This document shows positions 1 to 64,000 of a DNA stretch of 64,000 nucleotides, in pieces; within the stretch, counting starts at the first letter, position 1; each line of letters begins with the position of its first letter. The DNA is from a virus. The notes below the pieces were generated by a model. It searched no databases, had not been told where the DNA came from, and saw only the letters and a list, made by a program, of their open reading frames with translations. Where the stretch lies: positions 1-64,000 of the IMG/VR virus record IMGVR_UViG_3300047388_000429. One strand, 5' to 3'. The translations under genes and the position numbers were made by a program.

Positions 1-215
1 CCTCCAGCGGAAATTACGCCAAGCAGGCCTCCAGCGGCGACAACGCCCAGCAGGCCTCCAGCGGAAATTACGCCAAGCAGGCCTCCAGCGGCTACAACGC
101 CCAGCAGGCCTCCAGCGGAAATTACGCCAAGCAGGCCTCCAGCGGCGACAACGCCCAGCAGGCCTCCAGCGGAAATTACGCCAAGCAGGCCTCCAGCGGC
201 TACAACGCCCAGCAG
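1..215 (+). repeat. 27-bp tandem repeat inside a coding region, 108-bp higher-order unit
   Basis: Eight 27-bp units (the first lacks one base at the window edge) encode nine-residue repeats of the forms ASSGNYAKQ, ASSGDNAQQ and ASSGYNAQQ. The order NYAKQ, DNAQQ, NYAKQ, YNAQQ occurs twice with identical bases, so a 108-bp block has been duplicated recently. All units are in frame with the gene that ends at 428. Confidence 0.95.
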
Positions 216-428
216 GAAATCACGGGTGATTTCGGGATTCTCTCCTCCGTACACGCGCGTGGAAAATTCAGGGGAAAAAAAGGCACGCTCGTTTCTCTCG
301 TATTATATAAAGATGATGAAATAACCCCAGTAAAATTCGTGACCGGCATTATTGGTAAAAAAGGACTGAAAGAAAATGTTTGGTATGGCCTTGATGCGAA
401 AGGGAAGTTTGTAGAGGTGTCAATATGA
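3..428 (+). CDS. repeat protein, DUF7666-like (5' end missing)
   Basis: The reading frame is open at the left edge and ends at a TGA at 426-428. Residues 1-71 are nine-residue ASSG repeats. The non-repeat tail contains GKKGTLVSLVLY and a final VWYGLDAKGKFVEV, which resembles the C-terminus of phage DUF7666 proteins that carry similar A-S-x-x-G repeats. The function of that family is unknown. The stop overlaps the next start as ATGA, so the two genes are probably translated together. Confidence 0.7.
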   Translation, partial: SSGNYAKQASSGDNAQQASSGNYAKQASSGYNAQQASSGNYAKQASSGDNAQQASSGNYAKQASSGYNAQQEITGDFGILSSVHARGKFRGKKGTLVSLVLYKDDEITPVKFVTGIIGKKGLKENVWYGLDAKGKFVEVSI

Positions 429-793
429 GCCGCTCAATCTTCGTATTTGGATCTAACTTGGCAGGAAAACATGGCGGTGGATCAGCGGCCCACGCTCACG
501 ATGAACACGGTGCAGAATGGGGTGCGGGTGTTGGACTTACTGGAAACAGTTATGCCATACCCACGCTCAGCACTAATCTCGAAAGGCTGCCGCTGAATAT
601 AATCAGCGAATACGTGGATGCTTTTATCGCATTCGCATTTCACCGTCCAGACTGGAAATTTAACGTTGTCGCCATAGGCTGCGGTATTGCTGGTTTTACG
701 CCGGAAGATATCGCGCCGATGTTCGCCGATGCGCCGGATAATTGTTCATTACCTCCGGAATTTATTAAAGTTTTGGAGGAAAAGCATGAATAA
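425..793 (+). CDS. A1S_2505-family phage non-structural protein
   Basis: This 122-residue protein opens with IFVFGSNLAGKHGGGSA and contains GVGLTGNSYAIPT and IGCGIAGF. These are the three conserved blocks of a small protein family found in many phages and annotated as A1S_2505-like non-structural. The glycine-rich blocks suggest a nucleotide- or sugar-phosphate-binding fold, which is inference. It overlaps its upstream neighbour by four bases and the next gene by eight. Confidence 0.7.
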   Translation: MSRSIFVFGSNLAGKHGGGSAAHAHDEHGAEWGAGVGLTGNSYAIPTLSTNLERLPLNIISEYVDAFIAFAFHRPDWKFNVVAIGCGIAGFTPEDIAPMFADAPDNCSLPPEFIKVLEEKHE

Positions 794-908
794 GAATGGA
801 CGCCCAAAATTGCCTTATAAGACAACTGTCATGCGGATCCCGAATCCGCTGATTCCGAAAATCAATAAAATGGTCGACAAATTGAAAAAATCACAGAGGA
901 AATCATGA
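786..908 (+). CDS. small basic protein, possible DNA-binding
   Basis: A 40-residue protein starting at the ATG at 786, just after a GGAGGAAAAGC ribosome site. The sequence NGRPKLPYKTTVMRIPNPL resembles small phage proteins whose strand T-x-V-x-R-I-P is followed by a helix (ribbon-helix-helix-like). It overlaps the NYN gene as ATGA. Its function is not known. Confidence 0.5.
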   Translation: MNKNGRPKLPYKTTVMRIPNPLIPKINKMVDKLKKSQRKS

Positions 909-1441
909 AATTAGCTGCTTTTATCGACGGACCAAATTTTTATGCAACCGGCAAAGCGCTGGGAATCCAGATGGATTTCAAACGCCTGCTCTCTTGGCTC
1001 CGCGCGGACGGCGATCAACTGATCAGAGCATTTTATTATACAGCGATCTTGGATACCAAAGAAGTGGATCCGATCCGGCCCCTCATAGATTATCTGGATT
1101 ACAACGGATATGCGGTGGTCAAAAAATTCGCAAAAGAATTTGAAGTCGACGGCCACCGGAAGATCAAAGGCAACATGGACATCGAGCTGGCCATCGACAT
1201 GATGGAGATCGCGGACAAGGTCGACCATATTGTTCTGTTCTCCGGCGACGGTGATTTCCGCCGTCTAGTCGAGGCCGTCCAGCGCAAAGGCGTGACCGTC
1301 ACGGTCGTCAGCTCCCTCCAGAGCACCCCCGCGATGATCGCCGATGAACTGCGTCGCCAAGCTGATCTTTTTGTAGAACTTTCGGATATCGTTCAACATG
1401 TCCAGAAATCAGAACCGTCGATCGCGAGAGTCGTGCGATGA
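905..1441 (+). CDS. NYN/LabA-like (DUF88) PIN-fold protein, putative RNase
   Basis: 178 residues with the NYN hallmarks: FIDGPNFY at residues 6-13, KGNMDIELAIDMM near 95, FSGDGDFRRLVE near 113 and a final GVTVTVVSS strand. The conserved aspartates in these motifs form the metal site of PIN-fold ribonucleases of the LabA/DUF88 family. The substrate is unknown. It overlaps genes on both sides by four bases. Confidence 0.8.
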   Translation: MKLAAFIDGPNFYATGKALGIQMDFKRLLSWLRADGDQLIRAFYYTAILDTKEVDPIRPLIDYLDYNGYAVVKKFAKEFEVDGHRKIKGNMDIELAIDMMEIADKVDHIVLFSGDGDFRRLVEAVQRKGVTVTVVSSLQSTPAMIADELRRQADLFVELSDIVQHVQKSEPSIARVVR

Positions 1442-1851
1442 AAGCGTTATCAATCCAGCAGCCGTGGGCCTGGTTAATCGTCAACGGCCACAAGTCGATC
1501 GAAAATAGAAAATGGGACACGCGATTCCGCGGGACGTTCCTCGTCCACACCGGAAAAAAAGTTGATAAAGAGGCATATTACTGGCTTGAAGAATGTATGC
1601 CAGAAATTTATGCAAAAACACCCTTTGCGGATGAGATACAGGTCGGCGGCATCGTTGGACAGTCCCGCCTCATAAACACCGTTCAAGAAAAAGACAGGCA
1701 CCTTTTAACTGAGCGCGACAAGCCGTGGTTTTTTGGGAAATTAGGATTCGTGCTTGATAATTCAAAGCCGCTGCCTTTCACACCTTACAAAGGGCAGCTT
1801 GGGTTTTTCGATATCAACTATAACGATTATCGGAAAGAAGACGGATGCTAA
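1438..1851 (+). CDS. ASCH-domain protein
   Basis: 137 residues starting KALSIQQPWAWLIVNG and followed by SIENRKWDTRFRGTFLVHTGKK, the canonical start of phage ASCH proteins (a PUA-like, probably RNA-binding fold). GGIVGQSRL and WFFGKLGFVLDN follow in the expected order. Family members are thought to act in RNA-linked regulation; a specific role cannot be deduced. It overlaps the methylase start by seven bases. Confidence 0.8.
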   Translation: MKALSIQQPWAWLIVNGHKSIENRKWDTRFRGTFLVHTGKKVDKEAYYWLEECMPEIYAKTPFADEIQVGGIVGQSRLINTVQEKDRHLLTERDKPWFFGKLGFVLDNSKPLPFTPYKGQLGFFDINYNDYRKEDGC

Positions 1852-2672
1852 ATCATCTCGATCTATTTTCCGGTATCGGCGGAATTTCTCTGGGCTTTGA
1901 ACGCACGGGAGGAATAAAGACCGTCGGTTTCTGCGAGATCGATACGTTCTGCCAGAGCGTCCTTAAAAAACACTGGCCGGATGTCCCCATTTATAACGAC
2001 GTAAGGAGATTTGAACATGACGGAGCAATTGACGTTATTACCGGAGGATATCCTTGCCAAGGTGAGTCTCTTGCCGGCGAGCGACAAGGCGCGGGAGATG
2101 ACCGCTGGCTCTGGCCGGAAATGTTTAATTGCGTCAAAAAGTTCCGGCCCTCTTGGGTCGTTGGAGAAAATGTTTTTGGCCACATCAGCATGGGCCTCGA
2201 CACTGTGCTTTCTGACTTGGAGAGCTGGCGTTACACCTGCAGGGCGTTTGTACTTCCAGCTCTATCCGTCGATGCAAGACACCGACGAGACAGGGTCATC
2301 GTTGTGGCCCACAGCGAGCGCCCGCGATTGGAAAGATACTCCTGGCATGGCGCAGGAGGGGACAAATCCGGACGGATCGAAGAGGAAACGCACCGATCAA
2401 CTGGCGCGCAAGGTCTACGCGCGGATGTTCCCGACCCCAAAATCGAGTCCTTCGGGGCCGGATTTTGCAAGGATGGAGCGGGATGGATCTGGCGGGGACG
2501 ATCTAGCGACGGCGATCGCCCGCGAGGACTCTGGCCCTCTGAATCCGGAATTCGTCGAGTGGCTAATGGGATACCCCATCGGATGGACAGACTTAAATCC
2601 CTCGGAAACTCCGTAGTCCCGCAATTATTTGAAATGGTCGGGCACGCGATCATCGCCGCGGAGGCCGCATGA
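1845..2672 (+). CDS. dcm: DNA (cytosine-5) methyltransferase
   Basis: 275 residues with the C5-methylase motifs in order: motif I DLFSGIGGISLGF (residues 6-18), motif IV GGYPCQGESLAG with the catalytic Cys, motif VI VVGENV, motif VIII RHRRDRV and motif X SLGNSVVPQ near the C-terminus. It transfers methyl from SAM to C5 of cytosine; the recognition site cannot be read. The target-recognition segment between motifs VIII and X is short and its DNA also encodes another protein in the +1 frame. It probably protects phage DNA from host restriction. Confidence 0.92.
   Translation: MLNHLDLFSGIGGISLGFERTGGIKTVGFCEIDTFCQSVLKKHWPDVPIYNDVRRFEHDGAIDVITGGYPCQGESLAGERQGAGDDRWLWPEMFNCVKKFRPSWVVGENVFGHISMGLDTVLSDLESWRYTCRAFVLPALSVDARHRRDRVIVVAHSERPRLERYSWHGAGGDKSGRIEEETHRSTGAQGLRADVPDPKIESFGAGFCKDGAGWIWRGRSSDGDRPRGLWPSESGIRRVANGIPHRMDRLKSLGNSVVPQLFEMVGHAIIAAEAA
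2017..2616 (+). CDS. overprinted phage protein nested inside the methylase gene
   Basis: A 199-residue frame lies wholly inside the cytosine methylase, in its +1 frame. The ATG at 2017 has a near-perfect ribosome site (GTAAGGAG, 2001-2008) eight bases upstream, although that DNA is methylase code. The product carries blocks known as a separate phage protein family: a start like MTEQLTLLPED, then LWPTASARDWKD, and near the end LNPEFVEWLMGYPIGWTDL. A chance frame would not be expected to carry conserved blocks and a ribosome site. Its function is unknown; association with the methylase is inference. Confidence 0.75.
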   Translation: MTEQLTLLPEDILAKVSLLPASDKAREMTAGSGRKCLIASKSSGPLGSLEKMFLATSAWASTLCFLTWRAGVTPAGRLYFQLYPSMQDTDETGSSLWPTASARDWKDTPGMAQEGTNPDGSKRKRTDQLARKVYARMFPTPKSSPSGPDFARMERDGSGGDDLATAIAREDSGPLNPEFVEWLMGYPIGWTDLNPSETP

Positions 2673-2959
2673 CCGCTGAGTTCATAAAATTTCTGACCGA
2701 AGATTGCCTATACAAGGATGCGAGGATCATCGGGGATCGTTATTTTGCAATTTACCCCCTGCTGTTCACGCACGCGATTATAACCGGCCGCGTCGGCGAC
2801 AGGTTCAGTTATGAAGACCGCTGGTGCTATCATACCTATGCGGCCGCAAAGATCGCCCTAGACGCTTGGAATGGCGAAGGCGAGCCAGAAGGATGGCACC
2901 GGCATCCTGATACCGGCCGCCGCCGAGATGAGAACGGCAGGGAATATATCAATCCATGA
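2669..2959 (+). CDS. conserved phage protein of unknown function
   Basis: 96 residues, with DRWCYHTYAAAKIALDAW followed by GEGEPEGWHRHPDTGRRR. This tail is common in small phage proteins next to methylase genes, but no function is established. It overlaps the methylase stop as ATGA and ends the first operon, since a new promoter follows at 2962. Confidence 0.65.
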   Translation: MTAEFIKFLTEDCLYKDARIIGDRYFAIYPLLFTHAIITGRVGDRFSYEDRWCYHTYAAAKIALDAWNGEGEPEGWHRHPDTGRRRDENGREYINP

Positions 2960-2961
2960 TC

Positions 2962-2989
2962 TTGACGATTTATAAAAACGCTCTATTAT
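2962..2989 (+). promoter_or_regulatory. sigma70-type promoter
   Basis: TTGACG (2962-2967), a 16-bp spacer and TATTAT (2984-2989): five of six matches in each box. It lies just past the end of the preceding gene, and its transcript would begin at about 2996, where the structured leader starts. Confidence 0.6.
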
Positions 2990-2995
2990 ATTTTT

Positions 2996-3072
2996 AACTG
3001 GTGGGCCTCGAAATCCCGTAAGTCTGAAACAGCCCCTCGGCTGTGGATGAGCCAGTTTTTAAAAACCGAGGG
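2996..3072 (+). ncRNA. structured 5' leader with possible ribosome-site sequestration
   Basis: The leader of the gene at 3079 can fold as a three-way junction: AACTGG (2996-3001) with CCAGTT (3052-3057), a GGG/CCC arm, and CAGCC/GGCTG (3030-3034/3039-3043) with loop CCTC. The segment CCTCGG (3035-3040) is complementary to CCGAGG (3066-3071), which contains the ribosome site. The T-run after 3056 also makes a weak terminator possible. It does not match a riboswitch class that I recognise. Confidence 0.45.
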
Positions 3073-3078
3073 AAAATC

Positions 3079-3720
3079 ATGAAGAAAAAACCAATAGCTA
3101 TCGGAGATCGTTTTGGGAAGTTAACCGTTACGGGATTTTCGCATGCAGATCAAAAAAGATTTTGGTTTTGCGTGTGTGATTGTGGCAAAGAAATTTTATC
3201 ACATACTGGAGCTTTGAATTCAGGCAATCCAAAAAGCTGCGGATGTGGCCAAAGAGAGTCAGCCAAAAGAATCTGTATTTCAAGAACAACGCATGGAATG
3301 ACCGGCCAGAGATTATATGATATTTGGCGCACAATGAAAGCGCGTTGCTATAATGAAAAATCTATCAGTTTCCCTGCGTATGGGGGTAAAGGAATAATCG
3401 TTTGTGACGAATGGCATGAATTTATACCCTTTAGAGATTGGGCATTGAGCCACGGATATGCCGACAATCTTTGTATCGATAGAAAAAATAGTAAAAAAAA
3501 TTACTGTCCTGAAAATTGTCGATGGATCACGGGATCAGATAATTCAAAACTTGCAAACTCAAAACCCTTTGCTGCGTTCGGAAAGACTCAATCAATGGCA
3601 GATTGGGCGAGAGAATATAAGATCGGAGCCACAACAGTTTTAAACAGACTAAAATCTGGATGGAAGATTGAAGATGCACTGACGATAAAACCAGATCATC
3701 GGAATAAAAAACCCGCATGA
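3079..3720 (+). CDS. putative homing-endonuclease-like protein with N-terminal zinc ribbon
   Basis: The start chosen is ATG 3079, behind GAGGGA, and gives 213 residues. The first half has GKLTVTGF and a CxCxCG...KSCGCG zinc ribbon. The second half has RLYDIWRTMKARCYN, YGGKGIIVCDEW and LCIDRKNSKKNYCPENCRW, the pattern of a widespread phage family related to HNH enzymes in which N-x-x-N-C-R-W ends the active region. It probably binds or nicks DNA; catalysis is not proven. The gene has its own promoter and is AT-rich compared with its neighbours, as expected of a mobile gene. Confidence 0.6.
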   Translation: MKKKPIAIGDRFGKLTVTGFSHADQKRFWFCVCDCGKEILSHTGALNSGNPKSCGCGQRESAKRICISRTTHGMTGQRLYDIWRTMKARCYNEKSISFPAYGGKGIIVCDEWHEFIPFRDWALSHGYADNLCIDRKNSKKNYCPENCRWITGSDNSKLANSKPFAAFGKTQSMADWAREYKIGATTVLNRLKSGWKIEDALTIKPDHRNKKPA

Positions 3721-5141
3721 TTCATCTTCGCCCATACCAGGATGCAGCCGTTGAAAAAATCAAAGATGCGTATCGTCGGAAAAAACGGCGCGTTGTTTAT
3801 GTTCTTCCCTGCGGTGGAGGCAAAACTATCGTTTTCACTGTCATCGGACAAGGCGCGTCAAGAAAACAAAAACGAGTTACGGCAGCTGCGCATCGCCGTG
3901 AATTGATCAAACAAATTTCAAACAAGCTCACTGCGTTTGATGTTGATCACGGCATCATAAAATCAGGATATCCAGAAGAGTACGAAAAAAATATTCAGGT
4001 CGCCAGCATCCAGACTCTTTATCAGCGTGAAGATGTCCCTGCGCCGAATATGTTCATCTATGATGAGTGCCACCATTCCATCAGCCCAAGCGCTCAGGAA
4101 ATCCTTGCCCGATATCCTGACGCCATTCTGCTGGGGGTAACGGCCAGCCCGATTGATCTGGGAAAATTTTATGATGAAATGATAGTCGGCCCCAGCGTCA
4201 GAGAATTGATCGATGATGGATATCTTGTTCCATATCGTGTTTTTGCCCCCGCCCCCGTTGCAGTGCTGCGTGGCGTAGATTACGACAATTTAGATCAGGT
4301 TGAAACGGCTATGAATAAACGAGTGGTGACAGGCAACGCCATTGACCATTATAAACGCATAGCGGATGCCCTCCCAGCTATTGTCTATACTGTGCGCATC
4401 AAACACACCTTGGAAGTCGCAGAGCAGTTCCAGCAGGCCGGATATGGCTTTTTTGCCGTAGATGGGACGATGAAGGAAGGGCAACGGAAGGAAATATTCG
4501 ATAATTATAATTCTGGAAAGATACAGGGGATTGTTAGTTGCGATATTGTTAACGAAGGAACCGACCTTCCGCGCGCCACCGTCGGCATCCAGCTTCGCCC
4601 ATATCGTTCCCAGATTTTAGCCATTCAGCAGCCAGGGCGTTTATCAAGACCATTTTATGCCGATGGCATGCCTCTTGATACTGCAGAACAACGGCGGGCG
4701 GCAATCGCATCAAGCGTGAAGCCATGTTCCTATCTTCTGGACTGCGTGGATAACGTCAGCATCTTCGGACTGCCAGATGATCTGATCGAATGGTCATTGA
4801 CCATGCCACCCAAAAACCTGTCTCGCCAAGGGCAATCTGGGATCATGCAATGCAAGCAATGTGATGCAGTTTTTCCACCCGCACAAAAGTGTCCGTATTG
4901 CGGATACGATCCGCCGGTGCAAGAACGAAAGTTGAAATATACAGAAGGTGAACTTGTCGAGATGACTCGCGCTGCAGTCGCTGAAAGAAAAAAAGCTGCG
5001 GAAGATGAACGCTTGCGATTGAGGAGGGAAATTGGAATGGCGAAAACAATGGCTGATCTCGTTGCTATCGAAAAACAACGAGGTTATAAAAAGGGATGGG
5101 CGGCAATGACTTATGCGGCGAAGAAGAGAAAGAAAAAGTAA
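3717..5141 (+). CDS. SF2 DEAD/DEAH-type helicase with C-terminal zinc ribbon
   Basis: 474 residues. The motifs run: LRPYQDAAVEKI (Q-like), PCGGGKT (Walker A, residues ~31-37), AAHRRELIKQ (Ia), IYDECHH (motif II), LLGVTASP (III), then helicase-C motifs including GIVSCDIVNEGTDLP and QQPGRLSR (VI). A CxxC...CPYCGY ribbon follows near residue 380, then a basic helical tail. It is an ATP-driven helicase or translocase of the UvrB/RecG-like branch used by phages in replication or repair. It overlaps the flanking genes at both ends. Confidence 0.88.
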   Translation: MIHLRPYQDAAVEKIKDAYRRKKRRVVYVLPCGGGKTIVFTVIGQGASRKQKRVTAAAHRRELIKQISNKLTAFDVDHGIIKSGYPEEYEKNIQVASIQTLYQREDVPAPNMFIYDECHHSISPSAQEILARYPDAILLGVTASPIDLGKFYDEMIVGPSVRELIDDGYLVPYRVFAPAPVAVLRGVDYDNLDQVETAMNKRVVTGNAIDHYKRIADALPAIVYTVRIKHTLEVAEQFQQAGYGFFAVDGTMKEGQRKEIFDNYNSGKIQGIVSCDIVNEGTDLPRATVGIQLRPYRSQILAIQQPGRLSRPFYADGMPLDTAEQRRAAIASSVKPCSYLLDCVDNVSIFGLPDDLIEWSLTMPPKNLSRQGQSGIMQCKQCDAVFPPAQKCPYCGYDPPVQERKLKYTEGELVEMTRAAVAERKKAAEDERLRLRREIGMAKTMADLVAIEKQRGYKKGWAAMTYAAKKRKKK

Positions 5142-5494
5142 TGGGCAAAAAAGAAAATCTAGTCAGCGATTCTGTGCGTCTCGCCGCATGGGAAAAACGC
5201 AGAGCAAAGCTTTGGAGAAACAATGTTGGATATGATGATCGCATTCATCTGCATTATGGCCTTAAAAAAGGCAGCGCTGATTGGATAGGATATGCACCAG
5301 TGGTTATTACACCTGACATGGTGGGGAAGAGAATATGCGTTTTTTTGAGCGTAGAAACTAAAGCCACGACTCGTCCATCAAAAGAACAATGGGACTGGAA
5401 AGACAATATTGTTCAGGATGGCGGTATTGCTGTTATAGCGCGAAAACCAGAAGATATTCCAGACCCGCAAAAATGGGAATTTCCGAAGCCATGA
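5141..5494 (+). CDS. VRR-NUC-like nuclease
   Basis: 117 residues from ATG 5141, which shares a base with the helicase stop (TAATG). LWRNNVG is followed by GSADWIGYAPVVIT, FLSVETKATTRPSKEQ and IVQDGGIAVIARKPED. This is the D...E-x-K layout of the VRR-NUC branch of PD-(D/E)XK nucleases, seen in phage structure-specific or Holliday-junction-type nucleases. Position directly after a helicase supports a joint DNA-processing role. Confidence 0.75.
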   Translation: MGKKENLVSDSVRLAAWEKRRAKLWRNNVGYDDRIHLHYGLKKGSADWIGYAPVVITPDMVGKRICVFLSVETKATTRPSKEQWDWKDNIVQDGGIAVIARKPEDIPDPQKWEFPKP

Positions 5495-6066
5495 CAATTT
5501 TCAGCAACCACGATATCATACATGCAATACAATTTGCTGAAGAAGCTCACCGCGATCAGAAAAGAAAATATTCAAATGAGCCCTATTTGATCCACCTTCT
5601 ATCGGTCGCAAAAATGGTGTCCTGCGCGACCTTAGATAAGGCACTCGAGCTCCAGCGCGAGGAAATAATTATCGCGGCGATTCTCCATGACGTCGTCGAG
5701 GACACCAATGTGACATCCGAAGATATTGGTCTGGCTTTTGGATCAAGTATCTGTCGCATCGTTCAGGAACTCACGGATCCTCCGCTGGTCGCCGGAAATC
5801 GTGAGAAGAGAAAAGGCTTGTCACGGGAACGCCTGCGCCTGTCCTGCCATGCGACGAAGATCATCAAGTGCGCGGACATCATCGATAATGTTCACAGCAT
5901 TGTCGCCTGCGACCCGAAGTTCGCGAAGGTGTTTCTCGAAGAAATTGGAATGCTGATCCCGCTCTTGGAGACCCCGAGATCAAGCCTTCACCGAGAACTC
6001 GTTGAATTGTATGCGACATCGATTCCACGCACGACCGACGCCGCAGAGGGCAAAAACGTCCGTTGA
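5491..6066 (+). CDS. HD-domain (p)ppGpp hydrolase-like protein (MESH1/SpoT-like)
   Basis: 191 residues from ATG 5491 (ATGA overlap). AIQFAEEAHRDQKRKYS, PYLIHLLSVAKMV, AAILHDVVEDTNVTSEDI and TKIIKCADIIDNV are the ordered HD motifs of small hydrolases acting on (p)ppGpp. All metal ligands (H, HD, D) appear present. No synthetase or regulatory domain is seen. It could lower the host stringent response; hydrolysis of another nucleotide is possible. It is the last gene of this (+) operon. Confidence 0.78.
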   Translation: MTIFSNHDIIHAIQFAEEAHRDQKRKYSNEPYLIHLLSVAKMVSCATLDKALELQREEIIIAAILHDVVEDTNVTSEDIGLAFGSSICRIVQELTDPPLVAGNREKRKGLSRERLRLSCHATKIIKCADIIDNVHSIVACDPKFAKVFLEEIGMLIPLLETPRSSLHRELVELYATSIPRTTDAAEGKNVR

Positions 6067-6426
6067 TCATCCAACATATTTGAAGGCCCGACAGGCATCA
6101 CGACCGGCGCAATCATCACAGACGGTACGCTGCGTGCGCGGCTTATCCGTGAATTCCACGACCTTTCCACTGATCGATATCCCGTACTCGGCCATCTTCG
6201 GAATCGTTCGTGAGAGCGTTTCATGCTCGATGCCAATTGAATGGGCCAGGCGCGTCTTTGTCAGCGGTAATTCAAATCTCTCGGGGTTCAGGCTGTTTTG
6301 TTCGCAGACCTTCTTTAAATCACAGGCCAACCGCTGGGGGACGGTGAAGCGATGGAGGTTATCAATTTGAACCGTTAGCTCAAAAACTTTTTGATTTAAG
6401 TCAATAATTTGCTGCTCGAAATTCAT
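6067..6426 (-). CDS. Crp-type HTH protein without a cNMP domain
   Basis: 119 residues. A leucine-rich N-terminal helix (residues 1-30) is followed by RFTVPQRLACDLKK and LTKTRLAHSIGIEHETLSRT, which matches the winged helix of Crp/Fnr regulators, and then CDDCAGRDAC, a possible zinc site. The usual N-terminal cyclic-nucleotide domain is absent and replaced by a probable coiled coil. Its own promoter region carries a 10-bp inverted repeat over the -10 box and ribosome site, so autoregulation is likely. It converges with the HD gene, the stops being adjacent. Confidence 0.7.
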   Translation of the reverse strand: MNFEQQIIDLNQKVFELTVQIDNLHRFTVPQRLACDLKKVCEQNSLNPERFELPLTKTRLAHSIGIEHETLSRTIPKMAEYGISISGKVVEFTDKPRTQRTVCDDCAGRDACRAFKYVG

Positions 6427-6430
6427 AATA

Positions 6431-6478
6431 TATATCCTTTCGGAAAAGGATATAATAGGGTAAAAAATCCTAAGTCAA
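6431..6478 (-). promoter_or_regulatory. promoter with overlapping 10-bp inverted-repeat operator
   Basis: On the minus strand TTGACT (6478-6473) is followed after 15-17 bp by TATTAT or TTATAT (6457-6450). The perfect inverted repeat TATATCCTTT / AAAGGATATA (6431-6440 and 6445-6454) covers the -10 box, the expected start site and the AAAGGA ribosome site of the Crp-type gene. It can act as a DNA operator or as an RNA hairpin hiding the ribosome site. Confidence 0.6.
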
Positions 6479-6492
6479 ATACCCATTCGGGC

Positions 6493-6522
6493 AAAAAAAC
6501 GCCGCCGGTGTATTCGGCGGCG
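6493..6522 (-). terminator. Rho-independent terminator
   Basis: On the minus strand CGCCGCCG, a 7-base loop and CGGCGGCG are followed by seven U (6499-6493). It ends the transcript that comes from the genes at 6549-7162. Confidence 0.88.
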
Positions 6523-6548
6523 TCCTTCGCTTCGAATAATAGCGAGAA

Positions 6549-6827
6549 TTACTTTTTTAACTTCTTCGGTTTTATTTGAGTTCTCTCCATAGGAACGATG
6601 ATTTTTTTGTTCTTGAACTGAGCATTATAAAGCTTTCTCCCTTTGATGGCTAATTTGTAAAGCTTAACCTCAAGACGATGAGCTTTTAGTTGTGCAGATT
6701 GAGTCTTCTGATAGGCTCTTTGTGATTTCTGATATGCTTTATTATTTTTATCATTTGCTCCCTTCAAGAGAAGGGTTTGTTTTTGAAGCTCACGCAGGAT
6801 TTTTATTTGAGTGTTTAATCGTCTCAT
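6549..6827 (-). CDS. small basic coiled-coil protein, unknown function
   Basis: 92 residues, rich in Lys and Gln, predicted almost entirely helical, with a KAYQKSQRAYQKTQSAQLKA segment made of repeated AYQK(S/T)Q units. The lysine-rich C-terminus (KPKKLKK) suggests nucleic-acid or membrane contact. No family is recognised. A terminator follows its stop. Confidence 0.5.
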   Translation of the reverse strand: MRRLNTQIKILRELQKQTLLLKGANDKNNKAYQKSQRAYQKTQSAQLKAHRLEVKLYKLAIKGRKLYNAQFKNKKIIVPMERTQIKPKKLKK

Positions 6828-6830
6828 TAG

Positions 6831-6968
6831 TTACTTTCCTTTATTCTTGTTTCTAAACTTCCACTTATCGATGAGCCCCCGATACATTGAACCCACGATG
6901 AATCCGATTATCAGGCCCACGGCGAGTCCGGCCTCGATAAAGACCCCAACGCTGTATGTCGCGATCAT
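6831..6968 (-). CDS. 45-residue single-span membrane protein
   Basis: The N-terminal half (IEAGLAVGLIIGFIVGSMY) is one hydrophobic span, followed by a basic tail. Starts at the ATG at 6968, which overlaps the stop of the upstream membrane protein by four bases, and ends three bases before the next gene. It is too small for a family call. Confidence 0.5.
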   Translation of the reverse strand: MIATYSVGVFIEAGLAVGLIIGFIVGSMYRGLIDKWKFRNKNKGK

Positions 6969-7162
6969 ACTTCATCTATCCACTTCGAAAGTTGTGGCGC
7001 GATGTTTTTTAGCCAATGCGCGGCCGCCTGGTCATCGACGACGATCAGAACAAGACCGATGTAAATGAACGTATGTGGCGGAAAGAAGAAAGCGCCGATG
7101 ACCATTATCAGCCCCGCCCAGAAAGAAACTTCGAGCAGTTGTTTTTTAAGCCAGTTTTTCAT
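6965..7162 (-). CDS. 65-residue membrane protein
   Basis: It has one or two hydrophobic stretches (SFWAGLIMVIGAFFFPP and FIYIGLVLIVV) and a basic N-terminus. Paired by ATGA overlap with another membrane protein. A holin role is conceivable for such a pair, but it lies far from the endolysin gene, so function is left open. Confidence 0.5.
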   Translation of the reverse strand: MKNWLKKQLLEVSFWAGLIMVIGAFFFPPHTFIYIGLVLIVVDDQAAAHWLKNIAPQLSKWIDEV

Positions 7163-7178
7163 GAACCTGTCCCTTGAT

Positions 7179-7212
7179 AAAAAAAAAGGGGTGGGCTCAA
7201 CCGGCCCACCCC
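7179..7212 (-). terminator. Rho-independent terminator after the TerD gene
   Basis: On the minus strand GGGGTGGGC and GCCCACCCC form a 9-bp stem with a 7-base loop, followed by nine U (7187-7179). It separates the TerD gene from the membrane-protein genes. Confidence 0.92.
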
Positions 7213-7219
7213 GATAGTG

Positions 7220-7804
7220 TTAGGCTGCTTTCGCGACGTTGCCAGAGAACAGGTTCGCAAATCCCTCAATGGATTTCTTTCCATTGCCGGTCTTGTAGTA
7301 TTGCGAAACATTCTGGAGAGTCCAACCAGCAGGAGTGCGGTGCAGTGTTGCTGCATGCAGAACTGTGTCACCGCCAGCAGCGTTGTCAGCCTTGACTTCA
7401 AACACTTGCGGGTCGGTTGCCGTCTGGCCGTTAACGATGCGGAAACGGAAGTTCTTGGCAGTTGCGAGATCTGCGCCGGAGTAAGCGCAAACGCCGATCG
7501 CGATGCTGTTAACATCGGCTTCAACCTTTGTCAGGTCCATGACGATGCTCTCGTCATCGCCATCACCTTCGCCGGTTCTGTTGTCTTCGCTGAGTGTGAT
7601 ACCTGGCTCGGTCTTGTCATTGAAGTACACGAGACGTGTTGCGCTCGTCAATTTTCCGTCAACGAGGGCCGCGGCAACGAGATCGAGATCAACCGGTGCT
7701 CCGACCATGTCCCAGCCCGCGCCGACATAGACTTTGTTAAAAGCGTTACCAGCCTTGTCCTTGATTTCCAGTGACACGCCTTTTTCTACGATTTGGATTT
7801 CCAT
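7220..7804 (-). CDS. terD: TerD-family protein
   Basis: 194 residues. The aspartate-rich calcium-binding motifs of TerD-family domains are present: VDLDL near residue 38 and LSEDNRTGEGDGDDESI near 72, in a beta-sandwich frame, with full length for a single-domain TerD. The family belongs to tellurite/phage-resistance and stress clusters. In phages the role is unknown. A GAAAGGAAC ribosome site precedes it. Confidence 0.88.
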   Translation of the reverse strand: MEIQIVEKGVSLEIKDKAGNAFNKVYVGAGWDMVGAPVDLDLVAAALVDGKLTSATRLVYFNDKTEPGITLSEDNRTGEGDGDDESIVMDLTKVEADVNSIAIGVCAYSGADLATAKNFRFRIVNGQTATDPQVFEVKADNAAGGDTVLHAATLHRTPAGWTLQNVSQYYKTGNGKKSIEGFANLFSGNVAKAA

Positions 7805-7979
7805 TTATTAGTTCCTTTCAGTTTGCGTCCCGTGATCCGCCGGACGCTGCGCGGTAGAAAAAAAGTATATATCCGTCTGTCCCAAGTGTTTTAACTCCTC
7901 GCTTCTCGGGACGCCCATCAATGGAGTATGTCGCGCATGATAGCCCATGCAGGCGGATATAGTGTGGTGCTATGCTCTG
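7805..7979. other. non-coding gap upstream of the TerD gene
   Basis: No ORF with a ribosome site is seen. On the minus strand a weak promoter (TTAAAA, 17 bp, TATATA near 7875) would serve the TerD gene. Nothing else is recognisable. Confidence 0.3.
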
Positions 7980-8282
7980 TTAAAAATCCAATTCCATCTG
8001 AATTGCCGAGGCGTAAAGTTCTAAGAGTTCCCGTTCTTCATGCCGTTTTTCTTTGTTCTGTTTGCGGATCGAGACGAGCTTGCGGATAATCTTGGGTTCG
8101 AATCCTGTGCCCTTTGCCTCACTATATACATCGCGGATATCTTCGGCGATCGCAGTCTTTTCTTCCGTGAGATGTTCGATGCGCTCGATAAAGGATTTCA
8201 GCAGTGCGCCGGATACCCCGCCACTGTTATGACCGACACCAGCGGACTCTTCATCCGTTGTTTTAAGCTTTTCTTTTGCCAT
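7980..8282 (-). CDS. gapR: GapR-family (DUF2312) nucleoid protein
   Basis: The sequence FIERIEHLTEEKTAIAEDI followed by RDVYSEAKGTGFEPKIIRKL and RKQNKEKR is the GapR fold, which in Caulobacter and relatives binds overtwisted AT-rich DNA ahead of polymerases. The start at 8282 (100 residues) is preferred over the ATG at 8291 because AGAAGG abuts the first ATG but is nine bases from the second. GapR is largely an alphaproteobacterial protein, so this hints at the host. The gene overlaps a ribbon-helix-helix gene. Confidence 0.9.
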   Translation of the reverse strand: MAKEKLKTTDEESAGVGHNSGGVSGALLKSFIERIEHLTEEKTAIAEDIRDVYSEAKGTGFEPKIIRKLVSIRKQNKEKRHEERELLELYASAIQMELDF

Positions 8283-8424
8283 TTTTAACATCCTTCTCTC
8301 TTTGGGCTGTTACGATAGAATCGAGGAAATAGCTGGCGGAGCGATCTAACTCCTTCGCTTTTTTGGCAAGCCATTCCTGATTATCTGTGGATAAGTTGTA
8401 GCCGTTTACTGATTTTTTACTCAT
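8263..8424 (-). CDS. ribbon-helix-helix (CopG-like) regulator, 53 residues
   Basis: VNGYNLSTDNQEWLAKKAKE and LDRSASYFLDSIV give the strand, helix, turn and helix of a small RHH DNA-binding protein. It starts at ATG 8424 behind AAAAGGAG. Its last 20 bases overlap the GapR gene in another frame. A 13-bp palindrome sits in its promoter. Confidence 0.65.
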   Translation of the reverse strand: MSKKSVNGYNLSTDNQEWLAKKAKELDRSASYFLDSIVTAQREKDVKNGKRKA

Positions 8425-8442
8425 TAAAAACTCCTTTTAGGC

Positions 8443-8471
8443 ACTTTCAGTGATTTTCACTCTGATGTCAA
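8443..8471 (-). promoter_or_regulatory. promoter with palindromic operator
   Basis: On the minus strand a consensus TTGACA (8471-8466) stands 17 bp before a weak GAAAGT box. Between them is the 13-bp palindrome AGTGATTTTCACT (8449-8461). The layout suits autorepression by the RHH protein encoded just downstream. Confidence 0.5.
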
Positions 8472-8514
8472 GAGGGGGCGCATAAAAAAATGTTGAAAAT
8501 AGTTTAAAATACCC

Positions 8515-8544
8515 TTTGCGGGCGATTCCGGTTTCGCCTATTAT
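8515..8544 (+). promoter_or_regulatory. possible promoter of the right-going early operon
   Basis: TTTGCG, 18 bp and TATTAT (8539-8544) lie about 50 bp before the first (+) gene. The -35 match is poor, so the call rests on the -10 box and on position between divergent operons. Confidence 0.35.
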
Positions 8545-8593
8545 TGGGTCATCAGGCAATTCCGCCCGATAAAATCAGTCACGGAGAATCAAC

Positions 8594-8740
8594 ATGGAAT
8601 ACGAACTTAAAGAAAACGGAAAGGTGCAGGCCACCGGAACAGCCCAAGAATGCTGGGACGCCCTGCTCGAAATTTATGGGTGCAGCACCACCATCGGCGA
8701 GCTTGCGGCACGTAACATTATTATCGAACCCAAACAATAG
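8594..8740 (+). CDS. 48-residue protein of unknown function
   Basis: The ATG at 8594 follows ACGGAGAATCAAC. The product begins MEYELKENGKVQATGTAQEC and resembles small phage proteins in which a short beta hairpin precedes a helix. No function is known. It is followed by a strong intergenic hairpin. Confidence 0.5.
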   Translation: MEYELKENGKVQATGTAQECWDALLEIYGCSTTIGELAARNIIIEPKQ

Positions 8741-8744
8741 GCTC

Positions 8745-8790
8745 GTGACTGAGGCGGCGGGGGCGGCCAATTCCCCCGCCTGCCAGTCAC
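8745..8790 (+). other. intergenic RNA hairpin
   Basis: GTGACTG/CAGTCAC (8745-8751/8784-8790), AGGCGG/CCGCCT and GGG/CCC stack into a stem of about 16 bp. There is no U-run after it, so it is more likely a stabiliser or attenuator between two genes than a terminator. Confidence 0.5.
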
Positions 8791-8804
8791 AGAAAGGAAA
8801 AAAC

Positions 8805-8999
8805 ATGAAAACCGCTTTCGCAGTCATCCTGACAATCTCGGTGATGCTCAACATAAACACCTATTTCCCCTGCGCGCTCGCCCCACACGCGCAAAACCCT
8901 GCCGCAGCATCCGGCATAGAAATGGCGGCGCAGATGCCTTCCGAAGCGCCGCCCGCGTTTAACAGGCTGTTAAAGAACATGATCAGAGGGGCGCGGTAA
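8805..8999 (+). CDS. 64-residue secreted or membrane-anchored protein
   Basis: A start at 8805 behind AAAGGA gives a basic N-terminus and a hydrophobic stretch (AFAVILTISVMLNI), so it is probably exported or anchored. It shares TAATG with the next gene. No family is recognised. Confidence 0.45.
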   Translation: MKTAFAVILTISVMLNINTYFPCALAPHAQNPAAASGIEMAAQMPSEAPPAFNRLLKNMIRGAR

Positions 9000-9226
9000 T
9001 GACCGGACATACAGACAGCCCAGCAATGACACAAATAGAAGAAGCCTTCACAAGAAAACGCAAAGAAATGTATGGCGAGGCTTGGCAGGCATTCGATTTC
9101 TGGGGTGTTCCGGATCGCGAACTACCCGAGGAACACCGTCAGGATCTATTGCGCTGGTTGCGCGTGTCCCTGAAATACGAATATGAAGATCATGTCCGGC
9201 GCGTCACCTGTTCACGCCGATTTTAA
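8999..9226 (+). CDS. 75-residue protein of unknown function
   Basis: Charged, mostly helical, rich in aromatic residues (FDFWGVP, LLRWLRVSLKYEYEDH). It is start-stop coupled to the upstream gene and 17 bases from the coiled-coil gene. No family is recognised. Confidence 0.45.
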   Translation: MTGHTDSPAMTQIEEAFTRKRKEMYGEAWQAFDFWGVPDRELPEEHRQDLLRWLRVSLKYEYEDHVRRVTCSRRF

Positions 9227-9243
9227 ACAAGAGAGGAAACAAA

Positions 9244-10368
9244 ATGTCCACAGAACTTACCATCATTTCCATCCAAAATCCGTTGCAGGTATTCAGTACC
9301 CCGAACGGCCTAGATTCGATCATCGATAAGATCGAAGCCGATGCCAAGAGCATCGATCGCGATATAAGCACCGAGGCTGGCCGCGATAACATTCGATCGC
9401 TGGCCTTCAAGCTCGCAAAATCAAAGACCTTCCTAGACAAAATGGGAAAAGACCTCACCGAAGAACAGCGCGCGCAGATCGCGGTCGTGAACGCCGAACG
9501 CAAGCGCGCGTGGGAACGCATGGAGGCCCTGCAGGAAGAGATCAGGAAGCCGCTGACAGAATGGGAGAACAGGGATAAACTGCGAATTCAGGCCCATGAA
9601 GATGCACTTCTGAAGATCGTCGACAACGCCCTATTCATGCATGGATTGTCCGGAATATTCTATAATCCAGATAGCGGAACCATAAAATATCGGATTAATA
9701 AAATTCCAGAACTTATGAACCGCGAATGGGAAGAATTTTCGGCGCGCGCAATTCAAAAGGCTGATGAGACGAGATTAAAACTCGATTCCTTGTATGACGA
9801 TGTTCTTAAAAAAGAAGCGGACGCCGCAGAACTCGCCCGCCTTCGTGCCGAAGAAGAGGCACGCCAGCGTCGTGAACATGACGAACGAGTGGCCGCCGAG
9901 GCCACCCGCGCAGCAGAGGAAAAAGCCGCTCGCGATGCCGAGATAGAGCGCCAGCGGGTAGAAAAAGAACTGCATGATGCCGCAGATCGCCAGCGCCAGA
10001 TCGAGGAAAAGGCGTTACGCGATAAAGCCGATGCAGAGGCCGCTCTTGCCGCCGCCGAAAAGAAAGCCGCAGACGATGCCGCGGCCGCAGCCAAGGCGCT
10101 CAAGGACGCCCAAGAGAAGGCGGAGCGCGACAAGCAGGCCGCGTTGAAAAAACAGCAAGACGATGCCGCGGCCGCTAAGGCCGCCGAAGACGCGGCGACG
10201 CGCAAGAGGGAGGCGGATCAGGCGCATAAGAAGAAGATCAATAATGAGGCCATGACATGTATTCAGGCCGTAATTGACGAAGCTACTCGGCAGGGAGAAG
10301 ATCCTGCAAAAATGATCATCATAGCCATAGCGAAAGGAGTGATAAACCATGTTAAAATTAGCTATTAG
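9244..10368 (+). CDS. phage coiled-coil protein of the recombination region
   Basis: 374 residues. The N-terminal part (LDSIIDKIEADAK, RDNIRSLAFKLAKSKTFLD) matches a phage family found beside RecT/RecE-type genes. Residues ~195-330 are a long Ala/Glu/Lys/Arg coiled coil, which often gets the label TolA-like by composition alone. No catalytic motif is seen. Position before the exonuclease and the ATPase suggests a recombination accessory. Confidence 0.65.
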   Translation: MSTELTIISIQNPLQVFSTPNGLDSIIDKIEADAKSIDRDISTEAGRDNIRSLAFKLAKSKTFLDKMGKDLTEEQRAQIAVVNAERKRAWERMEALQEEIRKPLTEWENRDKLRIQAHEDALLKIVDNALFMHGLSGIFYNPDSGTIKYRINKIPELMNREWEEFSARAIQKADETRLKLDSLYDDVLKKEADAAELARLRAEEEARQRREHDERVAAEATRAAEEKAARDAEIERQRVEKELHDAADRQRQIEEKALRDKADAEAALAAAEKKAADDAAAAAKALKDAQEKAERDKQAALKKQQDDAAAAKAAEDAATRKREADQAHKKKINNEAMTCIQAVIDEATRQGEDPAKMIIIAIAKGVINHVKISY

Positions 10369-10531
10369 AGAAACGATGAACGACCGTCTCGCGAATAAGC
10401 GCGACTTCGTGGTCATCAGCAGCCAGCCTGGTTTTTGGGAACGATTCTACAAGATGACACCCGAGATCAGAAAAAGTGCGGCGCAAAAGTGGAACGACTT
10501 GGTAAATCAAAAAGAAGGATTAAGAATATGA
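10349..10531 (+). CDS. 60-residue protein of unknown function
   Basis: It overlaps the coiled-coil gene by 20 bases and the exonuclease gene by four. The sequence (FWERFYKMTPEIRKSAAQKW) is helical and charged. Tight coupling implies co-expression with the exonuclease. Confidence 0.45.
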   Translation: MLKLAIRETMNDRLANKRDFVVISSQPGFWERFYKMTPEIRKSAAQKWNDLVNQKEGLRI

Positions 10532-11427
10532 TAACATCTGCAGGAATTTACGATATTCCTTTTTCGCAATATCTCGGAAAGGCACTGACCCCGACGCCGC
10601 CACTTTCGGCGTCGACGATCAAAGCGATGCTCGATAAATCACCATGGCACGCCGCCTGTGCCCACCCCGACATCGGGGGGATCGATAAGGAAGATGAGGA
10701 AACGACTGTTTCCGGCATCGGAACCGTCGCCCATGCGCTGATCCTCAAGCAGGCCGACAAGCGGATAGCCGTAAGCCCATATCCTGAATTCAGGACCAAC
10801 GAAGCCAAGGCATGGCGGGATAGCAATCTTGCGGCCGGAAAGGTGGTCGTCAAGGAGGAAAACTTTCAGGCGGCCGTCCGCATGGCCGCCGCCTTCGAGC
10901 CGCAGATGTCGGAATTCGCCAAAGAGCTCGGAGAAGAGTTCACGACCGATCAGGTTGAAAAAACGGTGGTCGTTCAGATCAATGGCGTCTGGTGCAAGAT
11001 CAGGATCGATGCGATCTGCAAGAGTCTCTGGGATATCAAGTCCACGGGTGCCGATTATACACCAGCCAAATGGATAAAAAACCAACTCTACGGCCTCGGC
11101 ATGGACATCAGTGTCGCCTTTTACAAAAGGGTCTGGAAAGCGCTGGCGCAGGAGGACAAGCGGTTTATCTTGGCGGTCATCGAGCAAAGCGAGCCCCACG
11201 ACGCATATCCGGTTATCCTCGGTGAAATTGGCCTCGACTTGGCGAACGAGAAAATAGACTGGGCCTTCGATACCTGGAAACGCGGGATCGAGACCGGCAA
11301 ATGGGATGGCTATTCCCGCGGCCGCGTGATCTACGCATATCCGCCCGCGTGGGAACTCACGCAATGGGAAGAATTTAAAGAGCATGAAAAACAGCGTGCA
11401 GAAACACTGCAGCGGGAAGCGGCATAA
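10528..11427 (+). CDS. RecE-like PD-(D/E)XK exonuclease
   Basis: 299 residues from ATG 10528. GTVAHALIL (near residue 70), CKIRIDAICKSLWDIKSTGA (D...D-x-K, residues ~155-175) and QLYGLGMDISVAFYKRV follow the order of the PDDEXK domain of exodeoxyribonuclease VIII-like phage enzymes. These resect duplex DNA to expose single strands for an annealase. It sits directly in an operon with a Sak4-like ATPase, its natural partner. Confidence 0.85.
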   Translation: MITSAGIYDIPFSQYLGKALTPTPPLSASTIKAMLDKSPWHAACAHPDIGGIDKEDEETTVSGIGTVAHALILKQADKRIAVSPYPEFRTNEAKAWRDSNLAAGKVVVKEENFQAAVRMAAAFEPQMSEFAKELGEEFTTDQVEKTVVVQINGVWCKIRIDAICKSLWDIKSTGADYTPAKWIKNQLYGLGMDISVAFYKRVWKALAQEDKRFILAVIEQSEPHDAYPVILGEIGLDLANEKIDWAFDTWKRGIETGKWDGYSRGRVIYAYPPAWELTQWEEFKEHEKQRAETLQREAA

Positions 11428-11429
11428 AA

Positions 11430-12029
11430 ATGACTACGAATGTGCCCACGGAAGCGCAGTTTCTTAAGGATGTTAGGGATCACAAGATGATCGTTGTCCT
11501 AGACAATGGCCTTCACCGGCATCTACGATTCCGCGCCGATAAAAATTCCTTTAACCAATGGTTTGAAATCGTGACGTGGGATCAATGCCTGACCGTACAC
11601 GGCGACATGGGAACCTATGTATTTTCTCGCGTCGAAGATATGCTCACGTTCTTTCGCGGCAAGAAAATCAACCCCGATTATTGGGCTGAAAAGATACAGT
11701 CGGACAGCAAGTTCGGGAACGGATCAAGGACGTTCAGTATCGATACCTACCGCAAAGATGTTCACTCCCACCTTGAAGGGTATGCCCTCAACAAGAAGAA
11801 GTTAAAGTCCATCAAGGAGGCACTGGAATCCGATGTTTTCTCTCTCGAATTTGAGACGGAACTTCGTAACGCCCTGTATGACTTTGAACATGAAGGATTC
11901 CGATTCGAGGAATCCGGTATGATCTCCGGCATGGATTGGACTTACCATTATATTTGGTGCCTCTACGCCATCGTCTGGGCGATCGAACAATACGACGCTT
12001 TTAAAACCCCAAAAGAGAAAGCAGCATAA
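11430..12029 (+). CDS. conserved phage protein of the recombination operon
   Basis: 199 residues. LRFRADKNSFNQWFEIVTWD, LTVHGDMGTYVFSRVEDML and INPDYWAEKI are the conserved blocks of a phage family usually found between exonuclease and recombinase genes. Biochemical function is unknown. Two bases separate it from the exonuclease and it shares a base with the ATPase start. Confidence 0.65.
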   Translation: MTTNVPTEAQFLKDVRDHKMIVVLDNGLHRHLRFRADKNSFNQWFEIVTWDQCLTVHGDMGTYVFSRVEDMLTFFRGKKINPDYWAEKIQSDSKFGNGSRTFSIDTYRKDVHSHLEGYALNKKKLKSIKEALESDVFSLEFETELRNALYDFEHEGFRFEESGMISGMDWTYHYIWCLYAIVWAIEQYDAFKTPKEKAA

Positions 12030-13006
12030 TGTCATTCAGCTATAGCCCCAACGACTTCAAAGAAGCCACGCCGATCAACACCTACGTCAAAATGGCGCTC
12101 GCCGGTCCGCCGAACTCCGGCAAGACCGTGTCGGCGCTCAGACTGGCCGCAGGATTTGGCGGTGAAACCGCAGTGATCGACACCCAGAACAAGCGGGCGA
12201 TGCGATATGCCAACGCCTTCAAATTCAGGCACTTCGATTTGCAGCCCCCGTTCTCGGGAGAGCACTTCGGGGCGGCGATCAATGCGGCGGCCAAGGCGGG
12301 CTTTAATAACATCATCGTCGACGCCATGAGCGACGAACATGAAGGCCCTGGCGGCCTCTTGGATTATTCGCATCAATTTCAGGAACGCAAAACCGCCGAT
12401 ATTGAAGATGGTCCGAAACGCGACAAGGCCAAAGAAAAATATCTTATGTCCTCGTTGATCGTCCCCAAGATGCAACGCACGAATTTAATTCAATTCGGGA
12501 TCAGCCGTTTGGACGTCAATTTCATCCTCTGCTTCCGCGCGAAGCCGAAGATTAAGATGGTCAAGGAAAAATGGGAAAACGCGTCGACCGGAAAATCTGG
12601 GGAGAAAAACGTCCCGACCGATCAGGGCATTCAACCGATTGGTGGAAACGAATTCTGGGGTGAAATGAACATCGTGGCGATCATGGACGAGGGTTCCAAA
12701 GGGGCTCCGGACTGGGAAGAACAGGCCTGCCGGATCAATGAATTTCCGCCCGCAGAACTCACGGCGTATCTTCACAGCGTAAAACAATTCGATGAAGAGT
12801 GCGGCCGGAGATTAGTTGAATTCAACACGCCGGTACGGTTCATCTTGAAGACCAAGAGCGCCGAGAAGGCCTATCCGACGATGGACCGCTGGCGCGCGGC
12901 CGCCGCGGCATTGGTCTCCAAGATCACGCCGGAACAAAAAGCGGAACTTATAAGCCTCAATCCGACATACATCGCGGAGTTCGAAAAGATGGAGGTTAAG
13001 TTATGA
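12029..13006 (+). CDS. Sak4-like RecA-fold ATPase
   Basis: 325 residues. Walker A GPPNSGKT is at residues 26-33, TAVIDTQNKRAMRYANAF follows, and NIIVDAMSDEHEGPGGLLDY supplies Walker B, the pattern of phage Sak4/AAA_24 single-strand annealing ATPases. Together with the RecE-like nuclease it would form a homologous-recombination pair. The C-terminal ~80 residues are not recognised. Confidence 0.82.
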   Translation: MSFSYSPNDFKEATPINTYVKMALAGPPNSGKTVSALRLAAGFGGETAVIDTQNKRAMRYANAFKFRHFDLQPPFSGEHFGAAINAAAKAGFNNIIVDAMSDEHEGPGGLLDYSHQFQERKTADIEDGPKRDKAKEKYLMSSLIVPKMQRTNLIQFGISRLDVNFILCFRAKPKIKMVKEKWENASTGKSGEKNVPTDQGIQPIGGNEFWGEMNIVAIMDEGSKGAPDWEEQACRINEFPPAELTAYLHSVKQFDEECGRRLVEFNTPVRFILKTKSAEKAYPTMDRWRAAAAALVSKITPEQKAELISLNPTYIAEFEKMEVKL

Positions 13007-13185
13007 TCGACGTCGACAACTGGCATTGGCCCCAATGGGGATGGGTGATCGGGGATTTTACAGTCCTTGTACTCTACGCCTTTGTCCACGGCAGAAAAAT
13101 CAAGGAAAGATATAATTTCTTTGGGCGACTCGCGACCGTTGGAATGAATATTTATATTCTTGTACAGGGAGGATTTTTTAAATGA
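13003..13185 (+). CDS. 60-residue membrane protein
   Basis: One clear hydrophobic segment (GWVIGDFTVLVLYAFVHG) and a second weaker one near the C-terminus. ATGA overlaps on both sides tie it to the Sak4-like and RtcB genes. Function unknown. Confidence 0.45.
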   Translation: MIDVDNWHWPQWGWVIGDFTVLVLYAFVHGRKIKERYNFFGRLATVGMNIYILVQGGFFK

Positions 13186-14393
13186 AGTATATCCATGAAG
13201 GCACGAAACACCCGATAAAGGCTTGGGTCGATCACGTTCCGATCGAGGACGTGGCATTGCAGCAGCTTAAGAACATCGCTGATCTCCCCTTCATTTACAA
13301 ACACGTCGCGGTGATGCCGGACGTCCACTGGGGCATGGGAGCCACGGTCGGGAGCGTTATCGCCACGAAGGGCGCGATCTGTCCAGCCGCCGTCGGGGTG
13401 GATATCGGTTGCGGGATGATGGCCGTTAAGACGACGCTCACGGCTTCGCAGTTGCCGGAGAACCTGCAGGCGATCCGAAGCGAGATCGAGAAGGCGGTCC
13501 CGCACGGGAGGACCAACAACGGGGGAACCGGTGATCGCGGGGCCTGGCATGATATTCCGGATGAAGCAGCTGAAATCTGGGCGAATCAATTCGCTGATCG
13601 CTATGACCAGATCGTTGAAGGCCACCAGAAGGCCCGCGCATATAATTCAGTCAATCATCTGGGTACCCTCGGAAGCGGCAATCACTTCATAGAATTATGC
13701 TTGGATACCGAACAGAACGTGTGGATCATGCTTCACAGCGGCAGCCGCGGGCTCGGGAACAAGATCGGCATGTATTTCATCGAGCGCGCGCAGAATGAAT
13801 GTGAGAAGTATTTTATCAACCTGCCGGATAAGGATCTGGCTTATCTTGTCGACGACACTCCGCTGTTCAGAGACTATGTTCTGGCCGTCGAAATGGCGCA
13901 GGAATTCGCGTATGCCAATCGTGGCCTGATGATGAAGAACGTGCTGGCGGCGATCCGCAAGCACATTCCGAACCTCAGGGTCACCGATATGGCGGTCAAC
14001 TGTCACCACAACTATATTGCAAGGGAGGCCCATTTTGGACAAAACGTCATCGTCACCAGAAAGGGAGCTGTACGAGCGCGTGCGACAGACCTTGGAATCA
14101 TTCCAGGCTCCATGGGGGCTAAGTCCTTCATCGTCCGCGGAAAGGGAAATGTTGATTCGTTCTGTTCATGCAGCCATGGTGCCGGTCGCGTGATGTCCCG
14201 CGGGCAGGCAAAGAAGCTGATTAGCATGGAGGACCATATTCGCGATACCGCTGGCGTCGAATGTCGGAAGGACGCTGATGTCATCGACGAGAGCCCGAAG
14301 GCTTATAAGGATATTGAAAAAGTAATGCTTTCGCAGGCTGATTTGGTTGAAATAGTATATGAACTCAAGCAGATCCTTTGCATTAAGGGGTAA
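13182..14393 (+). CDS. rtcB: RtcB-family RNA ligase
   Basis: 403 residues, the length of compact RtcB2-type ligases. MPDVHWGMG (45-53), VDIGCGM with the metal-binding Cys77, GSGNHF (164-169), HSGSRG (185-190), HHNYI (275-279) and SHGAGRVMSR with the guanylated His332 are all intact. RtcB joins 2',3'-cyclic-phosphate ends to 5'-OH ends using GTP and Mn. In a phage with its own tRNA array the likely task is repair of tRNAs cleaved by host anticodon nucleases. Confidence 0.95.
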   Translation: MKYIHEGTKHPIKAWVDHVPIEDVALQQLKNIADLPFIYKHVAVMPDVHWGMGATVGSVIATKGAICPAAVGVDIGCGMMAVKTTLTASQLPENLQAIRSEIEKAVPHGRTNNGGTGDRGAWHDIPDEAAEIWANQFADRYDQIVEGHQKARAYNSVNHLGTLGSGNHFIELCLDTEQNVWIMLHSGSRGLGNKIGMYFIERAQNECEKYFINLPDKDLAYLVDDTPLFRDYVLAVEMAQEFAYANRGLMMKNVLAAIRKHIPNLRVTDMAVNCHHNYIAREAHFGQNVIVTRKGAVRARATDLGIIPGSMGAKSFIVRGKGNVDSFCSCSHGAGRVMSRGQAKKLISMEDHIRDTAGVECRKDADVIDESPKAYKDIEKVMLSQADLVEIVYELKQILCIKG

Positions 14394-14395
14394 TA

Positions 14396-14923
14396 ATGAC
14401 CAAGACATTAAATCTATCTGGCAAAAAATTCGGAAAGTTATCTGTTATAAAGAGGGATAAAAACTATACTTATAATGACGATAAAGGAAAACTTCGTGTG
14501 GCGTTTTCCCAATGGAAATGCAAATGCGAATGCGGGAAAATTGTAACCGTTGTCGGGAGAAGTCTTGTTGCAGGAAGAACAAAAAGCTGCGGATGTCTCA
14601 GATTTGAAACAAAATATCCAGAGGGAAAATCTTTTAATAAATTATTCCAAAGCTATAAAGGTAATGCAAAAAGACGCTCTATTCCTTTTAAGTTAACAGA
14701 TAGAGAGTTTTCTAAGTTGGTCTTATCACCATGTTTCTATACAGGATTATTACCGACAAAAAAATATAACGGTATAGACAGAAAAAATCCTAAACTCGGA
14801 TACACGGTAAAAAATTGTGTCCCATGCTGCTATAAGATCAACAGAGCTAAATCTGATATGCCAATTAAAGAATTTCTATCACTGATTGGTTTAGTGTCAA
14901 GACATCTACCAGTGAAAGGATAA
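14396..14923 (+). CDS. HNH-like homing protein with zinc ribbon
   Basis: 175 residues. The N-terminal ribbon (WKCKCECGKIVTV...KSCGCL) matches that of the gene at 3079. The second half has FYTGLLP where HNH relatives carry CxYCG, then NGIDRKNPKLGYTVKNCVPCC and INRAKSDMPIKEFL. One zinc-ligand pair is therefore altered. The gene is AT-rich against its neighbours and looks like an insertion between rtcB and the small-ORF train. Confidence 0.65.
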   Translation: MTKTLNLSGKKFGKLSVIKRDKNYTYNDDKGKLRVAFSQWKCKCECGKIVTVVGRSLVAGRTKSCGCLRFETKYPEGKSFNKLFQSYKGNAKRRSIPFKLTDREFSKLVLSPCFYTGLLPTKKYNGIDRKNPKLGYTVKNCVPCCYKINRAKSDMPIKEFLSLIGLVSRHLPVKG

Positions 14924-14926
14924 ACG

Positions 14927-15118
14927 ATGGACGAACCAACGATCGTCGTAAATGGCACTACACTGTCCGTCGGCGAGGCGATGACCATGAGAGTCGCCTT
15001 AGCATCCTTCGCATCGGACCTAGCACTGAAAGGCCTCGGTGATGATTACCATGGGCGAACGATGACAGACGCCTATATGAACAACATCAAGAAAATAAAC
15101 GGGTACATGAAAAAATGA
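14927..15118 (+). CDS. 63-residue protein of unknown function
   Basis: It starts behind AAAGGATAAACG. The sequence VGEAMTMRVALASFASDL is typical of small phage early proteins without assigned function. It overlaps the next start as ATGA. Confidence 0.5.
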   Translation: MDEPTIVVNGTTLSVGEAMTMRVALASFASDLALKGLGDDYHGRTMTDAYMNNIKKINGYMKK

Positions 15119-15318
15119 CTAACAAAGCCGATAATGCGCTGAGCGACACCCTCCGCACCTACATAACCTCCACCGCAGGGCAGGGCGATGAAATAGAAGG
15201 TCTTAGAAACACGCTGAAAATCATACAGCATGAAGGACAAAACCCATCGTCATGGCTTGCAGAACAAGCCCTCCAACTTCACCCCCCGCAGCCAGACAAA
15301 TACAAGGAGGCAACATGA
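15115..15318 (+). CDS. 67-residue protein of unknown function
   Basis: Helical with a short Pro-rich C-terminus (HPPQPDKYKEA). It is coupled by ATGA to both neighbours. No domain is recognised. Confidence 0.45.
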   Translation: MTNKADNALSDTLRTYITSTAGQGDEIEGLRNTLKIIQHEGQNPSSWLAEQALQLHPPQPDKYKEAT

Positions 15319-15479
15319 AAAAATTCATAGCATGGGTTGTAAAATGGCCTGATAACAAAATTTCGCGCACATATCATACAAAAGCCGAAGCAGTGGAAAG
15401 CGCATGTCGATTTTTCGAAGCCGGACAAAAGGTAGTCAAGGTAGAAATTCGCGAGATCAAGAAGAGGAAAAAGAAATGA
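15315..15479 (+). CDS. 54-residue basic protein
   Basis: Starts at ATG 15315 behind AGGAGGCAAC. KFIAWVVKWPDNKISRTYHTK followed by a helix and a KKRKKK tail gives a small strand-helix fold. Unknown function. Confidence 0.45.
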   Translation: MKKFIAWVVKWPDNKISRTYHTKAEAVESACRFFEAGQKVVKVEIREIKKRKKK

Positions 15480-16108
15480 AAATCACCGAGGAAATGAAAA
15501 ACGCTGCTTTAGATGAGTTAGAGACATCAATGGGGAGATGCTCTGTCATGTCTACGAAGGCGGTCTCTACAATCCGCGCCATCTTGCAGCCATCCCAGCA
15601 GCCTATTGCTATTGATTGGGACGGCCTGCACGCATTTAGAAAATATGTATTTAAGCGCGACACAAAAGTGGCCTCATTCCTTGAAAAATGGTTATACGAT
15701 AATGAGACGCGTCCTGCTGGCGATAGCAAGCCATCCCCGCAGCCCGACCCCCATTGCAACATACACCACCAAGATTTATTCCGCAGAGGCTCTGCGCCGA
15801 TACAATGGGTGTGCATGGACTGCGAGAAAGAGGCATATCATTATTTACAAGGACAGAAGCAGCCCGACACCGTGACAATATCGAGGGAGAAATGGCAAGA
15901 ACTGGCTGATTTTCACTTTAATGACATTGATCTGCCAGAAAAGACACAGCTTTATTTAACCGGAATATCTGCGCTGGCTCTTGGTCTTATGCAGGAAACA
16001 AATGCCACAACGTTTACGGCTTCCGCAGAACTTCCGCACAAGGCAAGTGGCAAGCGATACAAGGCGGAGTTTAAATTATCCCTCCTCAACGCCGAAGGGA
16101 AGGTGTGA
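15476..16108 (+). CDS. 210-residue protein of unknown function with possible zinc site
   Basis: The ATG at 15476 overlaps the preceding stop. Residues ~93-120 contain HCNIHHQDLF...WVCMDC, two C/H pairs that could bind zinc. Helical at both ends. The Pro-rich linkers suggest a modular accessory protein. No family recognised. Confidence 0.45.
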   Translation: MKITEEMKNAALDELETSMGRCSVMSTKAVSTIRAILQPSQQPIAIDWDGLHAFRKYVFKRDTKVASFLEKWLYDNETRPAGDSKPSPQPDPHCNIHHQDLFRRGSAPIQWVCMDCEKEAYHYLQGQKQPDTVTISREKWQELADFHFNDIDLPEKTQLYLTGISALALGLMQETNATTFTASAELPHKASGKRYKAEFKLSLLNAEGKV

Positions 16109-16109
16109 G

Positions 16110-16289
16110 GTGAGTGATGTTACAAAACGCCACTATGTTATTGTCGATAAGCAAGGAAACAAAATGATCTACGACCACGAGCTTTCTGTTTCAGAAATTG
16201 CGGAAGTGTTCAAAAAATTGGGTGAGGTAAGGGGCGCACGTTTGTATGTTTATCAACTGCAAAAAGTATATGGAGAGATATTAGAATGA
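16110..16289 (+). CDS. 59-residue protein with GTG start
   Basis: The GTG at 16110 is preceded by GAAGG at eight bases, and the previous stop lies one base before it. The product (YVIVDKQGNKMIYDHELSVS) looks like a small alpha/beta fold. It overlaps the next gene as ATGA. Confidence 0.4.
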   Translation: MSDVTKRHYVIVDKQGNKMIYDHELSVSEIAEVFKKLGEVRGARLYVYQLQKVYGEILE

Positions 16290-16654
16290 CGACACCCCCC
16301 GACAAGATCAGTAAGGCGATTACCACATTAAGAAATACATTGTGGTTAGTAAGCGGACATGTATCGGGTAAAACGGATGAGAACGCACTTGAAGCACTCG
16401 AAACCCTCATCCAAGCCGCCGAACAAAACATCAGGCTCCACGCGCTGTTAAATGAATCCATCCTTATGAACGTTGAGCGCAGAAAAGAAATTGAAGCCCT
16501 CGGCAGGAACGAGGTTGTGGAGGTGACGGTGGAGCAAGCGATTGATGAATGCCAGCTGTGGGCATTATGCGACAATATTATATCTCGCGAAATATTAAGG
16601 AAGATTGCCAAAAAATACGCAGGCAGGGCGATCAGGATCGTGGAGAAAAAATGA
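16286..16654 (+). CDS. 122-residue helical protein of unknown function
   Basis: Mainly helical with heptad-like Leu/Glu patterns in the middle. Coupled by ATGA to both neighbours in the small-ORF train. No family is recognised. Confidence 0.45.
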   Translation: MTTPPDKISKAITTLRNTLWLVSGHVSGKTDENALEALETLIQAAEQNIRLHALLNESILMNVERRKEIEALGRNEVVEVTVEQAIDECQLWALCDNIISREILRKIAKKYAGRAIRIVEKK

Positions 16655-16821
16655 AAACCTACAACGTTACAGTAAAAGCCGCAATAAAAAGAAATTTTTT
16701 AGTTACGGCTAAAAACAAAAAAGAAGCTATTGAGGCCGCAAAGAAGACCGAGTTTTCTGATCACACCGATCTTTTAAAATATCATTGGGCAACAGCGAAA
16801 GTCAGCTTAGATGGAGGGTAG
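16651..16821 (+). CDS. 56-residue protein, DpnD/PcfM-like
   Basis: KTYNVTVKAAIKRNFLVTAK followed by KKEAIEAAKK resembles the short strand-strand-helix proteins called DpnD/PcfM, of unknown function. The match is by pattern only. It starts at an ATGA overlap. Confidence 0.4.
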   Translation: MKTYNVTVKAAIKRNFLVTAKNKKEAIEAAKKTEFSDHTDLLKYHWATAKVSLDGG

Positions 16822-16823
16822 TC

Positions 16824-17114
16824 ATGACACTGGCAAAAGCGATTGAAGCGGTGAGGGAGCATTGTTGCGAAACCAAAGCGGCTCTTGACTACGCAGGATA
16901 CACCAAAGATTACACTGGAGGTTCTTTAAAAGACGCCGTTCATCATATTGAACAAGCCCTCGCCGTGCTGCCGGAGCCGAAGACGGAGGAGGAGATAAAG
17001 AAAATTATCCACAACACTGTGGTCTCATCCATACGTGCCTTCGGTAAGTGGGAAGCTGCGGACATTGTTCGTGCTCTCCGTAACGCCAACGTGCTTTTTG
17101 TCAAGGAGGTGTGA
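16824..17114 (+). CDS. 96-residue protein of unknown function
   Basis: The ATG at 16824 has GGAGGG ten bases upstream. The product is helical with two cysteines (EHCCETKAAL). No family is recognised. Confidence 0.45.
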   Translation: MTLAKAIEAVREHCCETKAALDYAGYTKDYTGGSLKDAVHHIEQALAVLPEPKTEEEIKKIIHNTVVSSIRAFGKWEAADIVRALRNANVLFVKEV

Positions 17115-17117
17115 ACC

Positions 17118-17261
17118 ATGCAAGTGATTTTATACGTTCTCGGAATACTGGTGGTGATCCAGGCATTTATTATTCAAGATCGTCAAACGATAATTTTTAG
17201 ACTTGAGAAGCGTAATGCCGATCTCCTTAAACAAATCGAAACTTTAAAGAAGAAAAAATAA
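17118..17261 (+). CDS. 47-residue membrane protein
   Basis: An N-terminal hydrophobic span (VILYVLGILVVIQAFII) and a short helical basic tail, with AAGGAGG upstream. Its TAA shares a base with the next ATG. Confidence 0.45.
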   Translation: MQVILYVLGILVVIQAFIIQDRQTIIFRLEKRNADLLKQIETLKKKK

Positions 17262-17404
17262 TGCCCACAATAACAGAAGCACTTATCATCGCCGCCATCC
17301 AGACCCTCATAGTCGTCGCCGTCATCTACGGGATCGTCGAGGGCATGCATAGCCTGATGAACTCCGGCCATGTCTTGTCGAACATCGTTCAGGCAAATCA
17401 ATGA
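17261..17404 (+). CDS. 47-residue membrane protein
   Basis: One hydrophobic span (ALIIAAIQTLIVVAVIYGIV). Start-stop coupled to the upstream membrane protein, and its stop overlaps an ATG at 17401 that opens a DUF4326-like remnant. Confidence 0.45.
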   Translation: MPTITEALIIAAIQTLIVVAVIYGIVEGMHSLMNSGHVLSNIVQANQ

Positions 17405-17805
17405 CGCCGGTCCGCGTCCAGCGCAAGCGCACCCGATGCCGTTGGGGTAAGATTAATAAGCCATTTTCTTACCAGAGATCTAAGTTCAGGAGTAATTATT
17501 TTTCCAGCATGAAGATCACGATGACATTGGCGACATACCCACAAAACATCGAGAGGTTTATTATAATCTTTATGATGCTTTTCCAGATTTTTAAATCCAC
17601 CACAATTGAAGCATGGCCGAGGCTTAAGTTTACCAATTTGTTGATATCTATTAGCAAGAGAAACGGCTCTATGTTTTTTCTTTTCCAGATGAGTAAATTC
17701 AGAATATGGTTTTCTGGTCTCGCGCATATAAGTATTATGGCACGTTCTACAATAACGTCCACATTTTCTTTGGGGATTTATCCCGCAATAAGAGCACAAC
17801 TTCAT
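17398..17805 (-). CDS. HNH endonuclease, homing type
   Basis: 135 residues from ATG 17805. An N-terminal CSYCG...CRTCH ribbon is followed by CFNCGGFKNLEKHHKDYNKP and VLWVCRQCHRDLHAG, a complete HNH core with the zinc cysteines. It lies on the opposite strand to its neighbours and is AT-rich in GC-richer surroundings. Its last residues are read backwards out of a truncated DUF4326-like gene, which suggests insertion there. Confidence 0.8.
   Translation of the reverse strand: MKLCSYCGINPQRKCGRYCRTCHNTYMRETRKPYSEFTHLEKKKHRAVSLANRYQQIGKLKPRPCFNCGGFKNLEKHHKDYNKPLDVLWVCRQCHRDLHAGKIITPELRSLVRKWLINLTPTASGALALDADRRH
17401..17448 (+). pseudogene. remnant of a DUF4326-like gene, cut by the HNH insertion
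   Basis: The ATG at 17401 overlaps the preceding stop and opens MTPVRVQRKRTRCRWG, which resembles the first residues of DUF4326 proteins (x-R-I-Q-R-K-R-T-K-G-W). The similarity stops there and AT-rich endonuclease sequence follows. No downstream half is found before the methylase at 17854. Confidence 0.45.
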
Positions 17806-17853
17806 GAAACAATTATGTACCACAACTAATAAAAAAAGTAATCCAGAATCGCA

Positions 17854-18573
17854 ATGAAAAAAGAAATTAAAATTGGAAATTGTACTTTGATTCATGGAGA
17901 TAGCATCAGGGCATTACCAGAACTAGGACAATGCGCAAATCTAGTCATTACAGATCCCCCATATCGGTTGACCGCCGGAGGCTGCACCGAGGGCGGCCTT
18001 CACAAGCGCTTTGGGGGCGGTGGCGTGTACGATAATAGCGGGGAGATCGTTCCCTGCGATATCGACTGGCCTGATTTCATGCCCCTCTTATACGCCGCCC
18101 TAGGCCCTTCTACGCAGGCATATGTTATGTGTAATAATAGGCATATTCAGAACATGCTTGTCGCCGCCGAAAAGGCCGGATTTGATTTCCACAATATGCT
18201 GGTCTGGGACAAGGGGACAGCGACCCCGAATCGTTGGTACATGAAGAACTGCGAGTTCACGGGATTTTTCTACAAGAAGCCCGCCCGCGCGATCGCCGAC
18301 TGCGGGGCCAAGCAGTTGATCAGCTGCCCGCAGGTGGACGTCACGGACCATCCGACGGAAAAGCCGGTTCCGCTGATGCGCCACTACATCGAACAGAGCA
18401 GCGCGCGCGGGGATATTGTCCTCGATCCTTTCATGGGATCTGGGAGTACCGGCGTGGCTGCGGTGCAGTCTGGGCGTCGATTTATCGGCATAGAAAAAGA
18501 TGAGCGTTTTTTCAACATGGCGGTCAGGCGTATTCTGGATGCCGTCGATAATTTTCAGGAGAGATTGATCTAA
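17854..18573 (+). CDS. DNA adenine/N4-cytosine methyltransferase
   Basis: 239 residues. The catalytic motif TDPPY is near residue 34 and FMGSGST (SAM binding) near residue 198, so the order is that of the beta class; HPTEKP precedes the latter. VWDKGTATPNRWYMKNCEF is typical of phage enzymes of this type. There is no clear ribosome site before the ATG, perhaps because the HNH insertion replaced it. It probably works with the other methylases in restriction evasion. Confidence 0.88.
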   Translation: MKKEIKIGNCTLIHGDSIRALPELGQCANLVITDPPYRLTAGGCTEGGLHKRFGGGGVYDNSGEIVPCDIDWPDFMPLLYAALGPSTQAYVMCNNRHIQNMLVAAEKAGFDFHNMLVWDKGTATPNRWYMKNCEFTGFFYKKPARAIADCGAKQLISCPQVDVTDHPTEKPVPLMRHYIEQSSARGDIVLDPFMGSGSTGVAAVQSGRRFIGIEKDERFFNMAVRRILDAVDNFQERLI

Positions 18574-18995
18574 TGGCTAGGGCAGAAATGACGGAAGAGG
18601 AAATAGCAGCACATCTATCATGGATGCCATCTGAAGAAGAAAATGCAGCTATGTGGGCCGAGTTTGCGCGACTTGAGGCGATAGAGAACAAAAAGCTTGA
18701 AGATATAAAACAGCGCGTGAAGGAACTATGTGGACGCAAATTCTACACACTTTTTTTAGAATATCTTCAAAACATGAAAGAAATGTCCACACAGATTCAT
18801 AGTTGGAAATTGACCACAGAAAAACCCTATATAAAGAAAAAGCAGCGGATTGATGAGATCAGCTGTAATTCTCGTATAACGCATGAATATGTAGACCAGT
18901 ACCGCAACGGCGGCATGGAGGGAGATGATTTTGCGGGGCAGATATGGTTGCATATCAAAGGAAATCGTTACTTTAATTTTCACTATAGAATGTAA
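18573..18995 (+). CDS. 140-residue protein of unknown function
   Basis: Its ATG shares a base with the methylase TAA. The N-terminus is acidic and helical, and the C-terminus (HIKGNRYFNFHYRM) is basic and aromatic. No domain recognised. Confidence 0.45.
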   Translation: MARAEMTEEEIAAHLSWMPSEEENAAMWAEFARLEAIENKKLEDIKQRVKELCGRKFYTLFLEYLQNMKEMSTQIHSWKLTTEKPYIKKKQRIDEISCNSRITHEYVDQYRNGGMEGDDFAGQIWLHIKGNRYFNFHYRM

Positions 18996-19009
18996 AGGAT
19001 GACAAAATA

Positions 19010-19153
19010 ATGACCCCAGATTATGAAGCTCTTTACAAGGCGGCGCGCAAATACATCGACAAGTGCCCTTGCGATCCAGATATTAACAGAGATCAACTCG
19101 CGGCGTGGAATTCATTGATCAATTTGGAAGAGAGCATGGGGATCAAAAAATGA
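19010..19153 (+). CDS. 47-residue protein of unknown function
   Basis: The ATG at 19010 follows AAAGGATGACAAAATA. YKAARKYIDKCPCDPDI contains a CxC pair. It overlaps the next gene as ATGA. Confidence 0.4.
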   Translation: MTPDYEALYKAARKYIDKCPCDPDINRDQLAAWNSLINLEESMGIKK

Positions 19154-19320
19154 GTCGCGCCGATCGCGCCGCCGCCCTGATGCGCCTTGAGATCAATAAT
19201 GCGAAAAAAACCGATACTTTCATAAACCGGAACGTCGCCTTCGTGATCTGGGAGGACGGCCAGGAGCGCGTCATCCATCTTCCGTATATGAAATATTTCA
19301 GTTGGATTTGCCGGCAATAG
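19150..19320 (+). CDS. 56-residue protein of unknown function
   Basis: Small alpha/beta protein (INRNVAFVIWEDGQERVIHL). It is the last (+) gene before the leftward lysis genes; 22 bases separate its stop from the convergent neighbour and no terminator is apparent. Confidence 0.4.
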   Translation: MSRADRAAALMRLEINNAKKTDTFINRNVAFVIWEDGQERVIHLPYMKYFSWICRQ

Positions 19321-19342
19321 TTTGTGGATGACGCCCGATAAG

Positions 19343-19714
19343 CTAGATCATGGATCGCGGCCGGATCGGGACCAGCATATGGATGCTCTCGAGCTTTATC
19401 CCTGCGCGGCTCGGGTGAGGATCGTGAGCCAGTTTTCCCTCAAAATAGATCACCGCATGATCGACGCCGCGGGGGCTCGGTCCAAAAGCGAGATAAAAGC
19501 ATTCAGGGCATACGATCCGCCGCGGTTCGAAAGCTATATAACCGTGCTTTTCTAAGAAGTTATGATATCCAGTCCAGAACCCTTCAGGACAATCGTGGAA
19601 ATTCGGGACCACGTCGATCGGCAATTCGAGGATCGACGCCACGGCCGCCTGCAGGCAGTTTCCCTTCGATCCTTTTTCTTTATCGTAAAATTTGTCCTGA
19701 TCAACGGGTTTCAT
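19343..19714 (-). CDS. phage protein with papain/C39-like cysteine-hydrolase signature
   Basis: 123 residues. GNCLQAAVASILELPIDVVPNF and GVDHAVIYFEGKLAHDPHP place a Cys followed by an ALA-type helix and a downstream His, the layout of small phage cysteine-hydrolase-like proteins. Activity is not proven. It lies next to the lysis genes and overlaps the gene upstream by 14 bases. Confidence 0.55.
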   Translation of the reverse strand: MKPVDQDKFYDKEKGSKGNCLQAAVASILELPIDVVPNFHDCPEGFWTGYHNFLEKHGYIAFEPRRIVCPECFYLAFGPSPRGVDHAVIYFEGKLAHDPHPSRAGIKLESIHMLVPIRPRSMI

Positions 19715-20177
19715 TTATTTTGTCCTTATTGACTTTTTGGCGGGTGGTCGCGCCGAACGCTGAAGGCTGATCTTCAGATTTGATCTCGTAAAAAAGGAAG
19801 GGCATCCTCCCCGTATGGGTGACCGCGCCAGGCTTCCCGATTTCAGGGGCACGGCCGGTCAGGATATCCGAGCAATCCCAAGCCCCACGGCTGCCGGTTC
19901 CTCTATGATAGGCCATTCCGGCCCCGCATTCACAGCGCACATATGCCGCATAAATCAGGTCCGTGTCTTTATAATATTTCCCAGCTTTATCGGCGCGCGC
20001 CTTGAGGATCGGCCAGAGAAAATTATAAAAAAATCGGTTTTTAAGATTGTAGAACGGCTGCGAAATAAAAGGCCAAATCCTGTATTTGTATCTGTCGCCC
20101 GTCAGGTAATTGAGGATCTTACCGTGCGCCCAGCATGAGAAAAAACATGTTATAAAACCAAGGATAAACATTTTCAT
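19701..20177 (-). CDS. 158-residue membrane-anchored protein
   Basis: An N-terminal span (MFILGFITCFFSCWAHG) is followed by YAAYVRCECGAGMAYHRGTG and PFLFYEIKSEDQPSAFGA. The C-E-C-G segment and a later Cys may bind metal. Conserved in phages as an unknown protein by pattern; no function assigned. Coupled to the o-spanin gene by four bases. Confidence 0.5.
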   Translation of the reverse strand: MKMFILGFITCFFSCWAHGKILNYLTGDRYKYRIWPFISQPFYNLKNRFFYNFLWPILKARADKAGKYYKDTDLIYAAYVRCECGAGMAYHRGTGSRGAWDCSDILTGRAPEIGKPGAVTHTGRMPFLFYEIKSEDQPSAFGATTRQKVNKDKINETR

Positions 20178-20422
20178 TTTATTTCGTGCCCCAAAAGAGC
20201 CCTGCAGCGATCGATGGACGCCCCTTGGTTTTCTACATACTCAGCGGCCTTCCCGTCCGTTATCGGGGCCGTCGGCCGCAGTGGATGGTCGCACTGATCC
20301 TCCGGATCACTTGGCGCGATTCGGATGAGGCTGGGGCATCCCGCTAATGGCAGCACCAACAAGAGGACTGACAGGGCGCATAAAAATCGGACTTTCGTGC
20401 AACTTTTCATTAATAATTGCAT
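20174..20422 (-). CDS. o-spanin (Rz1-like) lipoprotein
   Basis: 82 residues. A signal peptide with lipobox (LSVLLLVLPLAGC, Cys at ~29) is followed by a Pro-containing, mostly polar mature part. Its first third overlaps the i-spanin gene in another frame, the classic Rz/Rz1 arrangement. It would anchor in the outer membrane and pair with the i-spanin to fuse the envelopes at lysis, so the host is Gram-negative. Confidence 0.75.
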   Translation of the reverse strand: MQLLMKSCTKVRFLCALSVLLLVLPLAGCPSLIRIAPSDPEDQCDHPLRPTAPITDGKAAEYVENQGASIDRCRALLGHEIK

Positions 20423-20639
20423 ATTTATCTCCTATTTTTGCAATTTCGATCTGGGCCGCCACCTTCTGATTATCAGCTGCCGCCGTATATTCTGCCTTGC
20501 AGGCCGCTTCTCCGCTTTTAAAAACATGATGATGATACAAGAGCGCAGCCGTCGCGATGGCCGCGCAACATCCGAGCGTCAACCAGGTTGAAGTTGAAAT
20601 GCCGACCGCGTCTTCCGCAACTTCAGTGACGATACCCAT
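20307..20639 (-). CDS. i-spanin (Rz-like)
   Basis: 110 residues. The start at 20639 shares TAATG with the endolysin stop. One N-terminal membrane span (STWLTLGCCAAIATAALLY) is followed by a helical, Glu/Lys/Ala-rich periplasmic part. It follows the endolysin gene and overlaps the lipoprotein gene, as for Rz. Confidence 0.7.
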   Translation of the reverse strand: MGIVTEVAEDAVGISTSTWLTLGCCAAIATAALLYHHHVFKSGEAACKAEYTAAADNQKVAAQIEIAKIGDKYAIINEKLHESPIFMRPVSPLVGAAISGMPQPHPNRAK

Positions 20640-21145
20640 TAGGAGCCCAATCCTTTCAAGCAAGCATTCATTTGTTCTTCTCGGCGCGTGACGATCCCGT
20701 AACAGTTATTTGCTTTTACACGGCAATCTTTCCCAGCGACATAAACCCATCGAGGGAACTGTCGGCATGCGCCCGCAATATCGCCGGATTTAATGAGCCT
20801 GAGCATCGTTGATTTTTTAAAATTTCCCGCGCCGGCATTGAAGACTTCATCGACAAATACCTTTTTTGTCTCCGGCGGGATCTTCGCACCACCCGTCAGA
20901 AAATCCACAGTGGCAATCGCATTGACGGTATCACTGTGCAAAAATTCCTTGCATTGCTCATCCGTGGCGACGTCGCCTTCTTTCACACCATCGGTGTGAC
21001 CGGAGCATATCGTGTAAATACCGCCGGTATCTTTGTAAGCGTGGTGAACTATACCTTCGTGAGGTCTAATAAAATTCATGCAGCAGATGACGAATGCTGC
21101 GCTGGTGCCCGCTGCGATCTTGGAAAGACGTGGATTATTTCCCAT
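20639..21145 (-). CDS. SAR endolysin, GH24 lysozyme
   Basis: 168 residues from ATG 21145. An uncleaved-type N-terminal signal-anchor (AAGTSAAFVICCMNF) precedes the T4-lysozyme triad: Glu30 in HEGIVHHAYKD, Asp39 and Thr45 in GIYTICSGHT. Cleaves the glycan strands of peptidoglycan. A SAR endolysin is exported by Sec and activated when the membrane depolarises. The typical Gly/Ala-rich anchor supports this reading. Confidence 0.88.
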   Translation of the reverse strand: MGNNPRLSKIAAGTSAAFVICCMNFIRPHEGIVHHAYKDTGGIYTICSGHTDGVKEGDVATDEQCKEFLHSDTVNAIATVDFLTGGAKIPPETKKVFVDEVFNAGAGNFKKSTMLRLIKSGDIAGACRQFPRWVYVAGKDCRVKANNCYGIVTRREEQMNACLKGLGS

Positions 21146-21154
21146 CACCTTCCT

Positions 21155-21189
21155 CCAAAATAATCGCCGAGGGGACTGCCCTCGGCGAT
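21155..21189 (-). terminator. Rho-independent terminator
   Basis: An 11-bp stem (ATCGCCGAGGG / CCCTCGGCGAT, 21163-21173 and 21179-21189) is followed on the minus strand by UAUUUUGG. It lies between a small helical gene and the endolysin gene. Confidence 0.75.
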
Positions 21190-21194
21190 CAATG

Positions 21195-21443
21195 TCAGGC
21201 GCCCGTTACCTCTGTGGCAACTTCTGTCGCAGTTGTCTCCACCGTTTTTTCAACAGTTTCTGCGCCGGCCGCGACCGTAGTTTCGACGGCCGTTACTTCG
21301 ATTTCTTTCTTTTCGACCGCAGCCTTTTCGTGCGCCAACAGCGCATCGATCTTGGCGTGAGCCTCAGCAAGGACAGCCTCGATTTCAGCCTTGAGATGTT
21401 CGCCTGCGGTTTCGACTTTTGTTATCAGGTCTTGTAGGCTCAT
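21195..21443 (-). CDS. 82-residue coiled-coil protein
   Basis: Ala/Glu/Thr-rich and helical over its length, with a Thr/Val-rich C-terminus (TVETTATEVATEVTGA). No family is recognised. A strong terminator follows. Confidence 0.45.
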   Translation of the reverse strand: MSLQDLITKVETAGEHLKAEIEAVLAEAHAKIDALLAHEKAAVEKKEIEVTAVETTVAAGAETVEKTVETTATEVATEVTGA

Positions 21444-21500
21444 GATCTATTTTCCTTTTTAAGATTTAAGACTTTGGTTTGTAGATTCGCGAGCTCCATC

Positions 21501-21902
21501 CTACGCTGCTGCGGAGGCAGACGCTGTATCTGTGCCATTGCCGTTTTGATCTCCCGCTGGACTGGCTACCACCGGAGGCGCTGATACCGCTACCTGAATA
21601 GCGGAAAGAACTCCGTTCGTTACCGCCTGTGCGATTACATTGGCGTCCTGATCAGTGATATCGATATTCAGAGACAGCGCCTGCGCCTTGATAAGCACGG
21701 CCGCCGATTGAATGGCCGCCTGCGGCTGTTGTCCGCCAGCGATGGTCGCGAGCGCCAACGTCGTCGGCTCAGTGAGATCAAGGGCGGAAAATTTGGTGAC
21801 CAGGCCATTGAGCATCTCAATGTTGGCCTGCAGCAACGTATAAAGAGACGGGGCCGGTGCCTTGAAGAGCGGGATGACTTTATCGACTAAAGCAGTGGAC
21901 AT
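21501..21902 (-). CDS. 133-residue protein of unknown function
   Basis: The N-terminus is helical (LYTLLQANIEMLNGLVTKF) and the C-terminus is Ala/Ser/Gly-rich and probably disordered. A candidate promoter (TTGTGC, 17 bp, CATGAT near 21945) lies between it and the last tRNA. Possibly a small virion or lysis accessory; not recognised. Confidence 0.45.
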   Translation of the reverse strand: MSTALVDKVIPLFKAPAPSLYTLLQANIEMLNGLVTKFSALDLTEPTTLALATIAGGQQPQAAIQSAAVLIKAQALSLNIDITDQDANVIAQAVTNGVLSAIQVAVSAPPVVASPAGDQNGNGTDTASASAAA

Positions 21903-21984
21903 ATTACTTCCTTTCAGATTTTGAATCCGCGGGGATGCGGTAAAAGAATCATGGCAGATATTTTTTTATTGCACAATCGAAAAG

Positions 21985-22058
21985 TGGTTCTGGGGGCACG
22001 GATCGAACGTGCATTACCTGATTCAAAGTCAGGGGGCCTACCATTAGCCGACCCCAGA
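21985..22058 (-). tRNA. tRNA-Gln(TTG)
   Basis: Full cloverleaf: TCTGGGG/CCCCAGA acceptor, anticodon loop CTTTGAA, T-arm GCACG-TTCGATC-CGTGC, encoded CCA. Confidence 0.92.
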
Positions 22059-22063
22059 AAAAG

Positions 22064-22135
22064 TGGGTTGTGCGCGGGATTTGAACCCGATACGCCGAGT
22101 CACAATCGGCTGCTTTGCCGTTAAGCTACGCACAA
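22064..22135 (-). tRNA. tRNA-His(GTG)
   Basis: Acceptor TTGTGCG/CGCACAA, anticodon loop TTGTGAC, discriminator C as expected for bacterial His, encoded CCA. The base before position 1 is T, so the usual G-1 is not encoded. The T-stem is one pair short. Confidence 0.85.
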
Positions 22136-22138
22136 ACT

Positions 22139-22212
22139 TGGCAGAGGGCCTGTGAATCGAACACAGATTAGCCGTTTTGGAGGCGGCGAGCTTGCCATTA
22201 GCAGAGCCCTCT
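22139..22212 (-). tRNA. tRNA-Trp(CCA)
   Basis: Acceptor AGAGGGC/GCCCTCT, anticodon loop CTCCAAA, discriminator G, encoded CCA. One mismatch at the base of the anticodon loop (C31-A39). Confidence 0.88.
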
Positions 22213-22226
22213 AAATTGGTCGGCGA

Positions 22227-22634
22227 TCACTTGCCGTGTTTTAAATATTTCTCCCGTCGTACTCTCTGTTGTTTTTCCTTAGTCCATGTACTCCACTCAT
22301 CTCTACGCCTTCCCGAGCGGGCAGCGTCCCTTTCTCCCTTAGACGCATAGAGTTGATTAGGCTTCGAAGCCGCAGAACAGTTGCAACTCAAATGCGAGAA
22401 CGCGATGTTTTCTAGGTCAAAGAAAGATGCCAAAGGATCAGCCGCTCCCATCCATGCCTCCTTGTGCTCGATGGACATATCCGACGAAGATATGATCTCA
22501 TTTTGACACCTGAAACACTTGTTAAGGCCAGCTTTACACACTAGTGAGAAAAGAACATTCTTTCTCAGTTTATGTGTGGCAGTACCTATGGGCATCCCGA
22601 GTAAGGACGCTTTCTTGTCGTTATGTTTGCTCAT
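22227..22634 (-). CDS. HNH endonuclease between tRNA genes
   Basis: 135 residues. NKCFRCQNEI (zinc pair), MSIEHKEAWMG (catalytic His) and FFDLENIAFSHLSCN form an HNH core. The basic C-terminus (SGRRRDEWSTW) resembles phage relatives that insert in intergenic spots. It separates tRNA-Trp from tRNA-Pro and shares their strand. Confidence 0.8.
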   Translation of the reverse strand: MSKHNDKKASLLGMPIGTATHKLRKNVLFSLVCKAGLNKCFRCQNEIISSSDMSIEHKEAWMGAADPLASFFDLENIAFSHLSCNCSAASKPNQLYASKGERDAARSGRRRDEWSTWTKEKQQRVRREKYLKHGK

Positions 22635-22668
22635 CGTTTACCTCCGTATTTAATGTTGCAAACGAATG

Positions 22669-22744
22669 TCGGTACGGCAGGATTTGAACCTGCGATCCTC
22701 TGGTCCCAAGCCAGATGGGGACGGCCAGACTCCCCTACGTACCG
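22669..22744 (-). tRNA. tRNA-Pro(TGG)
   Basis: Acceptor CGGTACG/CGTACCG, anticodon loop CTTGGGA. CCA is not encoded (the sequence after the discriminator reads CA), so the host CCA-adding enzyme is needed. Confidence 0.9.
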
Positions 22745-22751
22745 TTTATTT

Positions 22752-22828
22752 TGGTGGGCCGCCTCGGACTTGAACCGAGAGAAAGCTTGTTCCTAAGACA
22801 AGTGCGTCTGCCATTCCGCCAGCAGCCC
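22752..22828 (-). tRNA. tRNA-Leu(TAG)
   Basis: Anticodon loop CTTAGGA on a CTTGT/ACAAG stem; acceptor GGGCTGC/GCGGCCC; encoded CCA. Confidence 0.9.
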
Positions 22829-22829
22829 A

Positions 22830-22912
22830 TGGTGCGAGTAATCAGAATCGAACTGATACGCCGAAGCGAGCGATTTTAAGTCGCTTGCGTCTACCTATTC
22901 CGCCATACTCGC
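22830..22912 (-). tRNA. tRNA-Leu(TAA)
   Basis: Class II tRNA with a variable arm (CGCTTCGGCG). Anticodon loop CTTAAAA; acceptor GCGAGTA/TACTCGC; encoded CCA. Confidence 0.92.
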
Positions 22913-22937
22913 TTATAAAATTCTCCTTTCGCGCAAT

Positions 22938-22967
22938 AAAAAAACCCCGCCTTGTTTAGGGGCGGGG
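22938..22967 (-). terminator. terminator inside the tRNA array
   Basis: On the minus strand CCCCGCC and GGCGGGG form a stem followed by seven U. It ends the short unit that begins at about 23067. Confidence 0.85.
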
Positions 22968-22995
22968 TTCAGAGCTTTCGCACTCTTACCGTATA

Positions 22996-23067
22996 TTACC
23001 GCCCAAGCATAAAGGCTCCCAGTGGGAGTTGCTGTAAATGCCAGGGCTGTAACAAATTCTTTTTCAT
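22996..23067 (-). CDS. 23-residue leaderless mini-ORF in the tRNA array
   Basis: The product begins MKKNLLQPWHLQQLPLG. Its ATG lies exactly six bases after a TATTGT -10 box, so the transcript would start at or next to the start codon. A terminator follows the stop by about 30 bases. A non-coding RNA reading is equally possible. Confidence 0.4.
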   Translation of the reverse strand: MKKNLLQPWHLQQLPLGAFMLGR

Positions 23068-23073
23068 TGTTTT

Positions 23074-23102
23074 ACAATATGATGATTCTTTGAGAATTGC
23101 AA
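23074..23102 (-). promoter_or_regulatory. promoter inside the tRNA array
   Basis: TTGCAA (23102-23097), 17 bp, TATTGT (23079-23074), then six bases and an ATG. The same geometry occurs at 24900-24928. Confidence 0.5.
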
Positions 23103-23108
23103 GAGAAA

Positions 23109-23184
23109 TGGTCCGTCCAGAGAGACTCGAACTCCCAGCCTGAAACTTAGAAGGTTCCTGCTCTTCCAATTGAGCTATGGACGG
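23109..23184 (-). tRNA. tRNA-Arg(TCT)
   Basis: Acceptor CCGTCCA/TGGACGG, anticodon loop CTTCTAA on GGAAC/GTTTC, encoded CCA. Confidence 0.9.
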
Positions 23185-23185
23185 A

Positions 23186-23274
23186 TGGTGCATGGGGATG
23201 GATTTGAACCACCGATGTTAACCCAAAGGGACCTGATCTACAGTCAGGCGCATTCGCCGCTCTGCCACCCATGC
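23186..23274 (-). tRNA. tRNA-Tyr(GTA)
   Basis: Class II with long variable arm, as in bacterial Tyr. Anticodon loop CTGTAGA on CCTGA/TCAGG; acceptor GCATGGG/CCCATGC; encoded CCA. Confidence 0.92.
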
Positions 23275-23283
23275 GTTATCTTT

Positions 23284-23372
23284 TGGCGGATGCTGAAGGG
23301 GTCGAACCTTCGTGAGCCAGCGAGGCTCCGCAGTTTAGCAAACTGCTCGTTTTACCATTCACGCAAGCATCC
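23284..23372 (-). tRNA. tRNA-Ser(GCT)
   Basis: Class II with variable arm. Anticodon loop TTGCTAA on GCAGT/ACTGC; acceptor GGATGCT/AGCATCC; discriminator G; encoded CCA. Confidence 0.92.
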
Positions 23373-23380
23373 AGAAAAAT

Positions 23381-23468
23381 TGGCGGAGGGTAAAGGAGTC
23401 GAACCATCAGCGCATTCAAGGCTGGCGACAGTTTTCAAGACTGTTTGTCCCCGCGGACGCTACCCTCC
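23381..23468 (-). tRNA. tRNA-Ser(TGA)
   Basis: Class II. Anticodon loop CTTGAAA on ACAGT/ACTGT; acceptor GGAGGGT/ACCCTCC; discriminator G; encoded CCA. Confidence 0.92.
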
Positions 23469-23470
23469 GG

Positions 23471-23542
23471 ACTCACGAACCGGACTCGAACCGGCATAAG
23501 CGATTTTGCAGACCGCTGCATAACCTTTCTGACCACCGCGAG
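23471..23542 (-). tRNA. tRNA-Cys(GCA)
   Basis: Anticodon loop CTGCAAA, acceptor CTCGCGG/TCGTGAG, discriminator U as in bacterial Cys. The 3' end reads CCG, so CCA is not fully encoded. Confidence 0.88.
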
Positions 23543-23548
23543 AGAAAT

Positions 23549-23630
23549 TGGCACGCCCGACAGGAGTTGAACCTGCATCTTCCATCCGATTACCTTTGTC
23601 GGCGTTCGTAGCACCGAGGGTTACGGGCGT
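23549..23630 (-). tRNA. atypical tRNA, probable tRNA-Arg(ACG) lacking a D-arm
   Basis: A perfect 7-bp acceptor (ACGCCCG/CGGGCGT), discriminator G, CCA and T-arm GCAGG-TTCAACT-CCTGT are present. The only arm with a normal anticodon loop is CGGTG-CTACGAA-CGCCG (anticodon ACG). Only seven bases lie between acceptor and anticodon stem, so no D-arm can form, while the variable region is about 23 bases long. An alternative hairpin CCGA/TCGG competes with it. Confidence 0.55.
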
Positions 23631-23631
23631 A

Positions 23632-23707
23632 TGGTACGACGAACCGGAGTCGAACCGGCACCCTGCGGGTCCGGAACCCACCGCTCTTCCAGTTGAGCTT
23701 CCGTCGT
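23632..23707 (-). tRNA. tRNA-Arg(CCG)
   Basis: Anticodon loop TTCCGGA on GTGGG/CCCGC, acceptor ACGACGG/TCGTCGT, T-loop TTCGACT, encoded CCA. Confidence 0.9.
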
Positions 23708-23711
23708 AAAT

Positions 23712-23786
23712 TGGCGATCCTTGGGGGTGCTGCCCCCCCGACCTCCGCCGTGACAAGGCGGCGCTCTGCCGTTGAGCTAAAGGACC
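23712..23786 (-). tRNA. tRNA-Asp(GTC) with aberrant T-loop
   Basis: Acceptor GGTCCTT/AAGGATC, discriminator G and anticodon loop TTGTCAC on CCGCC/GGCGG are normal for Asp. The T-arm is GGGGG-GGCAGCA-CCCCC: the loop lacks T54, T55 and A58, which are nearly universal. Confidence 0.75.
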
Positions 23787-23792
23787 ATGAAT

Positions 23793-23879
23793 TGGTGCCA
23801 GCCACAGGATTCGAACCTGCGATGATCTTGCGATGACGGTTTACAAAACCGTTGCCTTCAACCACTCGGCAAAGCTGGC
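23793..23879 (-). tRNA. tRNA-Thr(TGT), class-II-like
   Basis: Anticodon loop TTTGTAA on ACGGT/ACCGT, acceptor GCCAGCT/AGTGGCTGGC region, encoded CCA. The D-arm and a 15-base variable region (ATC-GCAA-GAT hairpin) are of Ser/Leu type although the anticodon is Thr. Confidence 0.85.
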
Positions 23880-24214
23880 AATTTTATTATTCCAGCGTGA
23901 ACTTTACGATGACAATTAGAGCAAAGAACAACGCACTTCTTTAATTCTTTTTCAACTTTTTTAAGAGAATGATTTGTAAAATTACTGATATTTATATTCA
24001 TATCTTTTTTCTTTGGATCTAGATGATGGAAGTCCAAACAATAAGGTTCTTTCTCTCCGCAAACCTTACATTTAAGTTTTTTCTTCATCTCTCTAAATTC
24101 TAACCGTCGTCTTTTTCTCCACGCATTATTCAATTCCATGCGACGTTTTTTATTACGTGGATACCAGATTTCCCGATGGTATTTGGCGATTTCGCCTTTT
24201 GTTTTGTAACTCAT
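23858..24214 (-). CDS. HNH endonuclease between tRNA genes
   Basis: 118 residues from ATG 24214. A long Arg/Lys-rich N-terminus precedes CKVCGEKEPYCLDFHHLDP and CVVLCSNCHRKVHAG, a complete HNH core. The stop codon falls inside the 5' part of the Thr tRNA gene, so the last residues come from tRNA sequence. The gene is AT-rich against the array. Confidence 0.8.
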   Translation of the reverse strand: MSYKTKGEIAKYHREIWYPRNKKRRMELNNAWRKRRRLEFREMKKKLKCKVCGEKEPYCLDFHHLDPKKKDMNINISNFTNHSLKKVEKELKKCVVLCSNCHRKVHAGIIKLPALPSG

Positions 24215-24243
24215 AAAAACACTATATAGCATGTTACAAAAAT

Positions 24244-24322
24244 TGGTAGCAGAGATCGGATTCGAACCGATGATAACAGCGTTATGAGCACCGTGCTTTG
24301 GGCCAGACTAAGCTACTCTGCG
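24244..24322 (-). tRNA. tRNA with CAT anticodon (Met or Ile2)
   Basis: Anticodon loop CTCATAA on CGGTG/CGCTG, D-stem GCTT/AAGC, T-loop TTCGAAT, encoded CCA. The first acceptor pair is a C1-U72 mismatch above six good pairs. Confidence 0.85.
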
Positions 24323-24328
24323 TCAATT

Positions 24329-24403
24329 TGGTGCGCTGGCAGGGAGTTGAACCCTGTCCTCAAGCTTGGAAGGCTCGCATGCACCCACCAACAACTCCAG
24401 CGC
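24329..24403 (-). tRNA. tRNA-Gly(TCC)
   Basis: Acceptor GCGCTGG/CCAGCGC, anticodon loop CTTCCAA on CGAGC/GCTTG, T-arm CAGGG-type, encoded CCA. The D-stem is weak (three pairs). Confidence 0.85.
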
Positions 24404-24410
24404 ATTATCT

Positions 24411-24485
24411 TGGCGGGGAACTGTGGAATTGAACCACATACGCGCGGACCTTCAAACCGCCGCTCTACCGATGAGCTAGATCCCC
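24411..24485 (-). tRNA. tRNA-Phe(GAA)
   Basis: Loop TTGAAGG gives anticodon GAA, on GCGGT/TCCGC with one T-T mismatch; D-arm and T-arm are normal; encoded CCA. The discriminator is G rather than the usual A, so identity is a little less certain. Confidence 0.75.
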
Positions 24486-24551
24486 AAAGTTAAACACGCG
24501 GCCGTGTGAGTTTCGGCTCTTACACCATCGTGGCAGACGGGTTGCGTGAAT
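24486..24551. other. 66-bp spacer, no gene recognised
   Basis: It can form GTGT-GAG/CTC-ACAC hairpins on the minus strand, but it lacks a T-arm and an anticodon arm. It may be a decayed tRNA or a spacer. Confidence 0.3.
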
Positions 24552-24627
24552 TGGCTCCCGAGAGTGGACTCGAACCACTGACAACTTGATTAACAGTCAA
24601 GGACTCTACCAACTGAGCTACTCGGAA
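24552..24627 (-). tRNA. tRNA-Asn(GTT)
   Basis: Anticodon loop CTGTTAA on CTTGA/TCAAG, acceptor TTCCGAG/CTCGGGA, discriminator G, encoded CCA. Confidence 0.92.
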
Positions 24628-24638
24628 TAATTTTTATT

Positions 24639-24724
24639 TGGCCGGCGGGGCAGGACTTGAACCTGCGACCTCTTCATCCAGTGCGCATGGCATGAAGCGC
24701 TCTAACCAACTGAGCTACCCGCCG
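24639..24724 (-). tRNA. tRNA-like gene with expanded anticodon arm
   Basis: Acceptor CGGCGGG/CCCGCCG, D-arm, 5-base variable loop, T-arm and CCA are canonical. Between the stem halves CTTCA and TGAAG are 16 bases instead of seven (loop region TGCCATGCGCACTGGA). They fold into an extended stem with a bulged G and a loop TGCGCAC. No loop has U33, so the anticodon cannot be assigned. Confidence 0.6.
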
Positions 24725-24756
24725 AAAAATCATCATATCAACAATGTTCAATAACC

Positions 24757-24789
24757 AAAACAAAAACCCCGCTTCTTTTAGGAGCGGGG
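24757..24789 (-). terminator. terminator inside the tRNA array
   Basis: Stem CCCCGCT/AGCGGGG (24767-24773, 24783-24789) followed on the minus strand by UUUUUGUUUUGG. A T-rich stretch on the other side makes it possibly bidirectional. Confidence 0.85.
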
Positions 24790-24818
24790 CTTTGTGTTTT
24801 TAACAGGGAGAAAAAGAT

Positions 24819-24893
24819 TTACACAAATAGCCCCTCGCCGCTTCTTCCGAAGCCGCGGTCATAGGACATATTTGATGTGCATATCGTTTTCAT
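24819..24893 (-). CDS. 24-residue leaderless mini-ORF in the tRNA array
   Basis: The product begins MKTICTSNMSYDRGFGRSG. Its ATG is six bases after a GATACT -10 box. The same DNA contains a GCTTC-GGAA-GAAGC hairpin, so the unit could instead be an sRNA of about 130 nt that ends at the terminator at 24757-24789. Confidence 0.4.
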   Translation of the reverse strand: MKTICTSNMSYDRGFGRSGEGLFV

Positions 24894-24899
24894 TCTTTC

Positions 24900-24928
24900 A
24901 GTATCTATCAGATTCGCTAAAAAGTCAA
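24900..24928 (-). promoter_or_regulatory. promoter inside the tRNA array
   Basis: TTGACT (24928-24923), 17 bp, GATACT (24905-24900), then six bases and an ATG. It lies directly downstream of the tRNA-Val gene. Confidence 0.6.
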
Positions 24929-24929
24929 A

Positions 24930-25003
24930 TGGTACTCGGTGAAGGAATCGAACCATCGTCAACTGCATGTAAGGCAGCCACTCTCCCATTGAGCTAACCG
25001 AGC
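24930..25003 (-). tRNA. tRNA-Val(TAC)
   Basis: Acceptor GCTCGGT/ACCGAGT, anticodon loop CTTACAT, encoded CCA. Confidence 0.9.
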
Positions 25004-25008
25004 ACATC

Positions 25009-25048
25009 CGGCGCAGCGATTGTTTGGGCCATGACAGTCGCTGCGCCG
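25009..25048 (-). repeat. 11-bp inverted repeat between two tRNA genes
   Basis: CGGCGCAGCGA (25009-25019) and TCGCTGCGCCG (25038-25048) are perfectly complementary with an 18-base loop and no U-run. A processing hairpin between tRNA-Ala and tRNA-Val is a reasonable reading. Confidence 0.6.
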
Positions 25049-25053
25049 AAACT

Positions 25054-25130
25054 TGGTGGACCCTGCGAGAATCGAACTCGCCTCAGTCTGCTTGCAAAGC
25101 AGTCTCGCCCCCCTTGGTACATGAGAGCCC
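25054..25130 (-). tRNA. tRNA-Ala(TGC)
   Basis: Acceptor GGGCTCT/AGGGTCC contains the G3-U70 pair that marks alanine tRNAs. Anticodon loop TTTGCAA on a four-pair stem; encoded CCA. Confidence 0.88.
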
Positions 25131-25137
25131 ACATATT

Positions 25138-25212
25138 TGGTCGGTGCGATGGGAATTGAACCCATTTTATACGCCTTAAAAGGGCGCTGCCTGACCGGCC
25201 GGCTCCGCACCG
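25138..25212 (-). tRNA. tRNA-Lys(TTT)
   Basis: Anticodon loop CTTTTAA on GCGCC/GGCGT, acceptor CGGTGCG/CGCACCG, encoded CCA. Confidence 0.9.
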
Positions 25213-25216
25213 TAAT

Positions 25217-25291
25217 TGGTTGAGGCGAAGGGAATCGAACCCCACGTCTAACGGTTATCAACCGCTTGCACTGCCATTGTGCTACACCTCA
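25217..25291 (-). tRNA. tRNA-Ile(GAT)
   Basis: Anticodon loop TTGATAA, acceptor TGAGGTG/CGCCTCA, T-loop TTCGATT, encoded CCA. Confidence 0.9.
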
Positions 25292-25313
25292 GAAATCTGT
25301 TTCCTCCCGCATA

Positions 25314-25341
25314 ATAAAAAACCCGCCTTTGTGGGGCGGGT
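25314..25341 (-). terminator. terminator inside the tRNA array
   Basis: ACCCGCC/GGCGGGT stem (25321-25327, 25335-25341) followed on the minus strand by UUUUUAUUAU. It divides the tRNA-Glu/tRNA-Met segment from the rest. Confidence 0.85.
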
Positions 25342-25369
25342 GCAAAATTCAAGACGAATTTGACCAGCC

Positions 25370-25423
25370 CTATTTGTCGGGTTTAATCGCTTTCGCCACA
25401 ATCTTTACAGTCTCTCGTCTCAT
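25370..25423 (-). CDS. 17-residue mini-ORF with ribosome site
   Basis: The ATG at 25423 has GAGGAAG nine bases upstream; the product is MRRETVKIVAKAIKPDK. It lies between tRNA-Glu and a terminator. The good ribosome site is the only support. Confidence 0.3.
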   Translation of the reverse strand: MRRETVKIVAKAIKPDK

Positions 25424-25441
25424 CTCGTTCTTCCTCTACTT

Positions 25442-25515
25442 TGGCGCGGCCAACGGGAATTGAACCCGTGTTGTCCGATTGAAAGTCGGCTTTCCTGCCG
25501 TTAGAAGATGGCCGC
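25442..25515 (-). tRNA. tRNA-Glu(TTC)
   Basis: Anticodon loop CTTTCAA on CCGA/TCGG, acceptor GCGGCCA/TGGCCGC, discriminator G, encoded CCA. Confidence 0.92.
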
Positions 25516-25612
25516 TTAAAGTAGGCTAAGCCATCTGTATTTTTCAGGGGTTTGCTACGCTGGCCCCCTGCGGCCTCTGTACGTCCCAAACCGTTAAGTG
25601 AGGGACCAAAAT

Positions 25613-25687
25613 TGGTTGCGAAGCTTGGAATTGAACCAAGTACCTGCTGCTTATGAGGCAGCCGAGCTACCGATGCTCTACTCCGCG
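25613..25687 (-). tRNA. initiator-like tRNA-fMet(CAT)
   Basis: Anticodon loop CTCATAA. Acceptor CGCGGAG/CTTCGCA has the unpaired C1-A72 typical of bacterial initiators, and the D-stem GAGC/GCTC gives the A11-U24 pair. The anticodon stem (GCTGC/GCAGC) lacks the full three G-C pairs of classic initiators. Encoded CCA. Confidence 0.85.
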
Positions 25688-25693
25688 ATTTTC

Positions 25694-25722
25694 ACTTTAT
25701 AGGAGTTGTAATTTTATTTCAA
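25694..25722 (-). promoter_or_regulatory. promoter of the tRNA array
   Basis: TTGAAA (25722-25717), 17 bp and TAAAGT (25699-25694) end seven bases before the 5' end of the first tRNA, in the gap after a structural-region gene. Confidence 0.6.
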
Positions 25723-25731
25723 GAGAAAAGT

Positions 25732-26154
25732 TTAGGCGAGCACGCGCGCGGCCGCGGCCTCGAAAACCGCCTCTTCATACCAGAACGGCAACGCCGAATC
25801 GGGACACGTCCCTTGTTCATGAAGGACAATCGCTTGTGTCAAGCGAATCAGGTTGTCGGGGACTTCGATATCAAAATAATCCGTTTGATCGACGCCGCAA
25901 TGACGGCAAACATCAAGGACACAGACAGCGGCCTTGTCCGGCGAGGAATAACGAGCAATAAAAGCCGCGATGTGCTCGAGGTCATCTTTTCGCTGAAAAG
26001 ATAAAAGAGTTTTCATGAGCGCGGCGATTCCGCTGACGGGGCTATCAAAACGAATTAACCTTGGATCATCTTGCAGCGTGCTTTGGGCTACGCATGCTCT
26101 CCCATTGTGCTCGAGCTTGCCAGGATTGTTGAGAATGATAGACCACGGTGTCAT
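25732..26154 (-). CDS. virion P5-like peptidoglycan-associated (NPGN-type) protein
   Basis: 140 residues. IILNNPGKLEHNG, LIRFDSPVSGIAALMKTLLS and AAFIARYSSPDK follow the layout of the phage NPGN/P5-type domain linked with virion-associated muramidases (N-N-P-G-N, F-x-S-P-x-x-G-I-x-A). The second Asn of the motif is Lys here. A likely role is local wall digestion at entry. Confidence 0.55.
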   Translation of the reverse strand: MTPWSIILNNPGKLEHNGRACVAQSTLQDDPRLIRFDSPVSGIAALMKTLLSFQRKDDLEHIAAFIARYSSPDKAAVCVLDVCRHCGVDQTDYFDIEVPDNLIRLTQAIVLHEQGTCPDSALPFWYEEAVFEAAAARVLA

Positions 26155-26399
26155 CTATGGCCTCCCTCGAGCCATGCCAGGACCAGCGTCCATGCCGTTG
26201 AAAAGACTCCCATGACGCCGGTTCCTATCCACATGATTTTTTGATGGCGCTCGACCTTTGGTTTTATTTCTTTGATGGCCGCCTGAGCGACGGCGAGATC
26301 AGACGTTAACTTTGGAATAGTAGATGTATTTTTTTCAATGTTGCTTACGCTGCTCTGCAGCTGGCCTAGGACTCTAAATATTTCATCATTGCTCGACAT
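26151..26399 (-). CDS. 82-residue membrane protein, holin candidate
   Basis: An N-terminal coiled coil (VLGQLQSSVSNIEKN) and a C-terminal membrane span (IMWIGTGVMGVFSTAWTLVLAW). Similar small proteins flank muralytic genes in phages and are often holins. It is coupled by ATGA to the P5-like gene. The assignment is by context. Confidence 0.45.
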   Translation of the reverse strand: MSSNDEIFRVLGQLQSSVSNIEKNTSTIPKLTSDLAVAQAAIKEIKPKVERHQKIMWIGTGVMGVFSTAWTLVLAWLEGGHR

Positions 26400-26400
26400 G

Positions 26401-26769
26401 TCACGGCACCGTCAGTTGTTTCCTAAAAACTATTTGACCAGGTGAAAGAAGCATATCTGCATTTGAAACCGTATAAACATTTCCGATCGGTGAAGTTATT
26501 GTCGGCTCCCATTTATAGGTTCCGGTGACCAGATCAACGGTTTGCGTTCTCAGGATTTTAAATTGAAATGCTCCCCTGTTCGTCGTCTGATTGGGGATGG
26601 TAACGGTATGATCACCAGTCGTGTATGTCGCAATAATTGAACCGTCTAAATTAAAAAGCTCGACCTTGATCGTGTAACCCGTCAAATCGATTAAAGAATT
26701 ATCGCTTCTGTTCCTGACCAAGGACTGAATGGGGATGTCATTATTGGTGATCGCTGAAAAGTTCAACAT
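26401..26769 (-). CDS. beta-rich virion-type protein, BppU-like N-terminal fold
   Basis: 122 residues. IPIQSLVRNRSDNSLIDLTGY and VTIPNQTTNRGAFQFKI resemble the N-terminal domain of baseplate-upper proteins. It lies at the downstream end of the tail-fibre block. Confidence 0.45.
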   Translation of the reverse strand: MLNFSAITNNDIPIQSLVRNRSDNSLIDLTGYTIKVELFNLDGSIIATYTTGDHTVTIPNQTTNRGAFQFKILRTQTVDLVTGTYKWEPTITSPIGNVYTVSNADMLLSPGQIVFRKQLTVP

Positions 26770-26781
26770 TTTTTTATGATA

Positions 26782-27777
26782 TTAGTCATCTATTATTCCG
26801 TCAAGTTTTACTTGGTCGGCGACGCTTCCGGATACATCGACCTGTTCTTCGATGATCCCGTCTCCATCAAACTCTGGCAGAGCGGAACCAAAATTATTAA
26901 TGAGGTCTGAGACCATGCCCTCAGACAAGATATTATTCTGAATATAACCGTTAACGATTAAATAAACGACGATGGCCTGCGCGCCGACTGCAGTCATCAT
27001 ATCCGACTGCTCGACCATCGATCCAGCGGCACTGAATTTAAGGACGGCAGATGCGTTCATCAAATCGGGGTTTTCAATCATCGTCCCTTGGACAAAGATC
27101 GGGCCGATACCAACTCCCTGCATTAAATCGTGCTGCTCGACGACGGCCATGGACGCAGAGAATGTCAGGATACCGGCACCGGAAGATACGTCATGACCTT
27201 CCGATATCGACGCCGATCCGATAAATTTCTGGACAACGGATCCACCCATGATATCAGGTCTTTCCGTGGCCGCCATGGACCCCGAGAACTTCAAAACGGA
27301 ATGGCCGGCCGCGATATCATGACGCTCAATGGACGCCATTGATGCCCTGATATCGAGCTCCGCGACACCGCCCATGGTGTCATGTCTTTCATGAGCCGCC
27401 GCCGATCCTTTGAAGGTCAGGACCCCTGCAATGCTCGATGAATCATGGCGTTCTGTTGCGGCCCCAGAGGCTTTAAAACTCAACACGCCAGCGGCATTAG
27501 ATGAGTCATGCCGCTCCGTAGAATTCATGGCCGCGGAAAATTTCAAGACGCCTGTTATGTTTGAAGAATCGTGCCTTTCCGTCGGAGAACCGCTTGCGCG
27601 GAAAGAAAGGACACCAGACGCAGACATGGAATCATGGCGTTCGACTGCGGCCGCAGCCGCCGAGAATGTAAGGACCCCCGCTATCGATGATGTATCGTGA
27701 CGCTCTGTGGCGGCAATTGCCCCACTATTTGATGCCGCAGTTCGGGGAACACCAAAAAGACCTAGCCGTGTGGCCAT
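26782..27777 (-). CDS. tail-associated repeat protein (~20-residue ERHD repeat)
   Basis: 331 residues. After a short head (TRLGLFGVPRT), about ten units of the pattern A-x-x-E-R-H-D-x-x-x-x-x-G-V-L-x-F-x-A-S run to residue ~240, decaying towards the C-terminus (E-Q-H-D, E-N-P-D). Similar ATE-x-x-D repeats occur in phage virion proteins. The head and repeats recur in reduced form in the protein at 30650. Probably a fibrous or surface-exposed structure. Confidence 0.6.
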   Translation of the reverse strand: MATRLGLFGVPRTAASNSGAIAATERHDTSSIAGVLTFSAAAAAVERHDSMSASGVLSFRASGSPTERHDSSNITGVLKFSAAMNSTERHDSSNAAGVLSFKASGAATERHDSSSIAGVLTFKGSAAAHERHDTMGGVAELDIRASMASIERHDIAAGHSVLKFSGSMAATERPDIMGGSVVQKFIGSASISEGHDVSSGAGILTFSASMAVVEQHDLMQGVGIGPIFVQGTMIENPDLMNASAVLKFSAAGSMVEQSDMMTAVGAQAIVVYLIVNGYIQNNILSEGMVSDLINNFGSALPEFDGDGIIEEQVDVSGSVADQVKLDGIIDD

Positions 27778-27786
27778 TTTTCCCCC

Positions 27787-29718
27787 TTAAAATATATCGA
27801 AGGTATCACCGTTTGAAGGTGCGGCACCTGTTGAGGTCGGCAAGTAAGTGATGACCTTTGTCGTCCCGTTATAAGCGGTAATCGTCGCCTGCGCGCCCGC
27901 CAGAACTCCGGAGCTCCATATAATGGTTCTTCCATTCCAGAGGTTATCTATTGAGCTCGAGGCGTTCCCACTGCACGACATCTGAGTACTTGACAGAGTT
28001 CCAGTTATCGCTGTCCCAGACGTAATTGAAAGTGCTCCAGCAGAAAGAAGGGTGGCCGCTGTCGCGGATCCAGCTATTTGATCAGAATTTGCGGTCACTC
28101 TCGCCGTCACGGAGCCGACGGAGCCGACGACGTTGCCACCGACGTTTCCGGTGACGGAACCGACCGCTCCCGTGACACTCGCCGGAGTCGCGGCGTTGAG
28201 AGAAGTCTTCATAGTAGTTGTAAAGTCACCGTTCGACGGCGCGTTCGTCAAGTTTGTTGCCGTGGTCGCGGTCGTAACCGTTGAGAGCGTGCCGACAATC
28301 GTGCTCGCCGTGATCGCGCCGCCCGTTCCAGCAAGTATGCACTCAAGTCCGGAGCCGTTGGAAGTACCTGTCAGTTTTAGGCCATCAGCGGTTGAGGAAA
28401 CGGTATTCGTGCCGCCGCCCGTGATGGTCGCCCCTGAAGCTGCTCCGTTTGTTGAGGCTGCGCCAGAACCGCCAGTAATTAATAATCCGTTTGCCGCTGT
28501 ACCACCGGCGCTTGTATTTGCATTTCCACCTTTAGCCCAAATACCAGTTCCAGCAGGAGTGGAAGAATTTGCTAAACCTCCTAAAGCATGAATACCATCA
28601 CCGGACTGCCCACCAGCACAATATAATCCATGTTGAGAAACACCCGCACCAGCTATTGCAAGACCATAACCTAAAGTTCCCGCTTGTATTTGCATTCCAT
28701 ATCCGGAGGTTGCCCCACCATTAAAGTCTGCGCCATCTCCTGTCGCGCCACCAGTAACCGTCATACCAGCGCTTGAGCCATGTCCCGTAACAGATAATCC
28801 ATTCCCGTTGGTAGCATTTGAAACTGCGTTTAGTCCATTACCTGTCGCGCCAGCCCCAGACTCACAGTCCAGACCATGTCCCGTACTTGTACCAGAAACC
28901 TTCAATCCTGTTGCAGTTGAGGCAACGGTATTTGTGCCTCCACCCGTTATTGTTGCTCCAGAAGCTGCACCATTCGTTGACGCCGCTCCCGCGCCTCCAA
29001 CGATCTTAAGACCCTCAGAAGCTACACCGCCACCAGTTGTTGATGCTGCGCCACCCGTAATCGTTAGGGCAGCAACAGCAGGAGTCGCTCCAGAAGCGGC
29101 AGTTCCGACAAACGATGTCGCCGCATTTGTGCCAGCGATGAGGATACCGCCCGCCGCACCAGGTGTAGCCGCAGCGACGTTATTAATATTTTTGATATTT
29201 ACATCTTGAATTCCAGCCGTTGCTGGCGTGCTATAAATCGTTCCAAGTAAATATTTATCATCCACAATTGGAACGCCGGCAACGTTTGGAGTCGCTACAT
29301 TGCTGCTATTCCATTGAATGACGTTCGCTGTGACGTTCGTCAGGCCGCCAGTTGCGCTCTGCGTGCTCGTGACCGTGAGATCGATTTCGAGTGGACAGTC
29401 GACCATGTTTGTAGCGCCACGCAGCATGATATCCACGAAAGTGCCGGAGGCCAGTGCCGCGTTCGGGAGATCCAGACGATACCAACCAGGCATGTTCACG
29501 CTATCGATCTCGACGAATCCGCCGCTCGACCACGCGCCGGTCACAGTCTGCGTCGCGAGAGTGATGGCCACCGATGCTGCACGGGGGAGAACATAGTAAG
29601 CGGTCAGGCCAGAAGTATTATAAGCAAGGCCCGTCAATCCGACGCCAGTTATGGTGCTTCTTATATAGACGTTTTGAGTTATAGAGGTTGTGCCCGCCTG
29701 AATAGAAGATTTAGCCAT
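27787..29718 (-). CDS. large Gly/Thr-rich tail-fibre-like protein
   Basis: 643 residues. The N-terminal ~130 residues (AKSSIQAGTTSITQNVYIR, GAWSSGGFVEIDSVNMPG) and the C-terminal ~150 (SVTGNVGGNVVGSVGSVTARV) match the 244-residue protein at 31489. Between them lies a ~370-residue Gly-rich repeat region with units such as NGAASGATITGGGTNTV occurring twice. Likely a distal fibre that grew by insertion of repeats. Confidence 0.65.
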   Translation of the reverse strand: MAKSSIQAGTTSITQNVYIRSTITGVGLTGLAYNTSGLTAYYVLPRAASVAITLATQTVTGAWSSGGFVEIDSVNMPGWYRLDLPNAALASGTFVDIMLRGATNMVDCPLEIDLTVTSTQSATGGLTNVTANVIQWNSSNVATPNVAGVPIVDDKYLLGTIYSTPATAGIQDVNIKNINNVAAATPGAAGGILIAGTNAATSFVGTAASGATPAVAALTITGGAASTTGGGVASEGLKIVGGAGAASTNGAASGATITGGGTNTVASTATGLKVSGTSTGHGLDCESGAGATGNGLNAVSNATNGNGLSVTGHGSSAGMTVTGGATGDGADFNGGATSGYGMQIQAGTLGYGLAIAGAGVSQHGLYCAGGQSGDGIHALGGLANSSTPAGTGIWAKGGNANTSAGGTAANGLLITGGSGAASTNGAASGATITGGGTNTVSSTADGLKLTGTSNGSGLECILAGTGGAITASTIVGTLSTVTTATTATNLTNAPSNGDFTTTMKTSLNAATPASVTGAVGSVTGNVGGNVVGSVGSVTARVTANSDQIAGSATAATLLSAGALSITSGTAITGTLSSTQMSCSGNASSSIDNLWNGRTIIWSSGVLAGAQATITAYNGTTKVITYLPTSTGAAPSNGDTFDIF

Positions 29719-29943
29719 TTATTTCACCCCACCACAAGCGTAAGTATTATTCCCTCTCGGATAGCAAGTGACCTCTTTTTGTCCGTCAGTAACAACGATT
29801 GAACCATCAGGATTTTCTTTTATAGTTCCCCATACAGTGGCGGTTATATGCCCCGTAACGGATTGCGCCCATGCCGCGCTCGTGCAAAAGCAACAAACCG
29901 TAGCAAGATATCTAAAGCCCTGTTTCGAGATCAATCTCATCAC
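29719..29943 (-). CDS. 74-residue exported protein
   Basis: A signal peptide (basic start, YLATVCCFCTSAAWAQ, cleavage after AWA) and a short mature part with two cysteines (VTCYPRGNNTYACGG). Not recognised. The signal makes it unlikely to be a virion component. Confidence 0.5.
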   Translation of the reverse strand: MMRLISKQGFRYLATVCCFCTSAAWAQSVTGHITATVWGTIKENPDGSIVVTDGQKEVTCYPRGNNTYACGGVK

Positions 29944-29966
29944 TGATCGCCCCCCAAAGAAATCTG

Positions 29967-30368
29967 TTAAGGATTTCCCTCGGTGATCGTCAGAGAAGTA
30001 ACGGACACCTGCGCGCCGGCCGCGATAGCCGTGCTGTTAAAATTCAGATCAGCACCGGAGGTCCCGCATGATCCTTGGATTTGAGCGTTTCCGAGGCTGT
30101 CGGTGATCCTGAAGAAAGTTGCCGTTCCGGTACCATCAGCGGATGATTCTGTGGCGATCGCATTGGCCGTTAAAAGACCCGCTGATGATGCCGGTGCAAA
30201 GGGCGTTCCGCAAGTCAGCTGCGCCAGAAGAGTGGCCCCACCAAGAGATGCGCCGACATTCGCCGGAACGGAACCGCCGTAAATCTTCAGGATTCCAGCG
30301 TTTCCAATCGCGGCAGAAAGTACATCAAGGCGCGCATCTCTTTCGGTCGTCGTGTAACTAAGCGTCAT
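29967..30368 (-). CDS. conserved phage virion-associated protein
   Basis: 133 residues. TTERDARLDVLSAAIGNAGI, LLAQLTCGTPFAPASSAGLL and GTATFFRITDSLGNAQIQG are conserved blocks of a phage tail-region family with a beta-sandwich pattern. The exact role is unknown. Confidence 0.6.
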   Translation of the reverse strand: MTLSYTTTERDARLDVLSAAIGNAGILKIYGGSVPANVGASLGGATLLAQLTCGTPFAPASSAGLLTANAIATESSADGTGTATFFRITDSLGNAQIQGSCGTSGADLNFNSTAIAAGAQVSVTSLTITEGNP

Positions 30369-30648
30369 ATTTTATCTCCCCTATTATGATTTCACATGGT
30401 TGTAGTTTCTCAGGCAGCGTCTTGAAATTAAAACTCAAGACGTTGTATCTGTTTTTTAATTGATTTGCGATTCGATCACAGAGATCGTTGACCGATGAAA
30501 TCTGGTGATGTCTTTCATGACCGTCCGGATATTTGACGATCGAGAATTCTGGATTTACGCTGACAACTGATATTTTCAGCTCTTCACCAGATAACATTAT
30601 TTTTTTGGAGAGCCCGTGGGAAGAAACAATCGCTTGTCCTATTGGCAT
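30358..30648 (-). CDS. 96-residue protein of unknown function
   Basis: Alpha/beta protein within the tail-fibre block; FSIVKYPDGHERHHQISSV is its most distinctive part. It overlaps the gene downstream by 11 bases. Not recognised. Confidence 0.45.
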   Translation of the reverse strand: MPIGQAIVSSHGLSKKIMLSGEELKISVVSVNPEFSIVKYPDGHERHHQISSVNDLCDRIANQLKNRYNVLSFNFKTLPEKLQPCEIIIGEIKYDA

Positions 30649-30649
30649 T

Positions 30650-31492
30650 TTATACCTCTATATATGTTGATGATACACCGGCCGGTCTCGGCAGGATATC
30701 GATATTATTAAATATGTATATCATGTCAGCTGTCAATGTGAAATTGAACACGTAGGTTTGAGTCATGTCGTGATTGTCGATGAGCCATGCCGGACCGTAG
30801 TCTCTAAAAACATAGGCGAGCATTCTATTCGTTTCAGGAACCGTCCCGCTGCTGACAAGTTGAAATGCTCTGAGCTGGAGGAGGATGCGCGCCGCCGAAA
30901 GCGGCAAGGCATACGAACCACCGGCACCGCCAGCAAAATTACCCTGAGTGAAGTCCACATTATTGGTCCCGAACCCCCATGGGATCTGACCAGGATTTGC
31001 AGCATTGTTGAAAACAATGGGCTGTCCGAGAATAATTGACCACACCGATAGACCGAAAATATTTGCGGTCTGAAGGTTGAAAACATCTCGATACCAATTT
31101 TCCCAGAATTGAGTCTGGTTGGCGTCGTACCAAGCCTGTTTATTTTTGACTATCGCCTGAAGATTAACGGCTTCGTTGTACTGCCAGAGCAGAGCCTGCT
31201 GGACGTCCACCGTATAATCGAATTCTTGAATTATCAGATGGGTATCAAGGGGAAAGACTGCCACAGCACCGGCCTGCATGGAATCCCCGCGTTCTTCCAC
31301 AGCACTATCGCCGATAAATTCCAAGAGAACCGATGATCCCATTCCATCGGCTCCCTCGATCATCGCCGCGGATCCATCATGCCCGCTGATGACGTAAGCG
31401 CCCATAGAATCGGAACCCTCAGTCATTGCGCCATTTATAATGGTGCCTGAAGGAGCCGTGAATGGGACGCCGAGTATAGTTAACCTTGTCAT
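30650..31492 (-). CDS. DUF2612 tail protein with ERHD-type repeats
   Basis: 280 residues. Residues 1-85 have a head like that of the protein at 26782 (TRLTILGVPF) and degenerate repeats. From ~90, VQQALLWQYNEAVNLQAIV and FNLQTANIFGLSVWSIILGQP match the phage DUF2612 domain, found in baseplate-periphery proteins. It overlaps the gene upstream by four bases. Confidence 0.72.
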   Translation of the reverse strand: MTRLTILGVPFTAPSGTIINGAMTEGSDSMGAYVISGHDGSAAMIEGADGMGSSVLLEFIGDSAVEERGDSMQAGAVAVFPLDTHLIIQEFDYTVDVQQALLWQYNEAVNLQAIVKNKQAWYDANQTQFWENWYRDVFNLQTANIFGLSVWSIILGQPIVFNNAANPGQIPWGFGTNNVDFTQGNFAGGAGGSYALPLSAARILLQLRAFQLVSSGTVPETNRMLAYVFRDYGPAWLIDNHDMTQTYVFNFTLTADMIYIFNNIDILPRPAGVSSTYIEV

Positions 31493-32223
31493 ACTATAAC
31501 GAATGTATCCGTGTTACTGGGGGCCGTCGTAAAGGGTTGAATTGTCGTGATCTGTCCGGTGTTACTGTAGGCGGCAATAGTTTGCGCCTGCTGTATAAGA
31601 GCTCCGGACGTGAAGAGAATGAACCGACCAACATAAGCGCCGGTGACCGTGCTGGCGAGATTGGTCGTGAACACAGATGATGTGAGCGTTCCGGTGACGG
31701 CCGCACCAGACTGCATGGTCTGCGCAGACGTGCTTAAGTTAGTGGCCGCAGTTGTCGAACCCGCAATTTCATCGACGTTCGCGGTCACCCGCGCCGTGAC
31801 GGAGCCGACGGAGCCGACGACGTTTCCACCGACGTTGCCGGTGACGCTCGATACGGCACCAGTAGTGGCGTTCCATCCTGTGAGTTCAATTTCGTCTATA
31901 TAATTGATCATGTTGTTGGCCCCGAGAAGGGAAATGTCCACGAAAGTGCCGGAGGCCAGCGCAGCATTCGGGAGATCCAGACGATATAAACCAGGCGATT
32001 TCACGCTATCGATTTCAACGAATCCGCCGCTCGACCACGCGCCGGTCACAGTCTGGGTGGCGAGCGTGATCGCGACGGGAGCCGACAAAGGCAGCGTATA
32101 GAATGCCGAGAGTCCAGCAGAGTTATAGACGAGTCCTGTTAACCCTTCGCCGGTGATTGTGCTGCGGATGTAGACGTTGATCGTTTTACTCGTTGATCCG
32201 ACTTGAATAGAAAGTTTTGCCAT
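31489..32223 (-). CDS. tail-fibre-like protein, short paralogue
   Basis: 244 residues, the compact relative of the protein at 27787: same N-terminus (VGSTSKTINVYIRSTITGEG) and same SVTGNVGGNVVGSVGSV segment, without the Gly-rich repeats. Likely a fibre or fibre-adaptor subunit. Confidence 0.62.
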   Translation of the reverse strand: MAKLSIQVGSTSKTINVYIRSTITGEGLTGLVYNSAGLSAFYTLPLSAPVAITLATQTVTGAWSSGGFVEIDSVKSPGLYRLDLPNAALASGTFVDISLLGANNMINYIDEIELTGWNATTGAVSSVTGNVGGNVVGSVGSVTARVTANVDEIAGSTTAATNLSTSAQTMQSGAAVTGTLTSSVFTTNLASTVTGAYVGRFILFTSGALIQQAQTIAAYSNTGQITTIQPFTTAPSNTDTFVIV

Positions 32224-32226
32224 TTT

Positions 32227-34170
32227 TTATATCCCTAAGTTTGGAGGAGCCGTTGCTGCAATTGTTAGAGCGCCTGCGCTGAATGTCGGTACTCCGCCAT
32301 AACTCACAGCGCCAGCGTTCGTCACGTTGAACCCCGTGGCGAAAGAGTGTGATGTGGCCGCAGGAAGTTTAAGTGTTCCACCGCTCGCCGTAAGCGTTGA
32401 TCCAATGGTAAGTTTATCAATCGTGGATGTCCCGCCCGAAAATGCCATAGTCGTTCCGGATTTAAGTTCTGCGCTGTTTCCCGTGGAATTTATTGTCCCG
32501 CTGGATACAGCGACAGCCCCCGTTCCCCAAAGCTGGGCCGCGAGATTTATAACGGCTGGAGCAATGGCGGAATCTACCGTGACAGCACCTGTGCTTTTTA
32601 AATTATCGTTCACATTGGTCGTGCCGCCGGAGAACGTGATGGCGCTAAATTGGTGATTAAAGCCGTTAGTGTTGAACGTGCAGTAGTCGTAGACGATCAG
32701 AGTATTAGTCGAGGTGATCGCGTCCAGCGGGGAAATTGTGCGATTACTTCCGAACGTCATGGGCCACGGGATACTCTTTCCGGCGGTTGTTATGTGCGTT
32801 GTTCCTGCCCCGCCCTCAAAGTTCAATGCGCTGGTGCCCGATAGAGTCATTGCACTTATCAGCGTTAGGTCGCCATATAGTTCTGTGCTGGCATTTATAT
32901 TAAGTGTCGGTGTATTCGTCGCGCCAGTGAAATCTAAAGCCCCGATTCTTGCCACATTATTTGTTACAACAATTGATCCCGTCGAAAAAGCATTCGCGTC
33001 AAATTTTCCCGTGTCCTGTGGGAGCGGAACCCGTGCCACGACTGATCCCCCTGATGTCGTCTTCCATGGCAGACCATCAATATTCCCACTCGTCGTCATC
33101 TTCGCAAAAACGGTTGCCGGAGTGGTAAAGGTGATGCCGCTGTTGTTTCCGCAGTCTCCAGAAAGTCCCGTGATCGCAGAAAGATTCCAGCTCGCCGATC
33201 CCGATGCCGCAATATCTTTCAGGTTTAGATATTGAGCGGTAACGGTTCCGTTACATACGATATTAGCTTGGACTCCATAGGCCGCGGAGTGAACGAAGAG
33301 CCTTGTATTTTGCGAGAAAACGTTCCCGTTCATTGTGAGCGTGCCGTTGACGGTGATCCCGCCATTGATACTGAAGCTGCTCGACACGTTTACAGATGGA
33401 AGGGTGAAATTATTAAATGTAGGAGTACCGGTGATTGTTGGACCATATGCTCCAGCATTTCCTTGAGAATAATCGTGATATGTCTGGTCACCCATTGTTG
33501 GACCAGCAGAATTAAAAGGCTGCGAGAACGTCGATGTGCCGCCGTTAATAGTCAGACCCGTGGAAAGATTACCGACACTGAATCCTCCATTGTTTGTAAA
33601 GGTTCCAGAGCCCATATTAAAGACTCTTGTTCCGCCAGTATTCGAAGTGAAATTAATAGCTGTAAGATTGAAGCCGTTCATATCCAAGGTGCCGTTGGTC
33701 AGCGTCATGAATGGCGCAGTGCCAGCGAACATCACCGTGTTGGATTGCAGCAGCCAGCTGCCGCCGACACCGTTGAAAACCATATTTGAAGTTTGTTTTC
33801 CACCCCAATCCATCGTGTTTCCGGAGTGAGTAGATATAAAATTCCAGAAAGATGCCGCGTCAGTCGGGAAGGCAAAAGTCATGCCGGAAACTAATTTAAA
33901 GTTCCCGCCATTCGCATCACCGACGTTGACTTGCTTTCCTGTACCGGAAGCGGTAAGGGTACCGGTAAATCCAGTGCAGTCCAAAGATTGACAAAGGCTT
34001 GGTGATCCCGTCGTGCCATCAATGGTGATCGTTTTTACGCCAGTGGCGGCATTTAAAAAGACTCTATCTGCGCTTGTCGGCGGACCAGCGCCAGGCGAGC
34101 CGCCAGATGATAAAGACCATGTTCCAGTTGATGACCAGTTACCGGTTGCTACTGCAAAAAGATCCGTCAT
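32227..34170 (-). CDS. beta-helix-type adhesin or tail spike
   Basis: 647 residues. ATGNWSSTGTWSLSSGG and VKTITIDGTTGSPSLCQSL begin a long series of N/T/G/S strands (GTLTMNGNVFS, TLDMNGFNLTAI) expected of parallel beta-helices in phage spikes. No enzymatic motif is evident. Host-surface binding is the likely task. Confidence 0.6.
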   Translation of the reverse strand: MTDLFAVATGNWSSTGTWSLSSGGSPGAGPPTSADRVFLNAATGVKTITIDGTTGSPSLCQSLDCTGFTGTLTASGTGKQVNVGDANGGNFKLVSGMTFAFPTDAASFWNFISTHSGNTMDWGGKQTSNMVFNGVGGSWLLQSNTVMFAGTAPFMTLTNGTLDMNGFNLTAINFTSNTGGTRVFNMGSGTFTNNGGFSVGNLSTGLTINGGTSTFSQPFNSAGPTMGDQTYHDYSQGNAGAYGPTITGTPTFNNFTLPSVNVSSSFSINGGITVNGTLTMNGNVFSQNTRLFVHSAAYGVQANIVCNGTVTAQYLNLKDIAASGSASWNLSAITGLSGDCGNNSGITFTTPATVFAKMTTSGNIDGLPWKTTSGGSVVARVPLPQDTGKFDANAFSTGSIVVTNNVARIGALDFTGATNTPTLNINASTELYGDLTLISAMTLSGTSALNFEGGAGTTHITTAGKSIPWPMTFGSNRTISPLDAITSTNTLIVYDYCTFNTNGFNHQFSAITFSGGTTNVNDNLKSTGAVTVDSAIAPAVINLAAQLWGTGAVAVSSGTINSTGNSAELKSGTTMAFSGGTSTIDKLTIGSTLTASGGTLKLPAATSHSFATGFNVTNAGAVSYGGVPTFSAGALTIAATAPPNLGI

Positions 34171-34181
34171 TTATTTTCTCC

Positions 34182-35270
34182 TTACGTTGGACCGATAGCA
34201 ACCCACAACATTGGTTTGCTTGGCCCTGAACCTTGATGTTGAGCATAAAATTGTGTTGACGAGATGTTATTTACGTTCGGCGTAAATTGCGTTCCTGTAG
34301 TAAAGGCAGGAGGTGCGGATCCAACTGTCAATATAAAATTGACGTAGTACGGCGTTCCGCTAAACGCGGTCGGAAAGACATTTAATCCACCGGCATTGTG
34401 ATAGAATTCTGAAGATATTCCCGTTCCCCATTGAAGAGTTACCCCGCCTTCAAAATCGATCTTTCCATTAGCCCCAGCGGTCGTCGATAATATTTTTAAC
34501 CATGTGCCAGCAGCACCGAGAACTTTTCCAGCCGCCGCATCGCCGGCCGCCGGAGCCGGAACGAGTCCAGCCCTACCACCCGATCCAGAATCCCCGACAA
34601 AGTTCAAGGGCGTGGGGTTTTGAATCACCCAAAAACCAGTCGTAGAATTATAAACCAGAGAATAGATCCCAGTTGGAATAATCGTCCCCGCTGCCGGATC
34701 CTGATTAGCCAATGTTTTAATGGCCGTTGTTGGCGTGCTGTTTACAGTCAAATCACAGGCACCGGTATTTGCAAAGGTCGGCCGCATCTGGACGACAGCG
34801 CCATTTAACAAAGATCCCAGCGCAGGATTTGGGGCGATCACGTAATGATTTGCTGATCCCGTGTCGGTGGCTAAGTTAAAATATAAAAGATTGTTTGAAC
34901 CGATAACTTGCCAGTTTGCGCTCGGGGGAGTGTCCGTATTATTTGACACCAGAGAACGATAGGGGACTCCGTTATGCCACACAGAGGCGCCCTGTGCATA
35001 TTGAAATGCTACACCGCCATTGGCGGCCGCGGTAATCCATGACGGAAATCCCGTTTGCTGTATTTGCTGGATGGCTCCTGTCGTATCGAACATGAGCTGG
35101 TTGAATTGATCACGCGGAACCGGAAGATAACCAGGCGCGGTATTTGCGAGTTCATACCCGATAGGAAATCCAGATTCGTAACTCACCGTTCCGCTGATCT
35201 GCGTCGGGTTTGGTATCGGCGTGAGATTTCCGCTGATGCCAAAAGGAAAAAGAAAATAATGTTCCGTCAT
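34182..35270 (-). CDS. tail fibre protein
   Basis: 362 residues. The N-terminal part (NLTPIPNPTQISGTVSYESG) is a typical fibre attachment region and the C-terminus contains EGGVTLQWGTG and a beta tip (FPTAFSGTPYYVNFILTV) common in gp37-like phage fibres. It follows the baseplate J-like gene, as in many myoviruses. Confidence 0.75.
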   Translation of the reverse strand: MTEHYFLFPFGISGNLTPIPNPTQISGTVSYESGFPIGYELANTAPGYLPVPRDQFNQLMFDTTGAIQQIQQTGFPSWITAAANGGVAFQYAQGASVWHNGVPYRSLVSNNTDTPPSANWQVIGSNNLLYFNLATDTGSANHYVIAPNPALGSLLNGAVVQMRPTFANTGACDLTVNSTPTTAIKTLANQDPAAGTIIPTGIYSLVYNSTTGFWVIQNPTPLNFVGDSGSGGRAGLVPAPAAGDAAAGKVLGAAGTWLKILSTTAGANGKIDFEGGVTLQWGTGISSEFYHNAGGLNVFPTAFSGTPYYVNFILTVGSAPPAFTTGTQFTPNVNNISSTQFYAQHQGSGPSKPMLWVAIGPT

Positions 35271-35304
35271 GTCAAAACCTCATAAGTTGATCGTACATCA
35301 GATA

Positions 35305-36489
35305 TCATGGGAGCACCAATGTTATATCGCTGGGGTTGGAAAATCCGATTTGATTCACAGCGATCGGCAAAACTGCTGTTCCGAATTCTATGCTCGATGC
35401 GTAGGAAATCTGGACTTGATTGATGATCATATACGGATATTGAGAAAGTAGAGCACCCGCGATTTCAAAAGCGGAAATGGGTTGCCCGACAGACCATGCC
35501 GGATAATTTGCGACATTCCCTGCGATATAGTTTGCGATACCCGTTTGGATATCAGCGATCGCGGCATTCGCTGACGTTACCTGAATGGCTATTTCTATCG
35601 GTGCCGGACGATCAAAAAGAACGGTATATATCTGGCCGCTCGTCGGTTCGGTGACGCTGACGCTAGTATTTCCATTCCATGCGCATCCCGAAGATTTGTT
35701 CTCGAGCATTGCGGCCGCGACGTTCAGATCGGATCCGCCGTTGACGCACACGTAAATAGAATGGCCCACCATAGTGATATCTTTTATGACCTGAGTGGTC
35801 GCAGATATATTTTCCTGAAAAAATAAGCTCTGTACACCAGGAACGGCGAATAGCGCGGAAGTTATACTCTCCGCAAGCGATACACCCTGAAAGGCGAGTG
35901 TATTGCTGCGGAGAGCGCGTGCGCCGATGTCCGACTGTGTAGTCGTTCCCACAACACCAGCGACGCTGTTATTTACTGTTTCCCAGCCCAGAACATTGGT
36001 GACCGGAATATTGAGTGCCGATGCCAAGCACGGAATGGGCCCGAAGGCAACGGAAACAAAATCCACCGTCGCCTGTCCGTTGGCGGCCAAGGTCACCGGT
36101 GAAAGAGTCGCGAATATATCTCCCACTGCAGTTTTTGCCTGAGCGCCTTCAGGGATTACCGTTCCAGGAACGCCATTTAGAGTTACCCCCTTGACTAAAG
36201 TTTGAGTCGCGGGTGTTCTCTGCATTCCGGTGAGGGCAAGAATAGCATCAAGAAAAACGCCGCCTGCGATGTTCGGATTTATTTGATTGGCAAGAGCCGC
36301 GTTATTTTGGACGACCTGAGAGCGCGCCAGAGCTTCGGCGGCGATCAGAACTCCTTGAGGAGAATCTGGGGTTAATTGGAGATCGGTCCCGAAAATTGTC
36401 TGGTATTCGGCGTTGATGCCACTGAGAATTTCACTGGTATCTGGAACGATCGTACCCGTGCTGTTTATAAACTCATATGGATTTGTCAT
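35305..36489 (-). CDS. baseplate J-like protein
   Basis: 394 residues. SPQGVLIAAEALARSQVVQN near residue 43, VVGTTTQSDIGARALRSNTL (E/D-x-x-x-x-R-R signature) and a C-terminal ISAFEIAGALLSQYPYM match the gpJ/Mu gp47 family, a wedge component. It overlaps the gp25-like gene by four bases. Confidence 0.88.
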   Translation of the reverse strand: MTNPYEFINSTGTIVPDTSEILSGINAEYQTIFGTDLQLTPDSPQGVLIAAEALARSQVVQNNAALANQINPNIAGGVFLDAILALTGMQRTPATQTLVKGVTLNGVPGTVIPEGAQAKTAVGDIFATLSPVTLAANGQATVDFVSVAFGPIPCLASALNIPVTNVLGWETVNNSVAGVVGTTTQSDIGARALRSNTLAFQGVSLAESITSALFAVPGVQSLFFQENISATTQVIKDITMVGHSIYVCVNGGSDLNVAAAMLENKSSGCAWNGNTSVSVTEPTSGQIYTVLFDRPAPIEIAIQVTSANAAIADIQTGIANYIAGNVANYPAWSVGQPISAFEIAGALLSQYPYMIINQVQISYASSIEFGTAVLPIAVNQIGFSNPSDITLVLP

Positions 36490-36848
36490 GTCGTTAAGCT
36501 CCCTTTAATTTCTGCTGCCCCGAATTCAGAGGCGATCGTTGCCGTGTAAGACAGAATTCCGTTCTCTGTATTGGTGACCACAGATTCAACGGAATTTACG
36601 CCGATAACATTATTTAAGGCCGTGATCAGGAATGATTGCCACAGCGAGTAATTTGGACTGCCGATCCAGATCGATTCAAAATTCGGGATCCCGAGACCTG
36701 TTTCTAGTACCGCCTCTCCGAGTTGCAGTTTACTTGCCGTCGCGCAGCATTGCTCAACGGCTGGCAGCCCACTGAGGACCACGATGTTTCCGGAGACGTC
36801 TAAAAATAAGTCGTTGGTATCCGCTGTCGTCGCAAGGGTTTTCGTCAT
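36486..36848 (-). CDS. gp25-like baseplate wedge protein
   Basis: 120 residues. QCCATASKLQLGEAVLETGLG and GILSYTATIASEFG form the lysozyme-like fold of T4 gp25/P2 gpW-type baseplate proteins. Its partner, the J-like protein, follows directly. An HNH gene is inserted on its upstream side. Confidence 0.75.
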   Translation of the reverse strand: MTKTLATTADTNDLFLDVSGNIVVLSGLPAVEQCCATASKLQLGEAVLETGLGIPNFESIWIGSPNYSLWQSFLITALNNVIGVNSVESVVTNTENGILSYTATIASEFGAAEIKGSLTT

Positions 36849-37354
36849 GTTGCCCTCGCGAATTCACCAAACATTTTTTTTGAAGCCTCTGAATAAGCCA
36901 TTAACGCTTCTTCTTTTGTTTCAAAATATCCAAGATGGATATTTCTTTTTATCATTGCCCTGTATCTATTGCCTACAGCATGGACACCCTTGACTCCGCA
37001 CTTGTTATTATTTGGACAAGCGCGATTAGATTGATTTTGTGAATCATTGGCTTCTCTCAGATTATCCCACCTGTTATTTGATGGATTCATGTCCCTGTGA
37101 TCTATGAGATTCTCAGGCCATTCATCGGTCATAAATATCCAAGCTATTCTGCTTGCTAAATAACTTTTGTTATTAATTTTTAAAACAATTCTTTTTTTAT
37201 TATCTGTTTTTCCCGCAATTCTTCCTGCATATCTCGCGTTCCATCTTTTCGGAACATCACTGCGGTTTTTCCAAGAAAAAATTCCCATCTCAGGATCGTA
37301 ATCAAGGATTGATCTTATATATTCTGCAGTCAGGTCATTACTGAACTTTCTCAT
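36845..37354 (-). CDS. HNH/AP2 homing endonuclease
   Basis: 169 residues. IFSWKNRSDVPKRWNARYAG, LIDHRDMNPSNNRWDNLREA (HNH_3 core) and a C-terminal AP2-like domain (GVKGVHAVGNRYRAMI, LGYFETKEEALMAYSEA). It sits between baseplate genes and is AT-rich, so it is a clear mobile insertion that does not disrupt either neighbour. Confidence 0.9.
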   Translation of the reverse strand: MRKFSNDLTAEYIRSILDYDPEMGIFSWKNRSDVPKRWNARYAGRIAGKTDNKKRIVLKINNKSYLASRIAWIFMTDEWPENLIDHRDMNPSNNRWDNLREANDSQNQSNRACPNNNKCGVKGVHAVGNRYRAMIKRNIHLGYFETKEEALMAYSEASKKMFGEFARAT

Positions 37355-37356
37355 TT

Positions 37357-38112
37357 TTATACAGGGGGACCAGAATCCCCGCCTCCTGTTTGAACGCCGC
37401 TATGAACGTGCGTATGTAAAGATGTGCCCGCGCCCGTGATGTTTCCGTTTGCCGTAATTGAGCCGCTGAACGTCGCGGCCCCACCGCCGTCGCCGCCGGA
37501 TTCCAGCAGCCCTGTAATCTTCGTCAGGGGGCTGTCCAGAGTGATGGACCCCGAGGCCTTGCAAAGTATGGTCGGAGCCACGACTTCAACTGTAGGGGCC
37601 GTTATTTTGACTTTGTCGGGCCATATGGCGACGCGGGTGGTCCCGTCGAGTGTTTGAATGATGAGGTTCCCCTCATCTTCCTCGTTTATGACAACATTCT
37701 TAAACATCGTGTCCGGTATGAACATCGCGTTTTCAAAGCTATGGAGCCTTCCGGTATTCGGCGGCGAGTTCTGCAAGAATTTCAAAAACAGGGAAATATC
37801 GCGATCGTTGGCCTTGATCCATCCCAGATCGCCAGGCTTAAGCGGGCACGAGATCACAAATCCGCCGCCTCCGATCTGGAGGACCGGTATCGCCGCGAGG
37901 ACCCCGCGCTGGACGAGAGTGTTATTCGTGGTCACGATCGAGATCATGGGCTGGATCGTCGCGAGATTTGTCGACCTGTCATAGGAGACGACCTGCGCGG
38001 GAAGCATGTCATCAGTCTTCTGCAGCCACTTCGTCAAAATGAATCTCACGATCCCCGAGAAATCTCCGCGACTGGCTGGGTTCAGTGATGGGGGGAAATT
38101 ATTTGTCGTCAT
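37357..38112 (-). CDS. Gp138-type membrane-puncturing spike
   Basis: 251 residues. The OB-fold start (LPAQVVSYDRSTNLATIQPM) is followed by a triple-stranded helix region and a C-terminal HTHVHSGVQTGGGDSGPPV with the H-x-H iron-binding tip. This is the central spike of contractile tails (P2 gpV, phage 92 gp138). Confidence 0.88.
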   Translation of the reverse strand: MTTNNFPPSLNPASRGDFSGIVRFILTKWLQKTDDMLPAQVVSYDRSTNLATIQPMISIVTTNNTLVQRGVLAAIPVLQIGGGGFVISCPLKPGDLGWIKANDRDISLFLKFLQNSPPNTGRLHSFENAMFIPDTMFKNVVINEEDEGNLIIQTLDGTTRVAIWPDKVKITAPTVEVVAPTILCKASGSITLDSPLTKITGLLESGGDGGGAATFSGSITANGNITGAGTSLHTHVHSGVQTGGGDSGPPV

Positions 38113-38972
38113 GGCGTCACCCCACCAGAAGAGTATTTATTAGTGAGCGTCAAATTGTAGAAGAATGGTTCATCCCGATTTGAAATATCAAAAGCAATCT
38201 GGCTGATCCGATATTTTCCATTAACCGACGGATTTACGATGCTGTCGACGGTAACGAGATCACCGATATTAACGCCAGCCGTGGCAAGCATTTGAGCCGT
38301 GCATCCGGATTCCGTTGCCTGCGGGAGGCCAACAAGCGTTTTATTTTTTAAGCTGAGAACAAATCCATTGTCTTCATTAAATCCGTTGACGTCCCTGACG
38401 ATAAGGATCCCGTTGTTTACTGTCGCGACGATCCCGCCGATATCATTCAGGCGTGGTATCAGATCATTCGTGTTCGCCGGAAATGAAAAGTTTGCGACTT
38501 GAATGTCGTTCGTGACCCTGAAAGAAAGGGATAATTTTGGATTTGAATTGTCAGCCACGTATTGAGCGATGACGCTCAATTTTGTCAGCGGGCCAAAGCT
38601 CGTCGGCTGCAGCGCGGACGCCAATCCGCTGCTATCGAGGCTCCTGAACATGATCCCTATATCCGGCGGCGGCATAACTGTGCTCGTGTAACAGGTGCCT
38701 TCAAAGAGCCTGAACAATCCTTTTGATTGCCTGCCGACGTCAACGGTGATATACGCGGGTTTTACATTGTTAGCCAATACCGGCGTCGCGTTCGTCAACA
38801 GCCAGTGGCGTTGATCGCGGGTCAAGTTCGATATCTTGATCGTGCAAAACGCCGATGTCGCGCTGAAAAATCTTTGTCCTTGGATGTGAATGTCCAGATC
38901 CTGAAAATAGGTGGTCACCCCATCGATCAGGATACCGACTCTCAAAAGACGAGGATCAAACGCCGCTGTCAT
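38109..38972 (-). CDS. baseplate hub protein (gp44/gpD-like)
   Basis: 287 residues. IDGVTTYFQDLDIHIQGQRF and AFCTIKISNLTRDQRHWLL open a beta-rich hub domain, and the C-terminus (SVNGKYRISQIAFDISNRD) fits phage hub proteins coupled to the spike gene. It overlaps the spike and the plug genes by four bases each. Confidence 0.75.
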   Translation of the reverse strand: MTAAFDPRLLRVGILIDGVTTYFQDLDIHIQGQRFFSATSAFCTIKISNLTRDQRHWLLTNATPVLANNVKPAYITVDVGRQSKGLFRLFEGTCYTSTVMPPPDIGIMFRSLDSSGLASALQPTSFGPLTKLSVIAQYVADNSNPKLSLSFRVTNDIQVANFSFPANTNDLIPRLNDIGGIVATVNNGILIVRDVNGFNEDNGFVLSLKNKTLVGLPQATESGCTAQMLATAGVNIGDLVTVDSIVNPSVNGKYRISQIAFDISNRDEPFFYNLTLTNKYSSGGVTP

Positions 38973-39517
38973 TGACCCTCCGTAAAGTAGAATCCGAGGC
39001 CGTCTTCGGTGATATAAAGCGGATTCGTTTCGGTCACATAATTACTTGTCCCAGCCTCATCGACATAGTTGTGAGTCCCTGCCTCATCGACAAAATTATT
39101 CGGGATCTCGGCTTCATAATTAGATGCCTGTGTATATCCCTGTGGAAATATCCGGAGTGGCAGTGCCGCATTTGGATCAAAATAAGCGGCAGTCAGAACC
39201 GGCGGCGGGGGAACGCGAATAAGCGCGAGCTCTGCGGCGCTCAAGTAAACAAGTTGCTGACCGGTACCAAACTGAGTGTAATCTGGAACTTCCTGATCGA
39301 TGGTCACCAGAACGAAGTTACCGGCCTCTTCATATTCAGAGGGGATGATCCGAGCCCCACCAGCGATATTCAGGCCAGAAATGATGACGTTCCCGTTCAA
39401 GGCCAAAGTTACCGCTATACCATCATTGACGACCTCGATCGTCCAAGCCCACTGATTATTGTCGAGTTGGACTGAAAAACTTTGGTTTGGGAGTGCCTGG
39501 ATGGGTAATAATTGCAT
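38969..39517 (-). CDS. baseplate plug protein with repeated acidic tail
   Basis: 182 residues. LLPIQALPNQSFSVQLDNN and VTLALNGNVIISGLNI match the phage baseplate-plug family (beta barrel). The last ~55 residues consist of repeated NYVDEAGT / YVTE / TEDGL units, also found in the protein at 45495. These are likely disordered or strand-forming extensions. Confidence 0.75.
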   Translation of the reverse strand: MQLLPIQALPNQSFSVQLDNNQWAWTIEVVNDGIAVTLALNGNVIISGLNIAGGARIIPSEYEEAGNFVLVTIDQEVPDYTQFGTGQQLVYLSAAELALIRVPPPPVLTAAYFDPNAALPLRIFPQGYTQASNYEAEIPNNFVDEAGTHNYVDEAGTSNYVTETNPLYITEDGLGFYFTEGQ

Positions 39518-40131
39518 TATATTCCTACCCCGAAAACAGTTCCTGCGTGGAGATAACTCAATCCCGAAGACGTCAAATTGGTCGCCGATATAAGGCCGCT
39601 TTGAACATTCGTGCTGTTCTTCGGGTTGGCCGGTGAAAAGTTGGAGACCGTTCCGGCCGGCGCTGTTGAAGAAGGCGCGATCATGATGACTTCGCGCAGT
39701 TTAATATAAATCGTGATCGCCGTGAAAAGTTCTGAATCTTCTTTGTGCGGCAATTCCTCGATGATCATGTTTTTATAGGTTCCGACACGGGTCTGAACAG
39801 ATAAAAGAGTCGCAGCCTGCCATGCGTTTCTGATCGCAATGAAATCCGTCGCGTAAGATGCAGACGGAATAATGCAGAGTAAGCTGATCTCTGTCGGCAT
39901 GCTGATCCGGTGATCGGAGAGCGTGACTCCGGTTTCTACCGGATAATTCATGACCTTCGCATATTCCTTGATCTCCGCCTGCAGCGGCCGCGCGCCACTA
40001 AAAATCTGTGTCAGCGTCTGCTGATCAAGGACTTGAACCTGATCCGTTTTCGTCAGCGTCGATAAAATGCTTCCGACGGATCCTGTGTTGGATAAAATAG
40101 ACGCTGGCGTGATGTTAAGAGGCAGGGTCAT
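39517..40131 (-). CDS. Dit-like baseplate protein
   Basis: 204 residues. QIFSGARPLQAEIKEYAKVM, YPVETGVTLSDHRISMPTEI and LLSVQTRVGTYKNMIIEELP with PHKEDSELF match the Dit-like tail protein family of myoviruses, which links the tube to the hub. Confidence 0.82.
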   Translation of the reverse strand: MTLPLNITPASILSNTGSVGSILSTLTKTDQVQVLDQQTLTQIFSGARPLQAEIKEYAKVMNYPVETGVTLSDHRISMPTEISLLCIIPSASYATDFIAIRNAWQAATLLSVQTRVGTYKNMIIEELPHKEDSELFTAITIYIKLREVIMIAPSSTAPAGTVSNFSPANPKNSTNVQSGLISATNLTSSGLSYLHAGTVFGVGI

Positions 40132-41576
40132 CTTACTTGTCCATTGTCAATGGTACTGGATAGGAATCCCAGAGCCGAATAAATCTCGTCCTTGAGTGCC
40201 CCAGCAATACCCGTTGCGATATCGTTCGCATTATTGGCCTGCGTTACGACCTCTACTTTATCAATCTTCACGTTCGTCGTTCCACCGCTAGGGGCCGGTG
40301 ATAGTTGAGATGCCGTGGAGAGCACGGACTTGGCGCGCGCTATATGATCATTCAGGGGGAGTTTTATTCCCTTGATTCTCTCACCCAGATCATCGCTCGA
40401 TCCCAGATCACCACTTCTTTTATTGATATGGTTGTCGATATCCAAGATCGCCTTTTGCATCGGATCATCGATCGATGATTTTTTGGTCTGTGCAGATTTA
40501 TATAACGGAGCTTTGCTTATGATATCGGCGGTCATGTTTTTTACGATCTGGGCCTCAATGTAGGGGCTCCACAGATCGGCCAATTTTTTGAACCCGTATA
40601 GGATTTCTCCGCCGCCGAGGAAGGCTGCGGCTCCGGCGGCACCTGTCGCTGCCGTCGCGGCACCGGTTGCGCCTCCAAGATCGACGGCACCCCAATCGCC
40701 CATGGCAACCTTACCGGCCGCAACTTCTCCAGCCGTCGCCTTACCTGCAGTTTTTCCCAGAAATTTTGTAATGGCTTTTGTACCCAGCCACCCTGCGAGC
40801 GTCGTTCCACCAATAACTGCAGCTGAGCCTGCCGCTGGACCGGTCATCCCTATAAGGGCGGCAAAGCGATCCAAGAATCTATTTAGGGGGCCCGAAATGG
40901 TCGTCAATAATCTGTTAAAAAATCCCTGTTGTGATGCATCGACTCCGACTTGAGCTTTATTAGCCTCATATGCCGCGAGCGCTGCCTTATTCGTATCTTT
41001 CGATAAGAAATTGGCTCTCTTCATGTTGGCTTCGAACTCGCCACCAGACATCGTGGTCAATTCGCGTCTTGTGAATTCGTCGGTGATCCCGAATTGATTT
41101 AATAGACCCTGTTGCTGTGTCGGTGTTTTTCCGGTCAGCATTCTTCTCAGATTTCGGATATTTTGTTCTGGATCACCGGAGGCAAGGCCCGCAGCTCGGT
41201 TTGCCTGCGCCATTTTGATCGCATTGCCGACGCCGGTTCCAAAATCCCCGCCCGCCAATTGCGTCGCAAGACCGGCCGCCCGCAGCTTCTCCGCGGTTGT
41301 CCCGTAATTGTCGGCCAAGACCTTCAAATTGGTATTGAGATCGATCGCCTGCTGGATGCCGGATTTCAGGATCTCGAAACCGCTGATCGCGCCAATGGCG
41401 CTGGCCGCCGACTCCGCCATCTTGACGAAGTTCAATCCAACTTCTTGAGTGGTATCACGGGTATTCTTTAAAGCCTGTTCTGTATCTTTTGTAGATTTTT
41501 CAACAGCTTTATTGCCTTTGATAACATCATCTGCATTGGACTTGAACAACAGATAGAATGTTTGAAAAGCACTCAT
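40128..41576 (-). CDS. tail tape measure protein
   Basis: 482 residues, short for a tape measure. Helical N-terminus (KAVEKSTKDTEQALKNTRD), central Ala/Gly-rich hydrophobic segments (AAGSAAVIGGTTLAGWLG and ATGAAGAAAFLGGGEILYG) and a helical C-terminus. Position after the chaperone pair and before the Dit-like gene is diagnostic. The short length implies a short tail. Confidence 0.82.
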   Translation of the reverse strand: MSAFQTFYLLFKSNADDVIKGNKAVEKSTKDTEQALKNTRDTTQEVGLNFVKMAESAASAIGAISGFEILKSGIQQAIDLNTNLKVLADNYGTTAEKLRAAGLATQLAGGDFGTGVGNAIKMAQANRAAGLASGDPEQNIRNLRRMLTGKTPTQQQGLLNQFGITDEFTRRELTTMSGGEFEANMKRANFLSKDTNKAALAAYEANKAQVGVDASQQGFFNRLLTTISGPLNRFLDRFAALIGMTGPAAGSAAVIGGTTLAGWLGTKAITKFLGKTAGKATAGEVAAGKVAMGDWGAVDLGGATGAATAATGAAGAAAFLGGGEILYGFKKLADLWSPYIEAQIVKNMTADIISKAPLYKSAQTKKSSIDDPMQKAILDIDNHINKRSGDLGSSDDLGERIKGIKLPLNDHIARAKSVLSTASQLSPAPSGGTTNVKIDKVEVVTQANNANDIATGIAGALKDEIYSALGFLSSTIDNGQVR

Positions 41577-42120
41577 TATTTTCCTGCGGCTTTTTTAGAT
41601 GCCTGATATTCATTATATTTTGAAACCATGATAATTTCCCAAAGCTGCATCGCTTCCTCTAAGTCCAAGCATGTTTTCAACTCTGTAAGGCTTGCTTTTC
41701 CGTGGGAGATGATTGTACCGATGAGAGCATCAACATTTCTGACACCTTCCTCGCCACCATCTGAGTTAAATTTTCTAAGAAATCTAAGCTCCTCCCATCG
41801 CGAAAAAAACTGCAGTTTTTCTCCATCATCGCCATTTCGATCTTCATCAGCTCTTCGAAGCCAGGGCAATGATTGTTAATCAAGTCCTTGGTCGATAGGC
41901 GTGTCTCGACGGGACCGTTTTTGACGGCCACGTAAGACATCAACTTGATCATTATTTCTTCGCTCTCTTTGTAGTCTCCAATTTTCGGCATATTCGCGGC
42001 GATATATTTGGAGACGATCTCACGGCCGTCAACGGCTGGAAAGTTGGAAAGTATGTAGGTCCTTTCCTTTCCGTCCTCGCATTTCAATACCAGTGGGATT
42101 GGCTTGATGAGTTCAGGCAT
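41576..42120 (-). CDS. frameshifted tail assembly chaperone (GT-like fusion)
   Basis: A -1 slip at the T7 run (41809-41803) after residue 106 (NCSFF) moves ribosomes from the 147-residue frame into the frame ending at 41576, giving 181 residues (SRWEELRFLRKFNSDGG follows the slip). Two chaperone forms, long and short, are normal before tape-measure genes. The long form would bind the tape measure. Confidence 0.75.
41677..42120 (-). CDS. tail assembly chaperone, short form (G-like)
   Basis: 147 residues. RTYILSNFPAVDGREIVSKY, VETRLSTKDLINNHCPGFEE and NCSFFRDGRSLDFLENL are the blocks of a phage chaperone family that lies between the tube and tape-measure genes. Its stop lies 100 bases inside the fused frame. 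Confidence 0.8.
   Translation of the reverse strand: MPELIKPIPLVLKCEDGKERTYILSNFPAVDGREIVSKYIAANMPKIGDYKESEEIMIKLMSYVAVKNGPVETRLSTKDLINNHCPGFEELMKIEMAMMEKNCSFFRDGRSLDFLENLTQMVARKVSEMLMLSSVQSSPTEKQALQS
41803..41809 (-). promoter_or_regulatory. -1 ribosomal frameshift site, T TTT TTT
   Basis: On the minus strand codons AGT TTT TTT CGC give a slippery heptamer T-TTT-TTT. A slip leads to TCG CGA TGG in the -1 frame, where 75 further codons are open. Confidence 0.7.
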
Positions 42121-42563
42121 TAGTTCACCGTTCCGAACATGAAGCTATAGGTGTGCGTTTTCAGGCGGCCGTTGCTGCCGATCCCCTTGCCGAATTGAGC
42201 GTCAGTGATGACCCCGCTTCCGAGGGATGCGACACTCTTATCCGGATAGGTAAGATTCGCGGTGATGATGTCATTCGCCCCGTTTTTTCCCTGAGATACG
42301 CGGTTGGCCTTGGCGAGCGCCTGCAGGTTGAGATCGTCGATGCTGCCAGGAATAACCGTCAGCGTCATCGGGATCATGACCGCGCGCGACCAGACGATCG
42401 CATCGCCGTTGACACCCATTGCGGCGTCCCCGAACTTTACGCTCGGAAAATCCACGGCGTCCGCATCATCGGAGGCCTGCGTGAACGTGAATCCGACCGG
42501 AAATGTATTGCTCGCGATGATCGAGAGTACAAATCCAAAGCCTGTTACATTATTTGTCGACAT
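42120..42563 (-). CDS. tail tube protein
   Basis: 147 residues. GFGFVLSIIASNTFPVGFTF, FTQASDDADAVDFPSVKFGD and IPMTLTVIPGSIDDLNL match tube proteins of Mu/BcepMu-like and related phages. Lies directly after the sheath gene, the usual order. Confidence 0.8.
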   Translation of the reverse strand: MSTNNVTGFGFVLSIIASNTFPVGFTFTQASDDADAVDFPSVKFGDAAMGVNGDAIVWSRAVMIPMTLTVIPGSIDDLNLQALAKANRVSQGKNGANDIITANLTYPDKSVASLGSGVITDAQFGKGIGSNGRLKTHTYSFMFGTVN

Positions 42564-42576
42564 TTTTTATCCTCCG

Positions 42577-44088
42577 TTAAATTAAGATATCGCTTCCGTT
42601 GATCTGTCTGATGACGTCATCTTTGCTGTAAATTAGCGTGTACTGCGCGATGAACTCGTTTTGTCCGTCGACAACAGTCGGAACGAATTCGATCCCGAGC
42701 CAGTAACCGATGTTCTGAACCTGTTTCCATGCGTTCGGGTCATCTGTAGTCGTGGTGATAAAGCTTTTCTGGACATTCGTGAGCAGCTTGCCGACGCTTA
42801 TCGTGCCATTCAGGAGCGCCTGATCGACGACCCCCTGCATGATGTTCAGGATCTGGGCCTGTCCGGCAAGATTCGCCGATACCTTCCCGAGTGCCAGAAG
42901 AAGGGTCATCAGGGCGGCCCCCAGAGCGTCCTTCAGCCAGATTTCATTGGCATACGTGTTCTGGTCGAGAGGATCTGTTGAAGTCCCCCACATGATGCCA
43001 CGCTGATAGAAGTTGATGATCTGACCGGCTGTTTGGGTGTTCCCGTAGTAGTTGATGCGGAGGCCATCGTAGGTGTTGGCATCAGCATCCGTGGTGACGG
43101 ACGCCGAAAGGGTCGGGAAGACCTGAAACATGTAATTCTGCGTCGAATTGGCCGCCGCATAGTTGGTGGCCGCCAAAATCTGCATGGGCTCCTGTTCCGG
43201 ATATTGATTTACGAGCACTGGGTCCAACGTCGCTGCAGTCCCGCCGATGGCACTAAGAGCCGTAAACCATGACGAAGCATTCGAGGCGATAACCGGCAAG
43301 CAGTACATGAACATCACGTTCTGCGCTTCATTCCATGTCGCGATTTCCGTGACCTGCGTTAAATTGAGGGCCGCGCCGTTCATGAAACCGAAGCTTCCGA
43401 AATTGTTGTTCGCCGCCGCAGATTGAGTCAGGCAGGCCGTCAGTGTCTGAACGCCCGCACCGTCTCCGATGATCGTGTCCGCGCTCGCCCATCCCAGAGT
43501 TGAAAGGATGTCATTTGAGACACCAGCGGTCACCGAAATAACGGCTGCCCCCGTCGCTCCGCCGAGCAGGTTAAATTGCTGGGTCGTCGAGTCCCAGACT
43601 ACGGTCGCGCCAGTCCATAAGGAACCGCCGCCGCTGATCGCCTGGATCGCCGATTGGAGGATCGTCGCGACCGCCGACAGGCTGCCTGCGCCGCTGAAAT
43701 CCAGACCGCTAAAGGTGTGCGAGGTCGTCCCCATCTGAAGGGTAAAGGCACCGGCGGTGATCGCCGTCCATGTGGACAGAAGTTGCGGGGCCTTGTGACC
43801 GAAGATCACCGGCGCGCAGGCCACGCTGTTCCAGCGCGCGAAACTCAGGGCCTTCGGTGACGTAATGTTTTTGCTCACCCAGCCAAAATACTGGACGGCA
43901 CGGTGATATTCTTCACCGGTTCCGAAGTATGACAGAACATCCGCGGCGCTATTGAACGTGACCTGTGAATTCGACGGGATCAGGGCGTTGTCATCGAAAA
44001 AACGGCCGATTAGCTGACGGGTGCTCACATTATTTGCGGCCCCGACTCCTGAAACGATATCGATGTAACGTTGAAGACTGATAGGCAT
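42577..44088 (-). CDS. tail sheath protein (DUF3383)
   Basis: 503 residues. LQRYIDIVSGVGAANNV, YFGTGEEYHRAVQYFGWVSK and a C-terminus ending in INGSDILI fit the DUF3383 sheath family. Contractile sheath proves myovirus morphology. The insertion around residues 120-200 is a beta domain exposed on the tail surface in relatives. Confidence 0.9.
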   Translation of the reverse strand: MPISLQRYIDIVSGVGAANNVSTRQLIGRFFDDNALIPSNSQVTFNSAADVLSYFGTGEEYHRAVQYFGWVSKNITSPKALSFARWNSVACAPVIFGHKAPQLLSTWTAITAGAFTLQMGTTSHTFSGLDFSGAGSLSAVATILQSAIQAISGGGSLWTGATVVWDSTTQQFNLLGGATGAAVISVTAGVSNDILSTLGWASADTIIGDGAGVQTLTACLTQSAAANNNFGSFGFMNGAALNLTQVTEIATWNEAQNVMFMYCLPVIASNASSWFTALSAIGGTAATLDPVLVNQYPEQEPMQILAATNYAAANSTQNYMFQVFPTLSASVTTDADANTYDGLRINYYGNTQTAGQIINFYQRGIMWGTSTDPLDQNTYANEIWLKDALGAALMTLLLALGKVSANLAGQAQILNIMQGVVDQALLNGTISVGKLLTNVQKSFITTTTDDPNAWKQVQNIGYWLGIEFVPTVVDGQNEFIAQYTLIYSKDDVIRQINGSDILI

Positions 44089-44100
44089 TTTTTATCTCCT

Positions 44101-44634
44101 TTATACTCTGTCTAAGATTATTTCGACTTCCGAGACTATCGGGGCCGTTGAAGTGGTAATTTGTTTATGTTGGACAATGAAATCCAAAGAAGGTGAATAT
44201 TCATTGCGCCCGAAGTCATCGCTGAATGGAACGTTCCTGATCTCATGCACTCTGAGCATCCCGACTCCTTGCGCGGCAAGGGTCGCAATGGTGTTGCTGC
44301 TCTGCAGGATCGATCGGATCAAATTCAATATATCACTCGCCGTATATTGAGATTGATTGGTCGGACTCTGTATCGAGAGCGCGCTGATCTGGAATGTCGT
44401 TTCGTAATCCTGAGTCTCGACGTGGACGATCATTGGGTCCGTCCACGTGTCCGACCTTTGGGGAGATCCCAGCGCAATGTCTCCGACCTTGTACATAAAT
44501 GCCGATGCCGTTTTTGGCACACCCTGTTGCGTCGGCTGGAAAGCCTGCTGGATCGGAGATCCAGCTATTCCAGCGTCTGCTTCACCGGCAATTATGGTCG
44601 AGATCAGAAGAGTTATGAGCTGGTTGTCGAGCAT
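44101..44634 (-). CDS. LIC_12616-family neck/tail-completion protein
   Basis: 177 residues. SPIQQAFQPTQQGVPKTASA, YETTFQISALSIQ and NEYSPSLDFIVQHKQI match a protein family found upstream of sheath genes. It probably forms part of the neck. Confidence 0.72.
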   Translation of the reverse strand: MLDNQLITLLISTIIAGEADAGIAGSPIQQAFQPTQQGVPKTASAFMYKVGDIALGSPQRSDTWTDPMIVHVETQDYETTFQISALSIQSPTNQSQYTASDILNLIRSILQSSNTIATLAAQGVGMLRVHEIRNVPFSDDFGRNEYSPSLDFIVQHKQITTSTAPIVSEVEIILDRV

Positions 44635-45488
44635 TATGATGTCGCCGCGCTAAATGGTGTTGTCGGCGTCGTGCCGGCCGAGAATGTTCCGGTGACTTCA
44701 GCTAGATTCGCCGCGATGTCCTTGATGAAGTATCGGTCACCGACGAGGCCCCCGCTCGGTTGAGTTCCCGCAAAAGGCATCTGCAGAGAGTGGTTGGTCG
44801 CCGCCGGAGATTGAAACATCAGAGGCGTGCCCCCGTTCTGGCCGATCGCGTTCCCGATAAAGAAGTCGGACACGGAGTTCGCGAGAACTTTGTGGGCATT
44901 GCTGGTCGCCGCCGTTGTGACGATGACCTCGAAAACCGCACCACTTCCGGTCATCGCTGGAAGAGTCAGAACCGAACCGGCTGCGGTGTTCAGGAGATAG
45001 GTACCGCCAACAGAAGCCGACAGAGAAGCGCCGACAGCTATCGGAGCGACGGCCGTCAAGGCGATGGTGCCGTTCGCGGCCTGCAGGTGCTGGGTATAGT
45101 TCGTGGCGCTCGAGTTGTCAGAGGTAACGGTCGTCTTTCCCGTCGACGATCCGAGCATCGCAAGATCCGAATTGGTGAACGTCTGCAGGGCCGTCCATGT
45201 CTGGGCGAGATTGAGCTCCGCGATCGTTCCTGTGTTCGCCGGAAGGGTCGCGACATAGTTTGATGCTCCAGCGTTCGCGGACTCGAGCAGCGTGTGGCCC
45301 GTGGATGACCCGAGCAGCGAAAGGTTGCCGTTATTGAACGTCTGGACTGCTGTCCAGATCTGAGCAAGATCAAGTGCGACCGGAGTCGTCAGCAAATCCG
45401 TGGTTCCACTGCGGACCGTTACGATCTTGTCGGTTGCGCCTGCGACTGCTCCGCCATCTGCGATTTCAGAAAGTTTTGTGTTAGCCAT
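44634..45488 (-). CDS. virion-associated fibre-like protein with internal repeat
   Basis: 284 residues. The segment LAQ-W-TA-QTF-N-L-LGSSTG occurs twice (residues ~43-65 and ~95-118), followed by a phage fibre-type beta domain (SGAVFEVIVTTAATSNAHKV). Possibly a head or neck fibre. Confidence 0.55.
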   Translation of the reverse strand: MANTKLSEIADGGAVAGATDKIVTVRSGTTDLLTTPVALDLAQIWTAVQTFNNGNLSLLGSSTGHTLLESANAGASNYVATLPANTGTIAELNLAQTWTALQTFTNSDLAMLGSSTGKTTVTSDNSSATNYTQHLQAANGTIALTAVAPIAVGASLSASVGGTYLLNTAAGSVLTLPAMTGSGAVFEVIVTTAATSNAHKVLANSVSDFFIGNAIGQNGGTPLMFQSPAATNHSLQMPFAGTQPSGGLVGDRYFIKDIAANLAEVTGTFSAGTTPTTPFSAATS

Positions 45489-45494
45489 TTTATT

Positions 45495-45701
45495 TTATCC
45501 TTCCGTTGAGTAATTATTTAAGCCGTCTTCAGTCACATAATTCCATTCTGGTATGTAACTATTTGCCAGTGCTTCGTCGACATACGTGTCGGTTCCCGCC
45601 TCATCGACAAAATTAAATTCTGGTCCGTACAGGTGTATGACCGCGTCCTGCTCTTGGAACATCGTGGAAATTTCAGTGATGGCAAGACCAAGACCGAGCA
45701 T
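45495..45701 (-). CDS. 68-residue protein with TEDG/VDEAGT tail
   Basis: An N-terminal helix (LGLGLAITEISTMFQEQDA) is followed by NFVDEAGTDTYVDEALANSY and NYVTEDGLNNYSTEG, the same tail motif as the plug protein at 38969. Unknown role, likely virion-associated. Confidence 0.5.
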   Translation of the reverse strand: MLGLGLAITEISTMFQEQDAVIHLYGPEFNFVDEAGTDTYVDEALANSYIPEWNYVTEDGLNNYSTEG

Positions 45702-45997
45702 TAGTTGTATAACCCTATTACTGTGGCGCTTGTACCGGACGCGAATACGCGCGCGACCTGAATTGGTATGATGTATCCGACAGGTAGATTTCCAAGTGCG
45801 ACTGCAGTCGTATTTCCCTGCACGTATTCGGCGATCGGGAGCACACTAACCGTGCCGGCGGCGGTGACCATCAGGGCCTTTGCGTACACTGGAAGGTCTA
45901 CGGTATCGCTGGGCGTGATCGCGGCGGCCCCGCGGGCCTGCGATGAAATCTCCGTTGATCTCTGTGCGTAGGGGTCGCTCGCTGCGGTATAAGTCAT
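45701..45997 (-). CDS. spike-base-like protein (RCAP_Rcc01079 family)
   Basis: 98 residues. AAAITPSDTVDLPVYAKALM, GTVSVLPIAEYV and IIPIQVARVFASGTSATVIG match a family named from a Rhodobacter capsulatus gene-transfer-agent head spike base. It probably anchors head fibres. Confidence 0.7.
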   Translation of the reverse strand: MTYTAASDPYAQRSTEISSQARGAAAITPSDTVDLPVYAKALMVTAAGTVSVLPIAEYVQGNTTAVALGNLPVGYIIPIQVARVFASGTSATVIGLYN

Positions 45998-46009
45998 TTT
46001 CTATCTCCT

Positions 46010-46372
46010 TTAAGGCACTAGAATCGTTAAAATCTGTATCCAGCCATCGATCCCGAACCACGGGGTTTTCGACAGCGCCTGAAAATTGTTTCCCTGAAAC
46101 TGGAACATATCTCCTGACACATCTCTCGTGACGTCCATCGCGTCTTGTTGCATGAAAAAATTGTAATAGGACTTCTGAAAGTCCAGACCATTAACGGCAT
46201 AGAGTGATCTCGGGACCGGCTGAACGGAGCCCATGATTTGCTGGGTCAGATCGTAGGTCGCCGCCCAGTTGCCGTTCGGCATCAGAGTTCTCGTCACATA
46301 AGGAATATACGTGAACTGCTGCTGTGCAATCACTCTGGTTGCCATCGCCATGATGTTTCCACCTGGAATCAT
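46010..46372 (-). CDS. 120-residue neck/tail protein of unknown family
   Basis: Starts at ATG 46372 (ATGA overlap). Contains TYIPYVTRTLMPNGNWAATY and FFMQQDAMDVTRDVSGDMF; Gln- and aromatic-rich. Position among connector genes suggests a neck or tail-terminator role. Confidence 0.5.
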   Translation of the reverse strand: MIPGGNIMAMATRVIAQQQFTYIPYVTRTLMPNGNWAATYDLTQQIMGSVQPVPRSLYAVNGLDFQKSYYNFFMQQDAMDVTRDVSGDMFQFQGNNFQALSKTPWFGIDGWIQILTILVP

Positions 46373-46917
46373 GTTTGTCTGGCCTCCCCGATTACACCGA
46401 GGATCATCTGCTCGGTATCGATCAGCGGCTTGTCGCTGGTGCCTGGCGGCTTTCCGCGGAGTTCGCCGGACTTCAGTTTTTCCGCGATCTCGCCGATAGT
46501 CTTTCCCGTTATCGGCCGACCGAGGGTCTTGCGGTAGTAGCGTGCCCAGAGCGTGATTTCGCTCAGTGGAGGTGATTTGACATCCGCGATAGACTGCTTG
46601 ATATCCTCTGCGGCGAGCTTCGCGATGTTCGTCATCGCGTCTTTTCCCGTTATTTTTCCGGAGATTATATTTTTCGCTTGGATCGCCGCGTAATCGTGCC
46701 ATCTTTGGGCGTTCTTCTTTATCGCCGGACGCATGAACGGACGTGGCGGAATCGGCCCGTGCCCGAATTCTTGGATTTGCGCGATATACGCCACCTGCTG
46801 GCCCGCCGGATACTTATTATCCTCGGCCCAGCCGGTCAGGCCTTCCCAGCCTTGCAGGGCCTTTAATTTTAAATCCAGCTCCGCAAAGGCGTTTGGATTG
46901 CTGCGTTTGACATCCAT
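46369..46917 (-). CDS. tail completion/virion morphogenesis protein
   Basis: 182 residues. GWAEDNKYPAGQQVAYIAQI, EFGHGPIPPRPFMRPAI and SPPLSEITLWARYYRK match HK97 gp10/tail-completion proteins of contractile phages. Confidence 0.7.
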   Translation of the reverse strand: MDVKRSNPNAFAELDLKLKALQGWEGLTGWAEDNKYPAGQQVAYIAQIQEFGHGPIPPRPFMRPAIKKNAQRWHDYAAIQAKNIISGKITGKDAMTNIAKLAAEDIKQSIADVKSPPLSEITLWARYYRKTLGRPITGKTIGEIAEKLKSGELRGKPPGTSDKPLIDTEQMILGVIGEARQT

Positions 46918-46920
46918 ATG

Positions 46921-47343
46921 TCACCTCCGCAGCGTGTATGTTGTCGGGAACCCGCCGACGAAGAACCCGCCAGCGGCCGCGACCTGAAAGAGAGCAAGCA
47001 ACTGCTGACCATACTGGGTCTGGTTCAGCCACCACTGCCATTGGTTGACCTCCGGCGGTGGAGTCAGCTGGACCGAGATTTTGTCGATCGTCGCGCCCTG
47101 AACGAGCCCCGCCTGCTGACCGGCGGCCGCCTGCGTGTTCAGGACCGCCAGATGCGCGGTCATCAGGTTGATCGCCCGATAACGCTGTTGCTGGGTCAGG
47201 CCTCCAGAGGCGGTATTATTGCTGATGTATGCGGTGGCTTCATTCCAGTACAACTGCAAAGTTTGTTCAGGATACTGTACCGAGTTAGCAAACTGGGTAT
47301 AATACTGGACAAATGTTGCATAATTGAACTGTAGGCATGTCAC
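46921..47343 (-). CDS. head-tail adaptor (DUF4054)
   Basis: 140 residues. FANSVQYPEQTLQLYWNEAT, RYRAINLMTAHLAVL and ISVQLTPPPEVNQWQWWLNQ with a C-terminal VGGFPTTYTLRR match DUF4054 adaptors, which dock on the portal ring. Confidence 0.82.
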   Translation of the reverse strand: MTCLQFNYATFVQYYTQFANSVQYPEQTLQLYWNEATAYISNNTASGGLTQQQRYRAINLMTAHLAVLNTQAAAGQQAGLVQGATIDKISVQLTPPPEVNQWQWWLNQTQYGQQLLALFQVAAAGGFFVGGFPTTYTLRR

Positions 47344-47756
47344 TGCAACGCGGCTCCTCCACCGACTCTCATTTCTTTAGGAATCTCGAGGCGCCCGCCA
47401 GGCAGATAGTCTTTTTGCGTCAGCGGTGCATCTGGGCTCGTCGACATATCCGGCGCAACTTCTTCTCCGTCGATCTTCTTATCGAATCTTTTGACGGCCC
47501 CTGATTTCAGGTGTTGCTGGAAAGTTTGATCGCGGAGAAGAAATTCCATTTCTTCGTCCGTGACCTTTGTGACGATCCCATGCTGAGTGAAAAGACCGCG
47601 CGTGTCGTTTTTCTGAACAACGCCGTGTTTTCCCTTGATAAGGACGTGGTCCTTACCCGATGAGAGTTTTTCGGATACGTTAGGTCCGCCTGCCGGAGAG
47701 TTTTTCCAGTTGACATACTTAACATCGGAAGTGTGGGTGCTTACGATATATGGCAT
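47340..47756 (-). CDS. 138-residue head-region protein
   Basis: Starts at ATG 47756. A beta-rich first part (HVLIKGKHGVVQKNDTRG) is followed by a charged C-terminus. Similar small proteins sit between capsid and adaptor genes, but no role is known. Confidence 0.5.
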   Translation of the reverse strand: MPYIVSTHTSDVKYVNWKNSPAGGPNVSEKLSSGKDHVLIKGKHGVVQKNDTRGLFTQHGIVTKVTDEEMEFLLRDQTFQQHLKSGAVKRFDKKIDGEEVAPDMSTSPDAPLTQKDYLPGGRLEIPKEMRVGGGAALQ

Positions 47757-47758
47757 GT

Positions 47759-48922
47759 TTAGATCCCCGTCCAGCGAGTCATTGCGTAAGGACGTTTGCA
47801 GAGCGCGCCGGCCGAGGCGTGAACGTAATCTTCTTCGTATCCCTTGGCTTGGATGGCGACGCCTAGGAACTGAAGTTTTGCCGGAACGATCTGTGTCCAT
47901 GTCTTGCGGTTGTCCGAAGAAACGCCATCGTCGACAACATCTGCGTGGATGTTGAAGACATTGGCACCGGAGTTCGCGGAGTTGAACTGCGGGGCGCTGA
48001 CAACGCGGCACATCGGATATGCGGTCTTCAGCCAGCCGATGACCGAGATACCGAAGTCCGAGGTCTTTTTCAGGAACTCGATGCTGTTCGTCGGAACCGT
48101 CAGGGTCGTCGGTGTCTTCTCGGGGTCGACGAGGTCGTTGGTCTGCGTGCGGAGCTGCGCGAAGGCCGTGATCAGGTCGGACTGGATTTCTAGGAAGGTC
48201 TTGGCCGACCAGAGTTTCGAGCTCGAAACCGCTCCGGTGGCAACCGTCAGATATGCCAGAAGGTTCGGGTCCGTGAGGAATCCGTAGGTCTGGTTATTTC
48301 CGCTGTTGTAGCCGTAGAAGCCGATCTGGTTACGCATGACCTCGAGCTGCAGGGCGCAGGAAGCGCGCTTCTGTTCGCCGCTGTCGACACGGACGCGGGC
48401 GCTCGTCGCCTGTTCCAGTTTGCCGACGTGCATGCCGAGCTCGTTACGGACGACCGAACGCTGAACGAAGTTCAGGTTCCAGTCGGTGAGCGGGATATTC
48501 CCGTTGTCACTGTAAGGAACCGGAGCACCGGTCATTTCGAGAACTTGTTGGACGATCTGCACGTCTTCCCATGTCCCTACGGTATCGACACCGATGATCT
48601 CGTCGATTTTACGAGCGGCCGTGGCGATCGCGACGATGCCAGGCAGCCAGTTTTGCAGGAACTGAAGCGGGGCCGCGAGCGACGGCGTGGTCACCGGTTG
48701 CTGGATCGAACCAGCGTCCATCGCGAGATTGAACTGACGGGACTGATAAGCCCTGTTCATTTCGTCGAGGACGCCAGGCGCGAAGCCTACGCCGATGGCC
48801 TGCAATGTGCGGTCGAGAGACGCGTCCATCGCATATTCTTTGCCGACGGCCCAGCGATTGTGCTTTTCGATGAACGCGGGGCTAAAGCTGGCGTGGACTT
48901 TAGAAATTTCTGTCTGCATCAT
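47759..48922 (-). CDS. major capsid protein (DUF2184)
   Basis: 387 residues, the right length for an HK97 fold. AIATAARKIDEIIGVDTVGT (N-terminal arm exit), RAYQSRQFNLAMDAG and PTTLTVPTNSIEFLKKTS fit DUF2184 capsid proteins. Lies after the cement and protease genes, as expected. Confidence 0.85.
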   Translation of the reverse strand: MMQTEISKVHASFSPAFIEKHNRWAVGKEYAMDASLDRTLQAIGVGFAPGVLDEMNRAYQSRQFNLAMDAGSIQQPVTTPSLAAPLQFLQNWLPGIVAIATAARKIDEIIGVDTVGTWEDVQIVQQVLEMTGAPVPYSDNGNIPLTDWNLNFVQRSVVRNELGMHVGKLEQATSARVRVDSGEQKRASCALQLEVMRNQIGFYGYNSGNNQTYGFLTDPNLLAYLTVATGAVSSSKLWSAKTFLEIQSDLITAFAQLRTQTNDLVDPEKTPTTLTVPTNSIEFLKKTSDFGISVIGWLKTAYPMCRVVSAPQFNSANSGANVFNIHADVVDDGVSSDNRKTWTQIVPAKLQFLGVAIQAKGYEEDYVHASAGALCKRPYAMTRWTGI

Positions 48923-48930
48923 GGTTCTCC

Positions 48931-49917
48931 TTAATTGCTAAGTTGGATGACCGCAACGCCGCCGGTCGTATCAGCCTGATACTGGAATACGGTTGCATTC
49001 GGGACAAAGAGGTTCGATGGGCCGGTGACCGCGATGGCCGGTGTAATCGTGCCGACGGTCTGGTTGAGCGTGTAAGTTCCGGTGTTGCCCGTGCCGGTGC
49101 CAAGCGCCGTGACGACGGTATTAGCGGGAACCCCTGCGCCGAACACTTGCGTGCCGATCAGGATCTCACCCGAAGACACCGTGGCAACGGTCATGACGTT
49201 GGTCGCGAAGGTCGCCGTGCCAACGAATGCCGGAGCCGGTACGTTCGCCACACGAAGCGTATTCGTGCTCGAAACCGTCTGCTGGTTGATCGTGCTCAGA
49301 TTGTAGGTGCCGGTGAAGCCGTTACCGGTACCCAAGCTGATGATCGTCGCGGGTTCAACGCCGGTGCCGGTAACGATCTGACCAACGGCGAGTTTACCGC
49401 CGGTCGTCGCTACAGCGGTGACCGTCAGAACGTCGGCGACCCCTGCGCTGCCTCCAGCTGCGATCGAGCCGGTGAAAGCTACTACAGGAGGAACGCTGTT
49501 CAAGTTGCCGGTCAGCGGGTCGTAGGTAACGAGGTCGCCAGGGTTTGCCGGACCAGGAAGATTGACGAACACATAACCACGGCTCAGAAGCTGGCCTTGA
49601 CCGTTGTCGGGGACCGCAAGAGTCGCCGCCAGCGGGTTGCCGCCGGTACCGAAGAGCGCGTTCTGCTTGATGTTGCAGAGGATGCCGCCCAGCGGGCCTG
49701 TGCCACCGACTTGCGCGATAGCGCCGTTCGGGGTTGCGCCACTCGGTGTCGCGGTCGCAGCCGTCTGTAACGTGAAGTAGTTACCGAACAGTTGCGGGAC
49801 GCCGTTGGAATACAGGTTGTATTCCAGAGCGCGCTCTCCGCCATCGGAGAAAGCGAGATCACCGACGATTCCGAGAGCGTTGAAGATATTTACTGCTTGT
49901 TGAAATTGAGCTGTCAT
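48931..49917 (-). CDS. capsid cement protein (DUF2190) with Ig-like insert
   Basis: 328 residues. The ends (VGDLAFSDGGERALEYNLYS; FQYQADTTGGVAVIQLS) are cement-type, interrupted by two tandem repeats (residues ~160-235 and ~240-300) of the pattern L-T-V-T-A-V...G-Q-I-V-T-G-T-G-V, which occur as Ig-like surface domains in phage head proteins. Confidence 0.75.
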   Translation of the reverse strand: MTAQFQQAVNIFNALGIVGDLAFSDGGERALEYNLYSNGVPQLFGNYFTLQTAATATPSGATPNGAIAQVGGTGPLGGILCNIKQNALFGTGGNPLAATLAVPDNGQGQLLSRGYVFVNLPGPANPGDLVTYDPLTGNLNSVPPVVAFTGSIAAGGSAGVADVLTVTAVATTGGKLAVGQIVTGTGVEPATIISLGTGNGFTGTYNLSTINQQTVSSTNTLRVANVPAPAFVGTATFATNVMTVATVSSGEILIGTQVFGAGVPANTVVTALGTGTGNTGTYTLNQTVGTITPAIAVTGPSNLFVPNATVFQYQADTTGGVAVIQLSN

Positions 49918-49928
49918 TTCGTTTCCCC

Positions 49929-51289
49929 TTATTGGCTGTCAGCAAGAGTTTTGTCGATCAGACCAGTGCCGGTTGAGGCGCTGTCCGTAGCAAAAGCGAG
50001 ACCGATGCGGGGCTTCGCGGTGTTGAGACCGTCGAGGTATGCATCAAGGACCACCGATTCCTGTCCCTTCGGTGCCTTTTTGCCCATCTTTTCCAGAGCG
50101 TAGGTCGCGACTTCTTCGGCGCTGGCCATCAGGGAGTGATCGAAGGTCCCGATGTGCGGCGTAACCTTGGCGACCAGCTTGTCGCGGTTCGCGATATCGC
50201 TGAGCATCGATTTGGTACCACGACCCTCAAGTGCTGCGATCTTCGCATTCAGCGGGGCCACTGCTTTTTCGATCGCGTTGGTGATTGCTGCATCCATTGC
50301 GCCTTTTTCCTTTTCCTTTTCGGACTCGTCTTTGGCTTTGTCTTTGTCGGCCTCGTCCTTTGCCTTGTCGTCTTTCTTTTCTTCGGCGGCATCTTTGCCT
50401 TCTTTTTGCTCGCCTTCTTTTTCTTTGGTGTCGCCGTCCTTGGCGTCCTTGCCCTTGCCTTCGATTTCGGTTTCACCTTCTTTTTTGCTGTGTTCTTCCA
50501 GCATGTCACCGATCTTCTTCAGCATCGGGAGGTTGTCCTTCATGAACTTGTGGACATCATCGAGGGATGCCTTTTGTTCTTCCTTCTGTTCTGTCGCCTC
50601 AGTCATTCCATCTTCTCCTTTTGATTTACGGGCCTCGCTGTAGGCGATTGCCGCAGCTTGTTTTGGGTCTTTTCCGTGCTCGATCTCGGTCTTGATGTTC
50701 TCGGAAATCACTTCCTTCGATGAGCCTTCTTTTAATGGCATTTCATCACCGAGATTGATGTCGAAACTATCAAAGGCGAAACCGTGATCGAGAACGGCAA
50801 CGTCGCAGCGAGCCTTGTCGACGAGCGCGATATGATTGCCGCGCAGGCCGCGCTGAATGAAATCATACGGGATTCCATTCCAAGAGCCTTTTTTTTTTCC
50901 CATTCACGGACTCGGTATCCCAGCGAGAGTTCTTTCTTGCCGGCCTCGATAAGGCGCTTCAGAGTCTCCGAGAAAATCTTGAGAGGCGCATAAAGGATGC
51001 CGCCTTCGAACATCAGTTTCTCGCCGGTCGTCCCGTGCGCGCCCTTTTCTTCTGTGGGCGTGAATCCCGTGCCGAGCATCGTGTGGTCGTTGACCAGCGG
51101 GACGAGCTCAAAACTTTTCATGGCCTCGGGATCAGCGAGTTCCTCGGGCGGCCGATAGACGTTGTAAACTTTTTCTGGTTCGCACTCTTCGGATATATTC
51201 TTTCCGAGGTATGGAAAGACGCCAACGCGAGAGATCGGATTTTTCTCTATCGTAATAAAACCGTTCTCATCGATTTCTCTGGCTGTCAT
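49929..51289 (-). CDS. DUF2213 head maturation protease fused to scaffold-like domain, read through a -1 shift
   Basis: The protease begins at ATG 51289 (GGGAG upstream) and continues in frame to residue 134 (WEKKK), where the A10 run allows a -1 slip into the frame that ends at 49929; total 453 residues. Conserved DUF2213 order is preserved only in the fusion: [25 protein letters not shown] then [19 protein letters not shown] and [14 protein letters not shown]. The second part (acidic/Lys coiled coil, residues ~220-340) resembles a scaffold. No ribosome site lies before the ATG at 50903. Confidence 0.65.
50732..51289 (-). CDS. DUF2213 protease, unshifted short form
   Basis: Without the slip the frame stops at 50732 after 185 residues; the last 51 residues are not family-like. 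It would lack the C-terminal half of the protease domain that carries the RGNHIALV segment, so it is probably inactive or, if the A10 tract is a sequencing artefact, not made. Confidence 0.4.
50888..50894 (-). promoter_or_regulatory. candidate -1 frameshift site A AAA AAG in an A10 run
   Basis: The 0-frame codons GAA AAA AAA AAG include the dnaX-type heptamer. After a slip, GGC TCT TGG continues the DUF2213 domain. RNA polymerase slippage on A10 or a one-base sequencing error would give the same outcome. Confidence 0.55.
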
Positions 51290-51347
51290 CGGTGCTCCCT
51301 TACTTATCAGGAACACGAAGAACAAAATCCGTCAAAAAGTTTTCGGA

Positions 51348-51377
51348 TTGACAAAGGTGACCGGCGGTGATTAGAGT
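51348..51377 (+). promoter_or_regulatory. strong promoter of the inserted (+) island
   Basis: Consensus TTGACA (51348-51353), 18 bp and TAGAGT (51372-51377), 30 bp before the HTH gene and directed against the structural operon. Confidence 0.65.
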
Positions 51378-51407
51378 AGATGGACGGTTACAGAAGGTAA
51401 TATAAAT

Positions 51408-51590
51408 ATGATCGAAGCCGAGAATTTCTATACGACAGCTGAAGTCGCAGATTTTCTGAACATCAAGACCTCGACTCTTAAAAAGTGGCGTCACATCAAA
51501 AAATTCAATCCCCCGCATTTCAAATTTGGTGGGGGCGTCCGTTACAAGGGCGCTGATTTGCTGTCTTGGATAGAGAGAAATAAAAAATGA
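51408..51590 (+). CDS. helix-turn-helix protein, excisionase/AlpA-like
   Basis: 60 residues. FYTTAEVADFLNIKTSTLKK and a C-terminal VRYKGADLLSWIERN fit the MerR-like wing-helix of AlpA/Xis proteins. AGAAGG precedes its ATG. It is oriented opposite to the flanking head genes and has its own promoter, so it is a morphogenesis-region insertion that may act as a regulator. Confidence 0.75.
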   Translation: MIEAENFYTTAEVADFLNIKTSTLKKWRHIKKFNPPHFKFGGGVRYKGADLLSWIERNKK

Positions 51591-51841
51591 GAACCCATTC
51601 AAATCCCGAAGAATCGCCGTACTACGCAACGGAGCAGGACCACGAGAAGGCGTTCATCAAATACTGGAAAGAACGGGGAATCAACGTCGGAACAAAAATA
51701 GAAGAGACGTCCATGCGCCACTTCACGAGCTATAACCTGAGATCCGATCTTGTCATGCGCGTCCCGCGCGCGCCGCACCCGCGCGTCTACGGGATCGACC
51801 GGACGGAGATCAAGCTGCGTCATCAAAGGAAATGGGGATGA
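51587..51841 (+). CDS. 84-residue protein of unknown function
   Basis: Charged and Arg/His-rich (VMRVPRAPHPRVYGIDRTEI). Coupled by ATGA to both neighbours. Not recognised. Confidence 0.45.
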   Translation: MRTHSNPEESPYYATEQDHEKAFIKYWKERGINVGTKIEETSMRHFTSYNLRSDLVMRVPRAPHPRVYGIDRTEIKLRHQRKWG

Positions 51842-51999
51842 AGATTCGAGCTCTGGCTTGGGTGGCCGCCGCATTAATGTCTTGGAGCCGATATCCCACT
51901 TGGTCGTCAGGTAATATTAAAGAAGTAACCGCAGATGCCGACACATTGTTATCAGAATTTGATAAAAGATTCGATAGCAATGGAGACCGCAAAAATTAG
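51838..51999 (+). CDS. 53-residue protein with hydrophobic N-terminus
   Basis: KIRALAWVAAALMSWSRYP suggests a signal or anchor, followed by an acidic helix. It converges with the gpF-like gene, overlapping its end by four bases. Confidence 0.4.
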   Translation: MKIRALAWVAAALMSWSRYPTWSSGNIKEVTADADTLLSEFDKRFDSNGDRKN

Positions 52000-52847
52000 T
52001 CCTTCTGCGGCCGGATGACCGCGACCGCGCGGCAGCGGCAATTGATGGCCGTCCCTGGAAATCCGTACATCGCCGGTTGAGACTTCGTCGCCTTCTGGAC
52101 TAGCACGGGTGTATCAAAACGGAAGACCCGTCCGTCGTAGTCGATGTGGAGCTCCCGCGGTTCCACGGATCCGCTGGTATGCCGCCATGTGTATTCCTCG
52201 ATCCCCTCATCCTGGTACCGGACGCGCGATAGCGTCTGCGTGGTCTTGCGCGTCTGGTCGAGGGCAATGATCTCCGCGCGCCGCATCGATACCGCTTTGT
52301 GGGCCCTGATTTCCTTGGTCAGCTGCGAGAGCCCTGTCCCCTGCGTGATCGACCGCATGACGCTCCCGTTGACCTGCGCGAGATATTGCTGGCCGATCGA
52401 TTTAATCAAGTTCACGTTCTCGGTGACGATCGCGCTCAAGTTCTCGTTCAGGTGCTCGCTCAAGTTCTCGCGGGGGACCGCAAATTGGAGACTCATCTTT
52501 TTCAGGCTCTCTCGGACCGCCGCCTTATTCGCCTTGTCCGATTGGCCGGTGAATTTCTCGGCCAGCGGCTTCGCCCGCTTATTGAAGAGCCTGATGAATT
52601 TCCGCGACAGATAATTCGTGAGAATCCGCGCCTGCGCCGACGGGCTGTCGTCCTGCGCGAAGAACGCCTGCACGTCCTCGTGGGCAAAAAGCTTCTTGAT
52701 CTCGCGTTCGTACTCGTCGGACATCCGCGTGATCAGCGCCTGCAGCTCGGCCTTATAGCGCGCGGCCACTCCGGCCGGCGGGGTGATGACGTGGCCTTCA
52801 ATGAATTTCTGCTGGAGTCTAGGTCGCCATTTTTCTTTGCGCGCCAT
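51996..52847 (-). CDS. minor head protein, Mu gpF/SPP1 gp7-like
   Basis: 283 residues. KAVSMRRAEIIALDQTRKTT, GIEEYTWRHTSGSVEPRELH and GFPGTAINCRCRAVAVI carry the conserved C-terminal block (H-x-x-x-G and N-C-R-C-R) of gp7/gpF head morphogenesis proteins, which bind the portal and act during packaging or ejection. Confidence 0.85.
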   Translation of the reverse strand: MARKEKWRPRLQQKFIEGHVITPPAGVAARYKAELQALITRMSDEYEREIKKLFAHEDVQAFFAQDDSPSAQARILTNYLSRKFIRLFNKRAKPLAEKFTGQSDKANKAAVRESLKKMSLQFAVPRENLSEHLNENLSAIVTENVNLIKSIGQQYLAQVNGSVMRSITQGTGLSQLTKEIRAHKAVSMRRAEIIALDQTRKTTQTLSRVRYQDEGIEEYTWRHTSGSVEPRELHIDYDGRVFRFDTPVLVQKATKSQPAMYGFPGTAINCRCRAVAVIRPQKD

Positions 52848-52853
52848 CGGCCA

Positions 52854-53021
52854 TCACTTGACTAGCCTGATGAAGTGCTCGCCCTTCGGCGGTTCTTCGG
52901 CGCGCTCTTCGAGGACAGGAATTCCCTGTTTTTTCATGATCTCGCGCGTCGCGGGAATCAGCCCCATTTCGCTTCTTCCATATTCTCTATGAAATCCGCC
53001 ACTGGAATTCTCATGTATCAT
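52854..53021 (-). CDS. 55-residue protein downstream of the portal gene
   Basis: Starts at ATG 53021 inside the end of the portal gene. GGFHREYGRSEMGLIPATRE and PPKGEHFIRLVK; no family recognised. AAGGAG precedes it at 53025-53030. Confidence 0.45.
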   Translation of the reverse strand: MIHENSSGGFHREYGRSEMGLIPATREIMKKQGIPVLEERAEEPPKGEHFIRLVK

Positions 53022-54960
53022 CTGATTCTCCTTGATCTGGTGACCTCACCAACTGGGGGTCAGGGGTTCTGCGTGTGTGTGTCGGTGAGGTCGTAACTTT
53101 GTCCGCGCCGTCCGTGGCCTTGCGCGTCGCCGCGTTGAAAACGACTTCGCGCGGGAGATCCGTGGTGAAGATCGGGGCGTTGCCGGTCCGGACCGCCGCG
53201 GCGAGGCTGTGGTGGCCGTCGACGATCATCCGGTAAAGCTTGCCTTGGTCCACAAATTCTGGGGTGACGTTGACCACGAAATCCCCGTTCTTGATCTTCT
53301 CCGCGACCTTCTTCTCATCCAAGTACCGCTGGTGGGTGATCAGGCGCGCGCCCTGAAAGGTTCCGGCCGCGGCGTCGAAATCCCCGCAGAGATATCCATC
53401 CTCGGCGGTTCCCCCATCGCCGTCGCCGCCCCCTTCGGGCTCCCCTTCTTCGGCCGCGGGGTCGAACGGTTCATCGATTTCCTCGATCCCGTTGTACCCG
53501 CTGTCCTTGTCGGCGATGAGTCTCTTCCGGCTGTCCACGCCGTCAATGGATCCAGCGGTCGTCAGCGCGACGTCCGTGTCGGCCTTGATCTTGTTGATCT
53601 CCGCGAGCTCCTTGGCGGTCGGGCTGTCCGTGGGGTTCCAGATGATCTCTATGTTGACCGTCGGGGATATCCCGTGACTGCGTTGGCAGAGCTGGGTGTG
53701 GCGCTCGACGATCGGCGAGAGCTCGAGCTCCTGCACGCTCTCGAGGAATTCGTGATAGCTGTCCGAGTCGTAAGTTCCCTCGGAGCCGAGGCCACCCTTC
53801 GGGGATTTCCCGAGGAGTTTGGCCTCGGGCACCTCGGCCTCGGCTGCCACGAGTCCATATTGCGTCATAATCGTCTCGTTGAATTCAGCGAGCGACGTGT
53901 CGATCTGGTCGACCTTCTCGTCGGGGCCCAGAACCTTGAGTCCGAAGTTATTGATCAGCGCCATCCACTCGGTGAGCTTCGCCTTGAAGACTTCAAGGTT
54001 GTTCATCGCCTTTGTCGTGTCAGTGGTCAGGGTCAGCAGGCGCTTGGTCATCGCCAGCAGCGGGGCCTCGTTGGCCGTCCGCTCCGCCGCGTAGACGCGC
54101 TCGTATATGAGCTGGGCCGTCGAGAGCCCGCCATAAAAATATGAGGGCTTCAGGATGTCCGCGAGATCGTTGCCGTTCCGTGAGATCACGAAATGACTGC
54201 GGTGGAATTTTTTGCCGTTGATCATCCACCACGTCGGGTTATAGAAGTTCTGACTCTGCGGGTTACTCGCGTCATCGAGGTCGAACATCGGGGCCAGCCA
54301 GTAAGGGTCGATCTGGGTCATCCCCTTGTAGGATCCTTCCTTGACGCCATCGATGTTGAACGGCAGCTCGTAGTCTATGCCGTCGACGAGAAAAAGGGTG
54401 TGCCGGATCCCGAAGACCCGCGCGAACTTGTAGTGCTCGATCAAATTGTTTTTAAGCTTGTATCGCTTGTCGAGCGCCCGCAGTTTGTCGAAAGCATCGG
54501 GCGGGACTTCGACATCCTTGTTGACCGTCCGCTCGAATCCGTGGCGCACTGCGTCTTGGCCTGGCATCTTGCAGGCCTTGTTGACCAGCCAGTTCTGGGC
54601 CAAGATCGCGCAGACCTGCCAGCCGATGAACCCTTGATTTGAAAACCACTCGAGGACGTGGATCGGCAGGAATCCCTGATTGCTGGCCGCGAAAGATTTT
54701 ACTTGCTGGATATTATTATCCATCACCTCTTTCATCTGCGAGTCCATGGCGACTGCAGTCCCTCCGGCGGTCACGATCTGTAGATCCGCGTGGGTGCGCA
54801 GGAAGCTCTTCTTCATCGCCGCGTCATGGCGACGCTGGAGTTCCATTGATGTGGTGAACCCGTCTTTTGCGACGGCCGTGAATCCCTTTGGATTCTCCAC
54901 GGGCTCGGCCTTGACGTTCTCGGGGGACTCTGATTTGTTATTGAACGGCCAGAATTTCAT
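53011..54960 (-). CDS. portal protein (DUF1073-like) with C-terminal ParB-like domain
   Basis: 649 residues. The first ~450 residues have portal features: FIGWQVCAILAQNWLVNKAC, FHRSHFVISRNGNDLADILK, YGGLSTAQLIYERVYAAERT, and EAKLLGKSPKGGLGSEGTYD near 390. After an acidic, Gly-rich linker, residues ~540-620 contain RLITHQRYLDEKKVAEKI and MIVDGHHSLAAAVRTG, the ParB/sulfiredoxin-like nucleotide-binding pattern. The C-terminus is basic. The domain could bind nucleotide or DNA at the portal. Confidence 0.82.
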   Translation of the reverse strand: MKFWPFNNKSESPENVKAEPVENPKGFTAVAKDGFTTSMELQRRHDAAMKKSFLRTHADLQIVTAGGTAVAMDSQMKEVMDNNIQQVKSFAASNQGFLPIHVLEWFSNQGFIGWQVCAILAQNWLVNKACKMPGQDAVRHGFERTVNKDVEVPPDAFDKLRALDKRYKLKNNLIEHYKFARVFGIRHTLFLVDGIDYELPFNIDGVKEGSYKGMTQIDPYWLAPMFDLDDASNPQSQNFYNPTWWMINGKKFHRSHFVISRNGNDLADILKPSYFYGGLSTAQLIYERVYAAERTANEAPLLAMTKRLLTLTTDTTKAMNNLEVFKAKLTEWMALINNFGLKVLGPDEKVDQIDTSLAEFNETIMTQYGLVAAEAEVPEAKLLGKSPKGGLGSEGTYDSDSYHEFLESVQELELSPIVERHTQLCQRSHGISPTVNIEIIWNPTDSPTAKELAEINKIKADTDVALTTAGSIDGVDSRKRLIADKDSGYNGIEEIDEPFDPAAEEGEPEGGGDGDGGTAEDGYLCGDFDAAAGTFQGARLITHQRYLDEKKVAEKIKNGDFVVNVTPEFVDQGKLYRMIVDGHHSLAAAVRTGNAPIFTTDLPREVVFNAATRKATDGADKVTTSPTHTRRTPDPQLVRSPDQGESDDT

Positions 54961-55073
54961 TTGTAGACCACGACTAAACCGGCGATGAAGAACATGAACA
55001 GAAGAGTCCCGATATACCAGTATGGAAAAAACTTTACAGCGCGGTCATCGGAAACGGATTTCTTCTTCTTCAC
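54957..55073 (-). CDS. 38-residue membrane protein between terminase and portal
   Basis: It starts at GTG 55073 inside the terminase stop and its own stop overlaps the portal ATG, so both junctions are coupled. KKKKSVSDDRAVKFFPYWY is followed by one span (IGTLLFMFFIAGLVVVY). Unknown function. Confidence 0.5.
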   Translation of the reverse strand: MKKKKSVSDDRAVKFFPYWYIGTLLFMFFIAGLVVVYK

Positions 55074-56314
55074 ATGAACCACCCATTTTTCTTCTTGATC
55101 AGGGGAGCAAGCGCGTATCGGCAGGCGTCGATCCCGTGGTCATATTTTGATATTATGTCCGGAAGCACATCGCGTGTCAATCTGTCGATCTTATACCGGT
55201 ACGATCTCATTTCCTGAATAAGGTTAACGCAGCGCGGGTGGATCACGATATTGTAGCTCTTCATGATCGTGATCCCGTCCTCGACGCTCCCGCTCCATTT
55301 CTCTGCGGCCTCGATGTCGAACCCGCGGGCCTTGAGGTGCGCGATCGTCTCCGGCCGCGAGCAGTCGGCGCGTATTTTGTATCTCCGCGAGTCCGGAATC
55401 TTATCGTACATCTTCGGCATGTCGTCGAGCATGACGCCAATACCATATTCTTCATATTCGATGTAGAGATTCCTGTCCTTGATCCAGACCTTGACCAGCG
55501 TGTTCGGGTCCTGCGAGAACCCGAAGTCGGCCCCGAAGTACGGGCCATCCCAGTCCGGCTCGGGGGTAAAGCTCTCGACGCGATAACAGCCGGAGAAGAT
55601 GATCGCGTCCGTGCGCCCGACCTCGACTCCCATGTAGACGTGGGCGTGCTTCTCCGGCCGGTCTTTCTCCATGGCCGCCGCGTCCTTCAGGAATTGCGGG
55701 CCCAGCCATTCCGGCGGCGACTGCTTGTAATTGCTCTGGTGGACCAGCCGCGAGGGGTCGACGCGACGCGCCTCCTCGTTGATCCACGCGAAGGGCTCGG
55801 CCGGCGGGTTGTAGGTCACGAATTCCGTGAACACGGTGCCCCCACGGAGAACCGAGATCCGGACGCTCTCCATTTCCTCGAGATCCGTGTACTCCGCCCC
55901 TTCCTCGAACCACAGATATTTCAAATACCCCTTTTTGGTCTTCACGGATTTCATCTTCTGCGCGTCGTCGAGGCCGCGGAGCATGATCTTCTGGCCGGTC
56001 GGCAGATACGTGATCTCGTCGTCGCTCTTGTGGGTCTTGAAGAACAAGGACCATCCGAGCTTGTCTATCGCCCACTCGAAGGTCGGGCGCACACTGTCCT
56101 TCAGGGACGCCGCGGTCTTTCTGAAAGCGATGCCGTTCGCCAGCGGGTCCTCGACTATCCCCTTCACGATCTCGATGGCCGTGAACGAGGACTTCAAGGA
56201 CCCACGGCCGCCGCGCAGCCAGAACGAAGAATAGACGTTAGCGCGTATCGCGTTGTGGACCCCGTAAAACGCGGGACCGATCAGGTCCGTGAGCTGGACA
56301 CCATCACTCGACAT
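55070..56314 (-). CDS. terL: terminase large subunit
   Basis: 414 residues, PBSX-type. Walker A GGRGSLKS at 35-42, Walker B/catalytic FEEGAE near 136, coupling motif VTYNPP near 168, and nuclease acids in GADFGFSQDP (near 260), ADCSRPETI and DHGIDACRYA. It packages DNA into the prohead using ATP and cuts concatemers. Confidence 0.92.
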   Translation of the reverse strand: MSSDGVQLTDLIGPAFYGVHNAIRANVYSSFWLRGGRGSLKSSFTAIEIVKGIVEDPLANGIAFRKTAASLKDSVRPTFEWAIDKLGWSLFFKTHKSDDEITYLPTGQKIMLRGLDDAQKMKSVKTKKGYLKYLWFEEGAEYTDLEEMESVRISVLRGGTVFTEFVTYNPPAEPFAWINEEARRVDPSRLVHQSNYKQSPPEWLGPQFLKDAAAMEKDRPEKHAHVYMGVEVGRTDAIIFSGCYRVESFTPEPDWDGPYFGADFGFSQDPNTLVKVWIKDRNLYIEYEEYGIGVMLDDMPKMYDKIPDSRRYKIRADCSRPETIAHLKARGFDIEAAEKWSGSVEDGITIMKSYNIVIHPRCVNLIQEMRSYRYKIDRLTRDVLPDIISKYDHGIDACRYALAPLIKKKNGWFM

Positions 56315-56708
56315 CGATCACCGCCGGAAGCGGAGCAGGGACGTCAATTATTTTTTGATCGGCCGGTATGTTGTCGATGACGACGACGCTCGGGAGCGCC
56401 GATGCGACGCCGCCGGTGTCGTCGCTGAATTTGAATTTCCGCTCCATGTACCGGTTGATCGTCAGGCTGTCACCGGCCTTGACGAGCTTCATCCAGCCCT
56501 TGAGGACCTCGGCGTCGACGATGGTCTCCGCGTTCTCGAGTTCGCGCGCGTAATGCTTATAGAGCGTGGGCTTCGTGATATTCAGGGCCGCGCAGATCCG
56601 GTGATGAGGGATCCGGAACGCCGAGAGCATGGTCACGGCCCCGCGCGTTCCCTCATTTGGAATGTGCGCGTTCCCGTGTTTTTTGTTCTGCTCTTCTTCA
56701 TCCTGCAC
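56304..56708 (-). CDS. terS: terminase small subunit-like HTH protein
   Basis: 134 residues. RGAVTMLSAFRIPHHRICAA and NITKPTLYKHYARELENAE form an HTH followed by an oligomerisation helix, as in phage small terminases. It overlaps the TerL start by 11 bases, the usual order. Confidence 0.72.
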   Translation of the reverse strand: MQDEEEQNKKHGNAHIPNEGTRGAVTMLSAFRIPHHRICAALNITKPTLYKHYARELENAETIVDAEVLKGWMKLVKAGDSLTINRYMERKFKFSDDTGGVASALPSVVVIDNIPADQKIIDVPAPLPAVIDVE

Positions 56709-56710
56709 GT

Positions 56711-56917
56711 CTACGCTCCGGCCTCTACGATTTGATTCTTGACCGCCAATCCTTTGTTGTACGCGCGGACGAGGACGGCGACCATCCCGCGGGCTGTCGA
56801 GTCCGCCTGGCTCCCGTAATTCGGATCGCAGGCGCGGCGCTTGAACAGCGCATGATTGTTTTTAAGGATTTCGGCGCGACGAGTCGTATCTTTGAACCTG
56901 AACTCGTTTTCGTTCAT
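56711..56917 (-). CDS. 68-residue protein of unknown function
   Basis: Start at ATG 56917, after AGGTGAC; charged, helical (RRAEILKNNHALFKRRA). No family recognised. Confidence 0.45.
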   Translation of the reverse strand: MNENEFRFKDTTRRAEILKNNHALFKRRACDPNYGSQADSTARGMVAVLVRAYNKGLAVKNQIVEAGA

Positions 56918-56918
56918 G

Positions 56919-57170
56919 TCACCTGACCACACACAGATCGGCCACGGTTTTCAGGAGCGCCGCCGTGATCATCCCGAAATACTTGTTTCCCGCGGCGTCC
57001 ACGAATTGAATGTCCACGGTGTCGTTGCCCGCACAGGTCCCGTTGCGGACGATCACCGCTTTTTGTAGCGACACTTCGCTGAACCCTTCTCCGCCGCGGG
57101 TTCCGTTCCGGTAATCCGGTGCGACCTCGGAGCTCTCGCAGATCTGGATGTCGATGCAGTTCGTTCCCAT
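56919..57170 (-). CDS. 83-residue cysteine-containing protein
   Basis: Start at ATG 57170 behind AAGGAATAAC. CIDIQICESSEVAPDYRNGT and VIVRNGTCAGNDTVDIQFVD suggest a small beta fold with several Cys. Not recognised. Confidence 0.5.
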   Translation of the reverse strand: MGTNCIDIQICESSEVAPDYRNGTRGGEGFSEVSLQKAVIVRNGTCAGNDTVDIQFVDAAGNKYFGMITAALLKTVADLCVVR

Positions 57171-57171
57171 G

Positions 57172-57504
57172 TTATTCCTTCTCGCCGCTGAGTTCGCTGA
57201 TCTTTTGACGGAGATCCACGTTCTCTGATTCATAGACACCGTTTTCGGTCTTAAGGTCCTCACATGATTTACGGAGGTCCGTGTTCTCCTGCGTCAGCTT
57301 GGCCTCCGTGGCCTCGAGGTCGGCGACCTGCTTCTTCAGAGCAGCGAGTTCTTCCTGCAGGACCGTCGATTGTTTTTCCGGTCCGGCGCTCGCGCTTTGA
57401 ATCATGGCGCTGCAAATAATATGCTCAGGCGTTCCGGCGCTGAATTTGTTTAGGCCGGCTTGAGCCAAGTGGACGGCAGCGTTCATGTCGATTTTTTTAG
57501 TCAT
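57172..57504 (-). CDS. 110-residue coiled-coil protein
   Basis: The C-terminal two thirds are one coiled coil (LQEELAALKKQVADLEATEA...). Overlaps the next start by four bases. Function unknown. Confidence 0.5.
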   Translation of the reverse strand: MTKKIDMNAAVHLAQAGLNKFSAGTPEHIICSAMIQSASAGPEKQSTVLQEELAALKKQVADLEATEAKLTQENTDLRKSCEDLKTENGVYESENVDLRQKISELSGEKE

Positions 57505-57737
57505 GTTATTTTCCCTTCTAGGTTTACAGTAAATAATTCAGCACATTGTGCAGACATCGGTTTGCTTTTTTCTTTCTGGGCGTTTGCCAAGACTTCAAGA
57601 GCATCCGCGAGGCGCCCGACGTTTTTGGTCAGCGAAAATATTTCGGTGAGCGCCGCCTTAAGAAGTGGCTTATCCGCTTCAGGTTGATCGCTGATAAGAT
57701 AATAAATGAATTTATCAGTTTCCGTGAATTCAGTCAT
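57501..57737 (-). CDS. 78-residue helical protein
   Basis: ATG 57737, preceded by AGAGGTG; a GTG six bases earlier is possible. Helical (LKAALTEIFSLTKNVGRLAD). Not recognised. Confidence 0.45.
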   Translation of the reverse strand: MTEFTETDKFIYYLISDQPEADKPLLKAALTEIFSLTKNVGRLADALEVLANAQKEKSKPMSAQCAELFTVNLEGKIT

Positions 57738-57739
57738 AA

Positions 57740-57898
57740 TCACCTCTTTAGGTAAGCGGCTTCGAGATTGCTGATGCCGTCGAGCACCTTTTTGATCGTC
57801 GCTCGGTTACATTTGTCGAATTCATAATAATTGTAGCCACATAGTTTGCGCAAACGCCGATTCCAAGAGTGCCAGCCTATCCGACATAGAAATTTCAT
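57740..57898 (-). CDS. 52-residue cysteine-rich protein
   Basis: KFLCRIGWHSWNRRLRKLCG has C...H and later C residues that could bind metal. Coupled to its neighbours by ATGA or near overlap. Confidence 0.45.
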   Translation of the reverse strand: MKFLCRIGWHSWNRRLRKLCGYNYYEFDKCNRATIKKVLDGISNLEAAYLKR

Positions 57899-58071
57899 TT
57901 TATCTCCACGCATGAATACGTTATTTCTCCGCCCATGATATCAGGGAGCGCTTCTTTGGCGGCGATGATGCCCGCTGAAAGACAGGTCGGCTGTGACTTG
58001 AAATCAGGAACCTGTGTAATAGCTACGCCCGTATGAGTGGTTACGACAAGGATCAAGGTCCAATGGATCAT
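57895..58071 (-). CDS. 58-residue protein with hydrophobic N-terminus
   Basis: HWTLILVVTTHTGVAITQVP suggests export or anchoring; two Cys follow. ATGA overlaps on both sides. Confidence 0.45.
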   Translation of the reverse strand: MIHWTLILVVTTHTGVAITQVPDFKSQPTCLSAGIIAAKEALPDIMGGEITYSCVEIK

Positions 58072-58292
58072 TTCTGCCCCCGCAGGTGGCCGTTATAACG
58101 CTTCGGAAGCTGATAAACGTCGGCGCGAACCGGCTCCGGCGGCCGTTTTATCTCGGGGGCGGTCGCTAAAACCCTAAAAATGCCGTTTTCTCGATAAAAA
58201 ACGGCCGTAAAATCGGATCCACGCGCGAAATCCGCGGATATTGTCGGTATTCTTGCCGATTCTTCGATGCAATTCCCTGTTATTTTGCTCAT
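58068..58292 (-). CDS. 74-residue protein of unknown function
   Basis: It begins MSKITGNCIEESARIPTI and ends in a basic stretch. Overlaps the methylase fragment as ATGA. Confidence 0.45.
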   Translation of the reverse strand: MSKITGNCIEESARIPTISADFARGSDFTAVFYRENGIFRVLATAPEIKRPPEPVRADVYQLPKRYNGHLRGQK

Positions 58293-58576
58293 ACTGCGGT
58301 CTCCGCCGTGAATGGCGCGCCGGATACGGCGTGGACCGCGCGCTCGCCGGTCAGCTTCTCCCAGCGGGAGACGATGATATCCACATAAGCGGGGTTGAGC
58401 TCGCAGCCGTAACAGACGCGTCCCGAGGTCTCGGCGGCGATGACCGTGGTGCCGGATCCCAAAAACGGGTCGTAGACGAGCGCGCCAGGCTCCGAGTTAT
58501 TGAGCATCGGGATCCGCATGCAGTCGACGGGCTTTTGGGTGCTGTGGCCGGTCTCGCTCTTCTGCGACTCGCCGGT
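58289..58576 (-). pseudogene. C-terminal fragment of a second DNA methylase
   Basis: About 95 residues from KTGESQKSETGHSTQKP to the stop carry HSTQKPV, VYDPFLGSGTTVIAAE and ELNPAYVDIIVSRW, the SAM-binding end of beta-class methylases. There is no catalytic DPPY half and no ribosome site. A PD-(D/E)XK endonuclease gene abuts it at the point where the other half should lie. The fragment differs clearly from the intact methylase at 59053, so it is a remnant of another gene. Confidence 0.65.
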
Positions 58577-58577
58577 C

Positions 58578-59021
58578 TTAGATTGTTTGGAGAAATTTAT
58601 CGAACGAGAAATCGTCGATGTATGGGGCGATGTATCCAGAATTTTGTTTGTAAGTGCAGCGGCGATCACGGAGAATGATCGTCTTAGCCACTTCTTTTTT
58701 GAACGGCACATAGGCGACTTGTTTTGTGTCCAGCGCAACGAGCGCAAATCCATCGAATTCGCCGACCTCATAATTCCGCTCGCCTTTCTTTCCGGCACGC
58801 CGAACATGGAACAGATAAGTTGGTGTCCTATATGTGAGATTGATGTGGCGTGGTTGAAGCGTGGCTTTGACCTGAAAACGGAATAACCGTCTTTCAGTAT
58901 CAACGACAAGATCGTAATTACATCCTTGATCTGTGAGAAAGCATTTGCGTTTCTGCAGAATGAGATCGGCCATGACGATAAATTCACCGGCGCGCCCGAT
59001 ATTGAGTTCGTGACTTTCCAT
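58578..59021 (-). CDS. PD-(D/E)XK homing-type endonuclease
   Basis: 147 residues. GRAGEFIVMADLILQKRKCF (E...), CNYDLVVDTERRLFRFQVKA (D...Q-V-K) and a Tyr-rich C-terminus match the phage/intron PDDEXK_5 family, which includes homing endonucleases. It lies immediately before a truncated methylase fragment. AT-rich compared with the fragment. Confidence 0.72.
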   Translation of the reverse strand: MESHELNIGRAGEFIVMADLILQKRKCFLTDQGCNYDLVVDTERRLFRFQVKATLQPRHINLTYRTPTYLFHVRRAGKKGERNYEVGEFDGFALVALDTKQVAYVPFKKEVAKTIILRDRRCTYKQNSGYIAPYIDDFSFDKFLQTI

Positions 59022-59052
59022 GATTTAATGGTTACATGGGACGTAATCATTG

Positions 59053-60231
59053 TCAAGCAGACTCCTTCCAAGGTAATCCGGTTACGACATGAAATGCTTC
59101 TTTTCCGGTCAGAGCCATCCAGCGTTTGATGATCACATCGCAGTAATGCGGCACAAGCTCTATTATCCGGCATTGGCGATTCATCTTCTCGCAAGCGATA
59201 AGAGTTGATCCGCTGCCGCCGAACATATCGAGAATGATATTGCAATCCTCGCCATATTTTTCGATACACCACTCAGCGAGAGCCACAGGTTTCTGTGTGG
59301 GATGGACACGTTTTTCTCCGTGTTCGGATTTTTTAAGCATCCCCATCCATTGATGTCTGAAAATTCTGACCGCCGATTTTTGATTCGTCCAGGCAAGCTC
59401 GGCGTCAGCAAAATCAGTCGTGCTGTTTTCTTTGTCCCAGACAACCCAGCAATTGCTATCCGGTAAGTGACTGGCGTAATAATTGCCACCCCAGATTATT
59501 TCTGTTTTTGCCCGGAGCGTCTTAATCACATGGATGGCCTCGACAGCGACATCAACGGAATCATCTCCAGCCACTGGCGCATACGTTCCGGTTTTGGCTA
59601 GTTTTCCGGTGCCAATTTTCCCTCGTTTTGAAACTATACTAATTCCGTAAGGTAGGTCTGTGTAAACCATATCCACTTTGTCACCGGCCAATAATTTCTC
59701 AACATCGGTCACCGATGTCGAATCCCCGCAGGCCACACGATGGGCCCCGAGTTGCCAGATGTCCCCCAGCACGGAGACGGGCACAACGGGCGGCTCCGGT
59801 AGATCATCCTCGGCGACCTCTGCGGTCCCGAGTCCGCTTATTTTCCCGATTTCTAAACCGGTGAAGCCGGTTAAATCCATGTTGAACCCCATGGCCGCGA
59901 TTCCCGACAATTCGGCGGCCAGAATATCGTCGTCCCATTCCGCATCAAGAGCTGAACGGTTGTCCCAGATCACTAAAGCCCTTTTCTGAACTTCAGTAAG
60001 TCCTGATATCCGAACGGCCGGCGCAATAGGAATTTCGGCTTTAATCGCCGCCTTCTGGCGCGCGTGTCCGGCGAGAATCATATCGTTCTCATCGATGATG
60101 ATAGGGGCTGTCCAACCGTATTCTTTGATTCCGCGCACAAGCTTGTCGATCTGCTCATCGCTGTGCTTGCGGCTGTTCTTGTCATATGGTTTTAAAGTAT
60201 TAACGTAAACTTCACAGTTCTCGCGGTTCAT
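59053..60231 (-). CDS. ParB-domain DNA methyltransferase
   Basis: 392 residues. The N-terminal ParB-like domain has VNTLKPYDKNSRKHSDEQID, ILAGHARQKAAI and QKRALVIWDNRSAL. A methylase follows with VYTDLPYG (catalytic motif IV, here D-L-P-Y), HPTQKPVAL and MFGGSGSTLIA. Such ParB-methylases are widespread in phages and prophages. The catalytic D-P-P-Y has Leu at the second position, which related active enzymes also tolerate. Confidence 0.88.
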   Translation of the reverse strand: MNRENCEVYVNTLKPYDKNSRKHSDEQIDKLVRGIKEYGWTAPIIIDENDMILAGHARQKAAIKAEIPIAPAVRISGLTEVQKRALVIWDNRSALDAEWDDDILAAELSGIAAMGFNMDLTGFTGLEIGKISGLGTAEVAEDDLPEPPVVPVSVLGDIWQLGAHRVACGDSTSVTDVEKLLAGDKVDMVYTDLPYGISIVSKRGKIGTGKLAKTGTYAPVAGDDSVDVAVEAIHVIKTLRAKTEIIWGGNYYASHLPDSNCWVVWDKENSTTDFADAELAWTNQKSAVRIFRHQWMGMLKKSEHGEKRVHPTQKPVALAEWCIEKYGEDCNIILDMFGGSGSTLIACEKMNRQCRIIELVPHYCDVIIKRWMALTGKEAFHVVTGLPWKESA

Positions 60232-60406
60232 TTTTATCCTCCATAGCTCGTCTGTTTTCTTGCCTCGTCTTGCCCCCTAATCGCCCCGCACAGCGATTGC
60301 ACATCTCGCTCTTGCTATCCTTGCGCACCAGTTTTTGTTTACCGCACCCAGCGCAGATTATAGGCTTTTTAGGGCGTATTTTGGGAATGGTTAACCGTTT
60401 GGCCAT
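60212..60406 (-). CDS. 64-residue zinc-ribbon protein
   Basis: CAGCGKQKLVRKDSKSEMCNRC gives two CxxC pairs with a basic surround, likely a DNA- or RNA-binding ribbon. It overlaps the ParB-methylase start by 20 bases and starts the leftward operon; a weak promoter (TTGCAG, 19 bp, CATAAT) lies at 60459-60429. Confidence 0.6.
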   Translation of the reverse strand: MAKRLTIPKIRPKKPIICAGCGKQKLVRKDSKSEMCNRCAGRLGGKTRQENRRAMEDKNEPREL

Positions 60407-60534
60407 GAGAATTATCCTTCAATTATTGATTATGCACGATTTTATTTTTCTGTCTGCAAAAATCGTTTACCGAACGGTTAAGGAATAAATGGAGATTATG
60501 GGATAGTGCGCATTGTCTAATATTTATGTAACAT

Positions 60535-60819
60535 TTCGACACGCATTCGACACCTCTTTCGACATACTAAGTATTTGATTTAATTTAACGATTAAGAGAA
60601 TGTCGAAATGTCGAAGCTTTTTTCGCACCACAAGAGCTATGAATACGTAGAAATGTAATAACATAAATACAGATTTTTATCTTTTCTCATGTATATATAT
60701 ATTTCTTTAGACATATTAGACAATACAACAAGAGAGCAGGTAAGTATTTTAAATCACTAAGAAAAAGATGTCGAAAAAGATGTCGAAACTAATAGCATAA
60801 TCATTCGACATTTTCGACA
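60535..60819. repeat. nine iterons TTCGACA
   Basis: Forward copies at 60535, 60546, 60558, 60804 and 60813; reverse copies (TGTCGAA) at 60601, 60609, 60769 and 60781. They form clusters with centre spacings of 8-12 bp, so sites face similar sides of the helix. The two outer groups flank the AT-rich stretch. Confidence 0.85.
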
Positions 60820-60828
60820 TTTTGTCCC

Positions 60829-60856
60829 TTGACCACTATCAAATTCAATTTATACT
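60829..60856 (+). promoter_or_regulatory. promoter of the replication operon
   Basis: TTGACC, 16 bp and TATACT (60851-60856). Two iterons end ten bases before the -35 box, so the iteron-binding protein could also regulate this promoter. Confidence 0.6.
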
Positions 60857-60910
60857 GATCCTTGTTGATCGCCGTCAAAGCCAGTTCTTGGCAAAAATAG
60901 TGGGTTTTAA

Positions 60911-62779
60911 GTGTCAGATTCGAATCAAGATGGTGCTGCGCAAGCAAGCATCGATCCAGACCGGACGCCTTTTGCAGCGCAACCCGCCGCAGATGACGAT
61001 CAACACCGGTCTGGATCACCTTTTGGGGATGGCTGGGAACTCGACTACGGGCCCGCCGAAGAAGTAATTATAGAAAAAACGGACTGGCCTTTCAAATGTC
61101 TGGGATACGACCATGGCCAATATTATTTTTTATCCAAAGCCTCAAATCAGATCCTGCACTTTCCGGCATCTGGGCTCGTCAAAGCAAATTTGCGCTCAAT
61201 AGCGCCGCTGGAATGGTGGTACGAGTTTTTTCCAAAGAAGGATAAAAAGAAGAACGATAAGGGCGAACTCGAGGATGTCGTAGTCGGCATCAACTGGGAC
61301 CAGGCCGTCAATGATATTCTGGATAAATCCCATAAGGCAGGAGTATTCCACGCCGACAACAGACAACGCGGATGCGGGGTCTGGGCTGAAAAACGGGGTC
61401 CCCTTATCCATTGCGGAAATAAGCTGATATACCTCGGCCAAGAATATACGGCATTCGATTATGAGTCCCATTTCATCTATGAGGCGGCACCCCCACGATT
61501 CAGGATCGCCGCCAAAGGATTGACCACCGAAGAATCGCGGCTGCTCTATAAAATTTGCACCGAGGCTTCGTGGAAGGACCCCAAGAGCGGGAAGATCCTT
61601 GCCGGATGGATCGTCGCCTCGATCGTGGGTGGCTGCCTGAAATGGCGTCCCCATATCTGGATCATGGGCGAAAAAGGAAGCGGCAAGAGCTGGATAATCA
61701 CGGATGTCCTTACCAAGGTTTTTGGAAATCTCGCTTTTTTCCTCGGGGCCGGAAGCACAGAGGCGGGGATCCGCCAGAGCCTGCAGCACGACTGCCTTCC
61801 GGTGATCATGGATGAAATGGAGGGCGAGAGTCTCAAGGATAGCGAGATCCTTCAATCCATCATAACAATGTCCAGACGCTCATCGAGCGGCCAACGGATG
61901 GCCAAGGGAACCGCCGATGGTATAGCCCAGAGCTTTACCCTGCAGTCATCATTTTGTTTTGCGTCCATCAACCATTCTATTTCGCAAGGAGCCGACCAAA
62001 GCCGGATCAGTATCCTTGAATCACAAAAAGATGAACGGGATCCCGCGATATTCTCGGCCCTGGATAAATTGGCAACTAAGACCCTGACTCCCGAATATTC
62101 GGAACGTCTGCTGCGTCGTGTCATCGATGATCTGCCTAACATTTTGAAAAACATCACGACTTTCATGGAGGAGATCAGGGAGAAAATGAAGGACGCCCGT
62201 GCCTCTCAACAACTGGCACCACTTCTTGCCGGCATATTCTCTTTACAAAACGGGGGCCTTATTACCAGCGCAGCGGCAAGAAAATGGCTGGATAAAAATG
62301 ATTTCAAATCCTATACGGCGACCGAGGCGCAAAAAGATTGCGAGCGCGCCTTTGATTTTCTGATGACCACACGTATCCGTGTAATAGGTGCAAAAAAACA
62401 ATTTGATGTCCAGATCGGAAAGGCCATTTCAGTGGCGCTCGGAACCTCCGATGAAGAAGGATACACGAATAAAGAGGCGCGCGCCGCTCTCGATGCTATT
62501 GATATAAAGGTCAGAGAATATGTGTGGATCAGAAAACCATCCCAGCATATCAGTAAAATTTATAAGAACACGCCATGGGCAATTTCATGGGCAAACTCAC
62601 TTAGACTCAACGATTTTATAGGTGCCAGCGAATCATCCTGCAGAATAGGCAGCGGGACCGCACACGTTCTTATAATTGATCCAGCGAAATTTTCTGAGGA
62701 TATCAAACATTCGATAAAATCTGAGGAAGAGATAGCTCGGGAAAACTTGGCTAATGAACCAGATATACCTTTTAATTGA
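60911..62779 (+). CDS. replication ATPase/helicase-type protein (DUF927-like)
   Basis: 622 residues from GTG 60911, directly after an in-frame stop; no ribosome site is obvious. Walker A GEKGSGKS at 253-260 and Walker B LPVIMDEME at 296-304 lie in the context of phage superfamily III-like ATPases of the DUF927 type. The acidic N-terminal ~50 residues look disordered. No primase motif is seen. It probably loads or unwinds DNA at the adjacent iteron region. Confidence 0.72.
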   Translation: MSDSNQDGAAQASIDPDRTPFAAQPAADDDQHRSGSPFGDGWELDYGPAEEVIIEKTDWPFKCLGYDHGQYYFLSKASNQILHFPASGLVKANLRSIAPLEWWYEFFPKKDKKKNDKGELEDVVVGINWDQAVNDILDKSHKAGVFHADNRQRGCGVWAEKRGPLIHCGNKLIYLGQEYTAFDYESHFIYEAAPPRFRIAAKGLTTEESRLLYKICTEASWKDPKSGKILAGWIVASIVGGCLKWRPHIWIMGEKGSGKSWIITDVLTKVFGNLAFFLGAGSTEAGIRQSLQHDCLPVIMDEMEGESLKDSEILQSIITMSRRSSSGQRMAKGTADGIAQSFTLQSSFCFASINHSISQGADQSRISILESQKDERDPAIFSALDKLATKTLTPEYSERLLRRVIDDLPNILKNITTFMEEIREKMKDARASQQLAPLLAGIFSLQNGGLITSAAARKWLDKNDFKSYTATEAQKDCERAFDFLMTTRIRVIGAKKQFDVQIGKAISVALGTSDEEGYTNKEARAALDAIDIKVREYVWIRKPSQHISKIYKNTPWAISWANSLRLNDFIGASESSCRIGSGTAHVLIIDPAKFSEDIKHSIKSEEEIARENLANEPDIPFN

Positions 62780-62801
62780 AAACACAAGAAGGAGAACGAA
62801 G

Positions 62802-63011
62802 ATGAAAATTGAAGAAGTTATAGCTGCTAGTGAACTTATAAAAAATTATAAAGAACTAACCGACTGGGATGGATGTTTAGTCGGCTATCGTCCCGTCATC
62901 GAATGGGGTGACTTAAGATTTGAAATAACTCAAGAAGAAGCCGATATTCTTTTAAAAAATAGAATCGCTGTCCTTGCGGAGACGCTTAGAAGCAAGGGGG
63001 TTGAGGTTTGA
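62802..63011 (+). CDS. 69-residue protein of unknown function
   Basis: Start at ATG 62802 with AAGGAG eight bases upstream. VIEWGDLRFEITQEEADILL suggests a small alpha/beta fold. Unknown role. Confidence 0.5.
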   Translation: MKIEEVIAASELIKNYKELTDWDGCLVGYRPVIEWGDLRFEITQEEADILLKNRIAVLAETLRSKGVEV

Positions 63012-63045
63012 ATTTATCATCTCTATCTATACTTGTTGAGCCCAC

Positions 63046-63888
63046 ATGAATAAAGTGAAACGCCCCACAGTAACAGCCGAAATGGTCGCCCCTATACTGG
63101 CGCAAATGGATCCCAAAGAAGGAGACACGATAGCGGTCTGGTTTTCATGTGGAGCAGCGAGTGCCGTTGCGCTAAAGAAAACGCAGGAAAGGTATGGAAA
63201 TCTCTGTTCTATTAGAGCGATAAATAATCCAGTGATGGAAGAACATCCCGACAATAGAAGATTTTTAAAGGATGTTTCAAAATGGGTGGGCATAGAAATT
63301 GAAGAAGCTAAAAATCCTGAATGGCCGAACGCCAGTGCAAGAGAAGTCTGGGAAAAACGTAAATTTATGTCAGGTAAGGAAGGCGCTCCATGTACCGGCG
63401 CTCTCAAGCGCGAGGCGCGCCATTTGTGGGAATGCATTAATAAGACCGAATGGCTTGTCATGGGGTTCACAGAAGAAGAAACAAGAGATAGGTATTGGCC
63501 TTTTATATTTTTTGAACGGAGAAACACGCTCCCTATTTTACAGGATGCCAGGGTTTCAAAAGCAGACTGTTTTGAAATAGTGGGTGCTGCCGGAATTAAA
63601 CTTCCTGAAATATATGATCTGGGATATCCGAATGCAAATTGTATCGGGTGCGTAAAGGCATCAAGTCCCGCCTATTGGAATCACGTAAGAAAAATGCATC
63701 CCGAGGTTTTTAAAGATCGAGCCGAGCAATCCAGAAGGCTGGCAACCGGAAATTCCGGATACGGTAATAAGCTTGTCAGATATAAAGGAAAACGTATTTT
63801 TCTTGATGAACTACCAGAAGACGCGGTCGGAAGACCGATGAAAACCATGCAAACAGAATGCGGGATATTTTGTCCAACATTTAAATAA
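63046..63888 (+). CDS. PAPS-reductase-like adenine nucleotide alpha-hydrolase
   Basis: 280 residues. VWFSCGAASAVALKK is the S-G-x-x-S ATP-pyrophosphatase loop (residues ~31-45), and PNANCIGCVKASSPAYW provides a CxxC pair seen in the phage and DndC-like branches. The enzyme would activate a substrate with ATP; the thiol or sulfur acceptor is unknown. Sulfate reduction, thiolation of tRNA or DNA are all possible. A PRPP-synthetase-like gene follows. Confidence 0.75.
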   Translation: MNKVKRPTVTAEMVAPILAQMDPKEGDTIAVWFSCGAASAVALKKTQERYGNLCSIRAINNPVMEEHPDNRRFLKDVSKWVGIEIEEAKNPEWPNASAREVWEKRKFMSGKEGAPCTGALKREARHLWECINKTEWLVMGFTEEETRDRYWPFIFFERRNTLPILQDARVSKADCFEIVGAAGIKLPEIYDLGYPNANCIGCVKASSPAYWNHVRKMHPEVFKDRAEQSRRLATGNSGYGNKLVRYKGKRIFLDELPEDAVGRPMKTMQTECGIFCPTFK

Positions 63889-63899
63889 AGGAGAACGAG

Positions 63900-64000
63900 A
63901 TGCCTATCGAACTATTGAACGGAAAATTTGAGACCTTTGCCTTCAGCGGCGGGGAGATCCACGTCAGAGTCACCGAGCACAATCCGCTGTCGAATATCCG
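63900..64000 (+). CDS. prs: ribose-phosphate pyrophosphokinase-like (3' end missing)
   Basis: 33 residues are visible after a strong AAGGAG ribosome site. AFSGGEIHVRVTEHNP resembles the conserved F-x-x-G-E-x-x-V-x-x block of PRPP synthetases. Phage copies often pair with nicotinamide phosphoribosyltransferase; the partner would lie beyond the window. Confidence 0.6.
   Translation, partial: MPIELLNGKFETFAFSGGEIHVRVTEHNPLSNI

Follow-up and report, generated by a model that had tools for sequence, protein, structure and literature searches.

The tRNA genes of this phage are probably controlled by attenuation: with a probability of about 0.85, the array lies under three ribosome-mediated transcription attenuators, every one of them matched to the tRNAs that it governs. 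The window analysed here, 64,000 nucleotides of a 70.4-kb phage contig, carries on its minus strand an array of 24 ordinary and two aberrant tRNA genes. The array falls into four blocks, separated by three micro-ORFs of 17, 24 and 23 codons, behind each of which lies an intrinsic terminator. The spelling of these leaders suggests that the virus turns on replacement tRNAs upon a shortage in the cell.

The tRNA array and its four blocks

A sequence-only reading had counted 26 tRNA or tRNA-like genes with every amino acid represented, and ARAGORN, Rfam and inspection together bear this out. ARAGORN at default settings detected 23 tRNA genes (21985–25687, minus strand), to which Rfam added Asp(GTC), at 51.0 bits, and relaxed ARAGORN settings added Ser(TGA); the Ala tRNA was found by ARAGORN only. 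The 26th, tRNA-like unit (23548–23628) lacks a D arm, and carries an ACG (Arg) anticodon in the loop CTACGAA. Among the single-copy tRNAs on which that reading leaned, His and Cys score 53 bits and 37 bits in Rfam, while Trp was detected by ARAGORN but missed by Rfam (C31-A39 mismatch); the Trp tRNA of a relative, G001, scores 49.7 bits. The proposed initiator-type tRNA has the C1×A72 mismatch, but its anticodon stem lacks the three G-C pairs. Since tRNA-His lacks G-1, and tRNA-Thr is a class II tRNA with a Ser-like body, the aminoacylation of some array tRNAs is uncertain. The tRNA at 24639–24725 possesses a 16-nt anticodon loop or an extended stem, and no clear anticodon. An intron in this tRNA was considered and rejected: the ARAGORN anticodons are inconsistent (ATG, incomplete, or CTG with an intron of 9 nt), U33 is not restored by excising any 9 nt, and the tRNA, absent from G001, was left unassigned.

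The features of the array are listed below, in the direction of transcription. Members of block 2 were identified with ARAGORN (default and relaxed settings), Rfam and inspection.

25694–25722, minus strand: promoter P0, TTGAAA-17-TAAAGT, for the unattenuated block 0 (promoter scan)
25442–25687, minus strand: block 0, without leader; tRNA-Met(CAT) initiator 25613–25687 and tRNA-Glu(TTC) 25442–25515 (ARAGORN)
25370–25423, minus strand: leader ORF 1, MRRETVKIVAKAIKPDK, with core V K I V A K A I K (homologous ORFs occur in G001 and L121)
25321–25341, minus strand: terminator 1, whose 5' arm has GGGC at the leader 1 stop codon as predicted alternative partner (terminator scan, folding)
24930–25291, minus strand: block 1, Ile(GAT), Lys(TTT), Ala(TGC), Val(TAC) (ARAGORN)
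24900–24928, minus strand: promoter P2, TTGACT-17-GATACT, 6 nt 5' of the leader 2 ATG (promoter scan)
24819–24893, minus strand: leader ORF 2, MKTICTSNMSYDRGFGRSGEGLFV, with a core that includes T C S N M Y D R G F (leader comparison)
24765–24791, minus strand: terminator 2, with predicted competing antiterminator GGGGCU..UUGUGU × ACACAA..AGCCCC (folding)
23109–24725, minus strand: block 2; first the odd tRNA 24639–24725, Asn, Phe, Gly, Met and an HNH ORF (23858–24232), then Thr, Asp, Arg(CCG), the D-armless Arg(ACG) 23548–23628, Cys, Ser(TGA), Ser(GCT), Tyr, Arg(TCT)
23074–23102, minus strand: weak promoter-like P3, TTGCAA-17-TATTGT, 6 nt 5' of the leader 3 ATG (read from sequence)
22996–23067, minus strand: leader ORF 3, MKKNLLQPWHLQQLPLGAFMLGR, with core LLQPWHLQQLPL (leader comparison)
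22945–22967, minus strand: terminator 3, with predicted competing antiterminator GGGCGG (last codons) × CCGCCC (folding)
21985–22912, minus strand: block 3, Leu(TAA), Leu(TAG), Pro(TGG), an HNH-like ORF (22227–22634), Trp(CCA), His(GTG), Gln(TTG) (ARAGORN)

The promoter that the sequence-only reading had placed at 25694–25722 is present, but it does not drive the array alone, as was claimed, because three intrinsic terminators interrupt the array; at least one of the three internal leader/terminator units, all of which had escaped that reading, has a recognisable promoter of its own. P0-like promoters are found upstream of the initiator tRNA in G001 and, by eye, in a third phage (L121). P3 lies below the cut-off of the promoter scan, and its spacing to the ATG is equal in G001. 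All three terminators in the window consist of a GC-rich hairpin and a T-run; terminator 1 was called by the terminator scan, as were terminators 1 and 3 of G001. No clear Shine-Dalgarno sequence was identified for leaders 2 and 3, which are possibly leaderless.

Leader codons and the tRNAs beyond each terminator

I compared the codons of each leader with the tRNAs downstream of it. All 22 isoacceptors of blocks 1–3 have their codon in the leader of their own block, in both the window phage and G001, and the match reaches the isoacceptor level, with two classes each of Ser, Arg and Leu represented. When block assignments were shuffled, a 22/22 match was equalled in 0 and 5 of 200,000 trials for the two genomes. 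In ORFs of the phage itself, codon windows of equal length contain all families in 1887 of 13449 cases for block 1, 63 of 13179 for block 3, and a single one of 13134 for block 2. Within the cores, whose boundaries were set post hoc after inspection of the sequences, own-block codons account for 9/9, 16/17 and 12/12 positions in the window, and 8/9, 16/17 and 12/12 in G001 (background 0.27, 0.48 and 0.19). For the conserved ATA codon of leader 2, no cognate tRNA could be assigned with certainty.

The relative G001 (67 kb) has ∼70% DNA identity to the window phage, and keeps the tRNA set in the same order, some of its block members having been assigned by eye and folding. The tRNA set, the leaders, the terminators and the codon match can be read from the sequence itself; the match is conserved in this second phage, and leader 1 also in the third. 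The window phage and G001 are related, and the evidence from them is therefore not fully independent. IMG/VR scans with sheath, baseplate and capsid returned G001 as the sole relative, and a terminase scan returned four other contigs, the one close one (L003, 79%) just 4.2 kb long. A pattern search with leader 1 matched G001 and L121; its GTDB matches have no tRNAs nearby, and were taken as chance. A tblastn search of known phages with leaders 2 and 3 gave nothing meaningful. When ORF-terminator-tRNA units were ranked by codon match, leaders 1 and 3 came out on top. The same unit scan turned up nothing convincing when applied to nine other phage arrays (L030, L049, L063, L083, T5, the first 50 kb of XacN1, Amme-3, pf16 and OneUp); in XacN1, the top candidate proved to be the tail end of a longer annotated ORF.

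The residue order of leaders 2 and 3 differs between the window phage and G001, with the amino-acid set unchanged. This bears on whether the array is an ordinary phage tRNA cluster, in which decaying genes left behind unrelated micro-ORFs and terminators and the codon match is coincidental. Small ORFs and homing nucleases are indeed frequent in phage tRNA clusters such as those of T5 and XacN1, but the complete match in two genomes, its rarity among shuffles and, for block 2, among the phage's codon windows, and the composition kept while order changes make coincidence hardly credible. It is also very unlikely that the leaders are functional micropeptides, for example inhibitors, with the control of tRNA blocks incidental. 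The protein sequence of leader 1 is highly conserved across the three phages, as a micropeptide would be; leaders 2 and 3 however preserve composition rather than sequence, and the predicted antiterminator strand overlaps the last leader codons.

Predicted RNA switch and proposed mechanism

Folding of the nascent RNA predicts two alternative structures that depend on ribosome position. For all seven leaders of the three phages (7/7), a ribosome in the codon core lets the antiterminator take the 5' arm of the terminator, which is captured with P ∼0.6–1.0 for a ribosome over most of the core, and freed (capture P ≤0.15) when the ribosome is at the stop codon. Three leaders show a stronger effect than any of 300 shuffles, and three others reach P 0.007–0.03; the effect in G001 leader 2 is not clearly above shuffles (35/300). 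In a simple footprint model, a ribosome on the last core codons of leader 2 (AGC/GGC in the window, TGC in G001) already covers the antiterminator strand. Once complete, terminators 2 and 3 have a higher equilibrium stability than their antiterminators, and these two switches must therefore act kinetically.

Each unit thus has a translatable short leader upstream, enriched in codons tied to the controlled genes, an intrinsic terminator between leader ORF and tRNAs, and a predicted ribosome-controlled antiterminator. No T-box riboswitch was found among the Rfam covariance-model matches in the window. In the proposed mechanism, the polymerase would transcribe a short leader ORF, spelled with codons for exactly the tRNAs beyond the terminator, and then the terminator itself. 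With all those charged tRNAs plentiful, the ribosome would reach the stop codon and cover the antiterminator strand, allowing the terminator to fold and keeping the tRNAs silent. Scarcity of any single one would make the ribosome pause in the codon core; the exposed strand would then capture the terminator 5' arm, and the polymerase would continue into the block that supplies the missing tRNA. Block 0, with the initiator and Glu tRNAs, comes first and has no leader.

I infer that the switch is functional in vivo, and that loss of host tRNAs, to anticodon nucleases or host shut-off, drove its evolution instead of amino-acid starvation, given that it yields tRNA and not biosynthetic enzymes. A somewhat probable reading is that of an inducible replacement set, in which three multi-tRNA sensors detect when any one of the 22 isoacceptor families is lost, for example by anticodon-nuclease attack, and release only the block with the missing tRNA; host anticodon nucleases would be the presumed cause of the shortage. 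It is possible, if doubtful, that the attenuation is real but senses amino-acid supply or general translation rate, as a homeostatic set-point for tRNA. Classical attenuators react to amino-acid limitation (PMC1183508), and starvation would trigger these leaders too, because leader translation reports charged tRNA. Amino-acid starvation is not cured by extra tRNA, however, and coverage of both Ser, Arg and Leu classes fits the sensing of individual tRNAs.

RtcB, known systems and significance

The sequence-only reading had coupled the array to an RtcB ligase, which was located as follows.

13182–14393, plus strand: rtcB (Pfam profile, phrog_1075)

The gene is intact as had been stated, a full-length member of the viral RtcB RNA ligases (phrog_1075) that matches PF01139 at 1.8e-129 over profile positions 1–426 of 426. 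In other phages, rtcB adjoins or sits inside tRNA arrays, as in L030 with its 29 tRNAs. Such placement, and the intact gene, would agree with a module for tRNA repair and replacement under one promoter, which I nevertheless consider unlikely: here rtcB lies 7.6 kb from the array on the other strand, three terminators interrupt the array internally, and G001 has the whole array and its leaders without any rtcB homologue. The module is rejected as the core system for this last reason, and rtcB, being unlinked to the array in G001, is treated as a separate gene. The proposal that the phage supplies its own tRNA pool loses its RtcB part, but is otherwise strengthened, because the full set is conserved in order in G001 and appears to be regulated in response to tRNA shortage.

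In amino-acid operon attenuators, a short leader ORF rich in control codons precedes mutually exclusive antiterminator and terminator structures, and ribosome position is the switch (PMC1183508). Those of trp, his, thr, leu, ilvGMEDA and pheA have the same architecture as that modelled for the phage leaders, but they control biosynthetic enzymes, whereas the phage units would control tRNAs, one leader holding control codons for up to 10 amino acids (12 isoacceptor families), and three such units being chained in one array. The arrays of XacN1 (Xanthomonas) and T5 (Escherichia) are likewise large clusters for all or nearly all amino acids, with an initiator-type tRNA and interspersed homing nucleases. 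They belong to genomes of 122–385 kb, compared with a ∼70-kb contig here, and the leader scan found nothing comparable in T5 or the scanned part of XacN1; the window array has about one tRNA per codon box, with leader/terminator units. Phage tRNAs that evade tRNA-cleaving defences are reported in two studies (PMC10264068, PMC11555353), which share the idea that replacement tRNAs answer tRNA loss; in the window phage, by comparison, supply appears inducible by shortage. A keyword search of PMC10264068 found no mention of attenuation or leader peptides. A literature search for leader peptides with tRNA arrays or tRNA operons, with most subscription journals outside its coverage, returned nothing relevant, and in the literature searched I found no earlier report of attenuation control of tRNA genes.

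A regulator reveals the condition that a gene set serves. The purpose of phage tRNA genes has been debated for decades, between codon compensation and insurance against tRNA-cleaving defences. If the leaders work as predicted, the tRNAs are made when a particular charged tRNA is missing, which would point to tRNA loss as the selective pressure. Leader-peptide attenuation, familiar from amino-acid operons, would then also apply to tRNA genes, and a single leader would read as many as 10 amino acids. Should the tRNAs indeed form an inducible replacement set, this would be an undescribed class of regulation, and a direct explanation for why this phage carries them.

The phage, its relative and the tRNA set

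The window belongs to the 70,425-bp virus record G000, from a phage with a contractile tail; it encodes sheath, baseplate, capsid and portal proteins, and its large terminase gene lies at 55070-56314. A nucleotide search found no close relatives among annotated phages. The IMG/VR contig IMGVR_UViG_3300021083_000196 (67,376 bp, hereafter G001) is collinear with it, with roughly 65-77% nucleotide identity across most of the structural region, and 76-82% amino-acid identity for the sheath, capsid and baseplate proteins. In G000 (L002), a phosphoribosyl pyrophosphate synthetase gene adjoins a nicotinamide phosphoribosyltransferase gene (63900-66819, Pfam), resembling NAD-rebuilding anti-defence gene pairs, and a gene for an IS1595-type transposase lies at 67685-68605, close to the contig end.

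The sequence-only reading proposed a tRNA array for all 20 amino acids, and this is upheld. ARAGORN identifies 23 tRNA genes, to which Rfam adds Asp(GTC), relaxed ARAGORN settings add Ser(TGA), and a D-armless unit adds Arg(ACG). There is about one tRNA per codon box for the 20/20 amino acids, and U34 anticodons serve the four-codon boxes, Arg excepted. The tRNA order is identical in G001: initiator Met, Glu, Ile, Lys, Ala, Val, Asn, Phe, Gly, Met, Thr, Asp, Arg, Cys, Ser, Ser, Tyr, Arg, Leu, Leu, Pro, Trp, His, Gln. Such full-set arrays are already known, as in XacN1 (PMC5852040).

Individual features of the array
22064-22135, minus strand: tRNA-His, C73 present, position -1 U rather than G
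22227-22634 and 23858-24232, minus strand: two ORFs inside the array
23548-23628, minus strand: D-armless tRNA-like unit, perfect CTACGAA loop, ACG anticodon
23793-23879, minus strand: tRNA-Thr(TGT), long variable arm, Ser-type D arm
24244-24322, minus strand: CAT tRNA (block 2 Met), 1:72 mismatch C1xU72, kept in G001
24639-24725, minus strand: odd tRNA, 16-nt anticodon loop, or 9-bp anticodon stem with a bulge; 58 bits in Rfam
25613-25687, minus strand: CAT tRNA (initiator), 1:72 mismatch C1xA72

The odd tRNA has no clear anticodon, and is missing from G001. The best E. coli match of tRNA-Thr(TGT) is a tRNA-Ser, whereas the G001 gene at that site is a normal class I tRNA-Thr; identity positions G1-C72, C2-G71 and A73 fit Thr, and the molecule might be charged with either Ser or Thr. 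One of the two ORFs is HNH-like (Pfam HNH 4e-4, just below cut-off), and the other has no match but carries HNH-like motifs; a homologue of ORF 23858-24232 is found in G001, beside the Asp/Arg tRNAs.

Leader ORFs and the tRNAs that follow them

Side-by-side reading of the two arrays revealed three short ORFs between the tRNAs, each followed by a GC-rich hairpin, a T-run and a block of tRNAs. The leader peptides 1, 2 and 3 are MRRETVKIVAKAIKPDK, MKTICTSNMSYDRGFGRSGEGLFV and MKKNLLQPWHLQQLPLGAFMLGR in the window, and MLRETNKIVAKAIKPIK, MKTISTSMYSSDRTFNRGCGAGHLV and MKTNLLQLWHQPLPQLGVFVLGRM in G001; in L121, a third phage fragment, MRRETNKIVAKAIKPDR precedes a terminator, then Ile and Lys tRNAs. 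Each peptide is made up mainly of the amino acids of the tRNAs that follow. Leader 1, with the core KIVAKAIK, precedes Ile, Lys, Ala and Val; leader 2 holds 10/10 amino acids of its block (Asn, Phe, Gly, Met, Thr, Asp, Arg, Cys, Ser, Tyr); and leader 3, with LLQPWHLQQLPL, precedes Leu, Pro, Trp, His and Gln. This extends to codon families in both phages, with serine as TCN and AGY and arginine as CGN and AGA in leader 2, and leucine as TTR and CTN in leader 3. The CGC codon in leader 2 may be served by the D-armless Arg(ACG) unit.

All isoacceptor families of blocks 1-3 are found in their own leader, 22/22 in the window and 22/22 in G001. Random reassignment of tRNAs to blocks gave on average 13.4 and 14.7 matches, reaching 22 in 0 and 5 of 200,000 trials, and all twelve block 2 families occurred in 1/13,134 random windows of the phage's own codons at leader 2 length. 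In leaders 2 and 3 the residue order differs between the phages while the amino-acid set is complete in both, as expected if selection acts on codon content, not peptide sequence.

Both phages keep an ATA codon in the leader 2 core (24882-24884, minus strand) for which no cognate tRNA is certain. A candidate reader is the tRNA called Met(CAT) in block 2, which may instead be an Ile(CAU) tRNA that recognises ATA once lysidine-modified.

Folding of the leader RNA and promoters

I folded the transcript with the terminator 5' arm and loop already made and the 3' arm still missing, moving the ribosome codon by codon, with its footprint reaching 12 nt downstream from the first base of the A site. 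For most ribosome positions within the core, the 5' arm is predicted to be captured (P about 0.6-1.0) by an upstream strand that overlaps the leader's last codons or lies next to them; with the ribosome at the stop codon, the arm is predicted free (capture P at most 0.15). Both predictions hold in 7/7 leaders. Shuffles of the exposed segment matched this difference in 0/300 cases for three leaders, 2-9/300 for three, and 35/300 for G001 leader 2. The leader 2 pairing UUUG-UGU x ACA-CAAA of the window corresponds to UUUGGUGU x ACAUCAAA in G001, one base longer on each side, where the added bases can pair as G-U. When the RNA is folded in full at equilibrium, leader 1 switches, while terminators 2 and 3 win at any ribosome position, so that the model for leaders 2 and 3 depends on folding order during transcription. 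The modeled RNA of the leaders fits a switch.

P0 and P2 were both identified by promoter scanning:
25722-25694, minus strand: P0, before block 0 (initiator Met and Glu)
24928-24900, minus strand: P2, before leader 2

P0 was also noted in the sequence-only reading; since the 5 promoter-like sites of the region are not far above the 3.1 in shuffles, both are suggestive only. P3, before leader 3, matches less well. Both P2 and P3 stop 6 nt short of the leader ATG, which suggests leaderless messages for leaders 2 and 3, and leader 1 has a ribosome site of AGAGGAAG type.

RtcB and the possible purpose of the array

The array had also been paired with an RtcB ligase. The rtcB gene is indeed intact, but does not belong to the attenuated system, and tblastn found no homologue in G001. 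In other viral contigs rtcB is often a neighbour of tRNA genes: it directly adjoins them, often tRNA-Pro, in L010, L021, L030, L041, L046, L047, L048, L049 and L054, and in L030 it sits within a 29-tRNA array. A general link between rtcB and tRNA genes is therefore plausible.

Judged on sequence criteria, the array has the anatomy known from the ribosome-mediated attenuators of amino-acid operons (PMC1183508). Neither the literature searched nor the nine other phage arrays scanned yielded a case of leader-peptide control over tRNA genes; the switch itself is classical, but the genes under its control and the sensors for many amino acids appear new. In amino-acid operons, shortage of charged tRNA leads to synthesis of the amino acid, whereas in the phage array it would lead to synthesis of tRNA. 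This would be useful mainly when tRNA itself is missing, for example after anticodon nuclease cleavage, the setting proposed for phage tRNAs (PMC10264068). I infer that the purpose of the array is to answer the loss of tRNA, as after such cleavage.
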